From Flavobacterium aquiphilum (GTDB taxonomy: Bacteria; Bacteroidota; Bacteroidia; Flavobacteriales; Flavobacteriaceae): a stretch of 64,000 bases of DNA. Positions 1-64,000 of this stretch are shown here, piece by piece (the stretch's first letter is position 1; the number at the start of each line of letters is the position of its first letter). The stretch is taken from the NCBI RefSeq assembly GCF_027111335.1, contig NZ_CP114288.1, positions 4,990,801-5,054,800 on the forward strand. The letters are read 5' to 3'. A program made the position numbers and the translations under genes. The notes beneath the pieces are model-generated. The model searched no databases and was not told where the DNA came from. It was given only the letters and a program-made list of their open reading frames with translations.

Positions 1-51
1 TGCTTTTTTAGACCCAACCATTTCGACAATAGATTTCCCACAAAGTTTGTC

Positions 52-157
52 ATTCCCCTCTTTTGGAGGGGTGTCCGTAGGGCGGGGTGGCAAATAGCAC
101 AGTAAAAACACCCCGGCTTTCAGCCACCCCTCTTAAAAAGAGGGGAAAGCCAATATT
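52..157. repeat. Inverted pair of REP-like palindromic elements
   Basis: Two related units face each other. The first begins ttcccctcttttggaggggt and ends in ggcggggtgg. The second, read on the minus strand, begins ttcccctctttttaagaggg and ends in gccggggtg. Each has its own small hairpin, and about 20 bases separate them. The arrangement is like a REP doublet. Similar units occur inside polA and before thiC. No REP-associated tyrosine transposase is visible in the window. Confidence 0.7.
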
Positions 158-190
158 GCGCAAAAAGCTTAAAGAAACTTCATCATTCCC

Positions 191-884
191 AACTATAGTT
201 TTCAACAACAAATTCGTTTTTAAAAGGCAATTGTCTATTTTTACAGACTAATTTTTTTAATATGTCTGCTTAAAAACGACTTTTCCTTCTCGATGCTTAT
301 GCATTAATATTTCGTGGTTATTTCGCATTTATAAAAAACCCAAGAATCAATTCCAAATGAATGGATACCTCCGCAATCATGGGGTTTATGAATGCCCTGA
401 TGGATGTAATCAAAAGAGAGAAACCAGATCATTTGGCCGTAGCATTCGATAAAGGCGGAAGTACCTACCGCTATGAAATGTATCAGGAATACAAAGCAAA
501 CCGCGACGAAACTCCCGAAGCTATAAAAATTGCCGTTCCTTATATTCAGGAATTACTGAAAGCAATGCACATTCCCATTATCGAAGTTCCAGGCTATGAA
601 GCTGACGACTTGATTGGAACTTTGGCAAAACAGGCCGAAAAAGAAGATTTCAAAGTCTTTATGGTAACTCCCGATAAAGATTTTGCACAATTGGTTTCCG
701 AAAATATTTTCATGTACAAACCTGCCCGAATGGGTAATGACATCGAGATTTGGGGAATACCGGAAGTATTGGAAAAATTCGAAATTGAACACCCAGAGCA
801 GGTAATCGACTATTTAGGAATGATGGGTGATGCCGCCGATAACATCCCTGGATTACCAGGTGTTGGAGAAAAAACAGCCAAAAA
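191..884 (+). pseudogene. Duplicated, inactivated 5' fragment of polA
   Basis: This stretch matches 3631-4324, the leader and first third of the intact polA downstream, at a constant offset of 3440 bases. Its start codon is at 262. Codon 4 is TAA at 271 where the intact copy has CAA, and TGA at 358 replaces GGA. After 361 the frame stays open and encodes the 5'-nuclease domain up to GVGEKTAKK, then leaves homology at 885 and stops at 921. It has no 3'-5' exonuclease or polymerase domain. Similarity is mosaic: about 300 bases (roughly 324-633) differ only by the nonsense change, while both flanks carry many mostly synonymous changes. It is a dead fragment. An ATG at 361 could in principle give a 186-residue product, but there is no reason to expect one. 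Confidence 0.9.
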
Positions 885-1023
885 GACGTCCGCCGGGGAC
901 ATGAGCAGGGTAAGCGCATGAGTTGTTTTTTACCGCTAATTAAAGGTAAATAAAGAAAAAACTACGGTTGGATATATTTATGCAAACGAATAATACAGAA
1001 GCAAGTAATGCAGTTTCAATAAC

Positions 1024-1060
1024 GAGACTGTCTAAAAAGACAGCCTCTTCTTTTATTATA
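1024..1060. terminator. Hairpin with T-rich tail
   Basis: GAGACTGTCT and AGACAGCCTC form a 10-bp stem with one mismatch and a 4-base loop, followed by a T-rich run. It lies between the polA fragment and the recombinase remnant. It looks like a terminator, or the end of a lost element. Confidence 0.5.
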
Positions 1061-1339
1061 TAGAGCTTTTCAATTTTTCACTTCCGATATTGGGCAATAC
1101 CTAGATTTCTATTCTGATTCGTTTTAGAGAACTTATCTTTTAAGGAACCTTCAAGAAAAGGACGTATAGTTCCTTTGGAAACTAATTTGTTATTCTTGTT
1201 GCATTAGATAAACCTTAAAAAAAACAAACCCAATTATTTAAAGAAAAATATTTTCAATTTATTCTTGTTTTATAAATTATATTAAATCTCAAATCAAAAC
1301 TTTTAAATTTCAGAATCTTAAAATTTAATAAATCTCATA

Positions 1340-1571
1340 ATTCATGCAAATGAACCTCTTAAAAGAATTATTACTGATTTAGGGATTAAAAAAAGATTAT
1401 CTACTACTGTGCAAGACATTCATTTGTAACCGTTCTTAAATTTAACAATATATCAATAGATATTATCAAGGAAGCTTTAGGTTATAAAAAAATTAAATAC
1501 ACAATATCTTAATTTAAAGACACTTCCAAGCAACATCTTAGGAAAAATGATTGATGGTATTATTTTTTAGT
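1340..1571 (+). pseudogene. Degenerate tyrosine recombinase (C-terminal catalytic part)
   Basis: Translation in two successive frames gives pieces typical of the C-terminus of Bacteroidota phage-type integrases. The first is NEPLKRIITDLGIKKRLSTT, followed by a worn version of the RHSFAT box. After a frameshift near 1429 comes SIDIIKEALGYKKIKYT, the counterpart of the xxLGHxxxxTT motif. Stop codons interrupt it and no upstream domain is recognisable. It suggests that an integrating element once occupied this spot. Apart from this remnant and the hairpin at 1024, nothing is supported in 922-1735, which is very AT-rich. Confidence 0.6.
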
Positions 1572-1735
1572 AGGCATTATAACTTAGTTAAAGCTTTGGT
1601 ATTTAGTCAAAAACTAGTTATTTCGTTTAGCTGTCTGTAGAATTAATTTTACAAAAAAACATAAATAGTACTACGCGTTAGTTTTGATTAAAAATTAATC
1701 TTTGTTTCTTATTAATATATAAAATTTTTAAAAGA

Positions 1736-2329
1736 ATGAAAAAAATTATTTTATTTGTATTTGTGAGCTTGGTTTTTGCCAATGGATATTCACAGGAAAA
1801 AGGAAAATTCAGAGCAGGACTGGATTTTGGTTATGTGCCAGCAAACGGAGGTGGTGGAATGTTGATATCTCTCGAGCCAAAGTATAATATTGCTGATAAT
1901 ATGAATGTAGGATTGAGATTAGGTGTTGCTGGAGTAGTTCGTGATCTGACAACAACAAATGACACTGAGTTTAATGCAAAACTTGCAGGAATTGGTTCAT
2001 ATATTGGAACATATGATTATTATTTTCATAAATCTAGAAGTACTTTTGCTCCGTATGTTGGAGGAGGTGTTGGTTATTATACTTTGTCCAATGTAAAAGT
2101 TAGCGATTTTGATAATAATGAGAGTTTCAATCCTTCTGCATCAGGAGTATTTGGAGGATTAATCCGTGGTGGTTTTGAATGGGCTGGGTTCAGAATGGGT
2201 TTAGAATATAATTTTCTTCCAAAATCAGATATTGAAAACACAAATGGGATGAAGGTTGGAACCGCAAAAAATGCATATTTAGGGATACATGTTGGATTTT
2301 TTGTTGGTGGAGGAAAATGGGGTAGATAA
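1736..2329 (+). CDS. Outer-membrane beta-barrel protein
   Basis: A 197-residue protein with a clear signal peptide (MKKIILFVFVSLVFANGYSQ, cleavage after the SxQ-type end). The rest is rich in alternating hydrophobic, aromatic and glycine residues (GLDFGYVPANGGGG, YVGGGVGYYTL, GLEYNFLP), and the C-terminal segment GIHVGFFVGGGKWGR is typical of small outer-membrane barrels. A hairpin terminator follows. It lies between the recombinase remnant and the IS element, so it may be cargo of a lost mobile element or a local gene stranded there. Ligand and function cannot be told. Confidence 0.75.
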   Translation: MKKIILFVFVSLVFANGYSQEKGKFRAGLDFGYVPANGGGGMLISLEPKYNIADNMNVGLRLGVAGVVRDLTTTNDTEFNAKLAGIGSYIGTYDYYFHKSRSTFAPYVGGGVGYYTLSNVKVSDFDNNESFNPSASGVFGGLIRGGFEWAGFRMGLEYNFLPKSDIENTNGMKVGTAKNAYLGIHVGFFVGGGKWGR

Positions 2330-2356
2330 TAGTTTTTGTTCTGCAAATAAAACGAG

Positions 2357-2386
2357 GGAAGCTGTCCGAAAGGGTAGCTTTTTTTA
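2357..2386 (+). terminator. Terminator after beta-barrel gene
   Basis: AAGCT...AGCTT stem with an inner TCC-gaaa-GG hairpin, followed by seven T. It lies 28 bases after the stop codon at 2329. Confidence 0.6.
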
Positions 2387-2434
2387 TCCAACAAATTTCA
2401 GGAATTGATTTTGCGTTGGTTGATTATTCCGTTG

Positions 2435-3450
2435 TAACCTGAACTCGATTAATAAAATACTGCTAATTGGTTAGTTTTAACCGTTTCGTATTTCAAAGAA
2501 GGTTTTTTAGGCAGAAAATTATAAGCAATTATTCCGGCTATAAGATTTGACAAAAAGTTGGTAAATGAACGATGTCTAGAATGTTCAACTTGGCAAATAT
2601 TTTTAAGTTCATCGTTAACTGTTTCTATTATTGAGCGTTTACGGAGTAAGATTTTATCACTCATTTCCATCAAACTATTTTTCATATTATTGCGAATGCT
2701 TGTAATTAATTGAACTCCATCAACAAATAATAATTGGGAGAGTTTTTCGCTTATATATCCTTTATCACCAAATAGTTTTCCGAAAATAGCATTCAAAAAG
2801 CCCTCATTTTTCAGTGGCTCTCTATCATCTACGTTGGCTTGAGTTACAGCAAAGCTTAACAATTCTCCTTTGTCATTAATGATAATATGGAGCTTAAACC
2901 CATGAAACCAACCCATTGTAGATTTTCCGGTAGTGGCAATATCTTTAAAAACTTTATTTCTACTGATTCGTTTGTTTTTACAAACTCTTATTAGTGTTGA
3001 GTCTACAAATGAAATACCTGTACAATTGCCTAAACAACAGGTTTTGGCAAAAATTGTCATTGGCAAAAGAACACTTTGCATCAGTTCTAAAAAGCGATTA
3101 TAAGAAACTGTATTAGGAAATTCATTTTGCATATGCTTTTGGACATAAAAAATGTAATAATGCTTGAAACAACGAAAACCACTCAAATGAAAAAGTAAAT
3201 AAATTGTAATTACTTCTGATTTTGACATAATCGAAGGACGTTTGGAAGGTTTTCCTAGCAGAAAAGGCTGTGTGGTTTTCTCAAAATCTTTACAAAATTC
3301 ATCAACAATAGAAAAAATATCTGTAATTTTATCGAAACAAATCATAAGGTAGAGTTTAGTTAAATATTTAATTGTCAGAGATTTAAATATACTAAATTTT
3401 ACCTTTTTCTACAATATTTTCAGCCTAAATTATTAATCGAGTTCAGGTTA
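2435..3450 (-). mobile_element. IS982-family insertion sequence
   Basis: A 1016-base element with perfect 21-bp terminal inverted repeats. The left end is taacctgaactcgattaata plus a (2435-2455), and the right end is its exact reverse complement (3430-3450). One transposase gene fills it on the minus strand. No target duplication is evident in the flanks (ccgttg on the left, taaaca on the right), so the original target may have been rearranged. The right end abuts an open frame that encodes a gene tail. Confidence 0.92.
2449..3345 (-). CDS. IS982-family transposase
   Basis: A 298-residue DDE transposase that appears full length for the family. Candidate catalytic residues are the Asp in ISFVDSTLIRV, the Asp in LFGDKGYISE and the Glu in RSIIETVNDELKN, with the family's R-K/R-S-I-I-E pattern before the last. 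GWFHGFKLH, typical of IS982-like enzymes, is present. No frameshift or stop is visible, so the element could be active. The gene starts 84 bases inside the right inverted repeat. Confidence 0.93.
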   Translation of the reverse strand: MICFDKITDIFSIVDEFCKDFEKTTQPFLLGKPSKRPSIMSKSEVITIYLLFHLSGFRCFKHYYIFYVQKHMQNEFPNTVSYNRFLELMQSVLLPMTIFAKTCCLGNCTGISFVDSTLIRVCKNKRISRNKVFKDIATTGKSTMGWFHGFKLHIIINDKGELLSFAVTQANVDDREPLKNEGFLNAIFGKLFGDKGYISEKLSQLLFVDGVQLITSIRNNMKNSLMEMSDKILLRKRSIIETVNDELKNICQVEHSRHRSFTNFLSNLIAGIIAYNFLPKKPSLKYETVKTNQLAVFY

Positions 3451-3638
3451 TAAACAAATATTTAAATGGAACATATAACGATGTTGGCGGTTCTGTTGCA
3501 ATAGCTTCAGTTAACGAAAGTGAACTGGAAGAAATTTGGGAAGAGCGTAAGCCAATCGAAGGTTTTAAATTTGATGTAGAATCCAGACCTGTCAGGTTTT
3601 TAAAACCTGACAGGTCTAAACAAACATCACAACTATAA
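3450..3638 (+). pseudogene. C-terminal tail of an unidentified gene cut by the IS element
   Basis: Directly after the right IS end an open frame of 62 codons reads INKYLNGTYNDVGGSVAIAS, then a charged stretch ending EERKPIEGFKFDVES. It looks like real protein, rich in charged residues with no low complexity. The last 20 or so residues are encoded by a palindromic repeat and its flank (SRPVRFLKPDRSKQ), so the repeat rewrote the C-terminus. No start codon belongs to it, and its 5' part is not elsewhere in the window. I do not recognise the family. It ends 63 bases before polA. Confidence 0.55.
3585..3617. repeat. Perfect 33-bp palindrome inside a coding tail
   Basis: AGACCTGTCAGGTTTT, one T, then AAAACCTGACAGGTCT: two perfect 16-base arms. 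It belongs to a palindrome type I associate with Flavobacterium intergenic regions. Here it is read through by the preceding open frame. Confidence 0.85.
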
Positions 3639-3701
3639 TTTTCAACAACAAATTCGTTTTTAAAACGCAATTGTCTATTTTTACAGACTAATTTTTTCAA
3701 T

Positions 3702-6581
3702 ATGTCTGCTCAAAAACGACTTTTTCTACTCGACGCCTACGCGCTTATCTTTCGTGGTTATTTTGCATTTATAAAAAACCCAAGAATCAATTCCAAAGGA
3801 ATGGATACCTCCGCAATCATGGGGTTTATGAATGCCCTGATGGATGTAATCAAAAGAGAGAAACCAGATCATTTGGCCGTAGCATTCGATAAAGGCGGAA
3901 GTACCTACCGCTATGAAATGTATCAGGAATACAAAGCAAACCGCGACGAAACTCCCGAAGCTATAAAAATTGCCGTTCCTTATATTCAGGAATTACTGAA
4001 AGCAATGCACATTCCCATTATCGAAGTTCCAGGCTATGAAGCTGACGACTTGATTGGAACTTTGGCAAAACAAGCCGAAAAAGAAGATTTCAAAGTCTTT
4101 ATGGTAACTCCCGATAAAGATTTTGCGCAATTGGTTTCCGAAAACATTTTCATGTACAAACCCGCCCGAATGGGGAATGACATCGAAATATGGGGAATTC
4201 CGGAAGTTTTGGAAAAATTCGAAATTGAGCGTCCTGAGCAGGTAATCGACTATTTGGGAATGATGGGTGATGCCGCCGATAACATCCCGGGATTACCAGG
4301 TGTTGGAGAAAAAACAGCCAAAAAATTACTCAAAGAGTTCGGCTCGATGGAAAACCTTTTGGCCAATACTGACAAACTGAAAGGCGCCATCAAAGAAAAA
4401 ATCGAAGCTAATGCCGACAAAGGTATTTTGTCCAAAAAATTGGCCGCGATTTTACTTGACTGTCCGGTTCAATTTCATGCAGGCGATTACGAATTGTCCA
4501 AACCAGATGTTGAAAAAACAGACGAATTATTCCAGGAATTGGAATTCCGTCAAATGAAAACGCAGTTTGACAAATTTTTCGGTACAGGAAAAGAATACGA
4601 CGAAATCGACACAAACGGAATCCTCACCCCAACCCTCTCCAAAGGAGAGGGAGACGAAACTCCTAAAAAAGCTTCAGCCAAAAAAACCAATGAAGACCAA
4701 TTCGATTTATTTGGATTTTATGATCAATCCGAATCGGCTCCTTCCCCTTCAGGGAAGGTTGGGATGGGGTCTTTGGAAAATACCGAACATTTTTACCAAA
4801 GTATTCAAGGCGATTTCGCTGTGAAATTACTTTTACAGAATTTAATGAATCAGACTTCCGTATGTTTTGACACCGAAACTACAGGAATTGACGCCCTTAA
4901 CGCCGAACTTGTTGGAATGTCTTTTTCGTACGAAAAAGGAAAAGCATTTTACGTTCCATTTCCTGAAAACCAAGAAGAAGCTCAAACTTTGGTTGACAAA
5001 TTCAAACCTTTCTTCGAAAATGAAAACATCGAAAAAATTGGTCAAAACATAAAATACGATTTAAAAATTCTTTCAAATTATGGTGTCCAAATCAAAGGAA
5101 AGCTTTTCGATACGATGATTGCTCACTATTTGATCAATCCTGATATGCGTCATAATATGGATGTTTTGTCAGAAACCTATTTGAAATATTCACCTAAATC
5201 AATTGAAGATTTAATTGGTAAAAAAGGGAAAGGCCAAAAATCGATGCGTGAAGTAGCCCTTGAAGATATAAAAGAATACGCCGCTGAAGATGCTGATATT
5301 ACCTATCAATTGAAGCAAAATTTTAGCCCGATTCTCGACAAAGCCGAAACTAAAAAACTATTTGACGAAATCGAAATTCCGTTAATTCCTGTTTTGGCCG
5401 CAATGGAATTGGAAGGGATCAATCTTAACGTTCAATTTCTACAAGCAATGTCAGTTGAAATGGCTGCCGAAAGCAATGCTTTGGAACAAAAAATCTACGA
5501 AACTGCCGGAGAGAAATTCAATTTGGCTTCGCCAAAACAACTCGGAGATATTTTATTCGAAAAATTGAAAATCGGCGGAGCCAAACAAAAGAAAACCAAA
5601 ACCGGTCAATATGCCACAGGCGAGGAGGTTTTATCGTATTTAGCCAATGACAACGAAATTGTCCGCGACATTCTTGAATGGCGTCAAATGGTGAAATTGC
5701 AAAGCACTTATATTGATGCATTGCCTACACAAGTTGACTCCAAAACAGGCCGTGTCCACACCGATTACATGCAAACAGTTGCAGCAACAGGACGTTTAAG
5801 CTCCAACAACCCAAACTTGCAAAACATCCCGATCCGTACTGAAAGAGGCCGATTGATTCGAAAAGCTTTTATTGCCAGAGATGAAAATTACACATTGGTT
5901 TCTGCCGATTATTCGCAGATAGAATTACGTATTATTGCCGCTTTATCAGGAGAAGAAAACATGATTAAAGCCTTCCAAAACAAAGAAGACATTCACCGAA
6001 GTACAGCCGCAAAAGTTTTTCATGTTCCATTGGAAGAAGTTACAAAAGAACAGCGTAGCAACGCTAAAACGGTGAACTTTGGAATTATATATGGTGTTTC
6101 AGCCTTTGGATTGAGCAACCAAACCTCGCTTTCACGAAAAGAAAGTGCTGAATTAATCGATGCCTATTATGCAACTTACCCGAAACTGAAATCATATATG
6201 TCCAACCAAGTTGATTTCGCACGAAAACATGGCTATGTACAAACCATATCAGGTCGTCGCCGCTATTTGAAAGATATCAATTCGGCAAACGCTGTTGTTC
6301 GTGGCGCTGCAGAAAGAAACGCCGTGAATGCGCCAATTCAGGGAAGTGCCGCCGATATCATCAAGATTGCAATGATCAACATCCACAAAAAACTGACCTC
6401 CGAAAATTGGAAAAGCAAAATGTTATTGCAGGTACATGATGAGCTTGTGTTCGATGTCCACAATTCGGAACTCGAAAAAATCCAACCTATGATTAAACAC
6501 GAAATGGAAAATGCTTTTAAAATGGATGTTCCATTGGATGTTGAAATTGGAGCCGGAAAAGATTGGCTGGAAGCACATTGA
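3702..6581 (+). CDS. polA: DNA polymerase I
   Basis: A 959-residue protein for repair and Okazaki fragment processing. It has an N-terminal 5'-nuclease domain (about 1-290, FLLDAYALIFRGYFAF). A 3'-5' exonuclease domain has an intact motif I (DTETTG near 389), GQNIKYD and YAAEDADITYQL, so proofreading is likely retained. The polymerase domain has motif A DYSQIELRI near 736, motif B with KTVNFGIIYGVSAFGLS, and motif C VHDELVF near 911. The linker between the 5'-nuclease and exonuclease domains contains two in-frame REP-like repeats (residues about 307-317 and 346-356). The first third is duplicated as a dead copy at 191-884. The start matches the family start. Confidence 0.98.
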   Translation: MSAQKRLFLLDAYALIFRGYFAFIKNPRINSKGMDTSAIMGFMNALMDVIKREKPDHLAVAFDKGGSTYRYEMYQEYKANRDETPEAIKIAVPYIQELLKAMHIPIIEVPGYEADDLIGTLAKQAEKEDFKVFMVTPDKDFAQLVSENIFMYKPARMGNDIEIWGIPEVLEKFEIERPEQVIDYLGMMGDAADNIPGLPGVGEKTAKKLLKEFGSMENLLANTDKLKGAIKEKIEANADKGILSKKLAAILLDCPVQFHAGDYELSKPDVEKTDELFQELEFRQMKTQFDKFFGTGKEYDEIDTNGILTPTLSKGEGDETPKKASAKKTNEDQFDLFGFYDQSESAPSPSGKVGMGSLENTEHFYQSIQGDFAVKLLLQNLMNQTSVCFDTETTGIDALNAELVGMSFSYEKGKAFYVPFPENQEEAQTLVDKFKPFFENENIEKIGQNIKYDLKILSNYGVQIKGKLFDTMIAHYLINPDMRHNMDVLSETYLKYSPKSIEDLIGKKGKGQKSMREVALEDIKEYAAEDADITYQLKQNFSPILDKAETKKLFDEIEIPLIPVLAAMELEGINLNVQFLQAMSVEMAAESNALEQKIYETAGEKFNLASPKQLGDILFEKLKIGGAKQKKTKTGQYATGEEVLSYLANDNEIVRDILEWRQMVKLQSTYIDALPTQVDSKTGRVHTDYMQTVAATGRLSSNNPNLQNIPIRTERGRLIRKAFIARDENYTLVSADYSQIELRIIAALSGEENMIKAFQNKEDIHRSTAAKVFHVPLEEVTKEQRSNAKTVNFGIIYGVSAFGLSNQTSLSRKESAELIDAYYATYPKLKSYMSNQVDFARKHGYVQTISGRRRYLKDINSANAVVRGAAERNAVNAPIQGSAADIIKIAMINIHKKLTSENWKSKMLLQVHDELVFDVHNSELEKIQPMIKHEMENAFKMDVPLDVEIGAGKDWLEAH
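4622..4653 (+). repeat. REP-like element inside polA (first)
   Basis: The sequence cctcaccccaaccctctcca and the following aaggagagggaga match, with few changes, the reverse complement of the repeat at 17426-17458. It is translated as LTPTLSKGEG in the interdomain linker of DNA polymerase I. Confidence 0.85.
4740..4769 (-). repeat. REP-like element inside polA (second, inverted)
   Basis: The sequence ccttccccttcagggaaggt, then tgggatgggg, is a related unit in opposite orientation to the one at 4622. The two bracket about 86 bases of linker. It is read in frame as PSPSGKVGMG. Confidence 0.75.
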
Positions 6582-6659
6582 TTTTAACCAAAAACACTTC
6601 GTATTAAAGCAATAGTTTACAAAAAAAAGCATATTCCAAAAATTCCTAATCATTGCTTT

Positions 6660-6749
6660 TTAGCCCCGACAGAAGGGATAAACCTTGTGAGCCTCGTTTT
6701 CTACGAGACTCACAAGTTTAGGAATGATGGCGGGATGGATGTTGGCTAA
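6660..6749 (+). ncRNA. Structured RNA-like intergenic element (Flavo-1-like, tentative)
   Basis: The element starts tagccccgacagaaggg, then a strong hairpin CTTGTGAGcCTCG/CGAGaCTCACAAG, then tggcgggatggatgttggcta. The layout (TAGCCC-GA-AGAAG start, variable hairpin, G-CGGGAT-type end) is shared with 29204-29346. I recall similar repeats across Flavobacterium and suspect the Flavo-1 RNA family, but the assignment was not tested. It fills the gap after polA. Confidence 0.45.
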
Positions 6750-6799
6750 AAGTGCCACATCATTCGCTCCAAATTCCTTTTTTCTTGGCTTTTATTTGC

Positions 6800-7645
6800 C
6801 TATTCAGTAACAAAACCAGAAGGCAATGTCAGTAATTTGTATTGAATGGTTTTAGCGAGTCGGTAATCACCTTGGGCATTGGGATGCAATCTATCTGTTT
6901 CTTTGTCATGAAAGTATTGCGCCTGTGAATCAGCCAATGGAAACAGACCACTTGTTGAATAAAGATCAATTAAGGGAACCGCCCAATAAGAAGCCGCTTG
7001 TTTCAAAACATCTACATAGGAATCAATATACAATCCTTGCCCGTTAGCGTAATTTTCGTCTGGCTGCACATTCTTTTCGTTAAATTTTGCATAACCCCGG
7101 TGAATAGGTGTCATAATAACAATTTGTTGTTGTGGGTAATTGTTCTTTAGATACGACATAGCTTTGTTAATTCTTCCACAAAAGGTTGAATCATTAAGGT
7201 TTGGGGTTCGGTATTTGCGAGTTACTTCTTTTCCGTTAGAATTCGTTTGTTTTGTTGTTTCACTGAAAAATTCACCCAACGGAATATCATGGTTATAATC
7301 ATTTGTACCTGCAAAAATGAGTATCGCATCAATATTTGCCCCTTTTTCATCATGTAACTTCACGGATTGTTTGTAAATGTCATTCCATTGATTTCCGCTG
7401 ACACCAAACACAGAAGGCTCTATCCCCAGCAATTCGTTTAAATACTCCCAATAAACACATGTAGTACCGACACGGCGTTTGTCTGTCATCGAATCTCCTA
7501 GAAATGCCACCCGTTTTCCTTGCCATTGTGAATTTGGTGTTTTTTCAAGGTTTGTTAATTTTACTTTTGGAACTGCTTCTTGTGCAAAACCAGTAAAACT
7601 AACTATCGATAAAAGGATATAAGCACTTAAAATTATATTTTTCAT
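6800..7645 (-). CDS. Secreted SGNH/GDSL-type hydrolase
   Basis: A 281-residue protein with a signal peptide ending SFTGFAQ. SGNH blocks are clear: FLGDSMTD with the nucleophile Ser near 52, Gly/Asn block GVSGNQW, FAGTNDYNH carrying the catalytic-site Asn, and DRLHPNAQGDY carrying the Asp-His pair near the C-terminus. Such enzymes deacylate lipids or carbohydrates (acetyl esterase, thioesterase). The substrate cannot be read from the sequence. It acts in the periplasm or outside. It is monocistronic and convergent with polA. Confidence 0.9.
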   Translation of the reverse strand: MKNIILSAYILLSIVSFTGFAQEAVPKVKLTNLEKTPNSQWQGKRVAFLGDSMTDKRRVGTTCVYWEYLNELLGIEPSVFGVSGNQWNDIYKQSVKLHDEKGANIDAILIFAGTNDYNHDIPLGEFFSETTKQTNSNGKEVTRKYRTPNLNDSTFCGRINKAMSYLKNNYPQQQIVIMTPIHRGYAKFNEKNVQPDENYANGQGLYIDSYVDVLKQAASYWAVPLIDLYSTSGLFPLADSQAQYFHDKETDRLHPNAQGDYRLAKTIQYKLLTLPSGFVTE

Positions 7646-7884
7646 ATTTAAATTTCTGTTTCTGTTGTTATGTTCTTCACAGTATCATTTTCAAATATAG
7701 AAAATAATAAACACTACGCATTCTAAATTCTTTATGCTTTTATTGTTTATGCAATATACTTCACCATGTGAGATACAAACATTTAAAAACTGAACACGAG
7801 TTTTTATTATAAAAAATCAAAAACTAATTTATTAACTTTAGTACTTTAATTCTTAAACTTTTGTATCAACCAAAAAATCTAATT

Positions 7885-8304
7885 ATGAAAAAAATTATTA
7901 AAACCATTATTCTATTTTTTGTATTTTTTATTGGAGCAGGCACCTATGCTGTCAATGCTCAAAACCCACCTGCGCATGCAAAAGCACATGGAGTGAAGAA
8001 AAAATACCGATATTATCCGGAAGCCAATGTATATTTTGACCCTGTTGTCAAAAGATATACTTATTTCAGCGGAGGTAAGTGGACAACAACCATAAATTTA
8101 CCAACCAGCATACGATTGGTTGGAAGCTATAATGATTTTGATTTTGAAGGAGACAATCCTTGGAAAGACAATTCAATGCACAAAGAAAAATACAAAGTAG
8201 CCAAACCTGTTAATCATGGCGACGTAAAACACGTTGAAAAAGCTCTTGATATAAAGTCAAACAATGGAAACGGGAATGGAAATGGGAAAAAGAACAAAAA
8301 ATAG
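7885..8304 (+). CDS. Small secreted protein of unknown function
   Basis: The start at 7885 (MKKIIKTIILFFVFFIGAGT) gives 139 residues with a good signal peptide ending VNAQ. A longer frame from TTG at 7861 would add 8 residues before the signal and is unlikely. The mature part is basic and His/Tyr-rich (KKKYRYYPEANVYFDPVVKR, GGKWTTTINLP) and ends in an Asn-Gly-Lys run (NGNGNGNGKKNKK). The YYPEANVYFDPVVKRYTYFSGGKW part resembles short secreted Flavobacteria proteins with aromatic repeats. No function is known to me. Confidence 0.75.
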   Translation: MKKIIKTIILFFVFFIGAGTYAVNAQNPPAHAKAHGVKKKYRYYPEANVYFDPVVKRYTYFSGGKWTTTINLPTSIRLVGSYNDFDFEGDNPWKDNSMHKEKYKVAKPVNHGDVKHVEKALDIKSNNGNGNGNGKKNKK

Positions 8305-8336
8305 TCTTTAGAAAACCATTCACTTTTAAACATAAA

Positions 8337-8368
8337 AAAAGGCAATCAGAATTTATCGATTGCCTTTT
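8337..8368. terminator. Bidirectional terminator
   Basis: AAAAGGCAATC (8337-8347) pairs with GATTGCCTTTT (8358-8368) around a 10-base loop, with A and T runs on both sides. It serves the convergent genes ending at 8304 and 8385. Confidence 0.85.
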
Positions 8369-8384
8369 CCTCTCCTATATATTA

Positions 8385-9404
8385 TTACTTAGTAGATTCT
8401 CTTTCTTTCAATTGTGTTTTGATAACAACAGTTTCATAGGGTTTGTGTTCTTCCTTTGATTCTAATCTATCAATCAATAATTTAACAGCAACTTCACCTA
8501 TTTCAATTCCGTGCTGACTCACCGTAGTCAAACTCGGAGACAGTCTTCTGGAAGCAAGGATACCATCTGCAAAACCAATAAGCTTTAAATCTTTTGGAAT
8601 TTTGTATCCTTTTTTAACTCCAATTCTTAAAGCCAAAACCGAATCATTTTCATCCACAGCAAAAACACCATCAACAAGATTATTCGAATATAAATCATTT
8701 AATCTTTCAGCAATATCCATTTCAGAATCAGTTCTTATAATAAGATTCTCGTTTATGGCAATATTATTGTCTTTCAAAGCTTTCAAATAACCTTCGGCTC
8801 TTAATTTACCCACACTCAAATTATCGGCAGATGAAACTAAGGCAATATTTCTACATCCTAAATCAATTAAATGTTGTGTAGCTCCGTGACCTGAATCAAA
8901 ATCATCAACAATAACTTTATCACATTCCACTTCATCAGTAGTTCGATCAAACATTACAATTGGCGTTCCCTCACTGATAATTTCTTTCAAATGACTGTAT
9001 TCTTGTTGCTTTTGAGCCTCTTCGGAAATTGACAAAACAAAACCATCAATCGTTCCGTTACTCAACATTTCAATAGTATGTGCTTCTTTTTCCAAAGACT
9101 CATTAGAAATACACATGATTACGTTATAGCCTTTTTCATCAGCCACTTTTTCAATACCACTGAAAACTTTTGCAAAAAAGGAATTCAATATATTAGGTAT
9201 AATAACTCCGATGGTTTTTGTTTTTCGGTTTTTAAGATTCAAACCAATTACATTCGGTTTGTAATTTTTTAATTTAGCGTACTCTTTAATTCTATTCTTG
9301 GTTTGTTCACTAATCTCAGGACTATCATTAAGCGCCTTAGAAACAGTCGATACCGAAACATCAAGTTCTTTTGCAATTTGTTTTAATGTCGCTTTTGCTT
9401 TCAT
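8385..9404 (-). CDS. LacI-family transcriptional regulator
   Basis: The start at 9404 (MKAKATLKQIAKELDVSVST) gives 339 residues. A longer frame upstream adds 16 hydrophobic residues that do not fit the family. The N-terminal helix-turn-helix and hinge helix (STVSKALNDSPEIS, YKPNVIGLNLKNRKT) are followed by a periplasmic-binding-protein-like sensor domain (TIGVIIPNILNSFFAKVFSG, FDRTTDEVECDKVIVDDFDS, LTTVSQHGIEIG). It probably represses or activates a sugar uptake or catabolic gene set, but none is adjacent, so the target is elsewhere or it is an orphan. Confidence 0.92.
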   Translation of the reverse strand: MKAKATLKQIAKELDVSVSTVSKALNDSPEISEQTKNRIKEYAKLKNYKPNVIGLNLKNRKTKTIGVIIPNILNSFFAKVFSGIEKVADEKGYNVIMCISNESLEKEAHTIEMLSNGTIDGFVLSISEEAQKQQEYSHLKEIISEGTPIVMFDRTTDEVECDKVIVDDFDSGHGATQHLIDLGCRNIALVSSADNLSVGKLRAEGYLKALKDNNIAINENLIIRTDSEMDIAERLNDLYSNNLVDGVFAVDENDSVLALRIGVKKGYKIPKDLKLIGFADGILASRRLSPSLTTVSQHGIEIGEVAVKLLIDRLESKEEHKPYETVVIKTQLKERESTK

Positions 9405-9657
9405 TGTGAGAATGGTATTTAGTAGTATATAATAAGTTCTTAGAAAGAACAAAATAACAAAGAAATAAGCAAAACTTGCTAATATTTTACTAAATATTTA
9501 AAATTTAACAAGCATTTGAATGTATAAAAGCGAAAATTACAAAAAAAATGCAACATCAAAAAAATATTCAGGTAAATTATTTAACTACAAGAATCCACAA
9601 TCAAATATATATTTGATAATCAGCAGGAATCCAATAAAAAAATATTCAAATAAGCTA

Positions 9658-9688
9658 TTTGTATTTAAAATAATTAATTGTACTTTTG
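9658..9688 (+). promoter_or_regulatory. Bacteroidota-type promoter of rplM-rpsI
   Basis: TTTG at 9658-9661, 19 bases, then TACTTTTG at 9681-9688: a textbook -33/-7 pair. A small CCCC/GGGG hairpin lies in the leader just after it, about 20 bases before the GTG start of rplM. Confidence 0.85.
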
Positions 9689-9733
9689 CAACCCCTTTAT
9701 TGGGGATGGAATGTTTAATTAAAATATATTATT

Positions 9734-10189
9734 GTGAACGCATTAAGCTACAAGACAATTTCGACAACAAAAGCCAATTCTCAAAAAGAATGGATTGTTG
9801 TAGACGCTGATGGTCATAACTTAGGTCGTCTTGCTTCAAAAGTCGCTATGATTTTAAGAGGTAAATACAAGCCAAGTTACACACCACACGTAGACTGTGG
9901 AGATAACGTAATCGTTATCAACTCAGAAAAAATCAACCTTACAGGTAACAAATTGGATGAAAAAACATACATCCGTCACACTGGTTACCCTGGAGGACAA
10001 AGAAGTTTAACTGCTAAAGTATTGCAAGCAAAAAACCCTGCATTACTAGTAGAGAAAGCTGTAAAAGGGATGTTGCCAAAAAACAAATTGGGAGCTGAAC
10101 TTTTTAGAAATTTAAATGTTGTTGTGGGTCCTGAGCACAAACAAGGAGCTCAAAAACCTAGAACTGTTAACCTAAACGATCTTAAGTAA
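9734..10189 (+). CDS. rplM: 50S ribosomal protein L13
   Basis: 151 residues with full-length L13 features (WIVVDADGHNLGRLASKVAM, IRHTGYPGGQRS, KGMLPKNKLG). It starts at GTG. An overlapping longer frame from 9520 is in another phase and is not a gene. It binds 23S rRNA early in assembly of the large subunit. It is co-transcribed with rpsI, whose ATG overlaps the last base of the rplM stop, so the two are likely translationally coupled. Confidence 0.97.
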   Translation: MNALSYKTISTTKANSQKEWIVVDADGHNLGRLASKVAMILRGKYKPSYTPHVDCGDNVIVINSEKINLTGNKLDEKTYIRHTGYPGGQRSLTAKVLQAKNPALLVEKAVKGMLPKNKLGAELFRNLNVVVGPEHKQGAQKPRTVNLNDLK

Positions 10190-10575
10190 TGGGAGTTATT
10201 CACAAAATCGGTAGAAGAAAAACCGCTGTTGCACGTGTTTATGTTTCTGAAGGAACAGGAGTAATCACTGTAAACAAAAAGCCATTCGCAACTTATTTCC
10301 CAACTGCAACTTTACAATACAAAGTTTTGCAACCAATGTCTATGACAGAAAATGCATCAAACTTTGACGTAAAAGTGAACGTTTATGGAGGTGGTTCAAA
10401 TGGACAAGCAGAAGCTGTAAGAATGGCATTGGCACGTGTAATGTGTGATGTAAATGCTGAAAACAGAGCTATCTTGAAACCAGAAGGTTTATTAACTAGA
10501 GACCAAAGAATGGTTGAACGTAAGAAATTCGGTCAGAAAAAAGCTCGTAAGAGATTCCAATTCTCTAAACGTTAA
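10189..10575 (+). CDS. rpsI: 30S ribosomal protein S9
   Basis: 128 residues, full length. N-terminal GRRKTAVARVYVSEGTG, central VYGGGSNGQAEAVRMALARV, and the conserved basic C-terminal tail ending KKARKRFQFSKR, which reaches the decoding centre. The final Lys-Arg is intact. It forms an operon with rplM (1-base overlap). The gap to rpsB (174 bases) holds two hairpins. Confidence 0.97.
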   Translation: MGVIHKIGRRKTAVARVYVSEGTGVITVNKKPFATYFPTATLQYKVLQPMSMTENASNFDVKVNVYGGGSNGQAEAVRMALARVMCDVNAENRAILKPEGLLTRDQRMVERKKFGQKKARKRFQFSKR

Positions 10576-10582
10576 TATTACC

Positions 10583-10664
10583 TGTCTTGTATCATTTATA
10601 CAAGACATCAGAGAATGCATTAAAAATTTTAAAACAATGTTGTTGTTGTCCCGATGCGTCGGGA
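10583..10664 (+). promoter_or_regulatory. Two leader hairpins between rpsI and rpsB
   Basis: TGTCTTGTAT/ATACAAGACA (10583-10607) is a perfect 10-bp stem without a T-run after it. TCCCGA-tgcg-TCGGGA (10649-10664) follows. They may be the 3' end of the rplM-rpsI mRNA or part of an autoregulatory rpsB leader; the sequence does not decide. Confidence 0.45.
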
Positions 10665-10749
10665 AATTAGTTTAGCATCTAAATGTATTTAGCCGATTTA
10701 TCGCCATTCATACATTGCTAATTCAACAGAACGTAAACTAGTACAAAAA

Positions 10750-11529
10750 ATGTCAAACAAAGTAGAAGTAAAAGAATTACTAGAAGCAGGTGTACATTTC
10801 GGACACATGACTAGAAAATGGGATCCAAACATGGCTCCTTACATTTATATGGAGCGTAATGGTATCCACATTATCAATCTATATAAAACTGCAGCAAAAA
10901 TCGAAGAAGCTAACGAAGCTTTGAAAAAAATCGCTGCATCTGGTAGAAAAATATTATTCGTTGCTACCAAGAAACAAGCTAAAGACATCGTTGCTGATAA
11001 AGCAAAAGCTGCAAACATGCCTTACATCACTGAAAGATGGCCTGGTGGAATGTTGACTAACTTCGTAACTATCAGAAAGGCAGTTAAAAAAATGTCTTCT
11101 ATCGATAAAATGAAGAAAGACGGAACATTCAACACACTTTCTAAAAAAGAGCGTTTGCAAGTAGATCGTCTTCGTGCTAAATTAGAGAAAAACTTAGGAT
11201 CAATCGCAGACATGTCTAGACTTCCTGCCGCATTGTTCGTAGTAGATATCAAAGCTGAACACATCGCAATAAAAGAAGCTCAAAAATTAAACATTCCAGT
11301 TTTCGCAATGGTTGACACTAACTCTGACCCACGTGAGGTAGATTATGTTATCCCTGCAAATGATGATGCTTCTAAATCTATTGAGAAAATCTTATCTTTA
11401 GTAACTACTTCTATCGTTGAAGGTCTTGCAAACAGAACTTCTGACAAAGAAGCTGATGCTACTGAAGTTGTTGCTGAGGCTGAAGCTCCTGCTGTTGAAG
11501 CTGAAGAAGCTCCTGCAACTGAAGAATAA
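10750..11529 (+). CDS. rpsB: 30S ribosomal protein S2
   Basis: 259 residues with conserved blocks VKELLEAGVHFGHMTRKWDP, RKILFVATKKQAKDIV, ERWPGGMLTNF and PVFAMVDTNSDP. The C-terminus carries an Ala/Glu/Val-rich tail (about 25 residues) that I take as a lineage extension. S2 joins late in 30S assembly and recruits S1. tsf follows in the usual order after a 124-base gap. Confidence 0.97.
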   Translation: MSNKVEVKELLEAGVHFGHMTRKWDPNMAPYIYMERNGIHIINLYKTAAKIEEANEALKKIAASGRKILFVATKKQAKDIVADKAKAANMPYITERWPGGMLTNFVTIRKAVKKMSSIDKMKKDGTFNTLSKKERLQVDRLRAKLEKNLGSIADMSRLPAALFVVDIKAEHIAIKEAQKLNIPVFAMVDTNSDPREVDYVIPANDDASKSIEKILSLVTTSIVEGLANRTSDKEADATEVVAEAEAPAVEAEEAPATEE

Positions 11530-11537
11530 ATCAAATT

Positions 11538-11625
11538 TAAATTCCAATTTTAAATTCCAAGTTCCAAAATCAGATTTTAACCATCTGATAACATTGGAAT
11601 TTGGGATTTGAAGATTGGAATTTTT
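11538..11625. repeat. Inverted filler repeat of aaattccaa units
   Basis: Units of aaattccaa(t/g) on the left are mirrored by ttggaattt units on the right of the rpsB-tsf gap. The transcript would fold into a long imperfect hairpin, which could lower tsf readthrough. This is common filler in such genomes. Confidence 0.6.
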
Positions 11626-11653
11626 ACTTTTAACATTAAAACACAAATATATT

Positions 11654-12616
11654 ATGGCAACAATCACTGCTGCAGACGTAAATAAATTGAGACAAACTAC
11701 AGGTGCCGGAATGATGGACTGTAAAAAAGCTTTAGTTGAAGCTGATGGAGATTTCGATAAAGCTATACAAAACCTTAGAGAAAAAGGACAAAAAGTTGCT
11801 GCTAACCGTTCTGACCGTGAGTCTTCTGAAGGAGCTGCAGTTTCTTTTATTAATGCTGACAAAACTAAAGGAGCTATCATCACTTTAAACTGTGAGACAG
11901 ATTTCGTAGGTAAAAATGAAGCTTTCGTAACTTTAGCTAAAGAATTAGTTGAAAAAGCTATCAACTTTTCTTCAAAAGAAGAATTCTTAGCTTCAGATTT
12001 CAACGGAATTACAGTTGCTGAGAAATTAATCGAACAAACTGGTGTTATCGGTGAAAAAATCGAAATCGGTGGCTTTGAAATTTTAGAAGGCGCTTTCATT
12101 GGATCTTATGTTCACGTTAACAAAATTGCTGCATTAACTGCAATTTCTGCACCAATTGCTAATGGTGACGTTTTAACTAAAGACATCTCTATGCAAGTTG
12201 CTTCTATGGGAGCTGATACATTATCTTACAAAGATTTTGACCCTTCTTTCGTTGCTTCTGAACTTGCTGCTCGTATTGCTATAATCGAAAAAGAAAATGA
12301 AGAAGCAAAACGTTTAGGAAAAACTTTAAAAAATGTTCCTAAATACATTTCTTTCTCTCAATTAACTGAAGAAGTGATCAAACAAGCTGAAGAAGATGCT
12401 AAAGCTGAATTAAAAGCTGAAGGTAAACCAGAGCAAATTTGGGACAAAATTCTTCCAGGAAAAATTCAACGTTTCATCTCTGACAACACTACTTTAGATC
12501 AAGAGAAAGCTTTATTAGATCAAAACTTCATCAAAGATGACTCTAAAAAGGTTGGCGATTATGTTAAAGGATTCAATGTTGAAATCACAGGTTTCAAAAG
12601 AGTTTCTTTAGGTTAA
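11654..12616 (+). CDS. tsf: Translation elongation factor Ts
   Basis: The start at 11654 (MATITAADVNKLRQTTGAGM) gives 320 residues; an upstream frame extension is filler repeat. The N-terminal UBA-like domain has the GAGMMDCKKAL motif, and NCETDFVGKNEAF is the TDFV element that inserts into EF-Tu to release GDP. The core and coiled-coil region follow. Cytosolic nucleotide exchange factor for EF-Tu. It is downstream of rpsB and ends at a strong terminator. Confidence 0.97.
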   Translation: MATITAADVNKLRQTTGAGMMDCKKALVEADGDFDKAIQNLREKGQKVAANRSDRESSEGAAVSFINADKTKGAIITLNCETDFVGKNEAFVTLAKELVEKAINFSSKEEFLASDFNGITVAEKLIEQTGVIGEKIEIGGFEILEGAFIGSYVHVNKIAALTAISAPIANGDVLTKDISMQVASMGADTLSYKDFDPSFVASELAARIAIIEKENEEAKRLGKTLKNVPKYISFSQLTEEVIKQAEEDAKAELKAEGKPEQIWDKILPGKIQRFISDNTTLDQEKALLDQNFIKDDSKKVGDYVKGFNVEITGFKRVSLG

Positions 12617-12664
12617 TCATCTTACTCAAATAACGATTTCTAATTTTAGATTTCGTTTCTATAT

Positions 12665-12698
12665 AAAAAATCCCATTTCATTCGAAATGGGATTTTTT
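12665..12698 (+). terminator. Strong terminator after tsf
   Basis: AAAAAATCCCATTTC (12665-12679) pairs perfectly with GAAATGGGATTTTTT (12684-12698) around the loop ATTC. Confidence 0.9.
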
Positions 12699-12738
12699 AT
12701 GGTATTTTTTTTCTCGAACAAAAATCTAGCAATAATAA

Positions 12739-12772
12739 AAAAAGGCAATAAACTTTCGCTTACTGCCTTTTT
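12739..12772 (-). terminator. Terminator of the MFS gene
   Basis: AAAAAGGCA and TGCCTTTTT flank a 16-base loop, 45 bases beyond the stop codon of the minus-strand MFS gene. Confidence 0.75.
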
Positions 12773-12817
12773 GAATTTTATTATCTCAATTGTACTTTTA
12801 TAATTTTATCAAGACAA

Positions 12818-14059
12818 TTATTTACTGTCATTAACTTCCACAGTTACCATTGCTGGATCATTCAATTCTTCTTTTACAACCATTTTAGAAAGCACAAAAA
12901 CAAGTAATGTACCTACTAAACCAAGACAACCCATAAACAACCAATTAGGTTCATAACTACGAGTATATTCAATGATTTCCATACCAGACTTTCCACTTAA
13001 GATGTGTGCAAAACTATAACTCATAGTAAAAGCTGCCATATACTTTCCTTCTTGCTTATGCGATCTATCCATTGCGAACGAATTAGCAAATGGAAATGTC
13101 AACATTACTCCACAAGTCATAAAGATCATCATAGGAATCAAAATAGCCTCAAAAGGAAGCAACAAAAGGAAGAAACTAGACGCCATAAGTAACAAACCTA
13201 AAGAAATAACTTTATGATTATTAATTTTATTCCTGCTCACATAATTCACAATAGGAAGTTCAAAAAGCAAAATAAGCAAACCATTTAAACTCAAAAGCAA
13301 TCCGCTATCAAATTCGGTCATGTTAAATCTCTCTTTGTGATACAAAGGCAGTGTGGTGAAAATTTGAAAGAAAAGAATACCAGTAATCAAACAAATCACC
13401 AAATGCAACATAAATGGTCTGTCTTTCATCACTGAAACTTTCTCTTTTTGCTTATTATGCTCAACCAACTTAACTGGTGTTTTTTTGTCTCTAACAAAAA
13501 ACATAAACACAATTATTGCCAATATACAAGTTGCACCATCAATATAGAATATATATTCATATCCCATTTGCATGATAATTAAACCACCTAATACAGGGCC
13601 AAAAATAAATCCTAAATTGATAGCAGCACGTGTCAATGAATAAGCACGAGCTCTGTCTTCTTTAGCCGTAAAAGTTTTTAAGCATATTAACATTGCAGGT
13701 CTAAACATATCTGCAACACTAGTCAGTATTAAAATCCCTACACAAAGAGCTTCAAAAGAGGTAGCATATTGCAATAGGATAAATACAATTCCACTAGCAA
13801 ATAAACTAAACACCATGACCTTGTAAAAGCCAATTTTATCCGATAGTTTACCGCTTAACCAGGTTCCAATTATAGAACCAACTCCAAAGAATACCATTAC
13901 CCAGCCAATTTGACTGTAACTGAATTCTAAATTCTCTTTCATATACTTTGACAGAAAAGGAATCACCATTGTCCCGGCTCTGTTAATGAAAGTTACCAAT
14001 GTAAGTATCCAAATCTCTTTTGGAAAATTTTTAAAGTTGTCGAGGTATTTTTTTATCAT
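12818..14059 (-). CDS. MFS transporter (drug/metabolite efflux type)
   Basis: 413 residues with about 12 hydrophobic segments. The loop between helices 2 and 3 carries GTWLSGKLSDKIGFYKVM, the MFS signature (G-x3-D-x-x-G). The first helix follows TLVTFINRAGTMVIPFL, as in MDR-type MFS proteins. The charged central loop (VRDKKTPVKLVEHNKQKEK) separates the two halves. Inner-membrane, proton-driven. The substrate is unknown. It is monocistronic. Confidence 0.88.
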   Translation of the reverse strand: MIKKYLDNFKNFPKEIWILTLVTFINRAGTMVIPFLSKYMKENLEFSYSQIGWVMVFFGVGSIIGTWLSGKLSDKIGFYKVMVFSLFASGIVFILLQYATSFEALCVGILILTSVADMFRPAMLICLKTFTAKEDRARAYSLTRAAINLGFIFGPVLGGLIIMQMGYEYIFYIDGATCILAIIVFMFFVRDKKTPVKLVEHNKQKEKVSVMKDRPFMLHLVICLITGILFFQIFTTLPLYHKERFNMTEFDSGLLLSLNGLLILLFELPIVNYVSRNKINNHKVISLGLLLMASSFFLLLLPFEAILIPMMIFMTCGVMLTFPFANSFAMDRSHKQEGKYMAAFTMSYSFAHILSGKSGMEIIEYTRSYEPNWLFMGCLGLVGTLLVFVLSKMVVKEELNDPAMVTVEVNDSK

Positions 14060-14239
14060 AGGTTAATTTTTTTGGGGGAAATTTTTTTAGTTTGGACAAA
14101 AATAGATTTTTTTTTGAATCAAGCAACATCTCATTAGTTAAAAATCATAATAATTTGATAACATTCGGAAAATGCTTTTGGGCTAAAAAAAGTTCTCCAA
14201 AAAAAAATAAAAAAAAAAGGAATTTATCAATTTTTAATA

Positions 14240-14247
14240 TAGATTTG
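14240..14247 (+). promoter_or_regulatory. -7 element of the Ppx/GppA-like gene
   Basis: TAGATTTG matches TAnnTTTG, 30 bases before the start codon at 14278. A clear -33 TTTG is not seen. Confidence 0.5.
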
Positions 14248-14277
14248 CAAAAAGCATCAACCCCAAATTAAAATAAT

Positions 14278-15336
14278 ATGAAACAAAAAATCTACTATTT
14301 ATTAGTGTGCCTCATTCTTACTTATTCCGCACAGGCACAACTTTACGGAGGAATAGAAATTGGAAGTAAGGGTATAAAAATGACCGTTCTTCAAGTTGAG
14401 AACCTTAGAAGAAATACCTACGACGTAAAGGAATTTTGGACTGAAAACGTGGGGATCGCTGCAGGAATTGGTATTGATGGTCTACTTTTGAAAGAAGATA
14501 TTGATAAAGCTGGAGCTGTAGTTTACAACAACTACAAAAAAATGCTTACTGAATACAAAATCGAAGACAAAAACATTTTCATTGTAGGTTCTTCTGGTGT
14601 TGGTTTAGCTAATAACACAGCTGATTTAATAGCAAAAATTAAAGAGTTAACTAACAAAAAAATTGAAATTATCTCTTCTTCACTTGAAGCTAAGTTGCTT
14701 TTGAGAGGTTGTATCCCACCTAAAAACTACTTAAACTCTGTAATTATTGACATAGGAGGAGGGAATACTAAGGGTGGTTACGCCAAAGACATCAACGATG
14801 CTTCGGTATTTTTCCCAATTTCATGTGACTTTGGAACTGTAACTTTAACTGAGATCATCAACAAAAAGTGTAAGCAAAAAACAGTTTTCGAATTCAATGA
14901 AAACTTGTTTGATTACTTACCTACAATCAGAGAAAGTTTCAAAAAAATGTACACTAGCAGACCTGAATCACAAGATAAAACCAATATCTATATTTCTGGT
15001 GGAGCTGCTTGGGCTTTTTACACATTATTAAATGGTGCCAAAGCTGAAGAAAACTTTACTCAGGTACAGTATGACGACATCTTATCAATAAGAACAATCG
15101 CTGAAAACAATTATCAAAGATTTGTAACAAACTCTGAAAGCAATCCTGAAATCAAAAAAGTGTTGAATACCTACCAACAAAAATCTTTAATCTCAGCTTT
15201 CAACCTTTTGGAAACTTCACTTGAAGTTATTCCAAACATTCAAAACAAAAAGATTTTCTTTGCAAAACAAGGACAAATCGCTTGGTTAGTAAGTTATGTT
15301 TTTGACAATGCTAAAGGAGTCAAACAAATATTCTAG
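14278..15336 (+). CDS. Exported Ppx/GppA-fold protein
   Basis: 352 residues. The N-terminus MKQKIYYLLVCLILTYSAQA is a convincing signal peptide. The mature part has the sugar-kinase/actin-fold blocks of exopolyphosphatase/GppA: YGGIEIGSKGIKMTVLQV (phosphate 1), SLEAKLLLRG, VIIDIGGGNTKGGYA (phosphate 2) and NIYISGGAAWAF (adenosine-like). Ppx/GppA enzymes hydrolyse polyphosphate or pppGpp in the cytosol. Export would put the domain in the periplasm, where ATP and ppGpp are absent but polyphosphate could be met. The function is inferred only from the fold. It is monocistronic with its own promoter and terminator. Confidence 0.8.
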   Translation: MKQKIYYLLVCLILTYSAQAQLYGGIEIGSKGIKMTVLQVENLRRNTYDVKEFWTENVGIAAGIGIDGLLLKEDIDKAGAVVYNNYKKMLTEYKIEDKNIFIVGSSGVGLANNTADLIAKIKELTNKKIEIISSSLEAKLLLRGCIPPKNYLNSVIIDIGGGNTKGGYAKDINDASVFFPISCDFGTVTLTEIINKKCKQKTVFEFNENLFDYLPTIRESFKKMYTSRPESQDKTNIYISGGAAWAFYTLLNGAKAEENFTQVQYDDILSIRTIAENNYQRFVTNSESNPEIKKVLNTYQQKSLISAFNLLETSLEVIPNIQNKKIFFAKQGQIAWLVSYVFDNAKGVKQIF

Positions 15337-15365
15337 GCCAAAGCCAAAACGTATTCCAATAAAAA

Positions 15366-15401
15366 TCAAATCCCATTCATTATTGTTTGGGATTTTTTTT
15401 T
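15366..15401 (+). terminator. Terminator after the Ppx/GppA-like gene
   Basis: AAATCCCA (15368-15375) pairs with TGGGATTT (15388-15395), followed by a run of T. Confidence 0.85.
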
Positions 15402-15478
15402 GTACTTTTCCTTCTATTCGTTTCTTTAAATTTTAAAAAAAGTTAAATTTGAGAAACAAAAGCATCTAAACGACAATC

Positions 15479-16213
15479 ATGAAGAATTTTACAATACTTT
15501 TTTCTTTTATATTTCTCGCTTTGCTAATTAGTTGTGGTAGAAATGAACCTGAAAAAACCGAACTTGATTCTACCGAAGCTTCAAGTGCCATACCTAGCCA
15601 TGTTGCCTCCAATACTCAAAACATAAATAAAACAGAAACCGCTGAGTACACAACAGAATCAGCCACAACCACTGAAAACGAAAATTTTGGTTCAAATTCC
15701 GATTCCGATTCTGGCTTAGCTGCTGCCATACAAAGACAAATCCCAAATTCACACAAACCTGCTGCGTTCAAAAGCTCCCAAAATAACACCTCCTCACCAA
15801 CCCAACCAAATTCACACCCTTCGATAACAAAAAAAGAAGCCGAAGTAGTTATTAATTCCCCTTTGCGAAACTTGCTTAAAACTGCCGAAGTTGGAAAAAC
15901 ATACTCCAAAAAAGAACTCATAGAAAACTACAAATTCCCAAAAGAAGCAGTAGATCTCATTAAAAAAGTAACCTGCGTGGGGCCAAATAAATTATTTTTT
16001 AATTGGGGATCCACTTGGTTTGTTGAAAAAGTATCGGATGCCGAATTCCAAAATGACACCATGATTTTTGCATTCAAAAAAAACAAAACCTATGTTTCGG
16101 GAGGCGCTATTGGTATCAAATACAATAAAAAAATATACACTGAATTAATTCTTAACAACGGTTCTGCCTACATCCCTTCGGTAAAAGGCTATCACTGGGA
16201 AATAAACAAATAA
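15479..16213 (+). CDS. Lipoprotein of unknown function
   Basis: 244 residues. The signal peptide ends in the lipobox LLISCG, so Cys19 or so is lipidated. A long Ser/Thr/Asn/Glu-rich low-complexity linker (about residues 22-120) precedes a compact C-terminal domain (LRNLLKTAEVGKTYSKKELI, FNWGSTWFVEKV, FAFKKNKTYVSGGAIGIKYN). I do not recognise the domain. The stop overlaps the start of tag by one base, which suggests co-translation, though a functional link is not obvious. Confidence 0.75.
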   Translation: MKNFTILFSFIFLALLISCGRNEPEKTELDSTEASSAIPSHVASNTQNINKTETAEYTTESATTTENENFGSNSDSDSGLAAAIQRQIPNSHKPAAFKSSQNNTSSPTQPNSHPSITKKEAEVVINSPLRNLLKTAEVGKTYSKKELIENYKFPKEAVDLIKKVTCVGPNKLFFNWGSTWFVEKVSDAEFQNDTMIFAFKKNKTYVSGGAIGIKYNKKIYTELILNNGSAYIPSVKGYHWEINK

Positions 16214-16779
16214 TGCAAAAAGAACTTATAAGATGCGGTTGGTGCAATTCCAGCGAATTATACCAAAAATACCATGATGAAGAATGGGGTGTTCCTGTTT
16301 ATGAAGACCATAAGCTTTTCGAATTTCTTCTACTGGAAACTTTTCAGGCAGGATTGAGCTGGATTACCATACTTAACAAAAGAGAGAATTTCAGAAATGC
16401 CTTTGACGCATTCGACTATAAAAAAATAGCCAACTATTCCGAGGACAAAATTCAGGATCTACTGCAAGACCCAGGCATTATTCGTAATCAACTAAAAGTT
16501 CGTTCGGCAGTCTCCAATGCCATTGCCTTCATTAAAGTTCAAGAAGAATTCGGGAGCTTCTCCAAATACATTTGGGGCTTTGTCGATGGAAAACCCATCA
16601 TAAACAACCGAAAAAGTTTAAGTGAAGTACAGGCCACAACTCCTCTTTCGGATACCATCAGCAAAGATTTAAAAAAACGCGGATTCAAATTCGTAGGTTC
16701 CACCGTAGTGTACGCCCACATGCAGGCCACAGGCATGGTCAACGATCACGTAGAAGACTGTTGGACAAGAAAACAGTAA
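16213..16779 (+). CDS. tag: DNA-3-methyladenine glycosylase I
   Basis: 188 residues, full length. Conserved RCGWCNSSELYQKYHDEEWG at the N-terminus and HVEDCWTR at the C-terminus. Together these hold the Cys/His residues for the structural zinc. FQAGLSWITILNKRENFR is the Tag signature. It excises 3-methyladenine in base-excision repair. It overlaps the preceding lipoprotein gene by one base and sits upstream of the thiamine operon. Confidence 0.96.
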   Translation: MQKELIRCGWCNSSELYQKYHDEEWGVPVYEDHKLFEFLLLETFQAGLSWITILNKRENFRNAFDAFDYKKIANYSEDKIQDLLQDPGIIRNQLKVRSAVSNAIAFIKVQEEFGSFSKYIWGFVDGKPIINNRKSLSEVQATTPLSDTISKDLKKRGFKFVGSTVVYAHMQATGMVNDHVEDCWTRKQ

Positions 16780-16855
16780 AGTGTTCAGTTTACAAGTATT
16801 AAGCACAAAATTGTTAAACTTCTAACTTCTAAAATCTTATTTCTAACTTTTTCAT

Positions 16856-16863
16856 TACATTTG
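16856..16863 (+). promoter_or_regulatory. -7 element of the thiamine operon
   Basis: TACATTTG fits TAnnTTTG and lies 5-7 bases before the riboswitch P1 stem, so the transcript would begin at or just before the aptamer. Confidence 0.7.
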
Positions 16864-16867
16864 CTTC

Positions 16868-16950
16868 GCACTTTAGGGGTGTCTGCAAAATTGCAGGCTG
16901 AGACTTTACCCTCGAACCTGATCTAGTTCATACTAGCGTAGGAAAAAGTA
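16868..16950 (+). promoter_or_regulatory. TPP riboswitch (THI element) of thiS-thiF operon
   Basis: The conserved aptamer cores GGGGTG, GCTGAGA, ACCC, GAACCTGATCTAGTTCATAC and TAGCGTAGGAA are all present in order. ACTTT (16870-16874) can close P1 with AAAGT (16945-16949). Downstream, ACACCC (16976-16981) and CCTAAAG (16991-16997) are complementary to parts of the 5' strand GGGTGT and CTTTAGG, so a competing fold near the thiS start is possible. Thiamine pyrophosphate would switch the operon off. Confidence 0.96.
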
Positions 16951-17024
16951 AGATGACTTCCATGTACCATTGTGTACACCCGTAGCCATTCCTAAAGTAT
17001 AATTATGTACTAAATTCAAAAGGA

Positions 17025-17231
17025 ATGGAACTCAAAATAAATAATCAAATCAAACAATTTGCCCTTGACAGTCTCACTGTGCAGGCGCTTCTTGACTTGG
17101 AAATTCCCGAAAAACAAAACGGAATTGCCCTAGCCATAAACAATACAGTAATTCCAAAATCCGATTGGAATTCCCACCTCATACAAGAAACCGACGACAT
17201 CCTAATCATATCAGCCACACAAGGCGGATGA
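17025..17231 (+). CDS. thiS: Sulfur carrier protein ThiS
   Basis: 68 residues with a ubiquitin-like fold pattern and the essential C-terminal Gly-Gly (ISATQGG). ThiF adenylates this end, it is converted to thiocarboxylate, and it donates sulfur to the thiazole made by ThiG. First gene of the riboswitch-controlled operon. The following 240 bases hold two repeat elements before thiC. Confidence 0.95.
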   Translation: MELKINNQIKQFALDSLTVQALLDLEIPEKQNGIALAINNTVIPKSDWNSHLIQETDDILIISATQGG

Positions 17232-17233
17232 TT

Positions 17234-17351
17234 GGGGCGTGACCCCATTGAGAAAAAGGGCTTACTCACCAAGCCGGTCACAGAGCCCTTTTCCTCAATG
17301 CGGTCGGGCTGTACGCGTTACTTCGGTAACTAGCTTCCATCCCTCACGCGG
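17234..17351 (+). repeat. Structured intergenic repeat (copy 1)
   Basis: Starts ggggcgtgacccc, then a long hairpin TTGAG-AAAAGGGCT/AGCCCTTTT-CTCAA, then gtcgggctgtacgcgttact, a small ggtaac hairpin and ends atccctcacgcgg. The same order of blocks recurs at 33494-33653. It separates thiS from thiC. Function unknown to me. Confidence 0.7.
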
Positions 17352-17425
17352 TTTCTGCAAACCAAGAACTTTTCATTTTCAAGACAAGATACAACTATCA
17401 AAATAATCTAACTAACACTTTCTCT

Positions 17426-17458
17426 GCTCCCTCTCCTCTGGAGAGGGTTGGGGTGAGG
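17426..17458 (-). repeat. REP-like element before thiC
   Basis: gctccctctcctctggagag followed by ggttggggtgagg is the same unit, inverted, as that found inside polA at 4622. Confidence 0.85.
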
Positions 17459-17470
17459 TAAAACAACTAA

Positions 17471-19298
<1,828 letters not shown>

Positions 19299-19336
19299 AA
19301 AGTAGAAAATTAGAAGTTAGAGATTAGAAGTTCAAT

Positions 19337-19389
19337 ACTTCTTACCTCTAACTTCTTACCTCTAACTTCTCACCTCTAACCTCTAACCT
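19337..19389 (+). repeat. 14-bp tandem repeat
   Basis: Three copies of acttcttacctcta (third with one change) plus a partial, preceded by its inverse agaagttagagattagaagt. It occupies the thiC to thiE-like gap. Confidence 0.8.
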
Positions 19390-19393
19390 AACA

Positions 19394-19993
19394 ATGATTG
19401 TAATCACAAATCCAATTCCGATAGCTAATGAAATCAGTACGATTCATTCTCTTTTTGAGAACGGATTGGAATTACTTCATGTTCGGAAGCCAAATTTTTC
19501 GGTAGAAGATATGATAACTTTCATAACGGAAATAAAATCGGATTTGAGAAAACAATTGGTTTTACACAGTCATCATCAGTTGGCTTCAGTATTTGGCATC
19601 AATCGAATTCACTTTAGCGAAAGCGAAAGAAAAAAGAAAGACAAATTAACTTTGGAAACATACAAAACAAAAGGATTTCATTTATCAGCTTCGGTTCATT
19701 CGATAGAGGATTTCAATGCTTTGGAAAATATTTTTGAATATGCTTTTTTGAGTCCAGTTTTTCCAAGTATCTCGAAAGAGAATTATTCCTCAAAAATAAA
19801 TTTGTTCGAAGCCATTAAAAACAGGACTGATTTTAAAACAAAACTCATCGCTTTGGGCGGAATAGAATCTAAAAACATCAAACAAACATTAGAAAATGGG
19901 TTTGATGATGTCGCCTTGTTAGGAACCATTTGGAATCAAAACAATCCAATTGAAAATTTTAAATCATGTCAGCAAATCGTCCATTCGTTTTAA
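19394..19993 (+). CDS. ThiE/TenI-like protein
   Basis: 199 residues with a TIM-barrel of the thiamine-phosphate synthase/TenI family: LELLHVRKPNFS, LVLHSHHQLA, GFHLSASVHSIEDF, YAFLSPVFPS and LIALGGI. It lacks the DGVHLG motif of true ThiE (here INRIHFS), and a second, canonical ThiE follows in the operon. A TenI-like thiazole tautomerase role is plausible but inferred. It overlaps thiD by 28 bases, so translation is probably coupled. Confidence 0.8.
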   Translation: MIVITNPIPIANEISTIHSLFENGLELLHVRKPNFSVEDMITFITEIKSDLRKQLVLHSHHQLASVFGINRIHFSESERKKKDKLTLETYKTKGFHLSASVHSIEDFNALENIFEYAFLSPVFPSISKENYSSKINLFEAIKNRTDFKTKLIALGGIESKNIKQTLENGFDDVALLGTIWNQNNPIENFKSCQQIVHSF

Positions 19994-20715
19994 CCATTGC
20001 AGGATTCGACCCATCGGGTGGTGCAGGCGTTTTGGCCGACACCAAAACCTTTGAGCAGCACAAAGTGTATGGATTTGCCATCAACACAGGTAACACGATA
20101 CAAACCGAAAATACTTTTTATGAAATTCAATGGACTGAGATACATTTCGTTTTGAATTCGTTAGAAAAACTGCTTGAGAATTACACTATCAAAGCAGTAA
20201 AAATTGGCATTATACCATCATTCAATTATTTGAAAGAGATTGTTTTTGCGGTAAAAAAACTTTCTCCACAAACAAAAATAGTCTGGGACACAGTTTTAAA
20301 ATCATCAACCGAATTTGATTTTTTAGATATAGAAAACCAAACAGGTTTTATTGAAATACTGAAAGAAATCGACTTGATAACACCCAATTACGACGAAATG
20401 AAAAAACTATTTCCCGAATTTAATCTGCTTTCCAAATCCCCACCTTCTGGAATTCGGGGACTTTTGCTTAAAGGCGGTCACAATCCGAACAAAGTCGGAG
20501 TGGATTATTTATATACCTCAAACGGCATTTATAAATATTTACCGAAGACCGACAATTGCTACGAAAAACACGGTTCAGGATGTGTGCTTTCGTCGGCTAT
20601 AACAGCCAATCTTGCATTAGGCCAAAATCTGGAAACAGCATGCCAAAATGCCAAAATATATACCGAAAACTACTTATTATCCAACACAACTAAACTAGGA
20701 TTTCATTATGTATAA
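19966..20715 (+). CDS. thiD: Hydroxymethylpyrimidine/phosphomethylpyrimidine kinase
   Basis: 249 residues of the ribokinase fold: FVLTIAGFDPSGGAGVLADT at the N-terminus and EKHGSGCVLSSAITANLALG, with the catalytic-site GSGC/anion hole, near the C-terminus. It phosphorylates HMP and HMP-P to HMP-PP. The loop before LLLKGGHNP reads LSKSPPSGIRG, coded by a CCCC...GGGG inverted stretch at 20437-20461 that looks repeat-derived. The gene overlaps both neighbours. Confidence 0.95.
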   Translation: MSANRPFVLTIAGFDPSGGAGVLADTKTFEQHKVYGFAINTGNTIQTENTFYEIQWTEIHFVLNSLEKLLENYTIKAVKIGIIPSFNYLKEIVFAVKKLSPQTKIVWDTVLKSSTEFDFLDIENQTGFIEILKEIDLITPNYDEMKKLFPEFNLLSKSPPSGIRGLLLKGGHNPNKVGVDYLYTSNGIYKYLPKTDNCYEKHGSGCVLSSAITANLALGQNLETACQNAKIYTENYLLSNTTKLGFHYV

Positions 20716-21346
20716 CAAACTGCAATACATCTCACAGGGAGAAAGCGCCGAAGAACAATTGTACAATATTCATGAGGCATTAGACAATGGCTGTGACTGG
20801 ATCCAACTGCGATTTAAAAATCAGAAACCAAAAAAAACATTTGCTTTGGCGGAAGCCGTAAAATTTTTGTGTGAAGAATACTTAGCAAATTTCATTATCA
20901 ACGACAATGTTCATTTGGCCAAACAAGTCAATGCAGATGGCGTTCATCTTGGCCTTTCGGATATGGATATTAGCGAAGCCAGAGCTATTTTGGGCAGGAC
21001 AAAAATCATAGGAGCTACGGCAAATACTTTTGAAGACATTGTTCGTCAAACCAACAATGGCTGCGATTATATTGGGTTAGGCCCTTTTCAATTCACAAAA
21101 ACCAAAGACAAACTCAGTCCCATACTAAGCTTGGAAGGCTATAGTTCCATAATTACACAAATGAAACAATCGCAAATTGAAATCCCTGTTTATGCCATTG
21201 GCGGAATTACTTTGGAAGATGTCAATAATTTAATGACAACCGGAATCCATGGTATTGCCGTTTCGGGCATTATTACCAAAAGCGACAAAAAACAACAACT
21301 TATTACTCAACTTAACGAAATACTATATGGCAGTGTCACTATTTAA
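20708..21346 (+). CDS. thiE: Thiamine-phosphate synthase
   Basis: 212 residues. It couples HMP-PP to thiazole phosphate. Diagnostic motifs: [60 protein letters not shown] and [12 protein letters not shown]. This is the canonical ThiE, in contrast to the TenI-like paralogue upstream. It overlaps thiD by 8 bases and thiG by 20. Confidence 0.96.
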
Positions 21347-22103
21347 AATCGGAGACAAAACATTAGAATCGAGACTTTTTTTAGGCACCGGAAAATTTGG
21401 TTCCAATATAGAAATGGAGGAAGCAATATTGGCTTCCGAAAGCGAATTGGTAACCGTGGCATTGAAAAGAATCGATTTGGAAACAGATACTGATGCTATT
21501 TTAAATCACTTAAAGCATCCTAGAATCAATTTATTGCCCAATACTTCAGGAGCAAGAAATGCCAAAGAAGCGATTTTCGCAGCGCAACTCGCCCGAGAAG
21601 CATTGGAAACCAATTGGCTGAAACTCGAAATCCATCCGGATCCAAAGTACTTAATGCCCGATCCTATCGAAACCCTGAGAGCCACCGAAGAATTGGCAAA
21701 ATTGGGATTCATCGTTTTGCCGTACATCCACGCCGATCCGGTTTTATGCAAGCATTTGGAAAATGCGGGAACTTCTGCAGTAATGCCACTAGGTTCCCCA
21801 ATTGGAAGTAACAAAGGATTAAAAACTATCGATTTTTTAGAAATCATAATCGAACAGAGTAAAGTTCCCGTAATTATTGATGCAGGAATAGGTGCGCCGT
21901 CAGATGCCGCAAAAGCTATGGAAATAGGAGCCGATGCAGTATTGGTCAACACCGCAATTGCCGTGGCCGGAAATCCAAAACTGATGGCCGAAGCCTTTAA
22001 AGATGCCGTAATTTCAGGAAGAAAAGCATTTGAAGCAAAACTCGGGCAACAGAACAAACAAGCGGTAGCTTCGAGTCCTTTGACGGCGTTTTTATATGAG
22101 TAA
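21327..22103 (+). CDS. thiG: Thiazole synthase
   Basis: The start at 21327 ([20 protein letters not shown]) gives 258 residues; an upstream in-frame ATG lies deep within thiE and adds non-homologous residues. [17 protein letters not shown] carries the Schiff-base lysine, and [20 protein letters not shown] and [11 protein letters not shown] form the phosphate site. It makes the thiazole ring from deoxyxylulose phosphate, dehydroglycine (from ThiH) and ThiS thiocarboxylate. Confidence 0.97.
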
Positions 22104-22110
22104 CTATTTA

Positions 22111-22192
22111 ACCGCAAAGGGCGCAAAGATTTACGCGAAGTTCCCAAAGCTTTGTTAGTGTTCCTAGCGTAAATCTTTGCGAACCTTGCGGT
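22111..22192. repeat. Inverted repeat of accgcaag type
   Basis: ACCGCAAAGGGCGCAAAGAT and TTACGC face a near-perfect inverse GCGTAAATCTTTGCGAACCT followed by TGCGGT. The same family recurs at 45407-45474. It fills the thiG-thiH gap. Confidence 0.8.
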
Positions 22193-22207
22193 AAAAAAAT
22201 AAAAAAA

Positions 22208-23344
22208 ATGAAAACATTCAAATCGGTTTTTGAACAGTATGATTGGGATACCATTCAAACCAAAATATACCAAACCACCGCCAAACAGGTGGAACAGGCC
22301 CTTGCCAAAAGCAGAAGAAATCTAGACGACTTCTTGGCTTTGATTTCGCCTGCGGCTACAACTTATTTGGAACAAATGGCACAGGAATGCCATGAATTGA
22401 CAAAAAAGCGTTTTGGAAAAACCATCCAAATGTATGCTCCTTTGTATTTGAGCAATGAATGCCAAAATATTTGCACTTATTGTGGATTCAGTTTAGACAA
22501 TAAAATCAAGCGCAAAACATTATCTGATTCGGAGATAAAATTAGAAGTAGAAGCACTGAAATCGGCAGGTTTTGACCATGTTTTGTTGGTAACCGGCGAA
22601 GCCAATTACACCGTCAACATCAATTATTTCCTAAATGCGATTGACCAAATAAAAGAGCAATTCTCAACCATTTCGGTAGAAGTGCAGCCGCTTTCCACCG
22701 AAGAATACCAAAAATTGCATGAAGCCGGCATTTATTCGGTTTTGGTGTATCAGGAAACCTACCATCAGGAAGTCTATAAAAAATACCATACCAAAGGCAA
22801 AAAATCTAATTTTGATTTTCGTTTGGACACACCGGACCGAATTGGGAAAGCGGGAATTCACAAAATAGGCTTGGGTGTTTTATTGGGATTGGAAGATTGG
22901 CGAACAGACAGTTTTTTCAATGCCCTGCATTTGGATTATCTGCAAAAGACCTATTGGCAAACTAAATATTCGGTTTCGTTTCCAAGACTGCGTCCCGCCG
23001 AAGGAATCATCGAACCCAATTTTATTATGACCGACAAAGATTTGACACAATTGATTTGTGCTTATCGTTTATGGAATGAAGATTTAGAGATTTCAATTTC
23101 GACCCGAGAAAACGAAATTTTCAGAAACAATATCATTCCAATTGGAGTCACGAGTATGAGCGCGGGATCCAAAACCAATCCGGGTGGCTATGTTGTTGAC
23201 CCACAATCTTTGGAACAATTTGAAATCAGCGACGAACGTTCCGCTTTTGAAATTGCCCAAATAATCAGCGATAAAGGATACGAACCGGTCTGGAAAGATT
23301 GGGACAGAACTTTTGGCTTTCAGAATGCAGATTCTAGATTTTAG
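22208..23344 (+). CDS. thiH: 2-iminoacetate synthase
   Basis: 378 residues. A radical SAM enzyme that cleaves tyrosine to dehydroglycine for the thiazole ring. The cluster motif CxxxCxxC is CQNICTYC in YLSNECQNICTYCGFSLD. HVLLVTGEANY and SVSFPRLRPAEG are typical. Its presence instead of ThiO (glycine oxidase) fits a metabolism that tolerates low oxygen. It follows thiG after a repeat-filled gap. Confidence 0.96.
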   Translation: MKTFKSVFEQYDWDTIQTKIYQTTAKQVEQALAKSRRNLDDFLALISPAATTYLEQMAQECHELTKKRFGKTIQMYAPLYLSNECQNICTYCGFSLDNKIKRKTLSDSEIKLEVEALKSAGFDHVLLVTGEANYTVNINYFLNAIDQIKEQFSTISVEVQPLSTEEYQKLHEAGIYSVLVYQETYHQEVYKKYHTKGKKSNFDFRLDTPDRIGKAGIHKIGLGVLLGLEDWRTDSFFNALHLDYLQKTYWQTKYSVSFPRLRPAEGIIEPNFIMTDKDLTQLICAYRLWNEDLEISISTRENEIFRNNIIPIGVTSMSAGSKTNPGGYVVDPQSLEQFEISDERSAFEIAQIISDKGYEPVWKDWDRTFGFQNADSRF

Positions 23345-23466
23345 ATTTCTGATTTGACGCAAAAAATCTACAATTCTATTTATTGTCAAATAAAATCGAA
23401 CAATAACAAGCAAATGAAGCAAAAACTTCTCCAATCTAAAATCGTTAATCAAAAATCTAAAATCCT

Positions 23467-24174
23467 ATGAGTGTAGTTCAAGAATATTTAAGATATAACC
23501 GCCAAGTAATGTTACCTGAAATAGGTGACGAAGGTCAAAACAAATTAAAAAATGCCAAAGTTTTGGTCATTGGCGCTGGTGGTTTGGGTTGTCCTATTTT
23601 GCAATATATCTCAACAGCAGGCGTTGGTACCATCGGAATAATTGATTTTGATAAAATCGAAATTCACAACCTGCACCGCCAAATTTTATATACCGAAAAA
23701 CAAATAGGATTAAGCAAAGCCAAAACGGCGAAAGAAACGCTGGAAGCCATGAATCCCTTGATCAACATTGTCGCTTTTGAAGAAAAACTGACAGCCGAAA
23801 ACGCAACCCAAATCATAAAGAATTTTGATGTGATTGTCGATGGTTGTGATAATTTTGCCACGCGCTATTTAGTCAATGACACCTGCGTCTCCTTAGAAAA
23901 ACCATTGGTTTACGGAAGTATTTTAAAATTTGAAGGACAATTGGCCGTTTTCAACAACAAATCAAAAAATCTTAGGGATTTATTTCCGGAACCACCCGAT
24001 CCAAAAGATGTTCCAAATTGCAACCTGAACGGTGTGTTGGGAACATTGCCCGGAATAATTGGAACGATGATGGCTCATGAAACCTTGAAAGTGATAATGG
24101 GTTTACCAACATTAGAAAATGAATTGGTATTATTCAGTACTTTGAATTGGGGTTTTACAAAGCTTAAATTTTAA
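23467..24174 (+). CDS. thiF: ThiF/HesA/MoeB-type adenylyltransferase
   Basis: 235 residues. ATP site VLVIGAGGLGCPILQYISTA, DFDKIEIHNLHRQILYTE and the catalytic Asp in DVIVDGCDNFATRYLVND. It would adenylate the C-terminal glycine of ThiS. It is short: the C-terminal zinc Cys pair and the rhodanese domain found in MoeB-like relatives are missing, while Cys in NCNLNGVLGTLPG is kept. Last gene of the operon. Confidence 0.92.
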   Translation: MSVVQEYLRYNRQVMLPEIGDEGQNKLKNAKVLVIGAGGLGCPILQYISTAGVGTIGIIDFDKIEIHNLHRQILYTEKQIGLSKAKTAKETLEAMNPLINIVAFEEKLTAENATQIIKNFDVIVDGCDNFATRYLVNDTCVSLEKPLVYGSILKFEGQLAVFNNKSKNLRDLFPEPPDPKDVPNCNLNGVLGTLPGIIGTMMAHETLKVIMGLPTLENELVLFSTLNWGFTKLKF

Positions 24175-24240
24175 AATTTTGATTTATTTTATAACTAGGA
24201 AATAATCAATTTACAAAAAAAAATCCTAAACTTAAATTGC

Positions 24241-24362
24241 CTCCAGCTTCAGCTGGGGGATTGTAATAGGAATCCTGTTTGAAGGCTTTAGCCAAAAAGA
24301 TATTATTATTTTGGCTAAAGCCAATTACTATTATTCATTTCTTCCTCCAGCTGAAGCTGGAG
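24241..24362. repeat. Nested palindromic repeats (ctccagct and ggctttagcc types)
   Basis: Two outer palindromes, CTCCAGCTTCAGCTGGGGG (24241) and CTCCAGCTGAAGCTGGAG (24345-24362), enclose a hairpin with GGCTTTAGCCAAAA (24284) and TTTTGGCTAAAGCC (ending 24322). The right part lies inside the aat reading frame. The inner hairpin may also end transcription of both convergent units. Confidence 0.8.
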
Positions 24363-25008
24363 TCAAATCAATATTTTTTAAAATTGCCATAAAAGCCTCT
24401 CTTTCTATTTCCCTGCAGCCCAAACTTTCAAGATGCTCATTGTAAACCTGGCAGTCCAATAAGCGGTAATTTTGGTCTTTCAGTTGGTTTACCAAAGCGA
24501 TAAAAGCTACTTTGGAAGCATTGGAAACCAACGAAAACATACTTTCTCCACAGAAAACATGTCCCAAGTCAATTCCGTACAATCCGCCGACAAGCTGATT
24601 GTTTTGCCAGACTTCAACCGATTTTGCCATTCCTAATTCATTGAGTTTGCAATAGGCTTCAATCATTTCATTGGTAATCCAAGTTCCGGTTTGTCCATTG
24701 CGTTTTACCTGCCGACAATTGGAAATCACATCCCTAAAATTCTGGTTGAATGTAACTGTAAAAATATTTCGGTTCAAAACGTTTCGCATGCTTTTGGAAA
24801 CAATCAATTCATCCAAAAACAAAACCATTCTGGGATTGGGCGCCCACCAAATAATAGGTTCTCCTTCATTAAACCAGGGAAAAATTCCGCTGTTGTAGGC
24901 AAGCCGCAACCGCTCGGGCGACAAATCCCCACCAAAGGCAAGAATTCCATCACTATCAGCCTCGTAAACTGGGGGAAAATACAATGTTTTAGATAGACAA
25001 TAATACAT
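24331..25008 (-). CDS. aat: Leucyl/phenylalanyl-tRNA-protein transferase
   Basis: The start at 25008 (MYYCLSKTLYFPPVYEADSD) gives 225 residues; the 21 upstream residues are hydrophobic filler. GILAFGGDLSPERLRLAYNS, GIFPWFNEGEPIIWWAPNPR, GTWITNEMIEAY and VFCGESMFSL are family signatures. It adds Leu/Phe to proteins with N-terminal Lys/Arg to mark them for ClpAP-type degradation. The last 9 residues (TPASAGGRN and E) come from a palindromic repeat. Confidence 0.96.
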   Translation of the reverse strand: MYYCLSKTLYFPPVYEADSDGILAFGGDLSPERLRLAYNSGIFPWFNEGEPIIWWAPNPRMVLFLDELIVSKSMRNVLNRNIFTVTFNQNFRDVISNCRQVKRNGQTGTWITNEMIEAYCKLNELGMAKSVEVWQNNQLVGGLYGIDLGHVFCGESMFSLVSNASKVAFIALVNQLKDQNYRLLDCQVYNEHLESLGCREIEREAFMAILKNIDLTPASAGGRNE

Positions 25009-25138
25009 TTTCAATAGCAAAAAATCAACTTCAATTACAATGGCAAAAATCAATATCAATGCCAATTTCAAAAAAAAATCAGAAATTTAAGTAAACTCAA
25101 ATTTCTGACTTCTAATATCTAATTTCTAACTTCTAACC

Positions 25139-25513
25139 TTAGAATGGCAAATCGTCAGCGTCTTCTTCGTTTAGGTTTGTTGCTGGTGCAAAAGTTTGTG
25201 CTGCCGGCATAGGAGGAGCTTGTTGCGCAGGAGCTTCAGCAGCTAATCTTTCGATTCTCCATCCTTGGATACTATTAAAATATCTTGTTTCTCCTTGCGG
25301 ATTTACCCATTCTCTACCTCTCAAGTTGATAGAAACCTTCACGGCTTCACCAATATTATAACTGCTTAGCAAATCACATTTATCTTGAGTAAATTCAATC
25401 AAAATATGTTGCGGATATTGCTCATCTGTAGTAACAACCAATTCTCTTTTTTTGAATGACGCACTTACTTGTTGCTCTGGATTAACAACTTTAATTTTCC
25501 CTAATACTTCCAT
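25139..25513 (-). CDS. DUF3127 OB-fold protein with SSB-like tail
   Basis: 124 residues. VLGKIKVVNPEQQVSASFKK and QHILIEFTQDKCDLLSSYNI match DUF3127. After an Ala/Pro/Gln-rich linker it ends in an acidic tip, EEDADDLPF, the same type of ending used by SSB to bind repair and replication partners; the ssb in this window ends NDLPF. A single-strand nucleic-acid-binding role is likely but inferred. It stands 22 bases downstream of the flavin reductase gene, perhaps in one transcript. Confidence 0.88.
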   Translation of the reverse strand: MEVLGKIKVVNPEQQVSASFKKRELVVTTDEQYPQHILIEFTQDKCDLLSSYNIGEAVKVSINLRGREWVNPQGETRYFNSIQGWRIERLAAEAPAQQAPPMPAAQTFAPATNLNEEDADDLPF

Positions 25514-25535
25514 CTTCTTTTTTATTTAATTATTG

Positions 25536-26423
25536 CTACTTAGATTTTATTTTCTTTGCTAAAAGTACTTTCCATGCCGAAAGTACATCATTGTCCAAAA
25601 GATATTTTTTGGCTTCCAAGTGCTGTTTTTCAAGGTCATCTGAGCTCAAAACAGCCTTTACCGAAAAATTTTGGTCTACAAATATACTAACTTCCTCTTT
25701 AGTAGGCAAGGATTCAATGTTCCCTAACATCCCTAAATCGTTCCCATCAAAGACCGAACTGCTCTTTACAAAATCAGGAATAGCATCTACTCCAATCCCA
25801 AGAGTTGTAAGCGGTTTTGGCACCTCAAAAAGTCCTTGGTTGGATCTGGAATACCAATTACCGCCCATTCTGGAAACCAAATCAATCTTATGCTGATCGA
25901 TGGCTCCATTTTCATTAAGAACTGCTTCATTGATATGGATACGTAATACTTCGCAAAGAATTAAATTTCCGGCGCCGCCCTCGGTTCCCAAAGCAATTAT
26001 CTGCGTCACTTTGCACTCAAACTGCACGGGCGATTCTTTTACCCTGTATGGTTTTACTACTTCTGATGGAATTGGTGTAAATCCGGATTTTAGAAACTCA
26101 TCAACTCCTTCAGCATACTCTGTGCTGGCCAAAGAAGTCTGCTGCACCATATCATAATTCACAACGTTGATAACAACTTCAGAATTGGCCTCGGCATTGA
26201 TTAAAGTGTGTTTAACCGTGTTATCTCTCACACGCCTTGCCGGTGAAAAAATCAATATCGGCGGATTAGAACTGAAAACATTGAAAAAACTAAAGGGCGA
26301 CAAATTTGGTACACCATTTTTCCCAATAGTACTCGCAAAAGCAATAGGCCGTGGCCCGACAGCACTTTGCAAATATCCTTGCAGTTTTACAGTATCAATG
26401 CTTTTTGGATCGACGGTAATCAT
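25536..26423 (-). CDS. Flavin reductase family protein (flavoredoxin-like)
   Basis: 295 residues. The N-terminal split-barrel FMN-binding domain has SAVGPRPIAFASTIGKNGVP, NLSPFSFFNVFSSNPPIL and the phosphate-contacting RRVRDNTVKHTL. The C-terminal third is an extension without a known motif. Such proteins bind FMN and use NAD(P)H or accept electrons. The physiological partner is unknown. Confidence 0.9.
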   Translation of the reverse strand: MITVDPKSIDTVKLQGYLQSAVGPRPIAFASTIGKNGVPNLSPFSFFNVFSSNPPILIFSPARRVRDNTVKHTLINAEANSEVVINVVNYDMVQQTSLASTEYAEGVDEFLKSGFTPIPSEVVKPYRVKESPVQFECKVTQIIALGTEGGAGNLILCEVLRIHINEAVLNENGAIDQHKIDLVSRMGGNWYSRSNQGLFEVPKPLTTLGIGVDAIPDFVKSSSVFDGNDLGMLGNIESLPTKEEVSIFVDQNFSVKAVLSSDDLEKQHLEAKKYLLDNDVLSAWKVLLAKKIKSK

Positions 26424-26583
26424 AGGTTTTTTATTTGGACAAAAATAGCAAAATAGCGTTTAGATTATCGATTATCCAAACAAATTAAATTTACAAAATC
26501 ATTGCAAATACAAAATTAATTTTCAATTAAGTCAATTGGTCGAATCTAGTAAAGCAATTGTTGTATAATGTGTTTCTTGTATT

Positions 26584-27051
26584 CTAAAATTTATATTTAT
26601 CCAATTCTATTGCTTCGTCAAAGTAACTCTTAAATTTTTCTGATAATTCTACATCCTTAAATTTTACGATTGTATATGAACTATCCCAAGCAGTTATTTC
26701 AAAAACCGCGTTTTCAACTTGAAATTCATCATTCTTCCAAACGTTATCATTTCCTTCAACGTAAGGAAAGTTTTCTTTATCAAATTTCGGATTTTCAGAT
26801 TTTTTTACGGCAGAAATCACACCCCAAATAATTTGAACATTTAATTCGATTACATTTTTAAAATTTTCGGAAGAAAGTATTGAATAATTTTCACAGAAAT
26901 CAATAGGAATTTCTTGTTTTGAAAAATTTACAAGGTCTAAATCTGACACTAACCAATTAAATTCTGATATGTCTATCCATGATGAATCTAAAAGATTATT
27001 TAAATGTGTATGACAATGCAATTTCTTCGTGCTTCTAATTATCCAATTCAA
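26584..27051 (-). CDS. Hypothetical protein
   Basis: 155 residues, no signal peptide or membrane segment, acidic (DLVNFSKQEIPIDFCENYSI, VEGNDNVWKNDEFQVENAVF). The pattern of two halves, a short beta-rich C-terminal domain and FNWLVSDLDL, recalls small cytosolic proteins of contact-dependent or defence loci, but I do not recognise the family. It lies 180 bases downstream of the TIR gene, on the same strand, and may or may not belong to that unit. Confidence 0.6.
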   Translation of the reverse strand: MNWIIRSTKKLHCHTHLNNLLDSSWIDISEFNWLVSDLDLVNFSKQEIPIDFCENYSILSSENFKNVIELNVQIIWGVISAVKKSENPKFDKENFPYVEGNDNVWKNDEFQVENAVFEITAWDSSYTIVKFKDVELSEKFKSYFDEAIELDKYKF

Positions 27052-27217
27052 AATTTATCTTTATTACGTTATGGTATTTTAACATAGCATACAAAGTGCC
27101 GCGGCTTGCGATAGTGCCGAAGCCAGCGACCTCTGTATTTTCTGTTTAAGATAAATATTTTCGTGAAGAAAAAACGTCAAGGTAACAAAACAATCTAGCC
27201 ATTATTGCAAACCGCTC

Positions 27218-27232
27218 TTATGTGTTGTGCTT
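27218..27232. repeat. Left arm of an inverted repeat flanking the TIR operon
   Basis: ttatgtgttgtgctt overlaps the stop codon of the TIR gene and is inverted, with one mismatch, at 28901-28915. Confidence 0.55.
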
Positions 27233-27635
27233 ATAAAGCGTAAGTTCTAATAGCATCAACTATACTTTCAGTATTCCATCTAACATCAATTTTTGACCTT
27301 GTGTATACTTCTGCAGAAACTCTTTGTTGTCCCCACGGTATTACACCAATAATAGGAATTCCATAACTCTTTGCGACTTCCATTTCCCAAATCATCCAAT
27401 CACTATGTGATGCGTATATTCCTGCCAATGCCAACACAACATTCGATTGAGCTATTTTATTTCTTAAAACTGATTTGATGTAGTTTGCATTTTCAGAATT
27501 GATAGGTACGTCCCTTGTGGCTTCCGTAAACTCAACATTAAAATAGCCTCTTTCATTTAAGAGCCTTTGTAATCCAAGTAAATCGCTGTGATAAGTCCAA
27601 GAGTGGCTTATAAATATTTTATAATCTTTGGCCAT
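27231..27635 (-). CDS. TIR-like (ThsB-type) protein
   Basis: 134 residues. KDYKIFISHSWTYHSDLLGL, an Rv-type core (SENANYIKSVLRNKIAQSNV), VVLALAGIYASHSDWMIWEM with a Glu in the WEME segment, and GIPIIGVIPWGQQ match the TIR-like domain of Thoeris ThsB (DUF1863/MTH538 type). In Thoeris, ThsB senses phage and makes a cyclic-ADP-ribose-type signal from NAD. It starts 3 bases after the stop of the DRHyd/TPR gene, so the two are one transcript. No ThsA-like effector is present. Function in defence is inferred. Confidence 0.88.
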   Translation of the reverse strand: MAKDYKIFISHSWTYHSDLLGLQRLLNERGYFNVEFTEATRDVPINSENANYIKSVLRNKIAQSNVVLALAGIYASHSDWMIWEMEVAKSYGIPIIGVIPWGQQRVSAEVYTRSKIDVRWNTESIVDAIRTYAL

Positions 27636-27638
27636 AAT

Positions 27639-28871
27639 TTATTTTTTCAAATTTATAATGTGCTCTCTAGATTTTTCATATGTTTCTTTTTCCCAATTCA
27701 CATTAGTGAGTTCATAAAACTTTTGTTCATATTCTTTATGAAGAGCTTGATTGTTTAAAGCTAAATAACAATTTGACAATGTAGCATAAATCCATTTTAA
27801 ATCACTTCTTTTTAGAAAATCGTCATCATTTTCCAGTTCTTCAATTATTTCAATAATTGATTCTCTAGTTTTTTGCGCCTCCAATTTATAGTAAATTTTT
27901 TCATCTGAATTTGTTGTTGTTTCTGATTTGAAATCTAGGCATAATGCATAATTTTCTCCTGTGTAATAATATGAATTAATTGTAAAGCCCTTTTTATAAT
28001 ACTTAATTGCTCTGTCTAAGTATTCAATTGTAGCATCATTTTTCAACCATAAACGTTTGTAAATTGCACCAGTTACCCCTAGAGTTTCAGGATCATTTGT
28101 TGTTCGTCCTTCAGGCTCTAATTTGTTGATAATTGTTAAAGCATCTGTTAGGGCAATATTCTCGTCTACATTCTTATTCTTATATGTACATACTGCTAAT
28201 TGCTGAATAAAATAAGTATCATCCTGAATTTTTTCAATAGCTTTTTTCCAATATTTTGCCGCTTCTTCAAAATTACTATTTAACATTTCTAATTTAGCTT
28301 GCTCCACAAGAGCAAAAATAGTTTTCTCTTTATCGGCTAAATCTTTAATAATTTGAATATATTCTTCTTCGGGTAAAATATATGGTTTTACAGATTGTAT
28401 GTGTTGGAATAATGGACTGTCAACTTCCTTGGATTTATCTACTTCTGTAATCAGTTTTGTTAATTGTGTTCTACATCTTTCTGCTTCAGTTACTCCTATG
28501 TCTTCTCCCATATGAGAATAAGTAAAAGTTTTATTGTGATTTATGTCGAAAGGAATATTTCCGTCTTTCTCTTTCATAATTATTGTCGAAAAAGGTTTTG
28601 CAGCATGCCTAACGCCGAGTTCATAAATTGCATTTGGATTAAATGTGGTAATATCTGCAATAACTAAATCTGAGTATATTAAGAGACCATACATGCTCTT
28701 GTCGATTAATCCGGATTCTAAAACTTCATCACCTCTTACACATTCAAAGCCAGCATTTTCAACGGCAGGCTTGATTATGTTTTGGTATGTTTTATCTAAA
28801 TCAAAAGTTTTCCCTAATGTTGGGTCGGTTTTTTTTCCATATCCCATTATAACAAAGCATATTTTTTTCAT
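27639..28871 (-). CDS. Nucleoside-deoxyribosyltransferase-like domain plus TPR (DUF4071/TRAFs-binding type)
   Basis: The start at 28871 (MKKICFVIMGYGKKTDPTLG) gives 410 residues; the 14 upstream residues are not conserved in style. Residues 1-150 form a DRHyd-like (nucleoside 2-deoxyribosyltransferase) domain: CFVIMGYG, SDLVIADITTFNPNAIYELG with the candidate catalytic Glu in YELGVRHA. The rest is alpha-helical TPR-like (FEEAAKYWKKAIEKIQDDTY, EYLDRAIKYYKKGF), as in the TRAFs-binding/TPR-S domain of ASK-like and bacterial conflict proteins. It forms an operon with the TIR gene downstream. Confidence 0.82.
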   Translation of the reverse strand: MKKICFVIMGYGKKTDPTLGKTFDLDKTYQNIIKPAVENAGFECVRGDEVLESGLIDKSMYGLLIYSDLVIADITTFNPNAIYELGVRHAAKPFSTIIMKEKDGNIPFDINHNKTFTYSHMGEDIGVTEAERCRTQLTKLITEVDKSKEVDSPLFQHIQSVKPYILPEEEYIQIIKDLADKEKTIFALVEQAKLEMLNSNFEEAAKYWKKAIEKIQDDTYFIQQLAVCTYKNKNVDENIALTDALTIINKLEPEGRTTNDPETLGVTGAIYKRLWLKNDATIEYLDRAIKYYKKGFTINSYYYTGENYALCLDFKSETTTNSDEKIYYKLEAQKTRESIIEIIEELENDDDFLKRSDLKWIYATLSNCYLALNNQALHKEYEQKFYELTNVNWEKETYEKSREHIINLKK

Positions 28872-28900
28872 TGAATTGAATTTTATTAAGTATAGTTGTG

Positions 28901-28915
28901 AAGCATAACACATAA
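28901..28915. repeat. Right arm of the inverted repeat flanking the TIR operon
   Basis: aagcataacacataa is the inverse of 27218-27232 with one mismatch, 30 bases upstream of the first gene of the operon. Confidence 0.55.
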
Positions 28916-28928
28916 CGTGTTTATAACC

Positions 28929-28984
28929 GAAACAAACCTTCGTTTATACACCCAAAACCAGGTAGATTGGTGAAGGTTTGTTTC
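28929..28984. promoter_or_regulatory. Perfect 13-bp inverted repeat upstream of the TIR operon
   Basis: GAAACAAACCTTC (28929-28941) and GAAGGTTTGTTTC (28972-28984) are exact complements separated by 30 bases. The position 58-113 bases before the DRHyd gene could suit an operator; a decayed element end is the other option. It lacks a good T-run, so a terminator is less likely. Confidence 0.5.
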
Positions 28985-29203
28985 TCTTTATCGTTTTTCA
29001 AATATATTGTTTTTTTCTTACAAATCATCCGATAAACACTTGATTTATTGCAAACTTTTCGTACTTACATAAGTGTGTATTTTAGTTGTTTTGCTGTATT
29101 GCAAATTTCTATTATCAACTTCTAATCTTTGGGTTACTCCAAACGCAGCGTTTCTAGTTTGAAAAAATTCAGAATTGTAAAATTTATTATGACCGCTAAT
29201 GCC

Positions 29204-29346
29204 CTAGCCCTGATAGAAGTGGAAAGCCCGGAATATCGATGGCTTACATTTTATACTGTGGAAAAGCGACCAAAGGAAGCTCTTGCCACTGTATAAAAAT
29301 GTTGCCAGCGAGATGAGGACTTGCAACGGACAGCAGGAATAGCTCC
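29204..29346 (+). ncRNA. Structured RNA-like element (Flavo-1-like, tentative)
   Basis: It starts ctagccctgatagaagtgga, has a small AAGCC/GGCTT stem, a 12-bp stem TTTATACTGTGG/CCACTGTATAAA with one mismatch, then ttgcaacggacagcaggaat and agctcc. It shares the start and end blocks with 6660-6749 but has a longer core. It lies just upstream of the sensor kinase gene. Confidence 0.5.
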
Positions 29347-29418
29347 AAATAACGATTTTTGGAACAACACAATGCTAAGTCTAATATTTCGTTATATTTA
29401 TACCACAAATTTACTTTT

Positions 29419-30564
29419 ATGAATTTTTCCGAAAATAGCAACCCAATACGTTGGATCATTATTTTTATCTCCTTTTTGATAATTGCCATTATCCTTTGGA
29501 ATACCTATACTTTTTTCCAGATTTTCAAAAATGAAGAAAGAGTAAAAATGCATCTTTGGGCTACTGCAACAAAGACTTTAATCAATGCTCAGGAAAATAC
29601 AGAAGTCGATTTACCGCTTCAAATTTTCGACAACAACACCACTATTCCAGTGGTTTTAACCGAAAATGACAGTATTATAAATTCTAAAAATGTTGACGAG
29701 GAAATCTTAAAAAACAAAACCAAAGCTACCGAATATCTAAACGAATTAAAAAGTCAAAACGAGCCTATCAAAATTATTTATGCTCCTGGAAAATCACAAG
29801 AATTGTATTATGGTAACTCCTCATTGATTGCCAAACTGAAGTATTACCCAATCGCTTTGTCGCTTATCATTGTTTTGTGTGGTATTCTTATTTATAATTT
29901 TTACCTCAGCCATAAAATATCTACCCAAAACAAGTTATGGGCAGGAATGGCCAAAGAAACAGCCCATCAAATAGGGACTCCGCTTTCGTCTTTAATTGGT
30001 TGGCTGGAGATTTTAAAAATGGAAAATATTGATGATTCGATTACTATTGAAATCGAAAAAGACATCGAACGATTGCAAACGATTACTGATAGATTTTCTA
30101 AAATTGGCTCTGAACCCAAATTAGAATTAAGAGATGCTGTTGAAGAAACCAAACAATCTTACAACTATCTAATTTCACGTTTTTCTGATCGCATTGAATT
30201 TTCGTTTAAAGGGCCTTCAAAACCTATAAACATAATGCTAAACCCGACATTGCACAGTTGGACTATAGAAAATCTGATCAAAAATGCTATTGATGCAATG
30301 AAAGGTAGAGGAAAACTGTCTATGGACATAGAAGAAGACGCGCATCATATAAAAATTAATGTAACAGATACCGGCAGCGGTATCCCAAAAAAAGAATTCC
30401 ACCGTATTTTCGAAACTGGTTTTACCACCAAAAAAAGAGGTTGGGGTCTCGGACTTTCGTTAACCAAAAGAATTGTAGAAGAATACCACAAAGGAACCAT
30501 CAAAGTACTGCATTCTGAAATAGGAAAAGGAACTACAATGCAAATTAGTTTGAGGAAAAGCTGA
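29419..30564 (+). CDS. Sensor histidine kinase
   Basis: The start at 29419 (MNFSENSNPIRWIIIFISFL) gives 381 residues; the 20 residues upstream are unlikely. There are two membrane helices (about 11-33 and 155-178) around a 120-residue extracytoplasmic part. The H-box is MAKETAHQIGTPLSSLIGWL with the phospho-accepting His, then N-box NLIKNAIDAM, G1 DTGSGIPKKEF, F-box IFETGFTTK and G2 GWGLGLSL. No response regulator is adjacent, so the partner is elsewhere. Confidence 0.93.
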   Translation: MNFSENSNPIRWIIIFISFLIIAIILWNTYTFFQIFKNEERVKMHLWATATKTLINAQENTEVDLPLQIFDNNTTIPVVLTENDSIINSKNVDEEILKNKTKATEYLNELKSQNEPIKIIYAPGKSQELYYGNSSLIAKLKYYPIALSLIIVLCGILIYNFYLSHKISTQNKLWAGMAKETAHQIGTPLSSLIGWLEILKMENIDDSITIEIEKDIERLQTITDRFSKIGSEPKLELRDAVEETKQSYNYLISRFSDRIEFSFKGPSKPINIMLNPTLHSWTIENLIKNAIDAMKGRGKLSMDIEEDAHHIKINVTDTGSGIPKKEFHRIFETGFTTKKRGWGLGLSLTKRIVEEYHKGTIKVLHSEIGKGTTMQISLRKS

Positions 30565-30568
30565 AATT

Positions 30569-31735
30569 TTATCTAACCGGAATTCCAAACCAAGTCACCT
30601 TGGTAAACATTGTTTTTCGTGCCGATTTACTTTTGCTTAAATAATCGTTCACAAATTTCTCCTGAACTTCAATTTGTTTGAGGACATCAATGATTGCGTC
30701 TTTTAATGATCTCACATTAGCATAATTCTCGTTACTATATGAGCCAATCTTATAAATCCGATTCTGGCAATCCAGCATTTTTTGCTTTGGCGTTTCGATC
30801 ATCGATTTAATATCGTCATCGGGTAAGGTTGGTTTGAATTTATTATTTCGATAATTAATAAAATCATTAAACATCGTTATTGCCAGATTAAAATCATCAC
30901 TAATTACCCTCATTTTATCCATCGCCTCGTTGTTCTGTCTTGCGTCAACTTCGCTCTTTTTGGAAAGAACCATTTCCTTAATCAAATTATTCTTGACACC
31001 ATTTTTCTCTATTCTAACCAATGCCGTTTTCGCTTTATCCAAATCCGACATTTTATCATAACTTTCGATTTGAGCGACAAAATCAAAATTAGGTTTCGTT
31101 TTATCCAACAACGTTTTTCCGTCAATAAACTCCTGATTTGTAATTGGGTAATTTAAAAATTGCCACATATAATCAAAAGGCATATGATTAGTTATAAATT
31201 GACTTGGCGCTACCTTATAATTGAGGTTATTAAATTTTTTAAAAAACTTTCTTTGGCTTACATAACCAGCTCCCCAGGTAGGATCAAAAAGCCACCAAAC
31301 ATTATCAATTCGAGCTGCGCACCAAGCGTGTGACAATATATCGACTTTCCCGTTTTGTTTCGTATAACCACTTATAACATAGGATTTGATTCCCACTTTT
31401 GCGGCAATATCATTAAAAACCTCAGCATAATGCATACAAACTCCTTTTTTATTAAGTACCGCATTTTTTATTTTGTCCTGTGTTATTTCTTTGACATCAA
31501 TAGCACCCAAATACTCGACATCATAGCTAATATTTGAGGCCGTCCAATAAAAAGCAGCCCTTGTTTTATCATTTTCAGATTTAAAATTGGCATTGATATA
31601 TTCTGCAATTCCTTCGGTTGAAGTACTTAAATTGGAGGGAATTTTGTCCATTTTAGCATCAACCAAAGCATAAATACTTTTGGTTTGGCCAAAACCAACA
31701 ACAGTAAACATTAAAAATAAAATTATACGCTTCAT
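30569..31735 (-). CDS. Secreted transglutaminase-like protein
   Basis: 388 residues with a signal peptide (MKRIILFLMFTVVGFGQ). The catalytic triad of the transglutaminase/peptide N-glycanase fold is visible: Cys in KKGVCMHYAEVFNDIAAKVG, His in DILSHAWCAARI and Asp in WWLFDPTWGAG. Such bacterial proteins may cleave or crosslink proteins or peptides in the periplasm. The C-terminal half is helical and charged with no known domain. It is convergent with the kinase gene (4-base gap). Confidence 0.87.
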   Translation of the reverse strand: MKRIILFLMFTVVGFGQTKSIYALVDAKMDKIPSNLSTSTEGIAEYINANFKSENDKTRAAFYWTASNISYDVEYLGAIDVKEITQDKIKNAVLNKKGVCMHYAEVFNDIAAKVGIKSYVISGYTKQNGKVDILSHAWCAARIDNVWWLFDPTWGAGYVSQRKFFKKFNNLNYKVAPSQFITNHMPFDYMWQFLNYPITNQEFIDGKTLLDKTKPNFDFVAQIESYDKMSDLDKAKTALVRIEKNGVKNNLIKEMVLSKKSEVDARQNNEAMDKMRVISDDFNLAITMFNDFINYRNNKFKPTLPDDDIKSMIETPKQKMLDCQNRIYKIGSYSNENYANVRSLKDAIIDVLKQIEVQEKFVNDYLSKSKSARKTMFTKVTWFGIPVR

Positions 31736-31757
31736 AACCTTTCTTTTTCATCTATAA

Positions 31758-31792
31758 AAAAACACGAACCTTTTTAGAAGATCCGTGTTTTA
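31758..31792 (-). terminator. Terminator after HIT gene
   Basis: On the minus strand AAACACGGATC and GGTTCGTGTTT pair over 11 bp (two wobbles), followed by a T-run. It lies between the HIT stop codon and the transglutaminase start. Confidence 0.8.
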
Positions 31793-31808
31793 TCACTTTA
31801 TATTTCAT

Positions 31809-32198
31809 TTACAAATTTGCCTGAATATCTTTCGCTAAAGATTCGAATTCTTCTTTGGTCAAACTCACTTTGTGCCGGAATGACATTTCGCCCATTTCAT
31901 TCAAAGGAATCAAATGAACGTGTGCATGAGGCACTTCAAGTCCAATCACGGCGACTCCTACTCTATTGCAAGGCACCGTTTTTTCTAATGCAATTGCCAC
32001 TTTCTTCGAGAAAACCATCAATCCCAGATACAAATCATCTTCTATATCAAAAAACTTGTCTACTTCTTTCTTAGGAATACAAAGTGTATGCCCTTTTGCA
32101 TTCGGGTTTATATCAAGAAAAGCCAAGAAGTTCTTGTCCTCTGCTACTTTGTAGCAAGGAATTTCTCCGTCAATAATTTTTTTGAAAATAGTACTCAT
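31809..32198 (-). CDS. HIT-family nucleotide hydrolase
   Basis: 129 residues. The histidine triad HAHVHLIPL is near the C-terminus, and SRIF-like start ends in IFKKIIDGEIPCYKVAEDKN, typical of bacterial HINT/Hit proteins. It hydrolyses AMP-linked or adenylated compounds. It lies downstream of greA on the same strand, 71 bases apart. Confidence 0.94.
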   Translation of the reverse strand: MSTIFKKIIDGEIPCYKVAEDKNFLAFLDINPNAKGHTLCIPKKEVDKFFDIEDDLYLGLMVFSKKVAIALEKTVPCNRVGVAVIGLEVPHAHVHLIPLNEMGEMSFRHKVSLTKEEFESLAKDIQANL

Positions 32199-32269
32199 TT
32201 TGAAATTAGATATTAGAAGTTAGAAAAAAGAAAATAGAACTTTCTGATTACTGAAAACTGATCACTAAA

Positions 32270-32746
32270 CTACTCTCTGGTAATTTCTAGAATTTCAAAT
32301 TTGAGGACACCGTTAGGAACAGTAATTTCAGCAACTTCACCAACTTTTTTACCCAACAAACCTCTCCCTATAGGTGACGTAACCGAGATTTTACCGGTTT
32401 TCAAATCGGCTTCACTTTCTGCAACCAATGTGTATTTCATTTCCATACCGTTCGTTTGGTTTTTGATTTTCACATTAGACAAAACCAAAACCTTAGACAA
32501 GTCCAAATTAGACTCGTCTATCAATCTTGCATTAGCATGAATTTCTTCCAATTTGGCAATTCTCATTTCAAGCATTCCTTGAGCTTCTTTGGCTGCATCA
32601 TATTCTGCATTTTCAGATAAATCCCCTTTATCCCTTGCTTCTGCAATGGCTTGAGATGCTTTAGGCCTTTCAATACTTTTTAATTGATCTAATTCTTCTC
32701 TTAATTTTTTTAATCCTTCGGCTGTGTAATACGATACTGCGCTCAT
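32270..32746 (-). CDS. greA: Transcription elongation factor GreA
   Basis: The start at 32746 (MSAVSYYTAEGLKKLREELD) gives 158 residues; the upstream 19 residues come from a hairpin leader. Coiled-coil tip DKGDLSENAEYDAAKE carries the catalytic acidic residues that stimulate RNA polymerase to cleave backtracked RNA. The C-terminal FKBP-like domain ends GVLKFEILEITRE. HIT follows. Confidence 0.97.
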   Translation of the reverse strand: MSAVSYYTAEGLKKLREELDQLKSIERPKASQAIAEARDKGDLSENAEYDAAKEAQGMLEMRIAKLEEIHANARLIDESNLDLSKVLVLSNVKIKNQTNGMEMKYTLVAESEADLKTGKISVTSPIGRGLLGKKVGEVAEITVPNGVLKFEILEITRE

Positions 32747-32773
32747 AATTTCATCATTTATATAAAATAGAAA

Positions 32774-32795
32774 AAATCCCATCAGGACGGGATTT
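32774..32795 (-). terminator. Leader terminator/attenuator of greA
   Basis: On the minus strand AAATCCC-gtcctgat-GGGATTT is followed by a T-rich run and lies 28-49 bases before the greA start. That would end or attenuate transcription in the greA leader. As the upstream gene is divergent, this is not the end of another gene. Confidence 0.6.
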
Positions 32796-33003
32796 CTTTC
32801 CACAAAGATACTATATTTTTGTTTCTAGTCTACAATTATATGTTAATCGTAACGTTTTCAAAGTTAAATAATTTAAATTTGTTTCGCTAATACTTTATAC
32901 TTAATTTCTAATAATGAAATGAGCATGATCAAATCTTGATATAAAACCCCAATTTTGATATGCGAATTCCATATTACCAAAAAAAAGCAAATATTATCTT
33001 TAT

Positions 33004-33420
33004 ATGAAAAAATTCATCCTTATAATTGTGACATCCTTGTTTTTTATGGGATGCAGTGATAACGAAAATTCCAATAAAAACCCTTATCTGCCCAATTACA
33101 GTTTTTCGGTAGACCTCAACCTGAATCTGCCTACATATTCTCCTCTAAAATATGCCAGTAATGCCGTCTATTATTCAGGAGTTGGCGTAAGTGGTATTAT
33201 CGTTTTCAATACAGGAAGTGGTTACAATGCATTTGATGCAGCCTGTCCTAACCAAGAAGCCGGAAGCTGTACAGCAATGACCATCAAAGGAGTCAATGCT
33301 CTTTGTTCTTGTGACAGCAAAGAATACAGTTTATTCACCGGTCAGGGAAATATGCCTTATCCTTTAAAAGCATATCGTGTTCAGGTAATAAATGAAACCC
33401 TTATTAGAATTAGCAACTAA
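33004..33420 (+). CDS. Rieske-like lipoprotein lacking the His ligands
   Basis: 138 residues. A lipoprotein signal with the lipobox FFMGCS. The region VFNTGSGYNAFDAACPNQEA ... ALCSCDSKEYSLFTGQG follows the Rieske box layout (first box C-P, second box C-x-C near F-x-x-G), but the histidines that bind the [2Fe-2S] cluster are absent (N and D in their places). So a redox centre is doubtful. It is a known Bacteroidota type of exported protein of unknown role. Confidence 0.7.
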   Translation: MKKFILIIVTSLFFMGCSDNENSNKNPYLPNYSFSVDLNLNLPTYSPLKYASNAVYYSGVGVSGIIVFNTGSGYNAFDAACPNQEAGSCTAMTIKGVNALCSCDSKEYSLFTGQGNMPYPLKAYRVQVINETLIRISN

Positions 33421-33493
33421 CAATGCCAAAAGTCAATTGCAATAGCAATATCAAAAATCAATTTCAAAAACTCTAAATTCTAAAATATAACTT

Positions 33494-33653
33494 GGGCGTG
33501 CCACCATAAAGAAAAGGAGCCAAATCATCATAATGGTGATTCGGCCCCTTTCCTTTTTGCTGTCGGGCTATACGCGTTACAAGGTAACTTGCTTCAAATG
33601 AAATTCACTGAACACCTATGAAATTAAATGTATCGTGAAGTAATCCCTCACGC
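33494..33653 (+). repeat. Structured intergenic repeat (copy 2)
   Basis: gggcgtgccacc, a hairpin AAGAAAAGGaGCC/GGCCCCTTTCCTTTT, gtcgggctatacgcgttac, ggtaact and atccctcacgc appear in the same order as at 17234-17351, with about 45 extra bases before the last block. It accounts for most of the 400-base gap to the TonB receptor; no gene is visible in it. Confidence 0.65.
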
Positions 33654-33818
33654 AAAAACGAGAACATTTTATACCAAAAGGGACTATCCAAAAATCTTGA
33701 ACAGCACTTTTTATATGTTATATTTATTGTTTTTTATTGGTCAATATATAATTCGCATATCAACATTGGTATTTTCGACTAATTTCCGGTCATTCTCATT
33801 TCAGATACTTTTTCTAAA

Positions 33819-36125
33819 CTAAAACTTCAAACTCAATCCAACCAGAAAATTAATTCCCGCTTGCGGATAATAAAAATTCTCTGTTATAGGATTATCTGTC
33901 GCCCCTTGTGGTCGATAATAATAACTGTAAGTATATCCATTTGAAACATACTCTTTATCAAAAATATTATTTACCAATAAATTAAACCCAATTTCATTAA
34001 TCCATTTTGGTTTTAACTTATATGAAACGGAAAGATTATTCACAAAATAGGCCTCCATACTTTTGCTATTTGTCGAAGTATTGTCCAAATATTGTTTGCC
34101 TACATATTTCGATATAAATGCAAAATCTAAATTATTGACTGGCTCATAAGATAAAGTTACACCAACAATAGTTTCTGGCGAAAAAGAAATATCTGTATTT
34201 TTATACTGTGTGATAACAGGTGTATAGGACACAACATCGTATGTATTTGGGTCGTATTGCGTGTCATAAACTAGATAATCAAAAGCCTTGATTTTATTTT
34301 GGCTAAAAGTGGCATTAGCGTCAATGCGTAATTGTTTCGATATTTTGTAGCCCATTTGAAGCTCTATTCCGGCTCTATAACTTTTGGATACATTTTGGCG
34401 AACCCCATTTCCTACATCATCCAATTCACCGGTAAGCACCAATTGATTATTGTAATCCATATAATAAAAATTTACCGAAGAAATCATTTTTTCCGATTTC
34501 AGTTTATATCCCAATTCATAATCAATAAGCTGTTCGGGTTTGGGTTCGGTTGGATTTTTGGTCAAATCATCTCCATTTGGCTCACGATTTCCAACAGCAA
34601 CTGATCCATAAATTGTATTTTTAGAATTCAATAGATAAGTCAGTCCAGCTTTTGGATTAAAAAAAGAATATTTTTTGTCAATATTTATTGTTGCCAAACT
34701 TGATGATAGTCCCGACGATTTAAAACTTACATCTCTAAATTGTACGTCGGCAAAACCGATAAACTTATCAGCAAATTGATACTCTCCTTTTAGATAAATA
34801 CTTGTATCTTCTTTTAAGATGTCACTCTCATAATATCTTACAGAATAAGGCAAAGCTGTTTGAAACTGACTCCAAATAACCTCCCCAAAATGAGATCCGT
34901 CATATTTATTGTAACCTCCCCCCAAGTTAAAATTAAGTCTATCTTTACTATAATTTAACGAGTATACTAAAGCATAAAAATCACTTGTAGCCCATTTTCG
35001 ACGTATTACATCACTTGTATCATCCCCATTTGCACTTGAAGGGAAATAATTTTTGAATTTATCATCTGATTTAAATTCTTCATAATAGCCTTTTCCCGGC
35101 GTAAAATTCCCCGAAATCACAGACGATAAATTATCATTAAATTTATGTGAATAATGCAATTGATAATGATATTGCTCATAATTATCTGTCTGATTATCAT
35201 AAGTATAATAATTATAAGTCCTACCTGAATACAACAAATTGTGCGCTTCTGATTCCGAACTATAATTTCTTTCTATAAAAGCATTGATTCCATCAACATC
35301 CCCATTCACAACTGCTTCCGGTGCCCCATACCAAGATTGATATGTTTTTTCCTTTCCTCCAAAAACAATTGCTTTCACAGAGTTATTCTGACCGATATAA
35401 CCTGCCTCGGTATAAAATGATTTTAAATCTGATGTAGCTCGATCAATATAACCGTCACTTGCAATTTTGGATAGTTTTCCAGTGGCATAAAAACCATTTT
35501 TGATACCCGAACTTACACTTAAAGTATGCTTTCTAGTACCAAACGACCCAAAAGAATTGGAAATCATTGCAAAACCTCCTTCAGATGGTTTTTGTGTTTT
35601 TAAGTTCATACTTGCCCCAAACGCCCCTGATCCATTGGTAGAAGTACCAACACCCCGTTGTAGCTGAACATCTTCAAGCGAAGAAGCAAAATCGGGTAAA
35701 TCCACAAAGTATGTCCCTTGGCTCTCGGCGTCGTTATAAGGAATTCCATTAATGGTAACATTTACGCGTGTTGCATCGCTTCCGCGTACCCTAATACTTG
35801 TATACCCAACTCCTGCACCAGCATCTGAAGTTGTAACAACAGATGGTAATTGATCTAATAAAATGGGCAAATCCTGTCCTAAATTATTTTTTTCCAATTC
35901 TTTTTTTGTAACGTCTGTAAAGGGAAAAGGAGATTTATCTTTTACTCTGGTAGCCTTCAACAAAACCTCATCAAGCTGGTTCACTTTTGTAGTGTCTTTT
36001 ACTTTTTCCTGAGAAAAAGAGACAATAGATGATAAAATAAAGAGAATAGAAAATAAAACTGATACTTTAGTCTTTGTACTTTGTATTTCGTACTTAGTAT
36101 TTTGTAAATGAATTGAAGTTTTCAT
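33819..36125 (-). CDS. TonB-dependent receptor under TPP riboswitch control
   Basis: 768 residues. A signal region (VSVLFSILFILSSIVSFSQ) precedes a plug domain (DLPILLDQLPSVVTTSDAGA, IRVRGSDATRVNVTINGIPY, LQRGVGTSTNGSGAFGASMN) and a 22-strand type barrel ending in FLVGLSLKF. The N-terminal QNTKYEIQSTKTK before the signal is coded by filler repeat, so the true start may be weakly defined. A TPP riboswitch upstream strongly suggests uptake of thiamine or a thiamine precursor across the outer membrane. Confidence 0.92.
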   Translation of the reverse strand: MKTSIHLQNTKYEIQSTKTKVSVLFSILFILSSIVSFSQEKVKDTTKVNQLDEVLLKATRVKDKSPFPFTDVTKKELEKNNLGQDLPILLDQLPSVVTTSDAGAGVGYTSIRVRGSDATRVNVTINGIPYNDAESQGTYFVDLPDFASSLEDVQLQRGVGTSTNGSGAFGASMNLKTQKPSEGGFAMISNSFGSFGTRKHTLSVSSGIKNGFYATGKLSKIASDGYIDRATSDLKSFYTEAGYIGQNNSVKAIVFGGKEKTYQSWYGAPEAVVNGDVDGINAFIERNYSSESEAHNLLYSGRTYNYYTYDNQTDNYEQYHYQLHYSHKFNDNLSSVISGNFTPGKGYYEEFKSDDKFKNYFPSSANGDDTSDVIRRKWATSDFYALVYSLNYSKDRLNFNLGGGYNKYDGSHFGEVIWSQFQTALPYSVRYYESDILKEDTSIYLKGEYQFADKFIGFADVQFRDVSFKSSGLSSSLATINIDKKYSFFNPKAGLTYLLNSKNTIYGSVAVGNREPNGDDLTKNPTEPKPEQLIDYELGYKLKSEKMISSVNFYYMDYNNQLVLTGELDDVGNGVRQNVSKSYRAGIELQMGYKISKQLRIDANATFSQNKIKAFDYLVYDTQYDPNTYDVVSYTPVITQYKNTDISFSPETIVGVTLSYEPVNNLDFAFISKYVGKQYLDNTSTNSKSMEAYFVNNLSVSYKLKPKWINEIGFNLLVNNIFDKEYVSNGYTYSYYYRPQGATDNPITENFYYPQAGINFLVGLSLKF

Positions 36126-36223
36126 CCGTAATTGATTTACGAATAAAAGGGGGAATTATTCTTTTGTTTAATTAATAAATGATTATCCTACGACAAAAGT
36201 TAGTTTAAAATCTATTTTTGTCG

Positions 36224-36334
36224 TTTTTTCCCTTGGCAGCATTACCCGCCCAGGTTCTTTGGGTATGATCTCAGCTTTATTCTGAACTAGTTTCAGAATC
36301 TGAAATAAATTCAGATTTAAGCACCCCTTTGAGA
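36224..36334 (-). promoter_or_regulatory. TPP riboswitch of the TonB receptor
   Basis: Read on the minus strand, the cores appear in order: AAGGGGTGC, GCTGAGATCATACCC, GAACCTGGGCGGGTAATGC and CCAAGGGAA. The P3 arm is enlarged and holds two small hairpins (ATCTGAA/TTCAGAT and TTCTGAA/TTCAGAA). It precedes the receptor start by about 100 bases. No terminator is obvious, so control could be at translation. Confidence 0.93.
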
Positions 36335-36339
36335 CGGCG

Positions 36340-36347
36340 CAAAGGTA
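36340..36347 (-). promoter_or_regulatory. -7 element before the TPP riboswitch
   Basis: On the minus strand TACCTTTG fits TAnnTTTG, just upstream of the aptamer, so the receptor has its own promoter, separate from arfB. Confidence 0.65.
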
Positions 36348-36416
36348 GGCAAAAAAAGCTTTAAGATAAAAGCATAAAGTGCTAAGATTTGTTATACACT
36401 GATTCTTATCCCTTTA

Positions 36417-36818
36417 TTAAAACTCTGGCTTTCTCCTGTTCTGCTTTACCTCCGATGCTCTTTTTTTATCCTTAATTCTTTTTCGGATTACCGATTTTGG
36501 AATTTTAGTAGCCTTCCGAATTTTTGGAACATACAATCCCTTTTCAATAATATCCAAAAACCGTTTGGTGACGATTTCCTTGTTTTTAATTTGGCTTCTA
36601 TCTTCGTCACAATTTAATATTAATACTAAATCTGAAGTAAGTCTGTTATGTAAATTGGACTCCAACAACAGTTTTTCTTCTTCAGAAAATCCTTGAGAAT
36701 TAGCCAAGTCAAAAGTCAGCACCACCTTGGACGAAACCTTATTTACATTTTGTCCTCCAGCGCCGCTGCTTCTTACTGCCTTATATTTCACCTCAGAGAG
36801 GATCGTTTGAATTTCCAC
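36417..36818 (-). CDS. arfB: Peptidyl-tRNA hydrolase ArfB (ribosome rescue)
   Basis: 133 residues. The release-factor GGQ motif (SSGAGGQNVNKVSSKV, residues 21-23) hydrolyses peptidyl-tRNA. The Lys/Arg-rich C-terminal tail (IPKSVIRKRIKDKKRASEVK) enters the empty mRNA channel of stalled ribosomes. It starts one base after the stop of the NadR/DUF4301 gene, so it is probably co-transcribed with it. Confidence 0.95.
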   Translation of the reverse strand: MEIQTILSEVKYKAVRSSGAGGQNVNKVSSKVVLTFDLANSQGFSEEEKLLLESNLHNRLTSDLVLILNCDEDRSQIKNKEIVTKRFLDIIEKGLYVPKIRKATKIPKSVIRKRIKDKKRASEVKQNRRKPEF

Positions 36819-36819
36819 T

Positions 36820-38946
36820 TTATAACGGTTGATGAACAGGTTTCAATAAATCATTTACAGTTTTCACAGGACTGAAAGTAAACAAAGGCACTTCTACAAA
36901 AACAGTTAACCAATTAGCCATTGCTCCATTCCATAATCCAGGAAGTTCATAAGCTTTTAAATCGATCCCTCCACTATTTTTATGCACAATAAATCCGCTG
37001 TTAGAATCAATAAATTCCTTTAAATCGAATTTCTCGCTTCGGTAATTCTTCAATCCACAAACCAAATCCACAGGGTTAAAATGAGTAGAATTAGTTAGTA
37101 TTTTCAATTGTTCAGCATTATTTAAATCAACCTGTGAAGTCTCAACAATTTGCAATGACTGTCTCCCATCGGCACCCATTACCCAAAATGGTCCACCACC
37201 TGGCTCTCCTTCATTTTTTACCATTCCACAAACACGTATTGGTCTATTGAGTGTTTCCTTTAATTTACTGATTTGATTCTTCAATCGAAACTTATGGAAA
37301 TCATCATTCAGTTCGATATTCAACTCATTTTTCAGAAAAACCAAAATTTCATTTATTTTTTCCGGTGCAGTTTCATCACTATCCAATTCTTTTAAGTACT
37401 CAAAAATCTGATGTTGCAACTCTATTAAAACTCCAGCCAAAGCTTTTTTATAAAAAGAAACCGGTTTAATATTGTTTTGACTTACATTGTCAATATTTTT
37501 AATAAATACGACATCAGCGTCAATTGCATTTAGATTTTCAATCAAAGCACCATGACCTCCCGGCCTAAAAACCAACATTCCATTTTCATCTCTAAAGGGC
37601 TTATTATCCAAATCAACAGCAACGATATCTGTCTCTTTCTTTTGATAAGAATAACTAACATGAATAGTTGAATTCGATTTAACTTCAATTTCCCCTTTCA
37701 CTTTTTCTACGATTTCCTCAAATTGAGCTTGATGATTTTCTGAAACCGTCAAATGCAAATCGGATTGATTATTTGAAGTGGCATAAAAAGCACACTCATA
37801 CAAATGCTCTTGAATTGGAGCCGCAATATGGTCTTTATATCTATGAAAAGGAAGAATCCCTTTAGGTTTATTGGCATAGTTAAAATACTCCGGAGACAGA
37901 AGCATTTTTATAAAATAATAATTTTTATAATCACGCGGCAAACTATCAAAATCAGGATATACTTCTTTCAGCTTTTTATATACCTCTTCAAAAAATGGAA
38001 ATTTATCCATTCCAACAATAAAAAGCGACAATTCAGTATCCTTTTTCCGATTGATATAGGCGTTAATACTTTCATTTTCTATATCAAATTCATTCAGAAA
38101 AGCGCTTAGGAACTTAAACATTCTTGTTGCCGCACCAGAAGCAGGAACAAATTTCTTCAATTTCAGTTTTGATTTATTGACATCAAAAAAACTGGTTTTT
38201 TGTTCAAAATCAGATTCCTGCAATTTCAGAATTCCATTATTTACTGTCGCCGGATTAACCAAAACACTTTTTGAAATTCCTTTTTTATAAAAATCAAATT
38301 GTTTTTTTATGTTTTCCAAAGGAATTCCGTGCTCATGAATTTGTAAAAAATCATAAGAGGTAAACCCCATCCGTAAAGCCGTTGTCAAATCTTCAATAAT
38401 CGCAACCGCTTTCTTTAGTCGGGTTTCCTTATCACCAGAAATAGTAATAAAAGGCTTTTTATTATCAATCAACGATTGTTTGAATGCCCCAAAAATATCT
38501 TCCCGTCCATCTGGGCTGTCTCGCAAACCGTCATCTTCCCATGGTACATCAATATCTGTTAAAAAAAACAAATCATATTGATGGGCACGAGCCGCTTTGT
38601 CCAATAATGAATCGCAGAAATTATAGTACAATTCCGAAAATACTTTGGTTACCAACAAATTGGTATCACAAAAAAGATATTCATTAGCAACAAGAGCACC
38701 TTCATTTTCCAATTTGGTTTGACCATAAGCGATAGGCAACATGTCGTCTATATCACAAATTCCACGGCCACTATCCAGTTTTTCCTGAAGATAATCGCGT
38801 GCAAATTCAGGAACCCAAACCGTTTTATAATATTCGGCGAGCTGGGTGGCCAATGTAGTTTTCCCGGTAGATTCCGGGCCAAATATGGCAATTTTTATAA
38901 TTGGTGAAGCTCCAGATTTTGCGAGCTGCTCAAGATTTTCTTCCAT
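36820..38946 (-). CDS. Fused NadR-like kinase and DUF4301 protein
   Basis: The start at 38946 (MEENLEQLAKSGASPIIKIA) gives 708 residues; the frame extends upstream into pnuC but without homology. Residues 1-190 are a P-loop kinase of the NadR C-terminal type (FGPESTGKTTLATQLAEYYK, VWVPEFARDYLQ). After LTTALRMGFTSYDFL the rest is DUF4301 (KKFVPASGAATRMFKFLSAF, VFRPGGHGALIENLNAIDAD, RVCGMVKNEGEPGGGPFWVM). The junction Met looks like the former DUF4301 start, so two genes have merged. The kinase would phosphorylate a vitamin brought in by PnuC. Confidence 0.85.
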   Translation of the reverse strand: MEENLEQLAKSGASPIIKIAIFGPESTGKTTLATQLAEYYKTVWVPEFARDYLQEKLDSGRGICDIDDMLPIAYGQTKLENEGALVANEYLFCDTNLLVTKVFSELYYNFCDSLLDKAARAHQYDLFFLTDIDVPWEDDGLRDSPDGREDIFGAFKQSLIDNKKPFITISGDKETRLKKAVAIIEDLTTALRMGFTSYDFLQIHEHGIPLENIKKQFDFYKKGISKSVLVNPATVNNGILKLQESDFEQKTSFFDVNKSKLKLKKFVPASGAATRMFKFLSAFLNEFDIENESINAYINRKKDTELSLFIVGMDKFPFFEEVYKKLKEVYPDFDSLPRDYKNYYFIKMLLSPEYFNYANKPKGILPFHRYKDHIAAPIQEHLYECAFYATSNNQSDLHLTVSENHQAQFEEIVEKVKGEIEVKSNSTIHVSYSYQKKETDIVAVDLDNKPFRDENGMLVFRPGGHGALIENLNAIDADVVFIKNIDNVSQNNIKPVSFYKKALAGVLIELQHQIFEYLKELDSDETAPEKINEILVFLKNELNIELNDDFHKFRLKNQISKLKETLNRPIRVCGMVKNEGEPGGGPFWVMGADGRQSLQIVETSQVDLNNAEQLKILTNSTHFNPVDLVCGLKNYRSEKFDLKEFIDSNSGFIVHKNSGGIDLKAYELPGLWNGAMANWLTVFVEVPLFTFSPVKTVNDLLKPVHQPL

Positions 38947-39530
38947 TCTAAATAGCCATAAACGGCGATAATTGTAAATACTGTATATTGAAAACTCGTA
39001 AAGGTATATCCTTTTGCGAAATAAAGCGGTATCGAAAGCAAATCCCCTACTATCCAAAAGATCCAATTTTCTATTTTTCTTTTGGCCATCAACCACATTC
39101 CCACAAAAAAGATTGCAGTCAAAAGGGTATCCACATACGAATACCAAGTCGTAAATTTATCAAAATAAATATAGACCAGAATCACAAAAACGAGCGTTAA
39201 CACAAATATAATCAACGAAATAATTTTTTCTTTAGCAGTTGTTACCGAAACCGGAAATTCATCAACATTATCTTTTTTTCGTGTCCAGTGGTACCAACCA
39301 TAAATACTCATTATGAAATAATACACGTTAATCATGGAATCACCCAACAAACTCCATTGCCAAAGCAAATAAGCATAAATCGAAGTACTGATTAATCCCG
39401 TGGGAAAAACCCAAATATGATCTTTCTTGGCATACCAAACACTCAGAAGCCCAAAAAATACAGCAATCAATTCCATATACACCTCATGCAGAGGATAATC
39501 TTTATATTGGGCAAAAAAATAATCAAACAT
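38895..39530 (-). CDS. PnuC-family vitamin transporter (PnuC/PnuT)
   Basis: 211 residues, seven to eight membrane helices, with MELIAVFFGLLSVWYAKKDH, WVFPTGLISTSIYAYLLWQW and NWIFWIVGDLLSIPLYFAKG of the PnuC family. It overlaps the kinase gene downstream by 52 bases. PnuC moves nicotinamide riboside, trapped by phosphorylation; PnuT relatives in Bacteroidota move thiamine and are linked to TPP-regulated receptors. The nearby TPP-controlled TonB receptor makes thiamine plausible. The substrate is not settled by the sequence. Confidence 0.88.
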   Translation of the reverse strand: MFDYFFAQYKDYPLHEVYMELIAVFFGLLSVWYAKKDHIWVFPTGLISTSIYAYLLWQWSLLGDSMINVYYFIMSIYGWYHWTRKKDNVDEFPVSVTTAKEKIISLIIFVLTLVFVILVYIYFDKFTTWYSYVDTLLTAIFFVGMWLMAKRKIENWIFWIVGDLLSIPLYFAKGYTFTSFQYTVFTIIAVYGYLEWKKILSSSQNLELHQL

Positions 39531-39552
39531 TTTTTTTTGATTTTATTTACAG

Positions 39553-39603
39553 AGACATCGCATGCGATGTCTTTACCTGTTTAAGACATTACGTGCAATG
39601 TCT
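39553..39603. repeat. Two tandem palindromes of agacat type
   Basis: AGACATCGCATGCGATGTCT (39553-39572) is a perfect 20-bp palindrome and AGACATTACGTGCAATGTCT (39584-39603) is a near-perfect one. They fill the gap between pnuC and the GGGP synthase gene and stop one base short of that gene's stop codon. They could act as transcript ends for both. Confidence 0.8.
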
Positions 39604-40320
39604 TTACGTATTAAAAAATTCTGCGTCGTTTTCAAATGCAGTTCCAATGACAACCAAATCCGCTCCTGCCTCATGCGCTTTTTGAATGCCCTGCAAATCT
39701 ATAATTCCGCCTCCAACAATTAAGGGGATTTCAATATTATTTGACACTTTTTTTATCATTTCAAAAGGGACCGCTTGTTTGGCGCCACTTCCCGCTTCGA
39801 GATAAATAAGTTTATGCCCCAACATTTCACCCGCCTGAGCCGTGTACATCGCATAATCATGATTATTCCTGTCTAATGGCTTTGTATTACTCACCCTTGC
39901 CACCGCTGTTTCACTACCGCTTTCAATCAACATATAACCCGTCGAAATAATTTCGAGTTGGGTTTTCTTCAAAATCGGTGCGGCGTCCACTTGATGTTTT
40001 ATCAAATAATCCGGATTCCGGCCTGATATAAGTGACAAAAACAAAATTCCATCGGCATTGTCTGAAATTTGAGACGGATTACCCGGAAAAAGAACAATTG
40101 GTAAATTTACCTTTTGTTTTAAGTTAACTATCAATTCATCCAAAATATTGTTTCGGACATGGCTTCCGCCAATAAAAACATGTGTTGCCGGCGATTGAAT
40201 AATTTTTTGGATCAAATAATCTAAATTTTCCCAAACAATTTTATCGGGATCCAGAAGAATCGCAAGCAATTTTCTGTTTTCAATTTTGGCTTGAATTATA
40301 GCATCGTAAATTTTCATCAT
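39604..40320 (-). CDS. Geranylgeranylglyceryl-phosphate synthase
   Basis: 238 residues. A TIM barrel of the PcrB/GGGPS family: LLAILLDPDKIVWENLDYLI, THVFIGGSHVRNNILDELIV, IVLFPGNPSQIS, IYLEAGSGA and IPLIVGGGIIDLQGIQKAHE. It joins a polyprenyl diphosphate to glycerol-1-phosphate. Bacteroidota carry this group I enzyme though they have no archaeal membranes; its product there is uncertain. It shares a strand with the phosphopantetheinyl transferase upstream. Confidence 0.9.
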   Translation of the reverse strand: MMKIYDAIIQAKIENRKLLAILLDPDKIVWENLDYLIQKIIQSPATHVFIGGSHVRNNILDELIVNLKQKVNLPIVLFPGNPSQISDNADGILFLSLISGRNPDYLIKHQVDAAPILKKTQLEIISTGYMLIESGSETAVARVSNTKPLDRNNHDYAMYTAQAGEMLGHKLIYLEAGSGAKQAVPFEMIKKVSNNIEIPLIVGGGIIDLQGIQKAHEAGADLVVIGTAFENDAEFFNT

Positions 40321-40498
40321 AAGCTTTGCACAGAGTTTTGCTAAGAGGGCACAAAGCTACACAAAGATTTAAAATTATTCATTGCTCTTTCATGCACGAA
40401 TTACTTCTCCTATTCGCTATCGCTCGAGCCACGAATTTTCATTAAAATCTTTGCAAGACTCTGTATAATTCTCTGCGAATCTCTGCGAAATAATATTT

Positions 40499-41155
40499 TT
40501 ATTCAAATGCGTACACGAGTGTGAAATTTTGTTCTAAACCATTTTTATCATTTGATTTGAATTCCTCAAAACAAACATTGAAATCCCTGATTATACTGTC
40601 AAAATGAAGTTCGGTAGTAGTTTGCAGATCTTTCAATTCAAAAGAGTTTACTTTAATATGATCTTTGAAACTGATTCCTTTTTCATTTCTGATTTTAAAA
40701 ATAGCTTCTTTAACACCCCAAACCACGGTTAGTTTGCGAATGTATGCTGAATTTTCCGAAGGATTTAAAAAAGAGAACTCACTATCGATGAACTTATCGG
40801 CGATGCGGATAATTTTTTCACGCTGTAATTCGATATCAATCCCAACCACTTTGTCACTCAAAATAATAGCCGAAAATTGATGGGAGTGCGTAATCGAAAT
40901 ATGTTTGCCATCGTGCAAATGCGGTTTCCCGAATTCGTCATAATACAAATCAAAATCGGTATAACCCGCCAACTGAAACAATTTACGAACACTTAGAAAA
41001 GCACGTTGGTGAATTTCGGATTTCATGCATTTCAAGCGATTCAAGTTGCTCTCATTAAGAACAACTGCTTCAAAAAGTTCCTGATAGGACTCGGTTATTT
41101 CCCAAACGAGGATTTGGGTTGAGGGATTTAAGGTTATGGTTTTGTATAATGGCAT
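40499..41155 (-). CDS. 4'-Phosphopantetheinyl transferase
   Basis: 218 residues of the Sfp type. HISITHSHQFSAIIL, VVGIDIELQREKI with the metal-binding Asp-x-Glu, and VVWGVKEAIFKI with the Trp-x-x-Lys-Glu-Ala motif are intact. It loads phosphopantetheine on carrier proteins. Nothing in the neighbourhood identifies a polyketide or NRPS client, so the acyl carrier of fatty acid synthesis is a candidate. Confidence 0.9.
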   Translation of the reverse strand: MPLYKTITLNPSTQILVWEITESYQELFEAVVLNESNLNRLKCMKSEIHQRAFLSVRKLFQLAGYTDFDLYYDEFGKPHLHDGKHISITHSHQFSAIILSDKVVGIDIELQREKIIRIADKFIDSEFSFLNPSENSAYIRKLTVVWGVKEAIFKIRNEKGISFKDHIKVNSFELKDLQTTTELHFDSIIRDFNVCFEEFKSNDKNGLEQNFTLVYAFE

Positions 41156-41324
41156 TTGATTCCTGATTTTAGATTAACGATTTCTGATTTTAGATTTTTA
41201 GCCCAACACTTAAAAACAATTTTAGCCCTACATCAAAACTCGATGAATGATGCAATTCTAAATCGTTAATTCTTAAATCATTAATCTACAATCTTAAATC
41301 CTTTTTTTTTCTAAAGTTATTACC

Positions 41325-41332
41325 TAAATTTG
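41325..41332 (+). promoter_or_regulatory. -7 element of ahcY
   Basis: TAAATTTG fits TAnnTTTG, about 34 bases before the start codon. The region around -33 is T-rich but not TTTG. Confidence 0.55.
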
Positions 41333-41365
41333 CAAAAAAATTACAATTTTACAAATATACTATAA

Positions 41366-42682
41366 ATGAGTACAACGACTACGCCTTATGTGGCTTTCAA
41401 AGTAAAAGACATTTCTCTAGCTGCCTGGGGAAGAAAAGAAATTGAACTAGCTGAAGCTGAAATGCCAGGATTAATGGCTCTTCGTGCAGAATACAAAGAT
41501 GAGCAACCTCTTAAAGGTGCTCGTATTGCCGGATGTTTGCACATGACGATTCAAACTGCTGTTTTGATCGAAACATTGATTGCTCTTGGTGCCGAAGTGA
41601 CTTGGAGTTCTTGTAACATTTTCTCTACTCAAGATCAGGCTGCTGCTGCTATTGCTGCTGCCGGAATTCAAGTTTATGCTTGGAAAGGTCTTGATGAGGA
41701 ATCTTTTGACTGGTGTATCGAACAAACATTGTTCTTTGGTGAAGAAAGAAAACCATTGAACATGATTCTTGACGATGGTGGAGATTTGACTAATATGGTT
41801 ATTGACCGTTACCCTGAATTGGTTCCTGGAATCAAAGGATTGTCTGAAGAAACTACTACTGGTGTTCACAGATTGTACGAAAGAGTAAAAGCGGGAACAT
41901 TGCCAATGCCGGCTATCAACGTAAACGACTCGGTTACTAAATCGAAATTTGACAACAAATACGGATGTAAAGAATCGGCTGTTGATGCGGTTCGTCGTGC
42001 TACTGACATCATGTTGGCTGGAAAAAGAGTTGTTGTTTGCGGATATGGTGATGTTGGAAAAGGAACTGCAGCTTCTTTCAGAGGTGCCGGTTCTATCGTA
42101 ACTGTTACTGAAATTGACCCAATTTGTGCTTTACAAGCAGCAATGGACGGTTATGAAGTTAAAAGATTAGACACCGTTATTGCAAATGCCGATATCATTA
42201 TCACTACAACTGGTAACAAAGACATCGTTTTGGGTTCTCATTTCGAAAAAATGAAAGACAAGACTATCGTTTGTAACATTGGACACTTTGACAACGAAAT
42301 TGACATGGCTTGGTTGAACAAAAACCACGGTGCTTCAAAAATCGAAATCAAACCACAAGTTGACAAATATACTATCGCAGGAAAAGATATCATCATTTTG
42401 GCTGAAGGTCGTTTGGTAAACTTAGGTTGTGCTACGGGTCACCCAAGTTTTGTAATGAGTAACTCATTCACCAACCAAACTCTAGCTCAAATCGAATTGT
42501 GGAAAAACAGCGCTGCTTACAAAAATGAAGTTTATATGTTACCTAAACATTTGGATGAAAAAGTAGCAAGCTTACACTTAGCTAAATTAGGAGTTGAATT
42601 GGAAACTTTACGTCAAGACCAAGCGGAATACATTGGTGTTGAAGTTCAAGGTCCATTCAAACCTGAATATTACAGATACTAA
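41366..42682 (+). CDS. ahcY: Adenosylhomocysteinase
   Basis: 438 residues. It cleaves S-adenosylhomocysteine to adenosine and homocysteine. Conserved [43 protein letters not shown] site [20 protein letters not shown] and C-terminal PEYYRY. An intact full-length enzyme. It stands alone with its own promoter and terminator. Confidence 0.98.
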
Positions 42683-42685
42683 TTT

Positions 42686-42727
42686 AGTGAATAGTCATTA
42701 GTAAATAGTGATTAGTAAATAGTGATT
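42686..42727 (+). repeat. 14-bp tandem repeat, three units
   Basis: agtgaatagtcatt, agtaaatagtgatt, agtaaatagtgatt lie directly after ahcY. Confidence 0.85.
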
Positions 42728-42748
42728 AGCTAAAATTTCTAAATATTT

Positions 42749-42777
42749 AAACCCTTGCAGTCATGTGAGGGTTTTTT
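42749..42777 (+). terminator. Terminator of ahcY
   Basis: AAACCCT (42749-42755) pairs with AGGGTTT (42768-42774) and is followed by Ts. The next 295 bases to the patatin gene are AT-rich with no gene or promoter I can support. Confidence 0.8.
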
Positions 42778-43072
42778 ATTTGATATTTCATCATTTTAAA
42801 AACTAATCCATTAACCCTTAACAACAAACGTTTTTTTTAAATAATCTTACATAATGAATTACCCAGAGGCGGAGCCTTGAGGAATTCTAATGATTAAAAA
42901 ACTCTAGTCATCCAAATTCAATTTTTAATTCTTCCGAATTATAATTTTACACTAAAACTATTACATCTTAAAACACTTTTTAACCTCTGAAAGCATAATT
43001 TTCAATACCTTAGTCTTTTATTAAATAAGACCAACCTATTTTTCACTTAGTTACCAACCAAAACAAAATGCT

Positions 43073-45391
43073 TTGAAAAGAAATTACCCCCTCATCCTCT
43101 TATTTATTTTTTTTATAGCAAGTCAAATCAATTTTGCTCAAGACAAAAAACCTAAAGTCGTATTAGTACTAAGCGGAGGTGGCGCCAAAGGAGTGGCACA
43201 TATTCCTCTCTTGCAAGCACTAGACTCTTTGCATATTGTTCCAGATGTCATTGTAGGAAACAGTATGGGAAGTATCATGGGAGGACTATACGCAATGGGA
43301 TATTCTGGTGACAGTATTGCAAAACTCACAAGAAATATCGACTGGGACAAATTACTAGGCGGAAGCATGTCGCTTAGAGATGTTGGTGTAGAAGAAAAAA
43401 GCGAATTCCAAAGATATTTAGCAGGCATAGGCATCAAAGACGGAAAACCAACCAATGTCACCTCGATACTAAACGATCAAAATCTAAGGGAATACCTTTC
43501 TGAACTAACTTTCCCAGTGTACAATGTCAAAAACTTCGACAATCTTTCAATCCCGTTCAGGGCAATGGCCACCGATGTTGTCAACGGAAAAGAAGTAATC
43601 CTCAAAGAAGGAAGTTTAGCATTTGCGATGAGAGCAAGTATGTCTTTACCAGCGGTTTTCAAACCAATGCCCTACGAGGAAACCCTTCTAGTCGATGGAG
43701 GTGTAATGAACAATTTCCCTACTGATGTTGCTAAAGAAATGGGAGCGGATATCATAATCGGAAGTGATGTGGGCGGAGGAATGGAACCCGCTGACAAACT
43801 CAACAGTTTTGTGACCATACTAATGCAGACCAGTATGTTCCCGAGCAACATCAAAAATCCCGAGAACCGAAAAAACTGTACAATCCTTGTGGATCACCTA
43901 CCCAACTTAAGATTCTCCACCGGCGATTTTAACGAAAGCAACGAAATTTACAAAGACGGTAAAATTGCAACAGCCCAAAACCTGCCAGCTTTGGTCGAAC
44001 TAGCAAAAAAACTGAATGCTTATCAGCAAAGAACTCATGAGCTCCCTAAAATGGCCAACGAATTCTTTATAGACACCATTGTTTATAAAGGCATAAGCAA
44101 AGAAAACATCCCTCTTGTACTGGCAAGAACAAACATCAAACCAAAAGCACAATACACCACCAAAGATTTGATTAAAGGCATCAATCGAGCCATGGGAACC
44201 AATCTTTTCCATCAAATCACCTACAGTTATTTCATTACCGATGAAAACAAAATTGGATTAACTTTAAATGGTTTCGAATATTCCAAAAACCTTTTCAATG
44301 CGTCACTTCATTATGACACTTACCGAGGAGTAGGATTAATTCTAAATTATACAGGGAGAAACATTCTCGCTCCTTCTTCGCGCCTCATCATTACAGCCGA
44401 TATAGCCGAACAACCAAAAGGAAGAGTTAATTTCCAGAAAAATTTCGGGAAGCACAAAGATTGGTGGTGGAGTTCTGAGCTATATGGAGCCTTTTTAAGA
44501 CAAGAACTCTTCATCGACGGTAAATCGGCAGACAATATGCTTTATAATGCTTTTGAATTCAATAATCAAGTAAATCGAAATTTGAATTCACTAAAAAGTT
44601 TTGCTGGTCTTGGCTTAAATTACCATTATACCGAAATCAAACCAAAAAATGACCCTTATTTGAATCCAAATGTGTTATCACTTAAGAACTACAACTTTGA
44701 TGACATGGAAGTAAACGCACATTTTTCATACAACGATATGGATAAAGTTTTTTTTGCTACCGATGGTACAATTATAAAATCCTTTATTGACCGCTCATTG
44801 TTTAGCAATGCCAATGTTTCCTTTACAGATGCAACTTTAACAAACTATTCAGGTCAAACAAACGGATTTACTAAATTTGGATTTGGAATTGAAAAAAGAA
44901 CGCTTTTGCAAAAGAAAATCACCTGCATGATTGGTTTTGACGCCAACTTTATATTCGAAGATAAACTTCAAAATAATGATGTTCCGTTTTCAGAATACGG
45001 TTATGCTGCAAAATATTTCATAGGAGGAATTCTGCCTAGTTCAGGAAGCAACCGTTTTGCTTTTCCAGGCCTACACGAAGACGAGCTTAATGCTTCGCAA
45101 TTTATGGGATTAAGACTCGGTGCTCAAATAAACCCTTTAGGTAAAATTTATATAACTCCACACTTTAATATTGCATCAGTAGGTTTCAAAAACTTTAATG
45201 AATATATTGGCGATGTTTTTTCACCAAAAGGAAATTGGGACAACGGCACAGAAACCAGCCTTATACTCTCAGGAGGAGCAGCGCTTTCTTATCAATCCAT
45301 CCTAGGACCAATCCATTTTGACACTTCATGGATAAACAGAATTGACAAAGTTAGATTGTTTTTCAGCGTTGGATTTACGTTCAATCCATAA
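43073..45391 (+). CDS. Patatin-like phospholipase with C-terminal outer-membrane barrel
   Basis: 772 residues with a signal peptide ending SQINFAQ. The patatin domain has the oxyanion box SGGGAKGVAH, the Ser in IVGNSMGSIMGG (GxSxG) and the Asp in VDGGVMNNFP. After about residue 300 a POTRA-like segment (FFIDTIVYKGISKENIPLVL) and a long BamA/Omp85-type barrel (GAALSYQSILGPIHFDTSWI) follow, as in PlpD/FplA type Vd autotransporters. It likely exposes or releases a lipase. The protein ends in FFSVGFTFNP, a beta-signal-like terminus. It is monocistronic. Confidence 0.9.
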   Translation: MKRNYPLILLFIFFIASQINFAQDKKPKVVLVLSGGGAKGVAHIPLLQALDSLHIVPDVIVGNSMGSIMGGLYAMGYSGDSIAKLTRNIDWDKLLGGSMSLRDVGVEEKSEFQRYLAGIGIKDGKPTNVTSILNDQNLREYLSELTFPVYNVKNFDNLSIPFRAMATDVVNGKEVILKEGSLAFAMRASMSLPAVFKPMPYEETLLVDGGVMNNFPTDVAKEMGADIIIGSDVGGGMEPADKLNSFVTILMQTSMFPSNIKNPENRKNCTILVDHLPNLRFSTGDFNESNEIYKDGKIATAQNLPALVELAKKLNAYQQRTHELPKMANEFFIDTIVYKGISKENIPLVLARTNIKPKAQYTTKDLIKGINRAMGTNLFHQITYSYFITDENKIGLTLNGFEYSKNLFNASLHYDTYRGVGLILNYTGRNILAPSSRLIITADIAEQPKGRVNFQKNFGKHKDWWWSSELYGAFLRQELFIDGKSADNMLYNAFEFNNQVNRNLNSLKSFAGLGLNYHYTEIKPKNDPYLNPNVLSLKNYNFDDMEVNAHFSYNDMDKVFFATDGTIIKSFIDRSLFSNANVSFTDATLTNYSGQTNGFTKFGFGIEKRTLLQKKITCMIGFDANFIFEDKLQNNDVPFSEYGYAAKYFIGGILPSSGSNRFAFPGLHEDELNASQFMGLRLGAQINPLGKIYITPHFNIASVGFKNFNEYIGDVFSPKGNWDNGTETSLILSGGAALSYQSILGPIHFDTSWINRIDKVRLFFSVGFTFNP

Positions 45392-45406
45392 CCAACTCTT
45401 TAATTT

Positions 45407-45474
45407 AACCGCAAGGTTCGCAAAGAATCACACTAAGTTCGCAAAGCTTAAATCCCTTTGCGAACCTTGCGGTT
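45407..45474. repeat. Perfect 19-bp inverted repeat (accgcaag type)
   Basis: AACCGCAAGGTTCGCAAAG (45407-45425) and its exact inverse (45456-45474) with a 30-base spacer that also contains aagttcgcaaagc. Same family as 22111-22192. Confidence 0.85.
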
Positions 45475-45510
45475 AATTTTTTTCCCAATAAAATCAAAAG
45501 TATTGGAAAC

Positions 45511-45541
45511 AAAAAACCCGCTTCTTTCGAAACGGGTTTTA
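45511..45541 (-). terminator. Terminator of rplU-rpmA
   Basis: AAAACCCG and CGGGTTTT pair around a 12-base loop, with A/T runs on both sides, 22 bases beyond the rpmA stop. Confidence 0.85.
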
Positions 45542-45562
45542 TAAAATATCTAATCTTTATGA

Positions 45563-45823
45563 TTATGCTTCGAATGGAAGAATAGAAACATAAGATTTGT
45601 TATCTCTTTTCTTTTGGAAAACAACAACTCCATCAACTTTTGCATGCAAAGTATGATCTTTACTGATGTAAACGTTTTCACCTGGATTGTGTTTTGAACC
45701 TCTTTGTCTTACGATGATGTTCCCAGCAATTGCAGCTTGACCACCAAAAATCTTAACGCCTAAACGTTTCGATTCTGATTCTCTACCATTCTTGGAACTA
45801 CCGACACCTTTCTTGTGAGCCAT
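45563..45823 (-). CDS. rpmA: 50S ribosomal protein L27
   Basis: 86 residues: [20 protein letters not shown] with the conserved basic start, [21 protein letters not shown]27 helps tRNA placement at the peptidyl transferase centre. It follows rplU by 22 bases in the usual order. Confidence 0.97.
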
Positions 45824-45845
45824 GACGTACTAGTTTATTTTGTTA

Positions 45846-46280
45846 TTATTCTTGTGTATCTTCTTTTTTAGCTTTTGGAGCTTTTTTTACTTTAGGAGCT
45901 ACTACTTCAGCTTCTTCTGTAGTTGCTTCAACTGCTGCTTTTTTAGAAGCTGCTTTTTTAGGAGCACCTCCAACAGTAATTCCTTCAATTACAATTTGAG
46001 AAAGATATTGTCTGTGACCGTTTCTTTTTTTGAATCCTTTTCTTCTTTTCTTTTTGAAAACGATTACTTTGTCTCCTTTTAAGTGTTGTAACACTTTAGC
46101 TTCTACTGAAGCACCTTCTATAGCTGGGGCGCCTATCGTGATTGATCCGTTATCATCTACCAAATAAACTTTGTCAAAAGAAACTTTTGAACCTTCTTCA
46201 TTTGCCAAACGGTGAACGTAAACCTTTAGGTCTTTGCTTACTTTGAACTGTTGCCCTGCTATCTCTACGATTGCATACAT
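45846..46280 (-). CDS. rplU: 50S ribosomal protein L21
   Basis: 144 residues. Residues 1-103 are the standard L21 (MYAIVEIAGQQFKVSKDLKV, FKKKRRKGFKKRNGHRQYLS). A 40-residue Lys/Ala/Glu-rich tail (PKKAASKKAAVEATTEEAEV) extends beyond the usual length, a lineage extension of the type also seen in S2. First gene of rplU-rpmA. Confidence 0.97.
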   Translation of the reverse strand: MYAIVEIAGQQFKVSKDLKVYVHRLANEEGSKVSFDKVYLVDDNGSITIGAPAIEGASVEAKVLQHLKGDKVIVFKKKRRKGFKKRNGHRQYLSQIVIEGITVGGAPKKAASKKAAVEATTEEAEVVAPKVKKAPKAKKEDTQE

Positions 46281-46310
46281 ACTGAATTGTTTTAATAATT
46301 TTTAAGGTTG

Positions 46311-46318
46311 CAAATATA
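46311..46318 (-). promoter_or_regulatory. Promoter of rplU-rpmA
   Basis: On the minus strand TATATTTG matches TAnnTTTG, with ATTG 19 bases upstream as the -33 box. It lies 31 bases before the rplU start. Confidence 0.7.
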
Positions 46319-46479
46319 CAATTAAATATTTACCCTGCAATCCTTTACCAAAAAAATATTTTACTGTATTTTCAACTACCGTTTTCCTCTATTTATGAAA
46401 CAGTTACCATTATAAAAACAAAAGAAAATCTATAAATCCCATCTTCTGAATTTACCTATTTTATACTGAATAAAAAAAG

Positions 46480-46487
46480 TACTTTTG
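46480..46487 (+). promoter_or_regulatory. -7 element of the M16 peptidase pair
   Basis: TACTTTTG, 24 bases before the start codon at 46512; the 5' leader would be short. Confidence 0.6.
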
Positions 46488-46511
46488 CAGATCAAAATTA
46501 AACAATAATTA

Positions 46512-47816
46512 ATGATGTCAAATACCGCATTAACTTTAGGAGAAGTAGCTTCGGCTCAAAAAGTAGTTTTCGAGGAATACGATTTAGACAACGGTTTGCA
46601 TGTTATTTTGCATCATGATGCCTCAGCCCCTGTGGTAATCACTTCTGTCATGTATCATGTGGGAGCCAAAGATGAAAATCCAGACCGCACCGGTTTTGCC
46701 CATTTTTTCGAACATTTGCTATTTGAAGGAACCAAAAACATAAAAAGAGGCGAATGGTTTAAAATTGTGACTTCAAACGGAGGGACTAATAATGCCAACA
46801 CCACTGATGACCGTACTTATTATTATGAAATATTCCCTTCCAACAATTTAGAATTAGGTCTTTGGATGGAATCAGAAAGAATGTTACACCCGATTATCAA
46901 TCAAATTGGGGTCGACACTCAAAACGAAGTAGTTAAAGAAGAAAAAAGAACCAACTACGACAACCGCCCTTACGGAAATATTCTTGCGGCGGTAAAAGAA
47001 AATATGTTCAAAAACCATCCATACCGATGGACAACCATTGGCTCTATGAAAGATTTGGATGCCGCAACACTAGAAGAATTTAAAGAATTCAACAAAAAAT
47101 TCTATTTACCAAACAATGCCGTTTTGGTTGTAGCGGGCGATTTTGAAAAAAAACAAGCCAAAGAATGGATTCAAAAATATTTTGGCTCAATTCCCAAAGG
47201 AGAAGTCACTTCTAAAAAAACGTATTTGGAAGAACCAATCACTAAAACCATCAAAGCAACTTACGAAGATCCCAACATTCAAATTCCGATGTTGGTAGCA
47301 AGTTACAGAACTCCGTCAATGAAAAGCAGGGACGCAAGAGTATTGGACTTAATTTCTTCCTATTTAAGTGATGGCAAAAGTTCCCGATTATACAAAAAAG
47401 TAGTGGATGATAAAAAAATGGCGCTACAAATTGGCGCAGTAGGCTTTAGCCAGGAAGATTACGGAATGTACATTGTTTATGGCTTGCCAATGGCCGATTT
47501 TTCTTTAACAGACATACTCAATGAAATTGATAAGGAAATCATAAAAATCCAAACCGATTTGATTTCTGAAAAAGATTATCAAAAACTACAAAACAAATTT
47601 GACAACAATTACATAAATAGTAATGCAACTTTAGAAGGAATTGCCAACAATCTGGCTTCCTATTATATGTTGTACAAAGATATTAACCTTATCAATACCG
47701 AAATCGAACTGTATCATTCTATCACAAGGGAAGAAATACGCGAGGTTGCCCAAAAATACCTTAACCCAAATCAACGCTTACTTTTGGATTACATACCTGC
47801 AAAACACCATAACTAA
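46512..47816 (+). CDS. M16-family zinc metalloprotease (catalytic partner)
   Basis: 434 residues. The inverted zinc motif HxxEH is HFFEHLLFEG, and the third ligand Glu lies about 75 residues later in TQNEVVKEEKRTNYDNRPYG. R/Y pair near the C-terminus is present. A typical catalytic subunit of a heterodimeric M16 system, paired with the next gene. The N-terminus MMSNTALTLGEVASAQKVVF has an ASAQ-type end but no hydrophobic signal core, and an in-frame stop just upstream bars extension. Confidence 0.93.
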   Translation: MMSNTALTLGEVASAQKVVFEEYDLDNGLHVILHHDASAPVVITSVMYHVGAKDENPDRTGFAHFFEHLLFEGTKNIKRGEWFKIVTSNGGTNNANTTDDRTYYYEIFPSNNLELGLWMESERMLHPIINQIGVDTQNEVVKEEKRTNYDNRPYGNILAAVKENMFKNHPYRWTTIGSMKDLDAATLEEFKEFNKKFYLPNNAVLVVAGDFEKKQAKEWIQKYFGSIPKGEVTSKKTYLEEPITKTIKATYEDPNIQIPMLVASYRTPSMKSRDARVLDLISSYLSDGKSSRLYKKVVDDKKMALQIGAVGFSQEDYGMYIVYGLPMADFSLTDILNEIDKEIIKIQTDLISEKDYQKLQNKFDNNYINSNATLEGIANNLASYYMLYKDINLINTEIELYHSITREEIREVAQKYLNPNQRLLLDYIPAKHHN

Positions 47817-47870
47817 AAAGCAGCTATCGTAAAGAACAAAAAAATTAACGTTTCATCATTATCAGGAATT

Positions 47871-49868
47871 ATGCAAGCAACAGATCGCACGCAACCGCAA
47901 CCCGGAAAATTACCAACTATTAATATCAAAAAACCAAAATCTTTTGTTTTGGACAATGGAATGAAGGTATTGGTAGTAGAAAATCATAAGTTACCCAGAG
48001 TTTCCTTCAACCTAACTTTGGACAATATTCTTTTTACCGAAGGAAACAAAAAAGGCGTTGATGAATTAACAGGAAACCTAATCGGTAACGAAAGCAAAAA
48101 AACAACCAAAGAAGCTTTTCATGAAGAAATAGACTTTTTGGGAGCCGAAATCAATTTTAATGCTCACGGAGCTACTGCAAATTCTATTTCCAAATTCGGC
48201 GGTAAAGTTTTAGAACTCCTGGCAGAAGGCGTTTTACATCCAAATTTCACACAAGAGGAATTCGATAAAGAAAAAGCCAAATTAATCGAAGGAATGAAAG
48301 CGGAGGAAAAAAGCGTTCCAGCAATTGCAAATCGCGTTGTCGATGTTTTAGCTTTTGGCAAAAACCATCCGACCGGCGAATATATGACCGAAGAAACTCT
48401 TAACAACATTACCTTGACCGATGTAGAGAAAAATTACAAAACCTACTTCGTTCCTGAAAATGCCTATTTAGTAATTGTTGGTGACGTTAAATTTGAAAAT
48501 GTAAAAATAGCGGTTGAAAAATTATTTGGAGATTGGGAGAAAAAATCCACTCCTAAAATTCCATTTGAAACTCCTGTAAATGTTTCAAATTCACAGATAA
48601 ATCTGGTTGATGTTCCCAATGCAGTTCAGTCTGAAATCACATTGGTGAATACCCTAAATTTAAGAATGAGTGACCCTGATTTTTTCCCTGCCGTAATTGC
48701 CAATCAAATTTTGGGAGGAGATTTCAACAGCTACTTAAATATGAATTTACGCGAAGAACACGGTTGGACTTACGGTGCACGATCAAGTGTTGGCGCAGGA
48801 AAAAACACTTCCAAATTTTTCGCCAAATCAGCTGTAAGGAACGCTGTTACCGCAAGTGCTGTTGTAGAATTCATCAAAGAAATCAAACGAATCCGAACAG
48901 AGAAAGTAACCGAAGAAGTTCTTGCAACCGTTAAAGCTGGCTACATCGGCCGATTTGTAATGCAAGTTGAAAAACCACAAGCCGTTGCCCGATACGCATT
49001 GTACATTGAAACCGAAAAATTACCAGCGGATTTTTACGAGAAATACATCCAAACCATCAACAAAGTAACCGCTGATGACATTTTGCGTGTTGCCAACAAA
49101 TATTTCTTAATCGACAATATCCGAATTGTCGTTGTCGGAAAAGGATCTGAAATTTCCCCGGAATTGGAAAAACTAAATATTCCAATGTTTTATTTTGACA
49201 AATACGGAAACCCTTTGGAAAAACCGTTAACCAAAGAAATCCCTGCCGACATAACTGCAAAAAATGTACTCGAAAATTACATCAATGCAATTGGAGGCGA
49301 GAAAGCAGTTTCAGAAGTAAAATCGATTTTCATGACTGGCTCCGCAACTATTCCGCAAGCTCCTGCTCCTTTGACTTACATTTCAAAAATAGATATCAAC
49401 GGAAATTCATTGGTAGAAATTACAATGGGCGGAATGAGTATGATGAAACAGGTAATCAACCAAAAAGGAGCTTATTCTATCGAACAAGGACAACGCACCG
49501 ATTTTGAAGGAGAAGAATTAGCCGAAATGAAAGCATCGGCAACTCCATTCGAAGAACTGCTTTTAGTTAAGAACGCAGAATTAACCATTGACCGAATAGA
49601 AACCATCAACGGAAGCGATGCATTTGCAATCAAAAACGGAAAAAGCACTTATTTTTACGACATCAAAACCGGACTGAAACTAGCCGAATCCAAAACTATT
49701 GAACAAGATGGAGAATTGATTGATGTTTCTACTAATTTTAGAGATTATAAAGACTTACAAAACATAAAAATCCCTTACAATATAGTTCAAAATATAGGCA
49801 TTGAGCTAGATATTGAAATAGCTGAAATCAAAATCAATGAAGGAGTAATTGATGCCGATTTTGAATAA
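47871..49868 (+). CDS. M16-family non-catalytic partner
   Basis: 665 residues. Two M16 domains plus a 180-residue C-terminal domain (VKSIFMTGSATIPQAPAPLT). The zinc motif is missing (GVDELTGNLIGNE stands in its place), so it binds substrate while the preceding gene supplies catalysis. The start MQATDRTQPQPGKLPTINIK shows no signal peptide; the open frame upstream (KKINVSSLSGI) is not a hydrophobic signal. Same operon as the first M16 gene, 54 bases apart. Confidence 0.9.
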   Translation: MQATDRTQPQPGKLPTINIKKPKSFVLDNGMKVLVVENHKLPRVSFNLTLDNILFTEGNKKGVDELTGNLIGNESKKTTKEAFHEEIDFLGAEINFNAHGATANSISKFGGKVLELLAEGVLHPNFTQEEFDKEKAKLIEGMKAEEKSVPAIANRVVDVLAFGKNHPTGEYMTEETLNNITLTDVEKNYKTYFVPENAYLVIVGDVKFENVKIAVEKLFGDWEKKSTPKIPFETPVNVSNSQINLVDVPNAVQSEITLVNTLNLRMSDPDFFPAVIANQILGGDFNSYLNMNLREEHGWTYGARSSVGAGKNTSKFFAKSAVRNAVTASAVVEFIKEIKRIRTEKVTEEVLATVKAGYIGRFVMQVEKPQAVARYALYIETEKLPADFYEKYIQTINKVTADDILRVANKYFLIDNIRIVVVGKGSEISPELEKLNIPMFYFDKYGNPLEKPLTKEIPADITAKNVLENYINAIGGEKAVSEVKSIFMTGSATIPQAPAPLTYISKIDINGNSLVEITMGGMSMMKQVINQKGAYSIEQGQRTDFEGEELAEMKASATPFEELLLVKNAELTIDRIETINGSDAFAIKNGKSTYFYDIKTGLKLAESKTIEQDGELIDVSTNFRDYKDLQNIKIPYNIVQNIGIELDIEIAEIKINEGVIDADFE

Positions 49869-49890
49869 TAAATCAGTAAAAATAGGCACA

Positions 49891-49928
49891 AAAAAAAACC
49901 GTCCCGATAAATTTGGGACGGTTTTTTG
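49891..49928. terminator. Bidirectional terminator
   Basis: AAAAAACCGTCCC (49893-49905) pairs with GGGACGGTTTTTT (49915-49927). It serves the convergent M16 and rng genes. Confidence 0.9.
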
Positions 49929-49929
49929 T

Positions 49930-51474
49930 TTATTCTCTAATAACATTTCCTTTTGAATCATAGAAATGGTATTCTAAATACGTGTAAGCGTCACGTGGTA
50001 TGATTTTCACCCATTTTTTGTGTTCAAAAAGCCATTTTGAACGCAATGATGGAAAACCTTTACTGAGGTATGCAGCCACAAACGGATGTACATTCAGCAC
50101 TACTTTTTTGTGGGTTTTTAAAACTCTTTCCAGATCGGAAGCGATTCTATCAATGACCGATATTGGCGCTTCAATTTCTCGATTTTCATTATTAGGATCT
50201 TCTTCCCTTGTTTTTATATTTACTTCTGGCCTTACTCTTTGTCTGGTAATCTGGACTAGCCCAAATTTACTCGGCGGTAAGATTTTATGTTTTGCTTTAT
50301 CGTCGCTCATTTCTTCCCTCAGGAAGTCGAACAAGACTTTACGATTTTCAGGATTCGACATATCGATAAAATCAATAACTATGATACCTCCCATATCGCG
50401 AAGACGTAATTGCCTTGCTATTTCGGCGGCTGCAATCATGTTTACTTCCATGGCCGTATCTTCCTGGTTAGTGGCTTTATTAGAACGGTTTCCGCTGTTT
50501 ACATCAATTACGTGTAAAGCTTCGGTATGCTCTATTATCAAATAAGCCCCTTTACTCATGGAAACGGTTTTCCCAAATGAAGTCTTGATTTGCCTCTCTA
50601 TATTGAATTTCTCAAAAATAGGATTGTCTTTGGACTGATAGAACTTAACAATTGATTGTTTGGATGGTGCAATTTCTTGCAAATAATCCTTTGTTTGATT
50701 GTACAACTCTTCATCATCAATCTGGATACTACTAAAAGTATCATTAAACACATCTCTTAATATTGAGGAAGCTCTGTTGAGTTCTCCTAATACTTTGGAA
50801 GGATGATGAGCAGTTGGTAATTTTTTACACATTGCAGTCCATCTGCTAAGCAGGTTCTGCAAATCTTTTTCTAATTCTACTGTGCTTTTGCCTTCGGCTA
50901 CTGTGCGAACAATAACACCAAATCCTTTTGGTTTGACTGATTGCACAAGACGTTTCAAACGTTCCTTTTCTTTTTTGTCTTCTATTTTTTGTGAAATAGA
51001 AACTCGGTCAGAAAACGGAACCAAAACAATAAATCTTCCTGCCAGGGATAGCTCTGCGCTTATCCTTGGTCCTTTGGTCGATATCGGTTCTTTGACGACT
51101 TGCACCAAAACAGACTGATTGGCACTTATTACATCAGTAATCGTACCGTTCTTGTCTATCTCTTTTTCAAACTGAAAGTTTTTTAGGGAGAAATCTTTTA
51201 TTTTACCTGCGCTTACAAGTTTTATGAATTTCAGTTGGGAAGTTAAGTTAGGCCCTAAATCGTGATAATGTAAAAAAGCATCTTTTTCGAAGCCTACGTT
51301 TACAAAAGCAGCATTAAGACCAGCAACAGGTTTCCTTATTTTGGCAATAAAAATATCACCAACCTGGAAGTTGCTTTTCTCTTCTTCTTTGTGTAATTCA
51401 ATTAGTTTTCCATCTTTTAATAAGGCAAAATCCACAAAATCAGAACTAGATCGAATGATTAATTCTTTATTCAT
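49930..51474 (-). CDS. rng: Ribonuclease E/G family
   Basis: 514 residues. S1 domain at the N-terminus (VGDIFIAKIRKPVAGLNAAF), DNase I-like catalytic core with metal-binding Asp in LHVIDVNSGNRSNKA and IIVIDFIDMSNPENR. It lacks the long RNase E C-terminal scaffold, so it is the short G type. It processes rRNA and turns over mRNA. Downstream on the same strand of HU and the small basic protein, though with its own spacing. Confidence 0.95.
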   Translation of the reverse strand: MNKELIIRSSSDFVDFALLKDGKLIELHKEEEKSNFQVGDIFIAKIRKPVAGLNAAFVNVGFEKDAFLHYHDLGPNLTSQLKFIKLVSAGKIKDFSLKNFQFEKEIDKNGTITDVISANQSVLVQVVKEPISTKGPRISAELSLAGRFIVLVPFSDRVSISQKIEDKKEKERLKRLVQSVKPKGFGVIVRTVAEGKSTVELEKDLQNLLSRWTAMCKKLPTAHHPSKVLGELNRASSILRDVFNDTFSSIQIDDEELYNQTKDYLQEIAPSKQSIVKFYQSKDNPIFEKFNIERQIKTSFGKTVSMSKGAYLIIEHTEALHVIDVNSGNRSNKATNQEDTAMEVNMIAAAEIARQLRLRDMGGIIVIDFIDMSNPENRKVLFDFLREEMSDDKAKHKILPPSKFGLVQITRQRVRPEVNIKTREEDPNNENREIEAPISVIDRIASDLERVLKTHKKVVLNVHPFVAAYLSKGFPSLRSKWLFEHKKWVKIIPRDAYTYLEYHFYDSKGNVIRE

Positions 51475-51718
51475 TTGTAAATTTTTATCTGCTTTTTCAG
51501 AGAATAGATCAGCAAGAAAAAAGAAAATAGAGTAAGTCTAAAATCTGTGATCTAAAATCTTATTTACAGATGGATTAAACAATAATTTAACAGGTATTGT
51601 ACCCGGGGAGAAAAGAAACTTTAAGGATAATAGATTAATAGATAATTGACAATTTGGTCTTTTATCTTTTCGTCTTTCATCTTTTTGTCTTTTTCTCGAT
51701 TTCAATGAACTTAAAAAA

Positions 51719-51746
51719 GAAAAAAGTAGTGTAAAACTACTTTTTC
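51719..51746 (-). terminator. Terminator overlapping the end of the small basic gene
   Basis: On the minus strand AAAAAGTAGT/ACTACTTTTT forms a stem around four to five bases, followed by T-rich sequence. The first arm contains the TAG stop codon of the 30-residue gene. Confidence 0.75.
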
Positions 51747-51829
51747 TTTTTATGACGGTTAGCTCTCGCTCTTTTTTTGCGTTTATGCGTTGCTACCTTA
51801 TGTCTCTTTCTTTTTTTACCACTTGGCAT
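51737..51829 (-). CDS. Very small, very basic protein (30 residues)
   Basis: Start ATG at 51829, stop TAG at 51737. The product begins MPSGKKRKRHKVATHKRKKR and continues ARANRHKKKK, with about 18 Lys/Arg and several His in 30 residues and no acidic residue. It lies between rng and HU on the same strand, with a terminator just after it. The composition and setting suggest a ribosomal or rRNA-binding peptide (like Thx-type small proteins) rather than a chance frame. I cannot name the family. Confidence 0.75.
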   Translation of the reverse strand: MPSGKKRKRHKVATHKRKKRARANRHKKKK

Positions 51830-51862
51830 ATCTAATAGATTTTATAATTAATTAATAGTGTT

Positions 51863-52153
51863 TTATTTTGCTTCGTTGTTCACTTTTACACCTTCAACAA
51901 AAACTTTTGCAGGTTTGAATGCAGGAATGTTGTGTGCCGGAATTTTGATAGTGGTATTTTTGGAAATATTTCTTCCAGTTTTTTCAGCTCTTGTTTTAAC
52001 GATAAAACTACCGAAACCTCTTAGATAAACATTGTCCCCAGTTTCTAGTGAGTTTTTCACTTCGTTCATAAAAGTCTCTACGGTTGCTTGCACATCCCCT
52101 TTTTCAAGACCTAATTTTTCTGAAATCTTCGCTACGATATCTGCTTTCGTCAT
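51863..52153 (-). CDS. DNA-binding protein HU
   Basis: 96 residues. MTKADIVAKISEKLGLEKGD, LRGFGSFIVKTRAEKTGRNI and IKIPAHNIPAFKPAK, the DNA-binding arm, are all of HU/IHF type. It bends and packs DNA. It has a promoter of its own at 52197-52204. Confidence 0.97.
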   Translation of the reverse strand: MTKADIVAKISEKLGLEKGDVQATVETFMNEVKNSLETGDNVYLRGFGSFIVKTRAEKTGRNISKNTTIKIPAHNIPAFKPAKVFVEGVKVNNEAK

Positions 52154-52196
52154 TTTCTTTCCTTTTTATTATGTTGTAATAATTTTTTTGAGTGTG

Positions 52197-52204
52197 CAAA
52201 TATA
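52197..52204 (-). promoter_or_regulatory. -7 element of the HU gene
   Basis: On the minus strand TATATTTG matches TAnnTTTG, 44 bases before the HU start codon. Confidence 0.6.
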
Positions 52205-52261
52205 TGAATTTAAAAAACAATAAATCAACCTAAATCGTTAAAATTTAATTACATAAACAAT

Positions 52262-52269
52262 TACTTTTG
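52262..52269 (+). promoter_or_regulatory. -7 element of mutY
   Basis: TACTTTTG matches TAnnTTTG; with the start codon at 52287 the leader would be about 10 bases. Confidence 0.6.
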
Positions 52270-52286
52270 TTTACAATTTTTTTACA

Positions 52287-53330
52287 ATGAAATTTTACAA
52301 CATTCTAATTACATGGTATTTACAAAATAAACGCGATTTACCATGGCGAAAAACAACCGATCCTTACCTGATTTGGCTCTCCGAAATTATGCTGCAACAG
52401 ACAAGAGTGGCTCAAGGAATGCCTTATTTTTTGTCTTTCACTACGGCTTTTCCGACCGTTTTTGATTTGGCAAAAGCCAATGAAGAACAAGTACTCAAAC
52501 TTTGGCAAGGATTGGGCTATTATTCCCGTGCCAGAAACTTGCACAAAACATCCCAAATAGTAGCTTTTGAAATGAATGGTATTTTTCCGGATAATTATGC
52601 CGGCTTGTTAAAGCTAAAAGGAATTGGCGAATATACTGCAGCTGCAATTGCATCTTTCTCCTATAATGAATGTGTTCCCGTGGTTGACGGAAATGTGTTC
52701 CGGGTTCTTTCCCGTTATTTCGATATTGAAACTGATATTGCTCAGGCTTCCGCCAAAAAAGAATTTGCCGCTTTGGCACTTGAACTAATGCCGAAAGATA
52801 ACCCCGCACAATTCAACCAAGCGATAATGGAATTTGGCGCCTTGCAATGTGTACCGAAAAACCCAAATTGTAGCGAATGTGTCTTTAACAATAGCTGCGC
52901 CGCTTTACAAAAAAAGAAAGTCAATCAATTGCCCGTCAAATTAAAAAAAACCAAAGTCCGCAACCGCTACTTTAATTATATAGTCGCAGAAGACAATTTA
53001 GGGAACACCGTTGTCCAAAAACGCACCTCCAAAGGAATCTGGCATAATCTATATGAATTCCCTTTAATCGAAACTGACAAGGTTGAAGATTTTGAAACCG
53101 TAGCCCAACAAATCAATCAACGTTTTTTTCAAGATAATAAAATGGAAAGCCTGATGGAATATAATCAAGAAAGCATTGTCCATAAATTGTCGCATCAGCA
53201 TTTGCATATCAAATTTTGGAAAGCCAGTCTAAAAGGTACTATCGAAAATGGAATTGATCTGGAAACTGCCAAAAAATTTCCGTTCCCAATAGTCATTCAT
53301 AATTTTATAGAAGAAAAGCTCAAAACTTAA
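52287..53330 (+). CDS. mutY: A/G-specific adenine glycosylase
   Basis: 347 residues. The helix-hairpin-helix with the catalytic Asp is LKGIGEYTAAAIASFSYNEC and VVDGNVFRVLSRYF. The [4Fe-4S] motif CVPKNPNCSECVFNNSC has C-x6-C-x2-C-x5-C. The C-terminal NUDIX-like domain recognises 8-oxoG (KRTSKGIWHNLYEFPLIE). It removes adenine opposite 8-oxoguanine. ssb, gldE and gldD follow on the same strand. Confidence 0.97.
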   Translation: MKFYNILITWYLQNKRDLPWRKTTDPYLIWLSEIMLQQTRVAQGMPYFLSFTTAFPTVFDLAKANEEQVLKLWQGLGYYSRARNLHKTSQIVAFEMNGIFPDNYAGLLKLKGIGEYTAAAIASFSYNECVPVVDGNVFRVLSRYFDIETDIAQASAKKEFAALALELMPKDNPAQFNQAIMEFGALQCVPKNPNCSECVFNNSCAALQKKKVNQLPVKLKKTKVRNRYFNYIVAEDNLGNTVVQKRTSKGIWHNLYEFPLIETDKVEDFETVAQQINQRFFQDNKMESLMEYNQESIVHKLSHQHLHIKFWKASLKGTIENGIDLETAKKFPFPIVIHNFIEEKLKT

Positions 53331-53376
53331 TAATCATTTTATAGAAAACCAATAAAAGTAGTTTTCAAAAAATAAC

Positions 53377-53384
53377 GTATCTTT
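53377..53384 (+). promoter_or_regulatory. -7 element of ssb
   Basis: TATCTTTG matches TAnnTTTG, 21 bases before the ssb start codon; so ssb has a promoter besides any readthrough from mutY. Confidence 0.6.
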
Positions 53385-53404
53385 GATAGAAATACCACCA
53401 AATC

Positions 53405-53845
53405 ATGAACGGAACATTAAATAAAGTTATGCTTATTGGCCATCTTGGCGATGATGTCAAAATGCATTATTTTGACGGCGGGAACTGTATCGGTAGATTT
53501 CAATTGGCAACAAATGAAGTTTATGTAAACAAAACAACCAACGAAAAAATCACTTCTACGGAATGGCATAATTTGGTAGTTCGCAACAAAGCAGCCGAAA
53601 TTTGTGAAAAATATCTTTCCAAAGGAGATAAAATTTATGTAGAAGGCCGAATAAAATCAAGACAATGGCAGGGCGAAGACGGTTCTATCAAACATACCAT
53701 GGAAATTCAGGTTACCGAGTTTACTTTTTTGAACACCAAAAAAGACACTGAAAGCAATCGAGCTTTAAATACATCAGAATCCCCAAAAAACCCTAACTTT
53801 GACGCTCAAAACAACGACTTGCCTATCAATGACTTGCCGTTTTAA
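53405..53845 (+). CDS. ssb: Single-stranded DNA-binding protein
   Basis: 146 residues. OB fold with LNKVMLIGHLGDDVKMHYFD, STEWHNLVVRNKAAEICEKY and GDKIYVEGRIKSRQWQ. A disordered linker leads to the acidic partner-binding tip ending PINDLPF. It covers single-stranded DNA in replication and repair. In this genus the mutY-ssb-gldE-gldD order is characteristic. Confidence 0.97.
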   Translation: MNGTLNKVMLIGHLGDDVKMHYFDGGNCIGRFQLATNEVYVNKTTNEKITSTEWHNLVVRNKAAEICEKYLSKGDKIYVEGRIKSRQWQGEDGSIKHTMEIQVTEFTFLNTKKDTESNRALNTSESPKNPNFDAQNNDLPINDLPF

Positions 53846-53868
53846 TTGTTTAACTAATTTATACGAAT

Positions 53869-55164
53869 TTGGACCCAGAGCCCAGTTTAGAGATTACATC
53901 TCAAGTTGATTTTACTTTAGTATTTGGTTTTATCGGAATTTTTATTTTGCTATTTTGCTCCGCGCTAGTTTCGGGTGCCGAAGTAGCCTTGTTTTCCTTA
54001 TCACAGAAAGATTTGGACGATTCCATTCAAAAAAATAGTCCCAAAGGAAAAATAATTGCAAGTCTTTTGGAAAAACCAAAAAAACTCCTGGCAACATTAC
54101 TCGTCGCCAATAATTTCATTAACATAGCAGTAGTTATCCTGTTCTCGTTTGTCGGGAAAGACCTTTTTGGAGCGATACAATCACCTGTTTTAAAATTCAT
54201 AATCGAAGTAATTTTGGTCACTTTCCTAATATTGCTTTTTGGTGAAGTTTTACCAAAAGTATATGCTAGTAGGAACAATATAAAATTTGCTGAATTAATC
54301 GCTTACCCAGTTTCTGGATTGGATAAAATATTGTCTCCTGTAAGTTTACCAATGCGTTCGATAACTCAGTTTTTACAAAAAAAATTAAACAAGCAAAAAA
54401 CAAATTTCTCAGTAGATCAACTGTCACAAGCATTGGGACTAACTGCTACGGACGAAACCTCGACCGAAGAACAAAAAATCTTGGAAGGTATTGTTTCTTT
54501 TGGAAACACCGATACCAAACAGGTAATGAGTCCGAGGATAGACGTCTTTGCATTGGAAATCACTGAGACCTTTGTTGAAATCTATCCGAAAATTATCGAA
54601 AAAGGATTCTCCAGAATTCCCGTTTACAGAGACAATATCGACCAGATAGAGGGCGTTTTGTTTGTCAAAGATTTACTTCCTTATATAAATAACAGCGAAT
54701 TTGATTGGACCACTTTAATAAGAGAACCTTTTTTTGTTCCCGAAAATAAAAAACTGGATGATCTTTTAAAAGATTTTCAAAGCATGAAAAGCCATTTGGC
54801 TATTGTCGTAGATGAATACGGAGGAACCTCGGGATTAGTGTCACTCGAAGACGTTATTGAGGAAATAGTAGGTGAAATAAGCGATGAATACGATGATGCT
54901 CAAGTTAATTTTTCCAAAATTGATGATAAAAATTATATTTTTGAAGGCAAAATAAACCTGAAGGATTTCTACCGAATCATTGAGGTAAACGAAGATATTT
55001 TTGAAGAACAAAAAGGGGAAGCTGAGACATTAGCTGGGCTAATTCTTGAAATTTTAGGTAATTTTCCAAAAAAAGGACAGAAAATAGTTTTTGAAAACTG
55101 TACGTTTGTCATCGAATCGGCGGATCAAAAACGCATCAAACAAATTAAAGTAACGATTGAATGA
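53869..55164 (+). CDS. gldE: Gliding motility protein GldE (CNNM/CBS transporter family)
   Basis: 431 residues starting at TTG. The N-terminal DUF21/CNNM membrane domain has three to four helices (FIGIFILLFCSALVSGAEVA, FIIEVILVTFLILLFGEVLP). Two CBS domains (FSRIPVYRDNIDQIEGVLFV, HLAIVVDEYGGTSGLVSLED) and a CorC-HlyC C-terminal domain follow. Related proteins move divalent cations. GldE with GldD is needed for gliding and type IX secretion in Flavobacterium. It follows ssb by 23 bases. Confidence 0.93.
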   Translation: MDPEPSLEITSQVDFTLVFGFIGIFILLFCSALVSGAEVALFSLSQKDLDDSIQKNSPKGKIIASLLEKPKKLLATLLVANNFINIAVVILFSFVGKDLFGAIQSPVLKFIIEVILVTFLILLFGEVLPKVYASRNNIKFAELIAYPVSGLDKILSPVSLPMRSITQFLQKKLNKQKTNFSVDQLSQALGLTATDETSTEEQKILEGIVSFGNTDTKQVMSPRIDVFALEITETFVEIYPKIIEKGFSRIPVYRDNIDQIEGVLFVKDLLPYINNSEFDWTTLIREPFFVPENKKLDDLLKDFQSMKSHLAIVVDEYGGTSGLVSLEDVIEEIVGEISDEYDDAQVNFSKIDDKNYIFEGKINLKDFYRIIEVNEDIFEEQKGEAETLAGLILEILGNFPKKGQKIVFENCTFVIESADQKRIKQIKVTIE

Positions 55165-55214
55165 GCCACCCCTAGAAGGAAATAAAAGGCACTCTATTTA
55201 AAATTGAATAAAAA

Positions 55215-55778
55215 ATGTTTAAAAAAATTACGGTTATAGGGCTATTTTTCATTTTGTTTTTCACTGTAATTGGATGTAAAAACGATGTTTTGCCAAAACC
55301 GGCCAGTTATTTAAGATTGGATTATCCCGAAGCAGAATACGTTACTTTTAAAAGCCATTGTCCTTTTGAATTTGACAGAAATTCCAAAGCGATTGTCAAA
55401 GAAGACAAAAATTGTGGTTATTCAATTACCTACCCAAAGATGAAAGCCACAATTTACCTGACATACAAACCGGTAAACAACAATATGAACAAACTCCTGA
55501 GAGACGCTCAGAAATTGACATACGAACACGTTATCAAAGCAGATGATATTTTGGAACAGCCTTATATAAACAAAGACCAAAAAGTATATGGTATGTTTTA
55601 TCAGGTAGATGGTAACGCGGCCACTAATTCACAGTTTTATGTTACTGATAGTATTAAGCATTTTGTTACGGGTTCTGTTTACTTTTATGCAAAACCCAAT
55701 TTCGATTCGATTATGCCTGCGGTAAGTTATATCAAAAACGATATGCAGCGCCTGATGGAAACATTGAAATGGAAATAA
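55215..55778 (+). CDS. gldD: Gliding motility lipoprotein GldD
   Basis: 187 residues. Lipobox FFTVIGCKN. The mature part, LPKPASYLRLDYPEAEYVTF and CPFEFDRNSKAIVKEDKNCG, is a full-length GldD. It works with GldE in gliding/type IX secretion assembly. It is 50 bases after gldE, most likely in the same operon. Confidence 0.93.
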   Translation: MFKKITVIGLFFILFFTVIGCKNDVLPKPASYLRLDYPEAEYVTFKSHCPFEFDRNSKAIVKEDKNCGYSITYPKMKATIYLTYKPVNNNMNKLLRDAQKLTYEHVIKADDILEQPYINKDQKVYGMFYQVDGNAATNSQFYVTDSIKHFVTGSVYFYAKPNFDSIMPAVSYIKNDMQRLMETLKWK

Positions 55779-55898
55779 GCTGACTTCCGACTTTACTGAT
55801 TTTTTTAGCTCGCGAAGTAAAAATAGAATCTGCTAAATCTGCGTGCTTATTCTTTTTCACGCAGATTTCACAGATTTACGCAGACCTTTTTACATAAA

Positions 55899-55930
55899 AA
55901 AAAGCATTCGCCTGTAACGAATGCTTTTTT
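55899..55930. terminator. Bidirectional terminator between gldD and the HMA gene
   Basis: AAAAAGCATTCG (55899-55910) pairs with CGAATGCTTTTTT (55918-55930). Just before it, at about 55818-55887, lie mirrored aatctgcgtg/cacgcagattt fillers. Confidence 0.85.
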
Positions 55931-55951
55931 GTTTATGGAAAATCAGTCTGT

Positions 55952-56332
55952 TTAGGACTTCATATTCGAAACTTTATATGTTTTTCCGTCACCTGTATCT
56001 TGAACTACTTTAGTCAAGCTTTCAGGAGTTTGGACCGTTTTGTCAAAAGTCACAGTAGCTAGTTTTTTGTCAAAATCTACTTTGGCTTCCTGAACTCCAT
56101 CAAGCGCAGTTAATTCTTCCTGAATTGTTTTGGCACAACCAATGGCACAAGTCATTCCTTCGATAGTAAAACTTGCAGTTTGCAAATTCTCAGGAGCGAT
56201 TGCTTTTTTAACTTTTGGGGCAACTGCTTCAGCTGAAGCTGTTTCAGTTTTCACTTCAGTTTTGTTGTCTTTGCAGTTTGCAAAAAGCAATCCTGAAAGC
56301 GCTATAATTACGATTGATCTAGTAAAATTCAT
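55952..56332 (-). CDS. Exported heavy-metal-associated (HMA) domain protein
   Basis: The start at 56332 (MNFTRSIVIIALSGLLFANC) gives 126 residues with a lipobox-like end LFANCK. An Ala/Val/Lys-rich linker precedes one HMA domain: TIEGMTCAIGCAKTIQEELT, EAKVDFDKKLATVTF. The metal loop is C-x3-C (MTCAIGC), one residue longer than the C-x2-C of most copper chaperones. It likely binds copper or another soft metal in the periplasm. Confidence 0.88.
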   Translation of the reverse strand: MNFTRSIVIIALSGLLFANCKDNKTEVKTETASAEAVAPKVKKAIAPENLQTASFTIEGMTCAIGCAKTIQEELTALDGVQEAKVDFDKKLATVTFDKTVQTPESLTKVVQDTGDGKTYKVSNMKS

Positions 56333-56440
56333 TATGCTATTATTTTTGTTGATATAGTTCCTTCTAATTGTTTGCAAAATTAATTAAAAAAGAGAGTGAA
56401 GTTTTTAAAATTTTCACAATTTTGCATCAAAATAGAGTGT

Positions 56441-57307
56441 ATGATGACAAAGCAGTTAAAATGGATTTATTTATCAATTCTATCCTTAGTTTGGGGAAGT
56501 TCTTTTATACTGATAAAAAAAGGACTGATTGGACTGACCGCTTTTCAATTGGGATCGTTAAGGATTATTTTCGCGGCTCTTTTTCTGCTTTTGATTGGGT
56601 TTAAAAGTTTGGTCAAAATTCCGCGTCATCAATGGAAATATATCGCTTTGACTTCACTGTTTGGCACATTTATTCCTGCTTATCTTTTTGCCATCGCCGA
56701 AACTCAGATCGACAGTTCGATAACTGCAATTTTAAATTCCCTGACACCACTGAATACACTTATTTTGGGAGCCGCTTTTTTTGGAATTACTTTTCGAAGA
56801 AGTCAAATTTGGGGAGTATTGATTGGGCTTTTAGGAAGTTTGCTTTTGGTATTTAACGGTGCCGTCAATCATCCGGAACAAAACTATTATTACGCAATTT
56901 TGGTTTTAATAGCTTCACTCTGTTATGCTACAAATGTCAATTTGATCAAAAGACATTTATCTGATTTGACTTCTTTGAGCATCACGACCGGAAACTTTTT
57001 AGTCTTGCTTTTACCTGCTTTGGGGATTTTGTTTTTCACCAATTTTTTTAAGGTTGTCCATGTTGAAAAAGTACAGTACTCCCTTTGGTTTATATTGATT
57101 TTGGGAGTCGTTGGTACCGGAATCGCCAATATTATTTTCTTTAAATTGATACAGATTTCGTCGCCTGTATTTGCAACATCGGTTACCTATTTAATTCCTA
57201 TTGTCGCTTTCTTTTGGGGATTGTTGGACAATGAGGTTTTGACATTTGTTCAATGCATTGGTGCTTTTATCATTTTGATCGGGGTTTATTTATCCTCGAA
57301 AAAATAG
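56441..57307 (+). CDS. EamA/DMT-family transporter
   Basis: The start at 56441 (MMTKQLKWIYLSILSLVWGS) gives 288 residues; the longer frame from 56396 adds non-membrane residues. Ten hydrophobic segments in two EamA repeats: SFILIKKGLIGLTAFQLGSL, PLNTLILGAAFFGITFRRSQ, VFATSVTYLIPIVAFFWGLL. An inner-membrane exporter of small metabolites. The substrate is unknown. Confidence 0.9.
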   Translation: MMTKQLKWIYLSILSLVWGSSFILIKKGLIGLTAFQLGSLRIIFAALFLLLIGFKSLVKIPRHQWKYIALTSLFGTFIPAYLFAIAETQIDSSITAILNSLTPLNTLILGAAFFGITFRRSQIWGVLIGLLGSLLLVFNGAVNHPEQNYYYAILVLIASLCYATNVNLIKRHLSDLTSLSITTGNFLVLLLPALGILFFTNFFKVVHVEKVQYSLWFILILGVVGTGIANIIFFKLIQISSPVFATSVTYLIPIVAFFWGLLDNEVLTFVQCIGAFIILIGVYLSSKK

Positions 57308-57512
57308 GTTTTATTAAGGATTGAAAAAGTAACATCAACTAAAACAGACCCTTTGGAATAAATTAAAACGAGAAAATGCCTTCATTAGATTGGCATTTAT
57401 TTTGTTCGCTTTTTTCAAAAAATATTTATTCGAAAAAAACTACAAAACAAACTTTTTCATTACTTTCACCCCATCAAAAAGTAAATATTTTTTTACTTAT
57501 GAAACACAAAAA

Positions 57513-58307
57513 ATGAAGCACAGAAGTAAACTATACCTTGTTTTGAATAAAAAATCAACACTTTTTATATTTCTCTGTTTATTTATATTTAATTATTCCT
57601 TTGCCCAAAAAGACACCATTTACTTTGATTACTGTTGGAAAAACTGCCAAAAAAAACAAGCAATATATTACCGTATTCCGTCTGAAAAAATAGAAACCAA
57701 AAAAGCAGTCGGCTATCATATCAGAAATATTGATACTGTCTATTGTATAAAAGACTATTATTTAAAAAATCATAAATTACAATTTCAAGGTTATTCCAAA
57801 GACAAAGAAGGGCAGGAATTAATCGGTATTTCGACATGGTATGACGAAAACGAAACACTCGTATCAACCCAAAACTATAATCGCAAAGAAAGCCACACTC
57901 CAAAACTTCTGGACTGGCAACCTATTTTTTACATTAATTATTCGATAACAGTCAAAAGCCAATTTACAGGCGGTTTGGAATTTTGCCTGGACTGCGAGAA
58001 TAAAACCAAACTTTTTATGGGTTTAGGATATGGAATAAGCAGTTATGACAGTAAATACTTTGGTATTCCCGATGCATATTTTTCTTTGAACACGGGAAAC
58101 GCCATATTTATTAAAGCCGGAGGTTCAAACCGTAACCTGTATTCACTTGCCGGACTGTCATTTTTGAATTTTATTGATTTCGGATTTGGTTATTCTTATC
58201 CTTTAACACAAAATGAAAAACCGGAATTAAAAGGTTTTACATTTGGGCTGACCTTCAGAATCACTAATAACAATAAAGCCTATATTCCACTCCGAATTGG
58301 TTTTTAA
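57513..58307 (+). CDS. Exported protein of unknown function
   Basis: The start at 57513 (MKHRSKLYLVLNKKSTLFIF) gives 264 residues with a signal peptide ending NYSFAQ. The upstream in-frame start at 57390 would put 41 residues before it. The N-terminal half has Cys-rich YFDYCWKNCQKKQ and antitoxin-like MORN-type phrases (KLQFQGYSKDKEGQELIGIS). The C-terminal half is barrel-like (FMGLGYGISSYDSKYFGIPD, FGFGYSYPLTQ, GFTFGLTFRI). It is probably an outer-membrane or periplasmic protein. I do not recognise it. Confidence 0.7.
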   Translation: MKHRSKLYLVLNKKSTLFIFLCLFIFNYSFAQKDTIYFDYCWKNCQKKQAIYYRIPSEKIETKKAVGYHIRNIDTVYCIKDYYLKNHKLQFQGYSKDKEGQELIGISTWYDENETLVSTQNYNRKESHTPKLLDWQPIFYINYSITVKSQFTGGLEFCLDCENKTKLFMGLGYGISSYDSKYFGIPDAYFSLNTGNAIFIKAGGSNRNLYSLAGLSFLNFIDFGFGYSYPLTQNEKPELKGFTFGLTFRITNNNKAYIPLRIGF

Positions 58308-58570
58308 AAACGAATCTGCCTGGTGAAAATTGCTTCATTTAAAATCCTTGCATAACATTATATTTACGATTTCATCGAATTTTAATAATCTCATTTTTAA
58401 ACAAATAAAAAAAGTAAGGTTTTATTTTTACAATTCAGGAATAAAAAACCTGCCCGAAAATATGTTGTTTTATTTACTAGAAAACTATCAAAATTAGAAA
58501 TCCTGTCTAATCCAAAGGTTTTTATTCGTTTTCCTTTTTTGTCCAGAGCGACCAAATACCATCTTTAGTT

Positions 58571-58846
58571 CAGATTAAAACTATCGCAGAGCACTTTGCT
58601 ATTTCAAAAAGTTGTTTTAAAACTCACTTCAAGAGAAATTTCTTGATAAGCTATAGAGATTACTGCAACTAACTGAGAGTTCAATTAATTGAAAAAAGAA
58701 TTTTAAATAAGCAATTATCGATGAAGCAAATTGCTTTTGAATTTGATTTCACCGATGAAAGCCACCTTTCAAATTATTTCAAAAAACAGAGAAATATAAA
58801 GCCGAGTGCGATGAAGAAATTATTACAGATGGATTTCTCAGGGTAG
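58571..58846 (+). pseudogene. AraC-type regulator DNA-binding domain with a stop codon
   Basis: A frame from 58571 to the TAG at 58844 reads TIAEHFAISKSCFKTHFKRN, continues to DYCN, hits TAA at 58670, then goes on LRVQLIEKRILNKQLSMKQI and FDFTDESHLSNYFKKQ. This is a whole AraC double helix-turn-helix with a single in-frame stop where Gln (CAA) is expected. Its N-terminal part is not visible. 58308-58570 holds nothing else I can support. Confidence 0.75.
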
Positions 58847-58940
58847 TTCGTTCTATCCATACTCCCTAATGCTTTGCAAAATTTACCCTTTCAGAATTTA
58901 AAACTCTGAAAGAATAAACTCAACAGTCACTATACAACAT

Positions 58941-59171
58941 TTACCCTCTCCTATGCCAACTTCGGCCATTTGTAGTCGAATAATAAAGACCTTTTGATGT
59001 GTTAGCCAACAGCTCTTTTCCTGCATCAGTCAAATCGTAGAATTCGCCATAAGAAGTACTGGAACTTCTAGTATGCCAAGATCTCCCTGATGTGGTTGAG
59101 TATTCGATTGTAGTGCTTTTTTTTGGAGAAATTCTAATCAATTCACCGTCTTTAGTAATCATTTGTGACAT
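58941..59171 (-). CDS. Small protein with a duplicated YSTTxGRSWH motif
   Basis: 76 residues, no signal. The motif IEYSTTSGRSWHTR (about 22-35) recurs as YYSTTNGRSWHRRG at the very C-terminus, around a spacer (YGEFYDLTDAGKELLANTSK). It starts 62 bases after the AAA ATPase stop on the same strand and has a possible own -7 element. The repeat, with invariant Trp and His, may form a small two-fold or binding unit. No function is known to me. Confidence 0.75.
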   Translation of the reverse strand: MSQMITKDGELIRISPKKSTTIEYSTTSGRSWHTRSSSTSYGEFYDLTDAGKELLANTSKGLYYSTTNGRSWHRRG

Positions 59172-59197
59172 AATTTTATTTTTTTAATGTTCAAAGA

Positions 59198-59205
59198 CAA
59201 ATTTA
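59198..59205 (-). promoter_or_regulatory. -7 element of the small YSTT gene
   Basis: On the minus strand TAAATTTG, 27 bases before the start codon. TTTG lies 14 bases further upstream, shorter than ideal. Confidence 0.4.
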
Positions 59206-59232
59206 TTGGAGGCCTCTGCCAAACAGTGACCG

Positions 59233-60894
59233 TTAAAAACCAATTTTAGTGGCAGTCGCATTTTTCTCCCATTTTTCGGAATTGCAAAAACTGATGATTT
59301 TTTCAAAGGTTAATTTGTTACCCAAAACCACTTCTTCCATAATACATTTGCGAGCAATATTTCCCATTTCACCACCCGAAAATTTATAGTTGTTCGCCAG
59401 ATACAATGCTTCTTTAGTGGTTATGGTTGGCAATTTATTCTTCCAGATTTTGGAGGCATTTTCAATAGATGGTGCATCAAATTTTATTTTAAATAGAAAG
59501 CGTCTTTCAAAAGCGGGATCTAAATTGTTAACTAAATTAGAAGTAGCAAACAGGATTCCATCAAAATTTTCTAATTCTTCCAAAAGCACATTCTGGATTG
59601 CATTTTCAGTATCGGAAACACTGGACGAGCCTGCCATTTTTCGTTTTCCAATTACAGCATCGGCTTCATTGAAAAGCAAAATCGGACACACTTTTTCTTC
59701 CTTTTTGAACTCATAATAATCGGTAAATATCTTTTTGACCAGTTTCTGACTTTCGCCAAACCACATCGATTTGGTTTCCGAAATTTCTACTTTATAAATC
59801 GGGCGATTGTATTTTTTAGCAATTTGATAAACCGTTTCTGTTTTTCCCGTTCCGGGCGCACCGTATAAAAGTGTACTCACACCAACAGGCATATTATTCG
59901 TTTTCAATCGCTTTTGCAAATTAGAGAATGAAGCTTGCGACATACTTTTCACAACCGGTTCTAACAATTGTTGTTCTAAAAGATTGTAGAACAAACTGGT
60001 TTTATGAATTTTATCAGGATAAATAAGTTTGTCGTTATTGCTTTCCTTTTGTACAAACGAAATTCCTTCCATTTCACGGAGCATTTTTACGGCTTTTGAA
60101 CTTAACTGAATCCGATGTCTGCTTCCAAATTCAGTTTTGTCTTTCTGAACCAAATCCAATACATTTAGTTTGGTTTTCCCTTCCAAAAAACTGGAGAGAT
60201 AATCAAAAGTTTCTCTTTTGTTTTTTGTAAAATCATCAATTGTACTTTGTAATGCGGTATTAAAATCATTATTTCCTCTAGCTATGGCATCAATAATGGT
60301 GTCGAAAAACACAAAAGAATCAATTGGTTCTAAATTAATACAGGCATAATTAACCAATTTGAATTTTTGGTTGTTCTCTAATAAATTGCTGAATTTATAC
60401 GCAAAACTGCGGTAATCAATTTCATTATTGTCTATAGCATCACTCAAAACATCCATATCCTTCAAAAACTCGTGAAACGAATCTTCTTTTGGCTGGATTG
60501 AAATTAATTCGACAGGTATTGTTTTATTGGAAACAATAAATTCCAAAAAGCTTTTCTTTACGGAATAATCCTCACGTAGCAAATTTTTATTAGTTACTTT
60601 GTCTAGAATATTTTTGTTAATCAAGCATTGAATATCATTCAAATAAGGCAATAGTTCGATTTTTTTAATCCCTAAATAATCGATTAATTCTTTCAGTTCA
60701 ATTTCGTCAAAACAAGATAAACTAATAAAACTTGCCAAAAGAATACTTTGGATTTCATTAATTTGAAAATAGCTGGAAATGTATTGTATTTCAGGATTTA
60801 CGGCATCATAGCGTTCCAAAATTAATTTTGCTTTTTTTGAAATTTGATGCACTTTTTCTACGGCTTTTAAAATAGTCAATTCTTTGGTTTCCAT
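59233..60894 (-). CDS. AAA-family ATPase
   Basis: 553 residues. The first 320 residues are helical with no recognised domain. The AAA module is C-terminal: Walker A LLYGAPGTGKTETVYQIAKK, Walker B ILLFNEADAVIGKRK with Asn replacing the first Asp of the DExx box, sensor NVLLEELENFDGILFATSNL with FATSN, arginine finger FERRFLFKI. The layout is like FtsH/ClpX-type or BCS1-type remodelers but without a protease. It stands beside DUF262 genes. Confidence 0.88.
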   Translation of the reverse strand: METKELTILKAVEKVHQISKKAKLILERYDAVNPEIQYISSYFQINEIQSILLASFISLSCFDEIELKELIDYLGIKKIELLPYLNDIQCLINKNILDKVTNKNLLREDYSVKKSFLEFIVSNKTIPVELISIQPKEDSFHEFLKDMDVLSDAIDNNEIDYRSFAYKFSNLLENNQKFKLVNYACINLEPIDSFVFFDTIIDAIARGNNDFNTALQSTIDDFTKNKRETFDYLSSFLEGKTKLNVLDLVQKDKTEFGSRHRIQLSSKAVKMLREMEGISFVQKESNNDKLIYPDKIHKTSLFYNLLEQQLLEPVVKSMSQASFSNLQKRLKTNNMPVGVSTLLYGAPGTGKTETVYQIAKKYNRPIYKVEISETKSMWFGESQKLVKKIFTDYYEFKKEEKVCPILLFNEADAVIGKRKMAGSSSVSDTENAIQNVLLEELENFDGILFATSNLVNNLDPAFERRFLFKIKFDAPSIENASKIWKNKLPTITTKEALYLANNYKFSGGEMGNIARKCIMEEVVLGNKLTFEKIISFCNSEKWEKNATATKIGF

Positions 60895-60923
60895 AACTTT
60901 TGTTTTAGTAATGGTACAAAACT

Positions 60924-60954
60924 AAAACGACACACTGCCGTAGTGTGTCGTTTT
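60924..60954. terminator. Strong hairpin between the DUF262 and AAA genes
   Basis: AAAACGACACACT and AGTGTGTCGTTTT are perfect 13-bp arms around GCCGT. It begins four bases after the DUF262 stop codon (minus strand) and likely ends that transcript. A possible -7 element of the AAA gene, TAGTTTTG, starts within its edge (60917-60924). Confidence 0.7.
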
Positions 60955-60958
60955 AGGG

Positions 60959-63184
60959 TTAATTTAAAATTTGTTTTTTAAGTTTTTCTATTAACATATT
61001 GTTCTCTTCTATTTGTATTTTACTTCTTTTAGAACTGTCAAATTCAATTGAGCAAAAAGGTGTATCGATGATCTTAGGGCTCAACCAGTGCCATTTTTGT
61101 GTATAATGCACAATATTACCCGCACCAAATCCACTTCTTACTCCAAAACCACATATTGAGTTCCCTAAACTGAAAGACTCATCTTGAAGAAGCTTATTTG
61201 TATTTCTATTTTTATAAGCTGCTACACCAGTATCATTTCCATCATAATAAGAAAGACAAACATTATGATTTTCAGCATTAACTGCTTTTAACACTAGCCA
61301 ACTTTTAATTAATTTTTCAGCATGCGTTCCTTCTAAATCAAAAACATTTTGTTCTATAATTTTTTTCTTTACAGTTTTCTTACAAAACGAAATTAATGCC
61401 TCTTCAGAATTTTCACAAGCGCACAATTCTCTAAACTCTTTTTTCTTTAAATGTTCTCTATTATCAATTTTTGAAAAAACAACCCCCTCAAAATCCCACG
61501 AAGCTCTATAAATATGTCCAATCTCATTACATCCAATCAAGAGCCTAAACACTCTAAAATAATTGGACAAAATTGGTTTTAGCTCATTTTTGTCTCGAAT
61601 CAGATCGATTGTATTTTTATAATTATCAAAATACTGTGCTAATTTCTCAATCGTAATTGGATCTTCAGTTATTGAAAAAAGAAAACTCAAATCTCCCATA
61701 AAATCTTGATGATCTTCCAACGATTCAATAAAATCAGCATCTTGATCTTTTAATTTTAATTTAGATTGTTCTTCTGAGTTAAACCAATTTTTAACATTGT
61801 TTGGAACATTTGAAATTTCTTTGAAGTTAGATCCAGCACTAAAAGTTAATAAATGTTCAACACTTTGAGACTGATCTACTAGCTGTATTAAATGCCTCCA
61901 ATCAACATAATTATTTTTTCTACATTCCCATTTGTTATCAAAAAAATTCTTCCTTAAACGACGAAGAAATAGATAAATTGAATCTTGAGGATATTTTACT
62001 TTAAATTGAATTAGAGGTAAAATAACATTTATAGGTAATTCTCTTAAGAAACCAGGAGTATGTAAATCTAAATTTGCTATACTTTTAATGATCTTTCCAT
62101 TACAACTTTCATCTTTTATTTCTGCGTGTAAATTTTGGTATGCCAAAAAGTATTTTTCAATTTCATCTATAGATTTAACTTTTGCTAATTCTTCCGCTAT
62201 TATAACTGTGTTACTTTCTTCATTTGGCTCTATTGTCGTTTTTTGTAAAAACATTTGAAAAGGATTTATCTCAAAAGATTTTTTGCTTTTCCATTGCTTT
62301 TCCTGAAGCAATTTAATTTGCCAATAGAAAATAAAGAATTTATTTAAGCCATTATCCGCTTCATGCTCTTTGTCTGTTTTATGTTCCCAAAACCATTTTT
62401 CCCATTTTTCCCAAAGATTGCTTGCTAACTCTCTATCTGTTTCATCTTTAATATTTCCGATAATAAGTGGCTTTATATTTTCAGTTGCAGTAAGCGGTTC
62501 TCCAGTAGTATTGATTACAACAAACATGTCTTCTCCTGTTTCTCTATTATTCATATCAAAATAAAAAAACTCAATTTTATTTAATAAAAAATCGGCAAAA
62601 AGATTTAAATCGTCATCTGTATCAAGCTTTTGTTCGATAATTTCCATAGCAGAAATCATGCTTTGAATACTTGGGTCTAAGTCATATTCTTTAAAATACC
62701 AACTTTGGTTTTTAATTTCTGAGGTCTTAATCCGGTGGCTTTCTAAGAAAAAACTACAAGTTAAATCACTAAGAAAATACAGTGTTGATTCTCTGATAGC
62801 ATACTGCAATCGGGGCTCCTGATCATCATTCAATTCAAATTCAGAAATTAAACAATTCTCTATTGCTGCATTTTTTTTCTGCTTATTAATCATTCCCAGC
62901 AAAAGAAATAAGGTGGTAATCCTTTGTTGTCCATCACATAAATAAATACGATTAGAACCCGTAGGATATTCATAACCGTAAATCATTCCTAACTTTATCT
63001 CTTTATCAGTTTTAAAAATTTCGTTCATACTATCGAGAAAACCTGTAACCAATTCGAGATTATTATCTCCATGGCTCTTATCTCCCCAGCAATAATCACG
63101 CTGTAAATCAGGAATTATAATATGTCGGTTATCTGTAAAAAGTTGAGAGATTTTATATGTATTTCCGCTTTCTAATTGTTTCAT
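60959..63184 (-). CDS. DUF262-domain protein (GmrSD-like)
   Basis: 741 residues. N-terminal DUF262 has HIIIPDLQRDYCWGDKSHG, the box LCDGQQRITTLFLLLGM and VINTTGEPLTATENIKP. In GmrS-type proteins this domain binds nucleotide and ties to type IV restriction of modified DNA. The 450-residue C-terminal part is not a recognised nuclease. The partner gene upstream, 6 bases away, carries a DUF1524/HNH end, so the two may form one restriction-like complex. Confidence 0.88.
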   Translation of the reverse strand: MKQLESGNTYKISQLFTDNRHIIIPDLQRDYCWGDKSHGDNNLELVTGFLDSMNEIFKTDKEIKLGMIYGYEYPTGSNRIYLCDGQQRITTLFLLLGMINKQKKNAAIENCLISEFELNDDQEPRLQYAIRESTLYFLSDLTCSFFLESHRIKTSEIKNQSWYFKEYDLDPSIQSMISAMEIIEQKLDTDDDLNLFADFLLNKIEFFYFDMNNRETGEDMFVVINTTGEPLTATENIKPLIIGNIKDETDRELASNLWEKWEKWFWEHKTDKEHEADNGLNKFFIFYWQIKLLQEKQWKSKKSFEINPFQMFLQKTTIEPNEESNTVIIAEELAKVKSIDEIEKYFLAYQNLHAEIKDESCNGKIIKSIANLDLHTPGFLRELPINVILPLIQFKVKYPQDSIYLFLRRLRKNFFDNKWECRKNNYVDWRHLIQLVDQSQSVEHLLTFSAGSNFKEISNVPNNVKNWFNSEEQSKLKLKDQDADFIESLEDHQDFMGDLSFLFSITEDPITIEKLAQYFDNYKNTIDLIRDKNELKPILSNYFRVFRLLIGCNEIGHIYRASWDFEGVVFSKIDNREHLKKKEFRELCACENSEEALISFCKKTVKKKIIEQNVFDLEGTHAEKLIKSWLVLKAVNAENHNVCLSYYDGNDTGVAAYKNRNTNKLLQDESFSLGNSICGFGVRSGFGAGNIVHYTQKWHWLSPKIIDTPFCSIEFDSSKRSKIQIEENNMLIEKLKKQILN

Positions 63185-63190
63185 TTATTC

Positions 63191-64000
63191 TTATTTTATT
63201 GTATAGTAATTCTCAAACTCTTGCAAAAAGGCTTCCTGATTTTTAATGATTGAGTTTTCTCTCCACTCTTTCTGTGTAAAAACAGAAACAGTATGTAGTA
63301 ATTTCAAGCTCCATCTCACATTTCTTAAATCAAAATATTTTTCTTTTTTATCTTCAGGAAGCGCATCATTAAAACTTGAATTTGTTTTTTTATCCAGCAA
63401 AACTAGGTTGCCAATACAATGGACACTATAACTGGAATTTACATCAAAAGACAAATCAGTTGCTTTTGATTTAGGGTAAATATGTTCCAAGGATTTTTCT
63501 CCATAGATATTAAAATCAAATTTTCTTTTTAATTGACAATCAAGCTCAACATTTCTTCTAAGAAGCTGTCTTAAAGCTTTTTGATTAAAATACCCATAGA
63601 CTTCTTTAGCTTTTAGATTATTTAGAACGTCAATTGCTTTGTTTTCTTTTGTGCTTTCGTCTTCATTTAACTCGTTAGGCTTTGTTATTTGTTTATGACT
63701 TGCCCCAACCAAAGCCCATTTTGCATATCTTTTAATTTCATTCAAAGAATTACTTTTTAAGAGATATAAAATGGCTTCCTTTTTTGATATATCACTTTTA
63801 AAAATTAACCCAAGATAATTAAAAGTATTATAATCATTGTACCAGTCTTCAAATGTTTTTTGAAGGTCTCTAATAGCTTTGTAATTTGATTTTGCACTCG
63901 AAGTATCTTTGAAGAACAATTCGTTGAAATGTTTATAATTATAAATTTTATTTTTATCGGTACTATTCAAATAATAAAAATATTCCAGTAGCAAACCCAT
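63191..64000 (-). CDS. DUF262/DUF1524 (HNH-like) protein, 5' end outside window
   Basis: 269 residues seen, truncated at the window edge. DUF1524-type nuclease motifs: KSLEHIYPKS with the His, VHCIGNLVLLDKKTNSSFND with the Asn residues. These make the catalytic end of GmrSD-like restriction enzymes. The ATG at 63998-64000 may not be the true start, because the family normally has a DUF262 domain before this part. It is followed 6 bases later by the second DUF262 gene. Confidence 0.85.
   Translation of the reverse strand: MGLLLEYFYYLNSTDKNKIYNYKHFNELFFKDTSSAKSNYKAIRDLQKTFEDWYNDYNTFNYLGLIFKSDISKKEAILYLLKSNSLNEIKRYAKWALVGASHKQITKPNELNEDESTKENKAIDVLNNLKAKEVYGYFNQKALRQLLRRNVELDCQLKRKFDFNIYGEKSLEHIYPKSKATDLSFDVNSSYSVHCIGNLVLLDKKTNSSFNDALPEDKKEKYFDLRNVRWSLKLLHTVSVFTQKEWRENSIIKNQEAFLQEFENYYTIK

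Follow-up and report, generated by a model that had tools for sequence, protein, structure and literature searches.

We identified in Flavobacterium aquiphilum a two-gene unit in which a ThsB-type TIR protein is paired with a DRHyd-like/TPR-S protein. With moderate confidence, and on sequence comparison, we read it as a mobile Thoeris-like immune unit, in which a signal from the TIR protein would switch on a TPR-S-gated DRHyd effector that stops phage. Across relatives the pairing of DRHyd-TPR-S with one to four TIR genes is near-obligate. The window, that is, the whole stretch of DNA that was analysed, comprises 64,000 nucleotides. Its pair is one of thousands of relatives, and its interest lies in the putative effector chemistry and in a link to the ASK kinases.

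The coordinates and spacing given in an earlier note on this DNA agree with the open reading frame list (table 1). On the minus strand the DRHyd-like/TPR-S gene is transcribed first and the TIR gene begins 3 bases later; so short a gap is consistent with one transcript for both genes. The open frame of the first gene spans 27639-28913, and an upstream in-frame start is also present at 28913. The ATG at 28871, which is backed by homologues, is the probable start codon of the 410-aa protein.

Table 1. Features of the gene pair and its insertion (positions in the window).
Feature	Position	Strand	Description and basis
ThsB-type TIR gene	27231..27635	minus	134 aa; S78-x-W80-x(3)-E84 as TIR catalytic region; ORF list and Pfam/PADLOC
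DRHyd-like/TPR-S gene	27639..28871	minus	410 aa; ORF list, Pfam and homologues
N-terminal DRHyd-like domain	28407..28871	minus	~residues 1-155; conservation and DNPH1/Rcl profile alignment
C-terminal TPR-S region	27642..28334	minus	~residues 180-410; Pfam TPR-S stretch 200-312
Intergenic gap	27636..27638	minus	3 bases
155-aa hypothetical protein	26584..27051	minus	same insertion; ORF list
Insertion	26424..29415	.	between flavin-reductase-like gene (25536-26423) and histidine-kinase-like gene (from 29416); sister comparison

The TIR protein matches the Pfam family ThsB_TIR (PF08937) with 49.8 bits, over a cut-off of 21.2, and the PADLOC ThsB model PDLC00418 with 52.9 bits. Membership in type III Thoeris was rejected, as the NCBIfam model ThcB4, whose cut-off is 220 bits, gives the protein 13.6. 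A protein search for relatives of the TIR protein retained 913/921 candidates. A selection of 54 TIR sequences shows no change at S10, S78, W80 or E84. The glutamate, which had been put forward as a candidate catalytic residue, is also present in 63/64 operon neighbours belonging to the TIR group of the window. Other TIR groups have a full glutamate column in a like place (30/30, 11/11, 5/5 and 3/3), the correspondence between groups being a reading by eye. We take the W-x(3)-E spacing to be that of SARM1.

The N-terminal 175 residues of the larger protein matched no Pfam model at an E-value of 1 or better. A profile of this region, built from 26 sequences and compared with the PDB up to an E-value of 10, gave 11 matches, all of them to DNPH1/Rcl, with a best E-value of 0.086. 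These are 2'-deoxynucleoside 5'-phosphate N-hydrolases. In the four alignments shown, the YELG motif is aligned on the YELG of DNPH1/Rcl. The PADLOC model 'Effector, TIR' matches residues 24-122 of the DRHyd-TPR-S protein (E 6.2e-12), and the Pfam family CAP12-PCTIR_TIR was reached by 1/26 N-terminal members (E 0.16). Because all 11 PDB matches are DNPH1/Rcl, with YELG aligned in the four shown, and because of the PADLOC match, DRHyd-like is a reasonable label for the domain. TIR, DrHyd and SLOG are placed in one clade in work on NAD+-ADPr networks, and DRHyd domains are proposed there to be NADase effectors or ADP-ribosyl cyclases (excerpts of PMC9503650).

Conservation was examined in an alignment of the window protein with 80 loci, the best 80 of 129 relatives obtained by a genome scan. 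Residues D73, N78, N80, Y83-E84-L85-G86, R88-H89, F108-D109 and D151-S152-P153 are unchanged in 81/81 sequences; since patterns at residues 5-12 and 68-75 had served to find the loci, the conservation of D73 is partly circular, and that of E84 and the later residues, which lie outside both patterns, is not. E84 is also present in 18/18 sequences of a closer-homologue set. The YELG glutamate is the catalytic residue in Rcl. The candidate catalytic glutamate that the earlier note pointed out in the DRHyd-like domain is supported by this conservation.

The C-terminal half gave two Pfam matches over their cut-offs. The protein scores 85.1 bits with Pfam TPR-S (PF20308; cut-off 27.6) and 31.1 bits with MAP3K_TRAF_bd (cut-off 24.1). 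Among 73 sequences scanned (the window protein, 6 further proteins and 66 of the 80 loci), TPR-S was found in 73/73 and MAP3K_TRAF_bd, at an E-value of 0.01 or better, in 72/73. A TPR-S profile weakly matched chains of human ASK1, 5ulm (E 0.029) and 8qgy (E 0.073), among 21 matches in which other, unrelated TPR proteins score equal to or above the ASK1 chains. In ASK1 stress signalling, a TPR region that belongs to the same family in Pfam plays a part (excerpts of PMC10972558). A Pfam scan of the 410-aa protein, which ends soon after the TPR region, gave no kinase domain. The domain assignments made earlier were therefore sound for ThsB_TIR and TPR-S, both over their Pfam cut-offs, and reasonable for DRHyd, where weak scores are joined by motif conservation.

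TPR-S is also found apart from DRHyd. In a census of the phylum, 57/395 genomes contained TPR-S over the cut-off, and 20/32 TPR-S regions taken from the census contain an ORF with a DRHyd-profile match. Ten chosen ORFs were scanned with Pfam, eight of them TPR-S proteins lacking a DRHyd match. TPR-S was fused to TIR_2 (L194), to a caspase plus an alpha/beta hydrolase match (L193), to a trypsin-like peptidase (L179) or to an alpha/beta hydrolase (L174, L175 and L195); in L181 and L188 the scan recognised no other effector domain. In L064 a lipase-like TPR-S protein is encoded immediately ahead of a DRHyd-TPR-S gene. Since a hydrolase, caspase, trypsin or TIR domain can stand in the place of DRHyd, these architectures suggest a sensor role for TPR-S and an exchangeable effector role for the joined domain. 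By analogy, the fusions match the architecture of sensor-effector proteins in signal-driven immune systems. The swappable domains favour the order TIR, TPR-S sensor, effector that had been proposed for the pair. A TIR match was found at the threshold used in 7/32 TPR-S regions (L173, L178, L180, L187, L193, L194 and L198); some of the 32 are cut short by contig ends. A TIR partner is thus not evident for all TPR-S proteins. Those elsewhere may respond to other inputs, or their TIRs may have diverged beyond the reach of the profiles used.

The earlier note had proposed a search for homologous pairs, and the pairing proved to be conserved. A protein search scored 7996 candidates, at least 3005 of which are DRHyd-TPR-S relatives. 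By record title the 80 loci belong to Bacteroidota, Proteobacteria, Firmicutes, Planctomycetota, Lentisphaerae and further groups, and a good number of them come from MAGs, in which binning may err. Clustering of neighbours placed a TIR-cluster protein within three genes and in the same operon run in 71/80 loci. Of these paired loci, 59/71 match a TIR profile built from an independent TIR homologue search, and 10 of the remaining 12 match Pfam ThsB_TIR, giving at least 69 that are confirmed independently. In L038 and L056 the TIR gene adjoins the DRHyd-TPR-S gene divergently, on the opposite strand, and in L043 it lies ~1 kb away. No operon TIR was found among the 80 loci in L010, L011, L017, L073, L080 and L062, the last at a contig end.

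Proximity was also measured with mechanical ORFs of 100 aa or more. The independent TIR profile matched 61/133 ORFs at most 150 bp from DRHyd-TPR-S genes versus 7/1071 ORFs more than 3 kb away. Tree distances of the two proteins are correlated. For 36 pairs, a set that leaves out L031 and L035 with their divergent TIRs, the Pearson coefficient is 0.57 and the Spearman coefficient 0.52, and 0/2000 permutations reach either. For 38 pairs the values are 0.27 (reached by 20/2000) and 0.39 (0/2000); in a first run on the 38 pairs the best of 500 permutations was 0.287, above the Pearson value of 0.27. That two unrelated genes are neighbours by chance is hardly conceivable, as the pairing recurs across several phyla and on three of four plasmids read, and it is refuted by the pairing counts.

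The number of TIR genes varies. TIR-profile genes within 4 kb number one in 29, two in 25, three in 19 and four in 3 of the 80 loci, so that 76/80 loci have one to four and 47/80 have two to four; the subtype profiles were built from neighbours of the same loci, and the count of 76/80 leans positive. The 4/80 loci lacking a TIR-profile gene within 4 kb are L011, L062, L073 and L080; L062 matches residues 1-292 only and lies near the end of its stretch. The layout of the window, in which DRHyd-TPR-S is followed by a single TIR gene and no further gene of such kinds lies within 4 kb, occurs in 11/80 loci. The two-gene form singled out by the earlier note is thus real, but it is only one among many layouts. 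In L048 and L187, which share their gene order, one DRHyd-TPR-S gene lies amid four TIR-profile genes and a SLATT gene.

SLATT-profile genes occur within 4 kb in 26/80 loci, the representative being Pfam SLATT_1 plus SLATT_3. A neighbour cluster from four loci has a patatin-like representative, which matches a PADLOC phospholipase effector (E 5.5e-56). Such neighbours support an immune role, but DRHyd may not be the sole effector; killing could instead be the work of SLATT and patatin, and DRHyd-TPR-S would then act upstream of them.

These extra effectors bear on an arrangement in which the roles are reversed or shared. DRHyd-TPR-S would then sense infection or make the signal, TIR would be the killing NADase, and TPR-S would serve as a protein scaffold for TIRs instead of a small-molecule sensor. 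TPR repeats usually bind proteins, and one TPR-S protein (L194) is itself fused to TIR. Some TIR proteins, for example TIR-STING, deplete NAD+ directly (excerpts of PMC13142454), and the proposal of DRHyd as an ADP-ribosyl cyclase as well as an NADase effector (excerpts of PMC9503650) would suit a signal-making role. We nevertheless consider this arrangement rather doubtful, because up to four TIR-profile genes near one DRHyd-TPR-S gene look like several inputs to one output, and because TPR-S bears interchangeable domains of the effector type.

Flanking genes were compared with PADLOC models. Of 481 ORFs located 4-10 kb from the relatives, 133 were used, and 133 control ORFs were taken from other genomes of the phylum, in 13 regions picked arbitrarily. 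The flanking ORFs match 78 PADLOC families versus 14 for the controls, a comparison that is only suggestive because families were counted rather than proteins and because the genomes differ. Among the flank matches listed (25 of 78) are pAgo, SAVED-HNH and PD-T4-6, as well as mad3 and DndA/SspA. The control matches include mad3, DndA/SspA and RtcR and look, by reading, like housekeeping relatives. In the window itself the neighbours look like housekeeping genes rather than a defence island, also by reading.

The ~3-kb stretch that contains the pair is, judging from sister genomes, a horizontally acquired insertion. About 3 kb separate the two flanking genes in the window, and 0.1-0.3 kb separate their matches in 14/15 sister genomes, where the two genes adjoin; the remaining sister genome, L099, showed no reductase. 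The labels of both flanking genes are readings of their sequence. The 155-aa protein encoded in the same insertion gave no family match over a cut-off, and no tblastn match in the loci searched. The G+C content is 29.8% for the DRHyd-TPR-S gene, 34.8% for the TIR gene and 34.7% for the window. The downstream flank of the window has no second copy in the genome by DNA search, and one motif search gave one site. An integron cassette was considered and rejected: the attC-like inverted repeats seen by eye after the TIR stop codon in the window, L008, L018 and L026 fold no clearly better than shuffles (z-scores of -0.68, -0.77, -0.72 and -1.76; L037, -0.13). Sequence directly ahead of the DRHyd start does fold well (z -3.39), but by way of a plain perfect stem of 13 bp.

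Within the genus the full-length protein was matched in its own genome only, of 150 genomes drawn, and nine others gave partial matches (E 1.5e-17 or weaker). Flavobacterium stands in the record title of seven of the 80 loci (L002, L003, L012, L016, L022, L025 and L026), so DRHyd-TPR-S is rare in the genus and not confined to this genome. Plasmid records matched in 73/72,556 cases, 42 of them over at least 80% of the query and all of these with less than 60% identity. Phage records matched in 36/50,697 cases, none covering 80% of the query, and 3/19 viral-contig loci (L123, L124 and L126) match almost the whole protein. Pairing was found on three of the four plasmids read. A 9.8-kb Pseudomonas plasmid has exactly the pair plus a separate toxin-antitoxin pair, an E. 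coli IncP plasmid has two TIR genes with a DUF4231 gene nearby on the opposite strand, and an Acinetobacter plasmid has three TIR genes. On a Vibrio plasmid, by contrast, the upstream gene is a larger one annotated as toll/interleukin-1 receptor.

Plasmid copies, above all one that has just the pair beside a toxin-antitoxin pair, would also fit a stress or maintenance module, that is, a toxin-antitoxin-like stabiliser of plasmids or islands and not anti-phage immunity. The stress-signalling role of the ASK1 TPR region noted above (excerpts of PMC10972558) points the same way. We regard such a module as very unlikely: no small antitoxin-like partner recurs among the clusters of operon neighbours, the recurrent ones are mainly TIR, SLATT and patatin, and the contrast of 78 with 14 PADLOC families, though a rough measure, leans toward defence.

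For the preferred reading, TIR signalling to a DRHyd effector, we infer every biochemical step of the following scheme. The TIR protein would sense infection and turn NAD+ into an ADP-ribose-type signal, a product suggested by the conservation of the TIR glutamate. The TPR-S half would bind this signal, a role suggested by the swapping of domains on TPR-S. Once bound, it would unleash the DRHyd-like half, a putative N-glycosidase with an intact glutamate. Hydrolysis of NAD+ or another nucleotide by DRHyd would then stop phage growth by abortive infection. If the scheme is right, TIR signalling gains another widespread output, a TPR-S-gated nucleotide hydrolase, in records titled Bacteroidota, Proteobacteria and Firmicutes and on plasmids. 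Loci in which as many as four TIRs accompany a single effector would offer a natural system for learning how different TIRs sense different infections and converge on one effector. The match of the TPR-S half to the Pfam family of the ASK regulatory region would also make it possible to test if ASK kinases respond to an ADP-ribose-type molecule today or did so in the past.

A bolder version, which we think unlikely, makes TPR-S a general dock for TIR-made ADP-ribose signals, in bacteria and, through ASK kinases, in animals, with DRHyd here cutting nucleotides or deoxynucleotides, as DNPH1 does, and not NAD+. It would mean a new killing chemistry for TIR-signal immunity, and one immune logic running from a two-gene cassette to a human stress kinase.

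Scans of the DRHyd-TPR-S protein of the window gave no PADLOC 2.0.0 or NCBIfam 20.0 model that names it as a whole, and the literature searched yielded no paper on this pair, which does not show that none exists. A preprint uses the term type VI Thoeris, apparently citing Yirmiya et al. 2025 (excerpts of PMC13232231), and the Yirmiya preprint itself, which deals with TIR signalling systems, may have described this unit already.

Among known systems the nearest is Thoeris, in which one ThsA gene is accompanied by one ThsB gene or by several (excerpts of PMC11204291). The pair resembles it in its ThsB-type TIR (PF08937, PADLOC ThsB) and in grouping a lone putative effector gene with one or more TIR genes; it differs in that a DRHyd-TPR-S protein takes the place of a SIR2-SLOG or macro ThsA. 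The partner matches no ThsA model in Pfam or PADLOC. Genome-wide searches with ThsA_Macro and STALD gave no match, but the controls matched nowhere either. Since the pair has no ThsA, the best reading of these comparisons is Thoeris-like and not a member of Thoeris, much as the earlier note had described it.

The CBASS and Pycsar TIR effectors share the PADLOC 'Effector, TIR' match, and we take the PADLOC 'Effector' models to be CBASS models. Unlike those systems the pair has no cyclase gene, and the Pfam CAP12-PCTIR_TIR match is confined to the single weak one given above. DNPH1/Rcl and the nucleoside 2-deoxyribosyltransferases share YELG with its glutamate, and DNPH1/Rcl accounts for every PDB match. 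The E-values are not significant alone, and here the domain is fused to a TPR sensor and has a TIR partner. The central regulatory region of ASK1/MAP3K5 is alike in MAP3K_TRAF_bd, over its cut-off, and in the weak 5ulm and 8qgy profile matches, whereas neither a PH nor a kinase domain of the ASK proteins (MAP3K5/6/15) was found in the window protein. Finally, the pair resembles the TPR-S conflict systems that Burroughs and Aravind reportedly predicted in 2020, in which a TPR scaffold is said to recognise NAD+-derived signals and to have entered the ASK signalosome; the likeness is TPR-S (PF20308) itself, present in every sequence scanned.

The TPR-S domain was also found joined directly to domains other than DRHyd, and a gene downstream of the caspase/TPR-S fusion in L193 matches the TIR profile. 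In five regions, L174, L175, L177, L179 and L180, a second TPR-S gene adjoins the DRHyd-TPR-S gene in tandem. Among the second genes scanned (L174, L175 and L179), the other domain is an alpha/beta hydrolase in L174 and L175 and a trypsin in L179. In each of L048 and L187, four TIR-profile genes, a SLATT gene and a single DRHyd-TPR-S gene lie in one stretch. In L067, which has a stop in its DRHyd-TPR-S gene, the TIR gene frame is open.

Positions of features in the window, its own genome (G000, contig C1) and homologous or TPR-S-bearing regions of other genomes (L-numbers)
Feature	Location	Remarks
TPR-S + TIR domain	L194:5687-7045	direct fusion
TPR-S + caspase + alpha/beta hydrolase match	L193:4798-6999	direct fusion
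DRHyd-TPR-S relative	L067:2477-3706	interrupted by in-frame stop; 158 residues ahead of stop
Inverted repeats	window 27083-27230 and 28929-28984	attC-like by eye
155-aa gene	window 26584-27051	27% G+C; in insertion with the pair
TIR_2 match	G000:C1:2330400-2330753	sole one in own genome; within 283-aa frame

The 155-aa gene of the insertion gave no family match above the cut-off, and no counterpart of it was seen in the homologous loci compared. Inverted repeats that look attC-like by eye also lie 3' of the TIR stop in L008, L018 and L026. Identification of the window repeats as integron attC sites was not supported by folding and was rejected. The TIR_2 match elsewhere in the genome is distant from the window.

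Proteins of Streptococcus and Staphylococcus phages (phage records; PHROG 3634) resemble mainly the DRHyd half of the DRHyd-TPR-S protein. Among the matches listed (30 of 36 records), at most 53% of the query was covered, and the Staphylococcus phage proteins share 41% identity with its residues 3-125.
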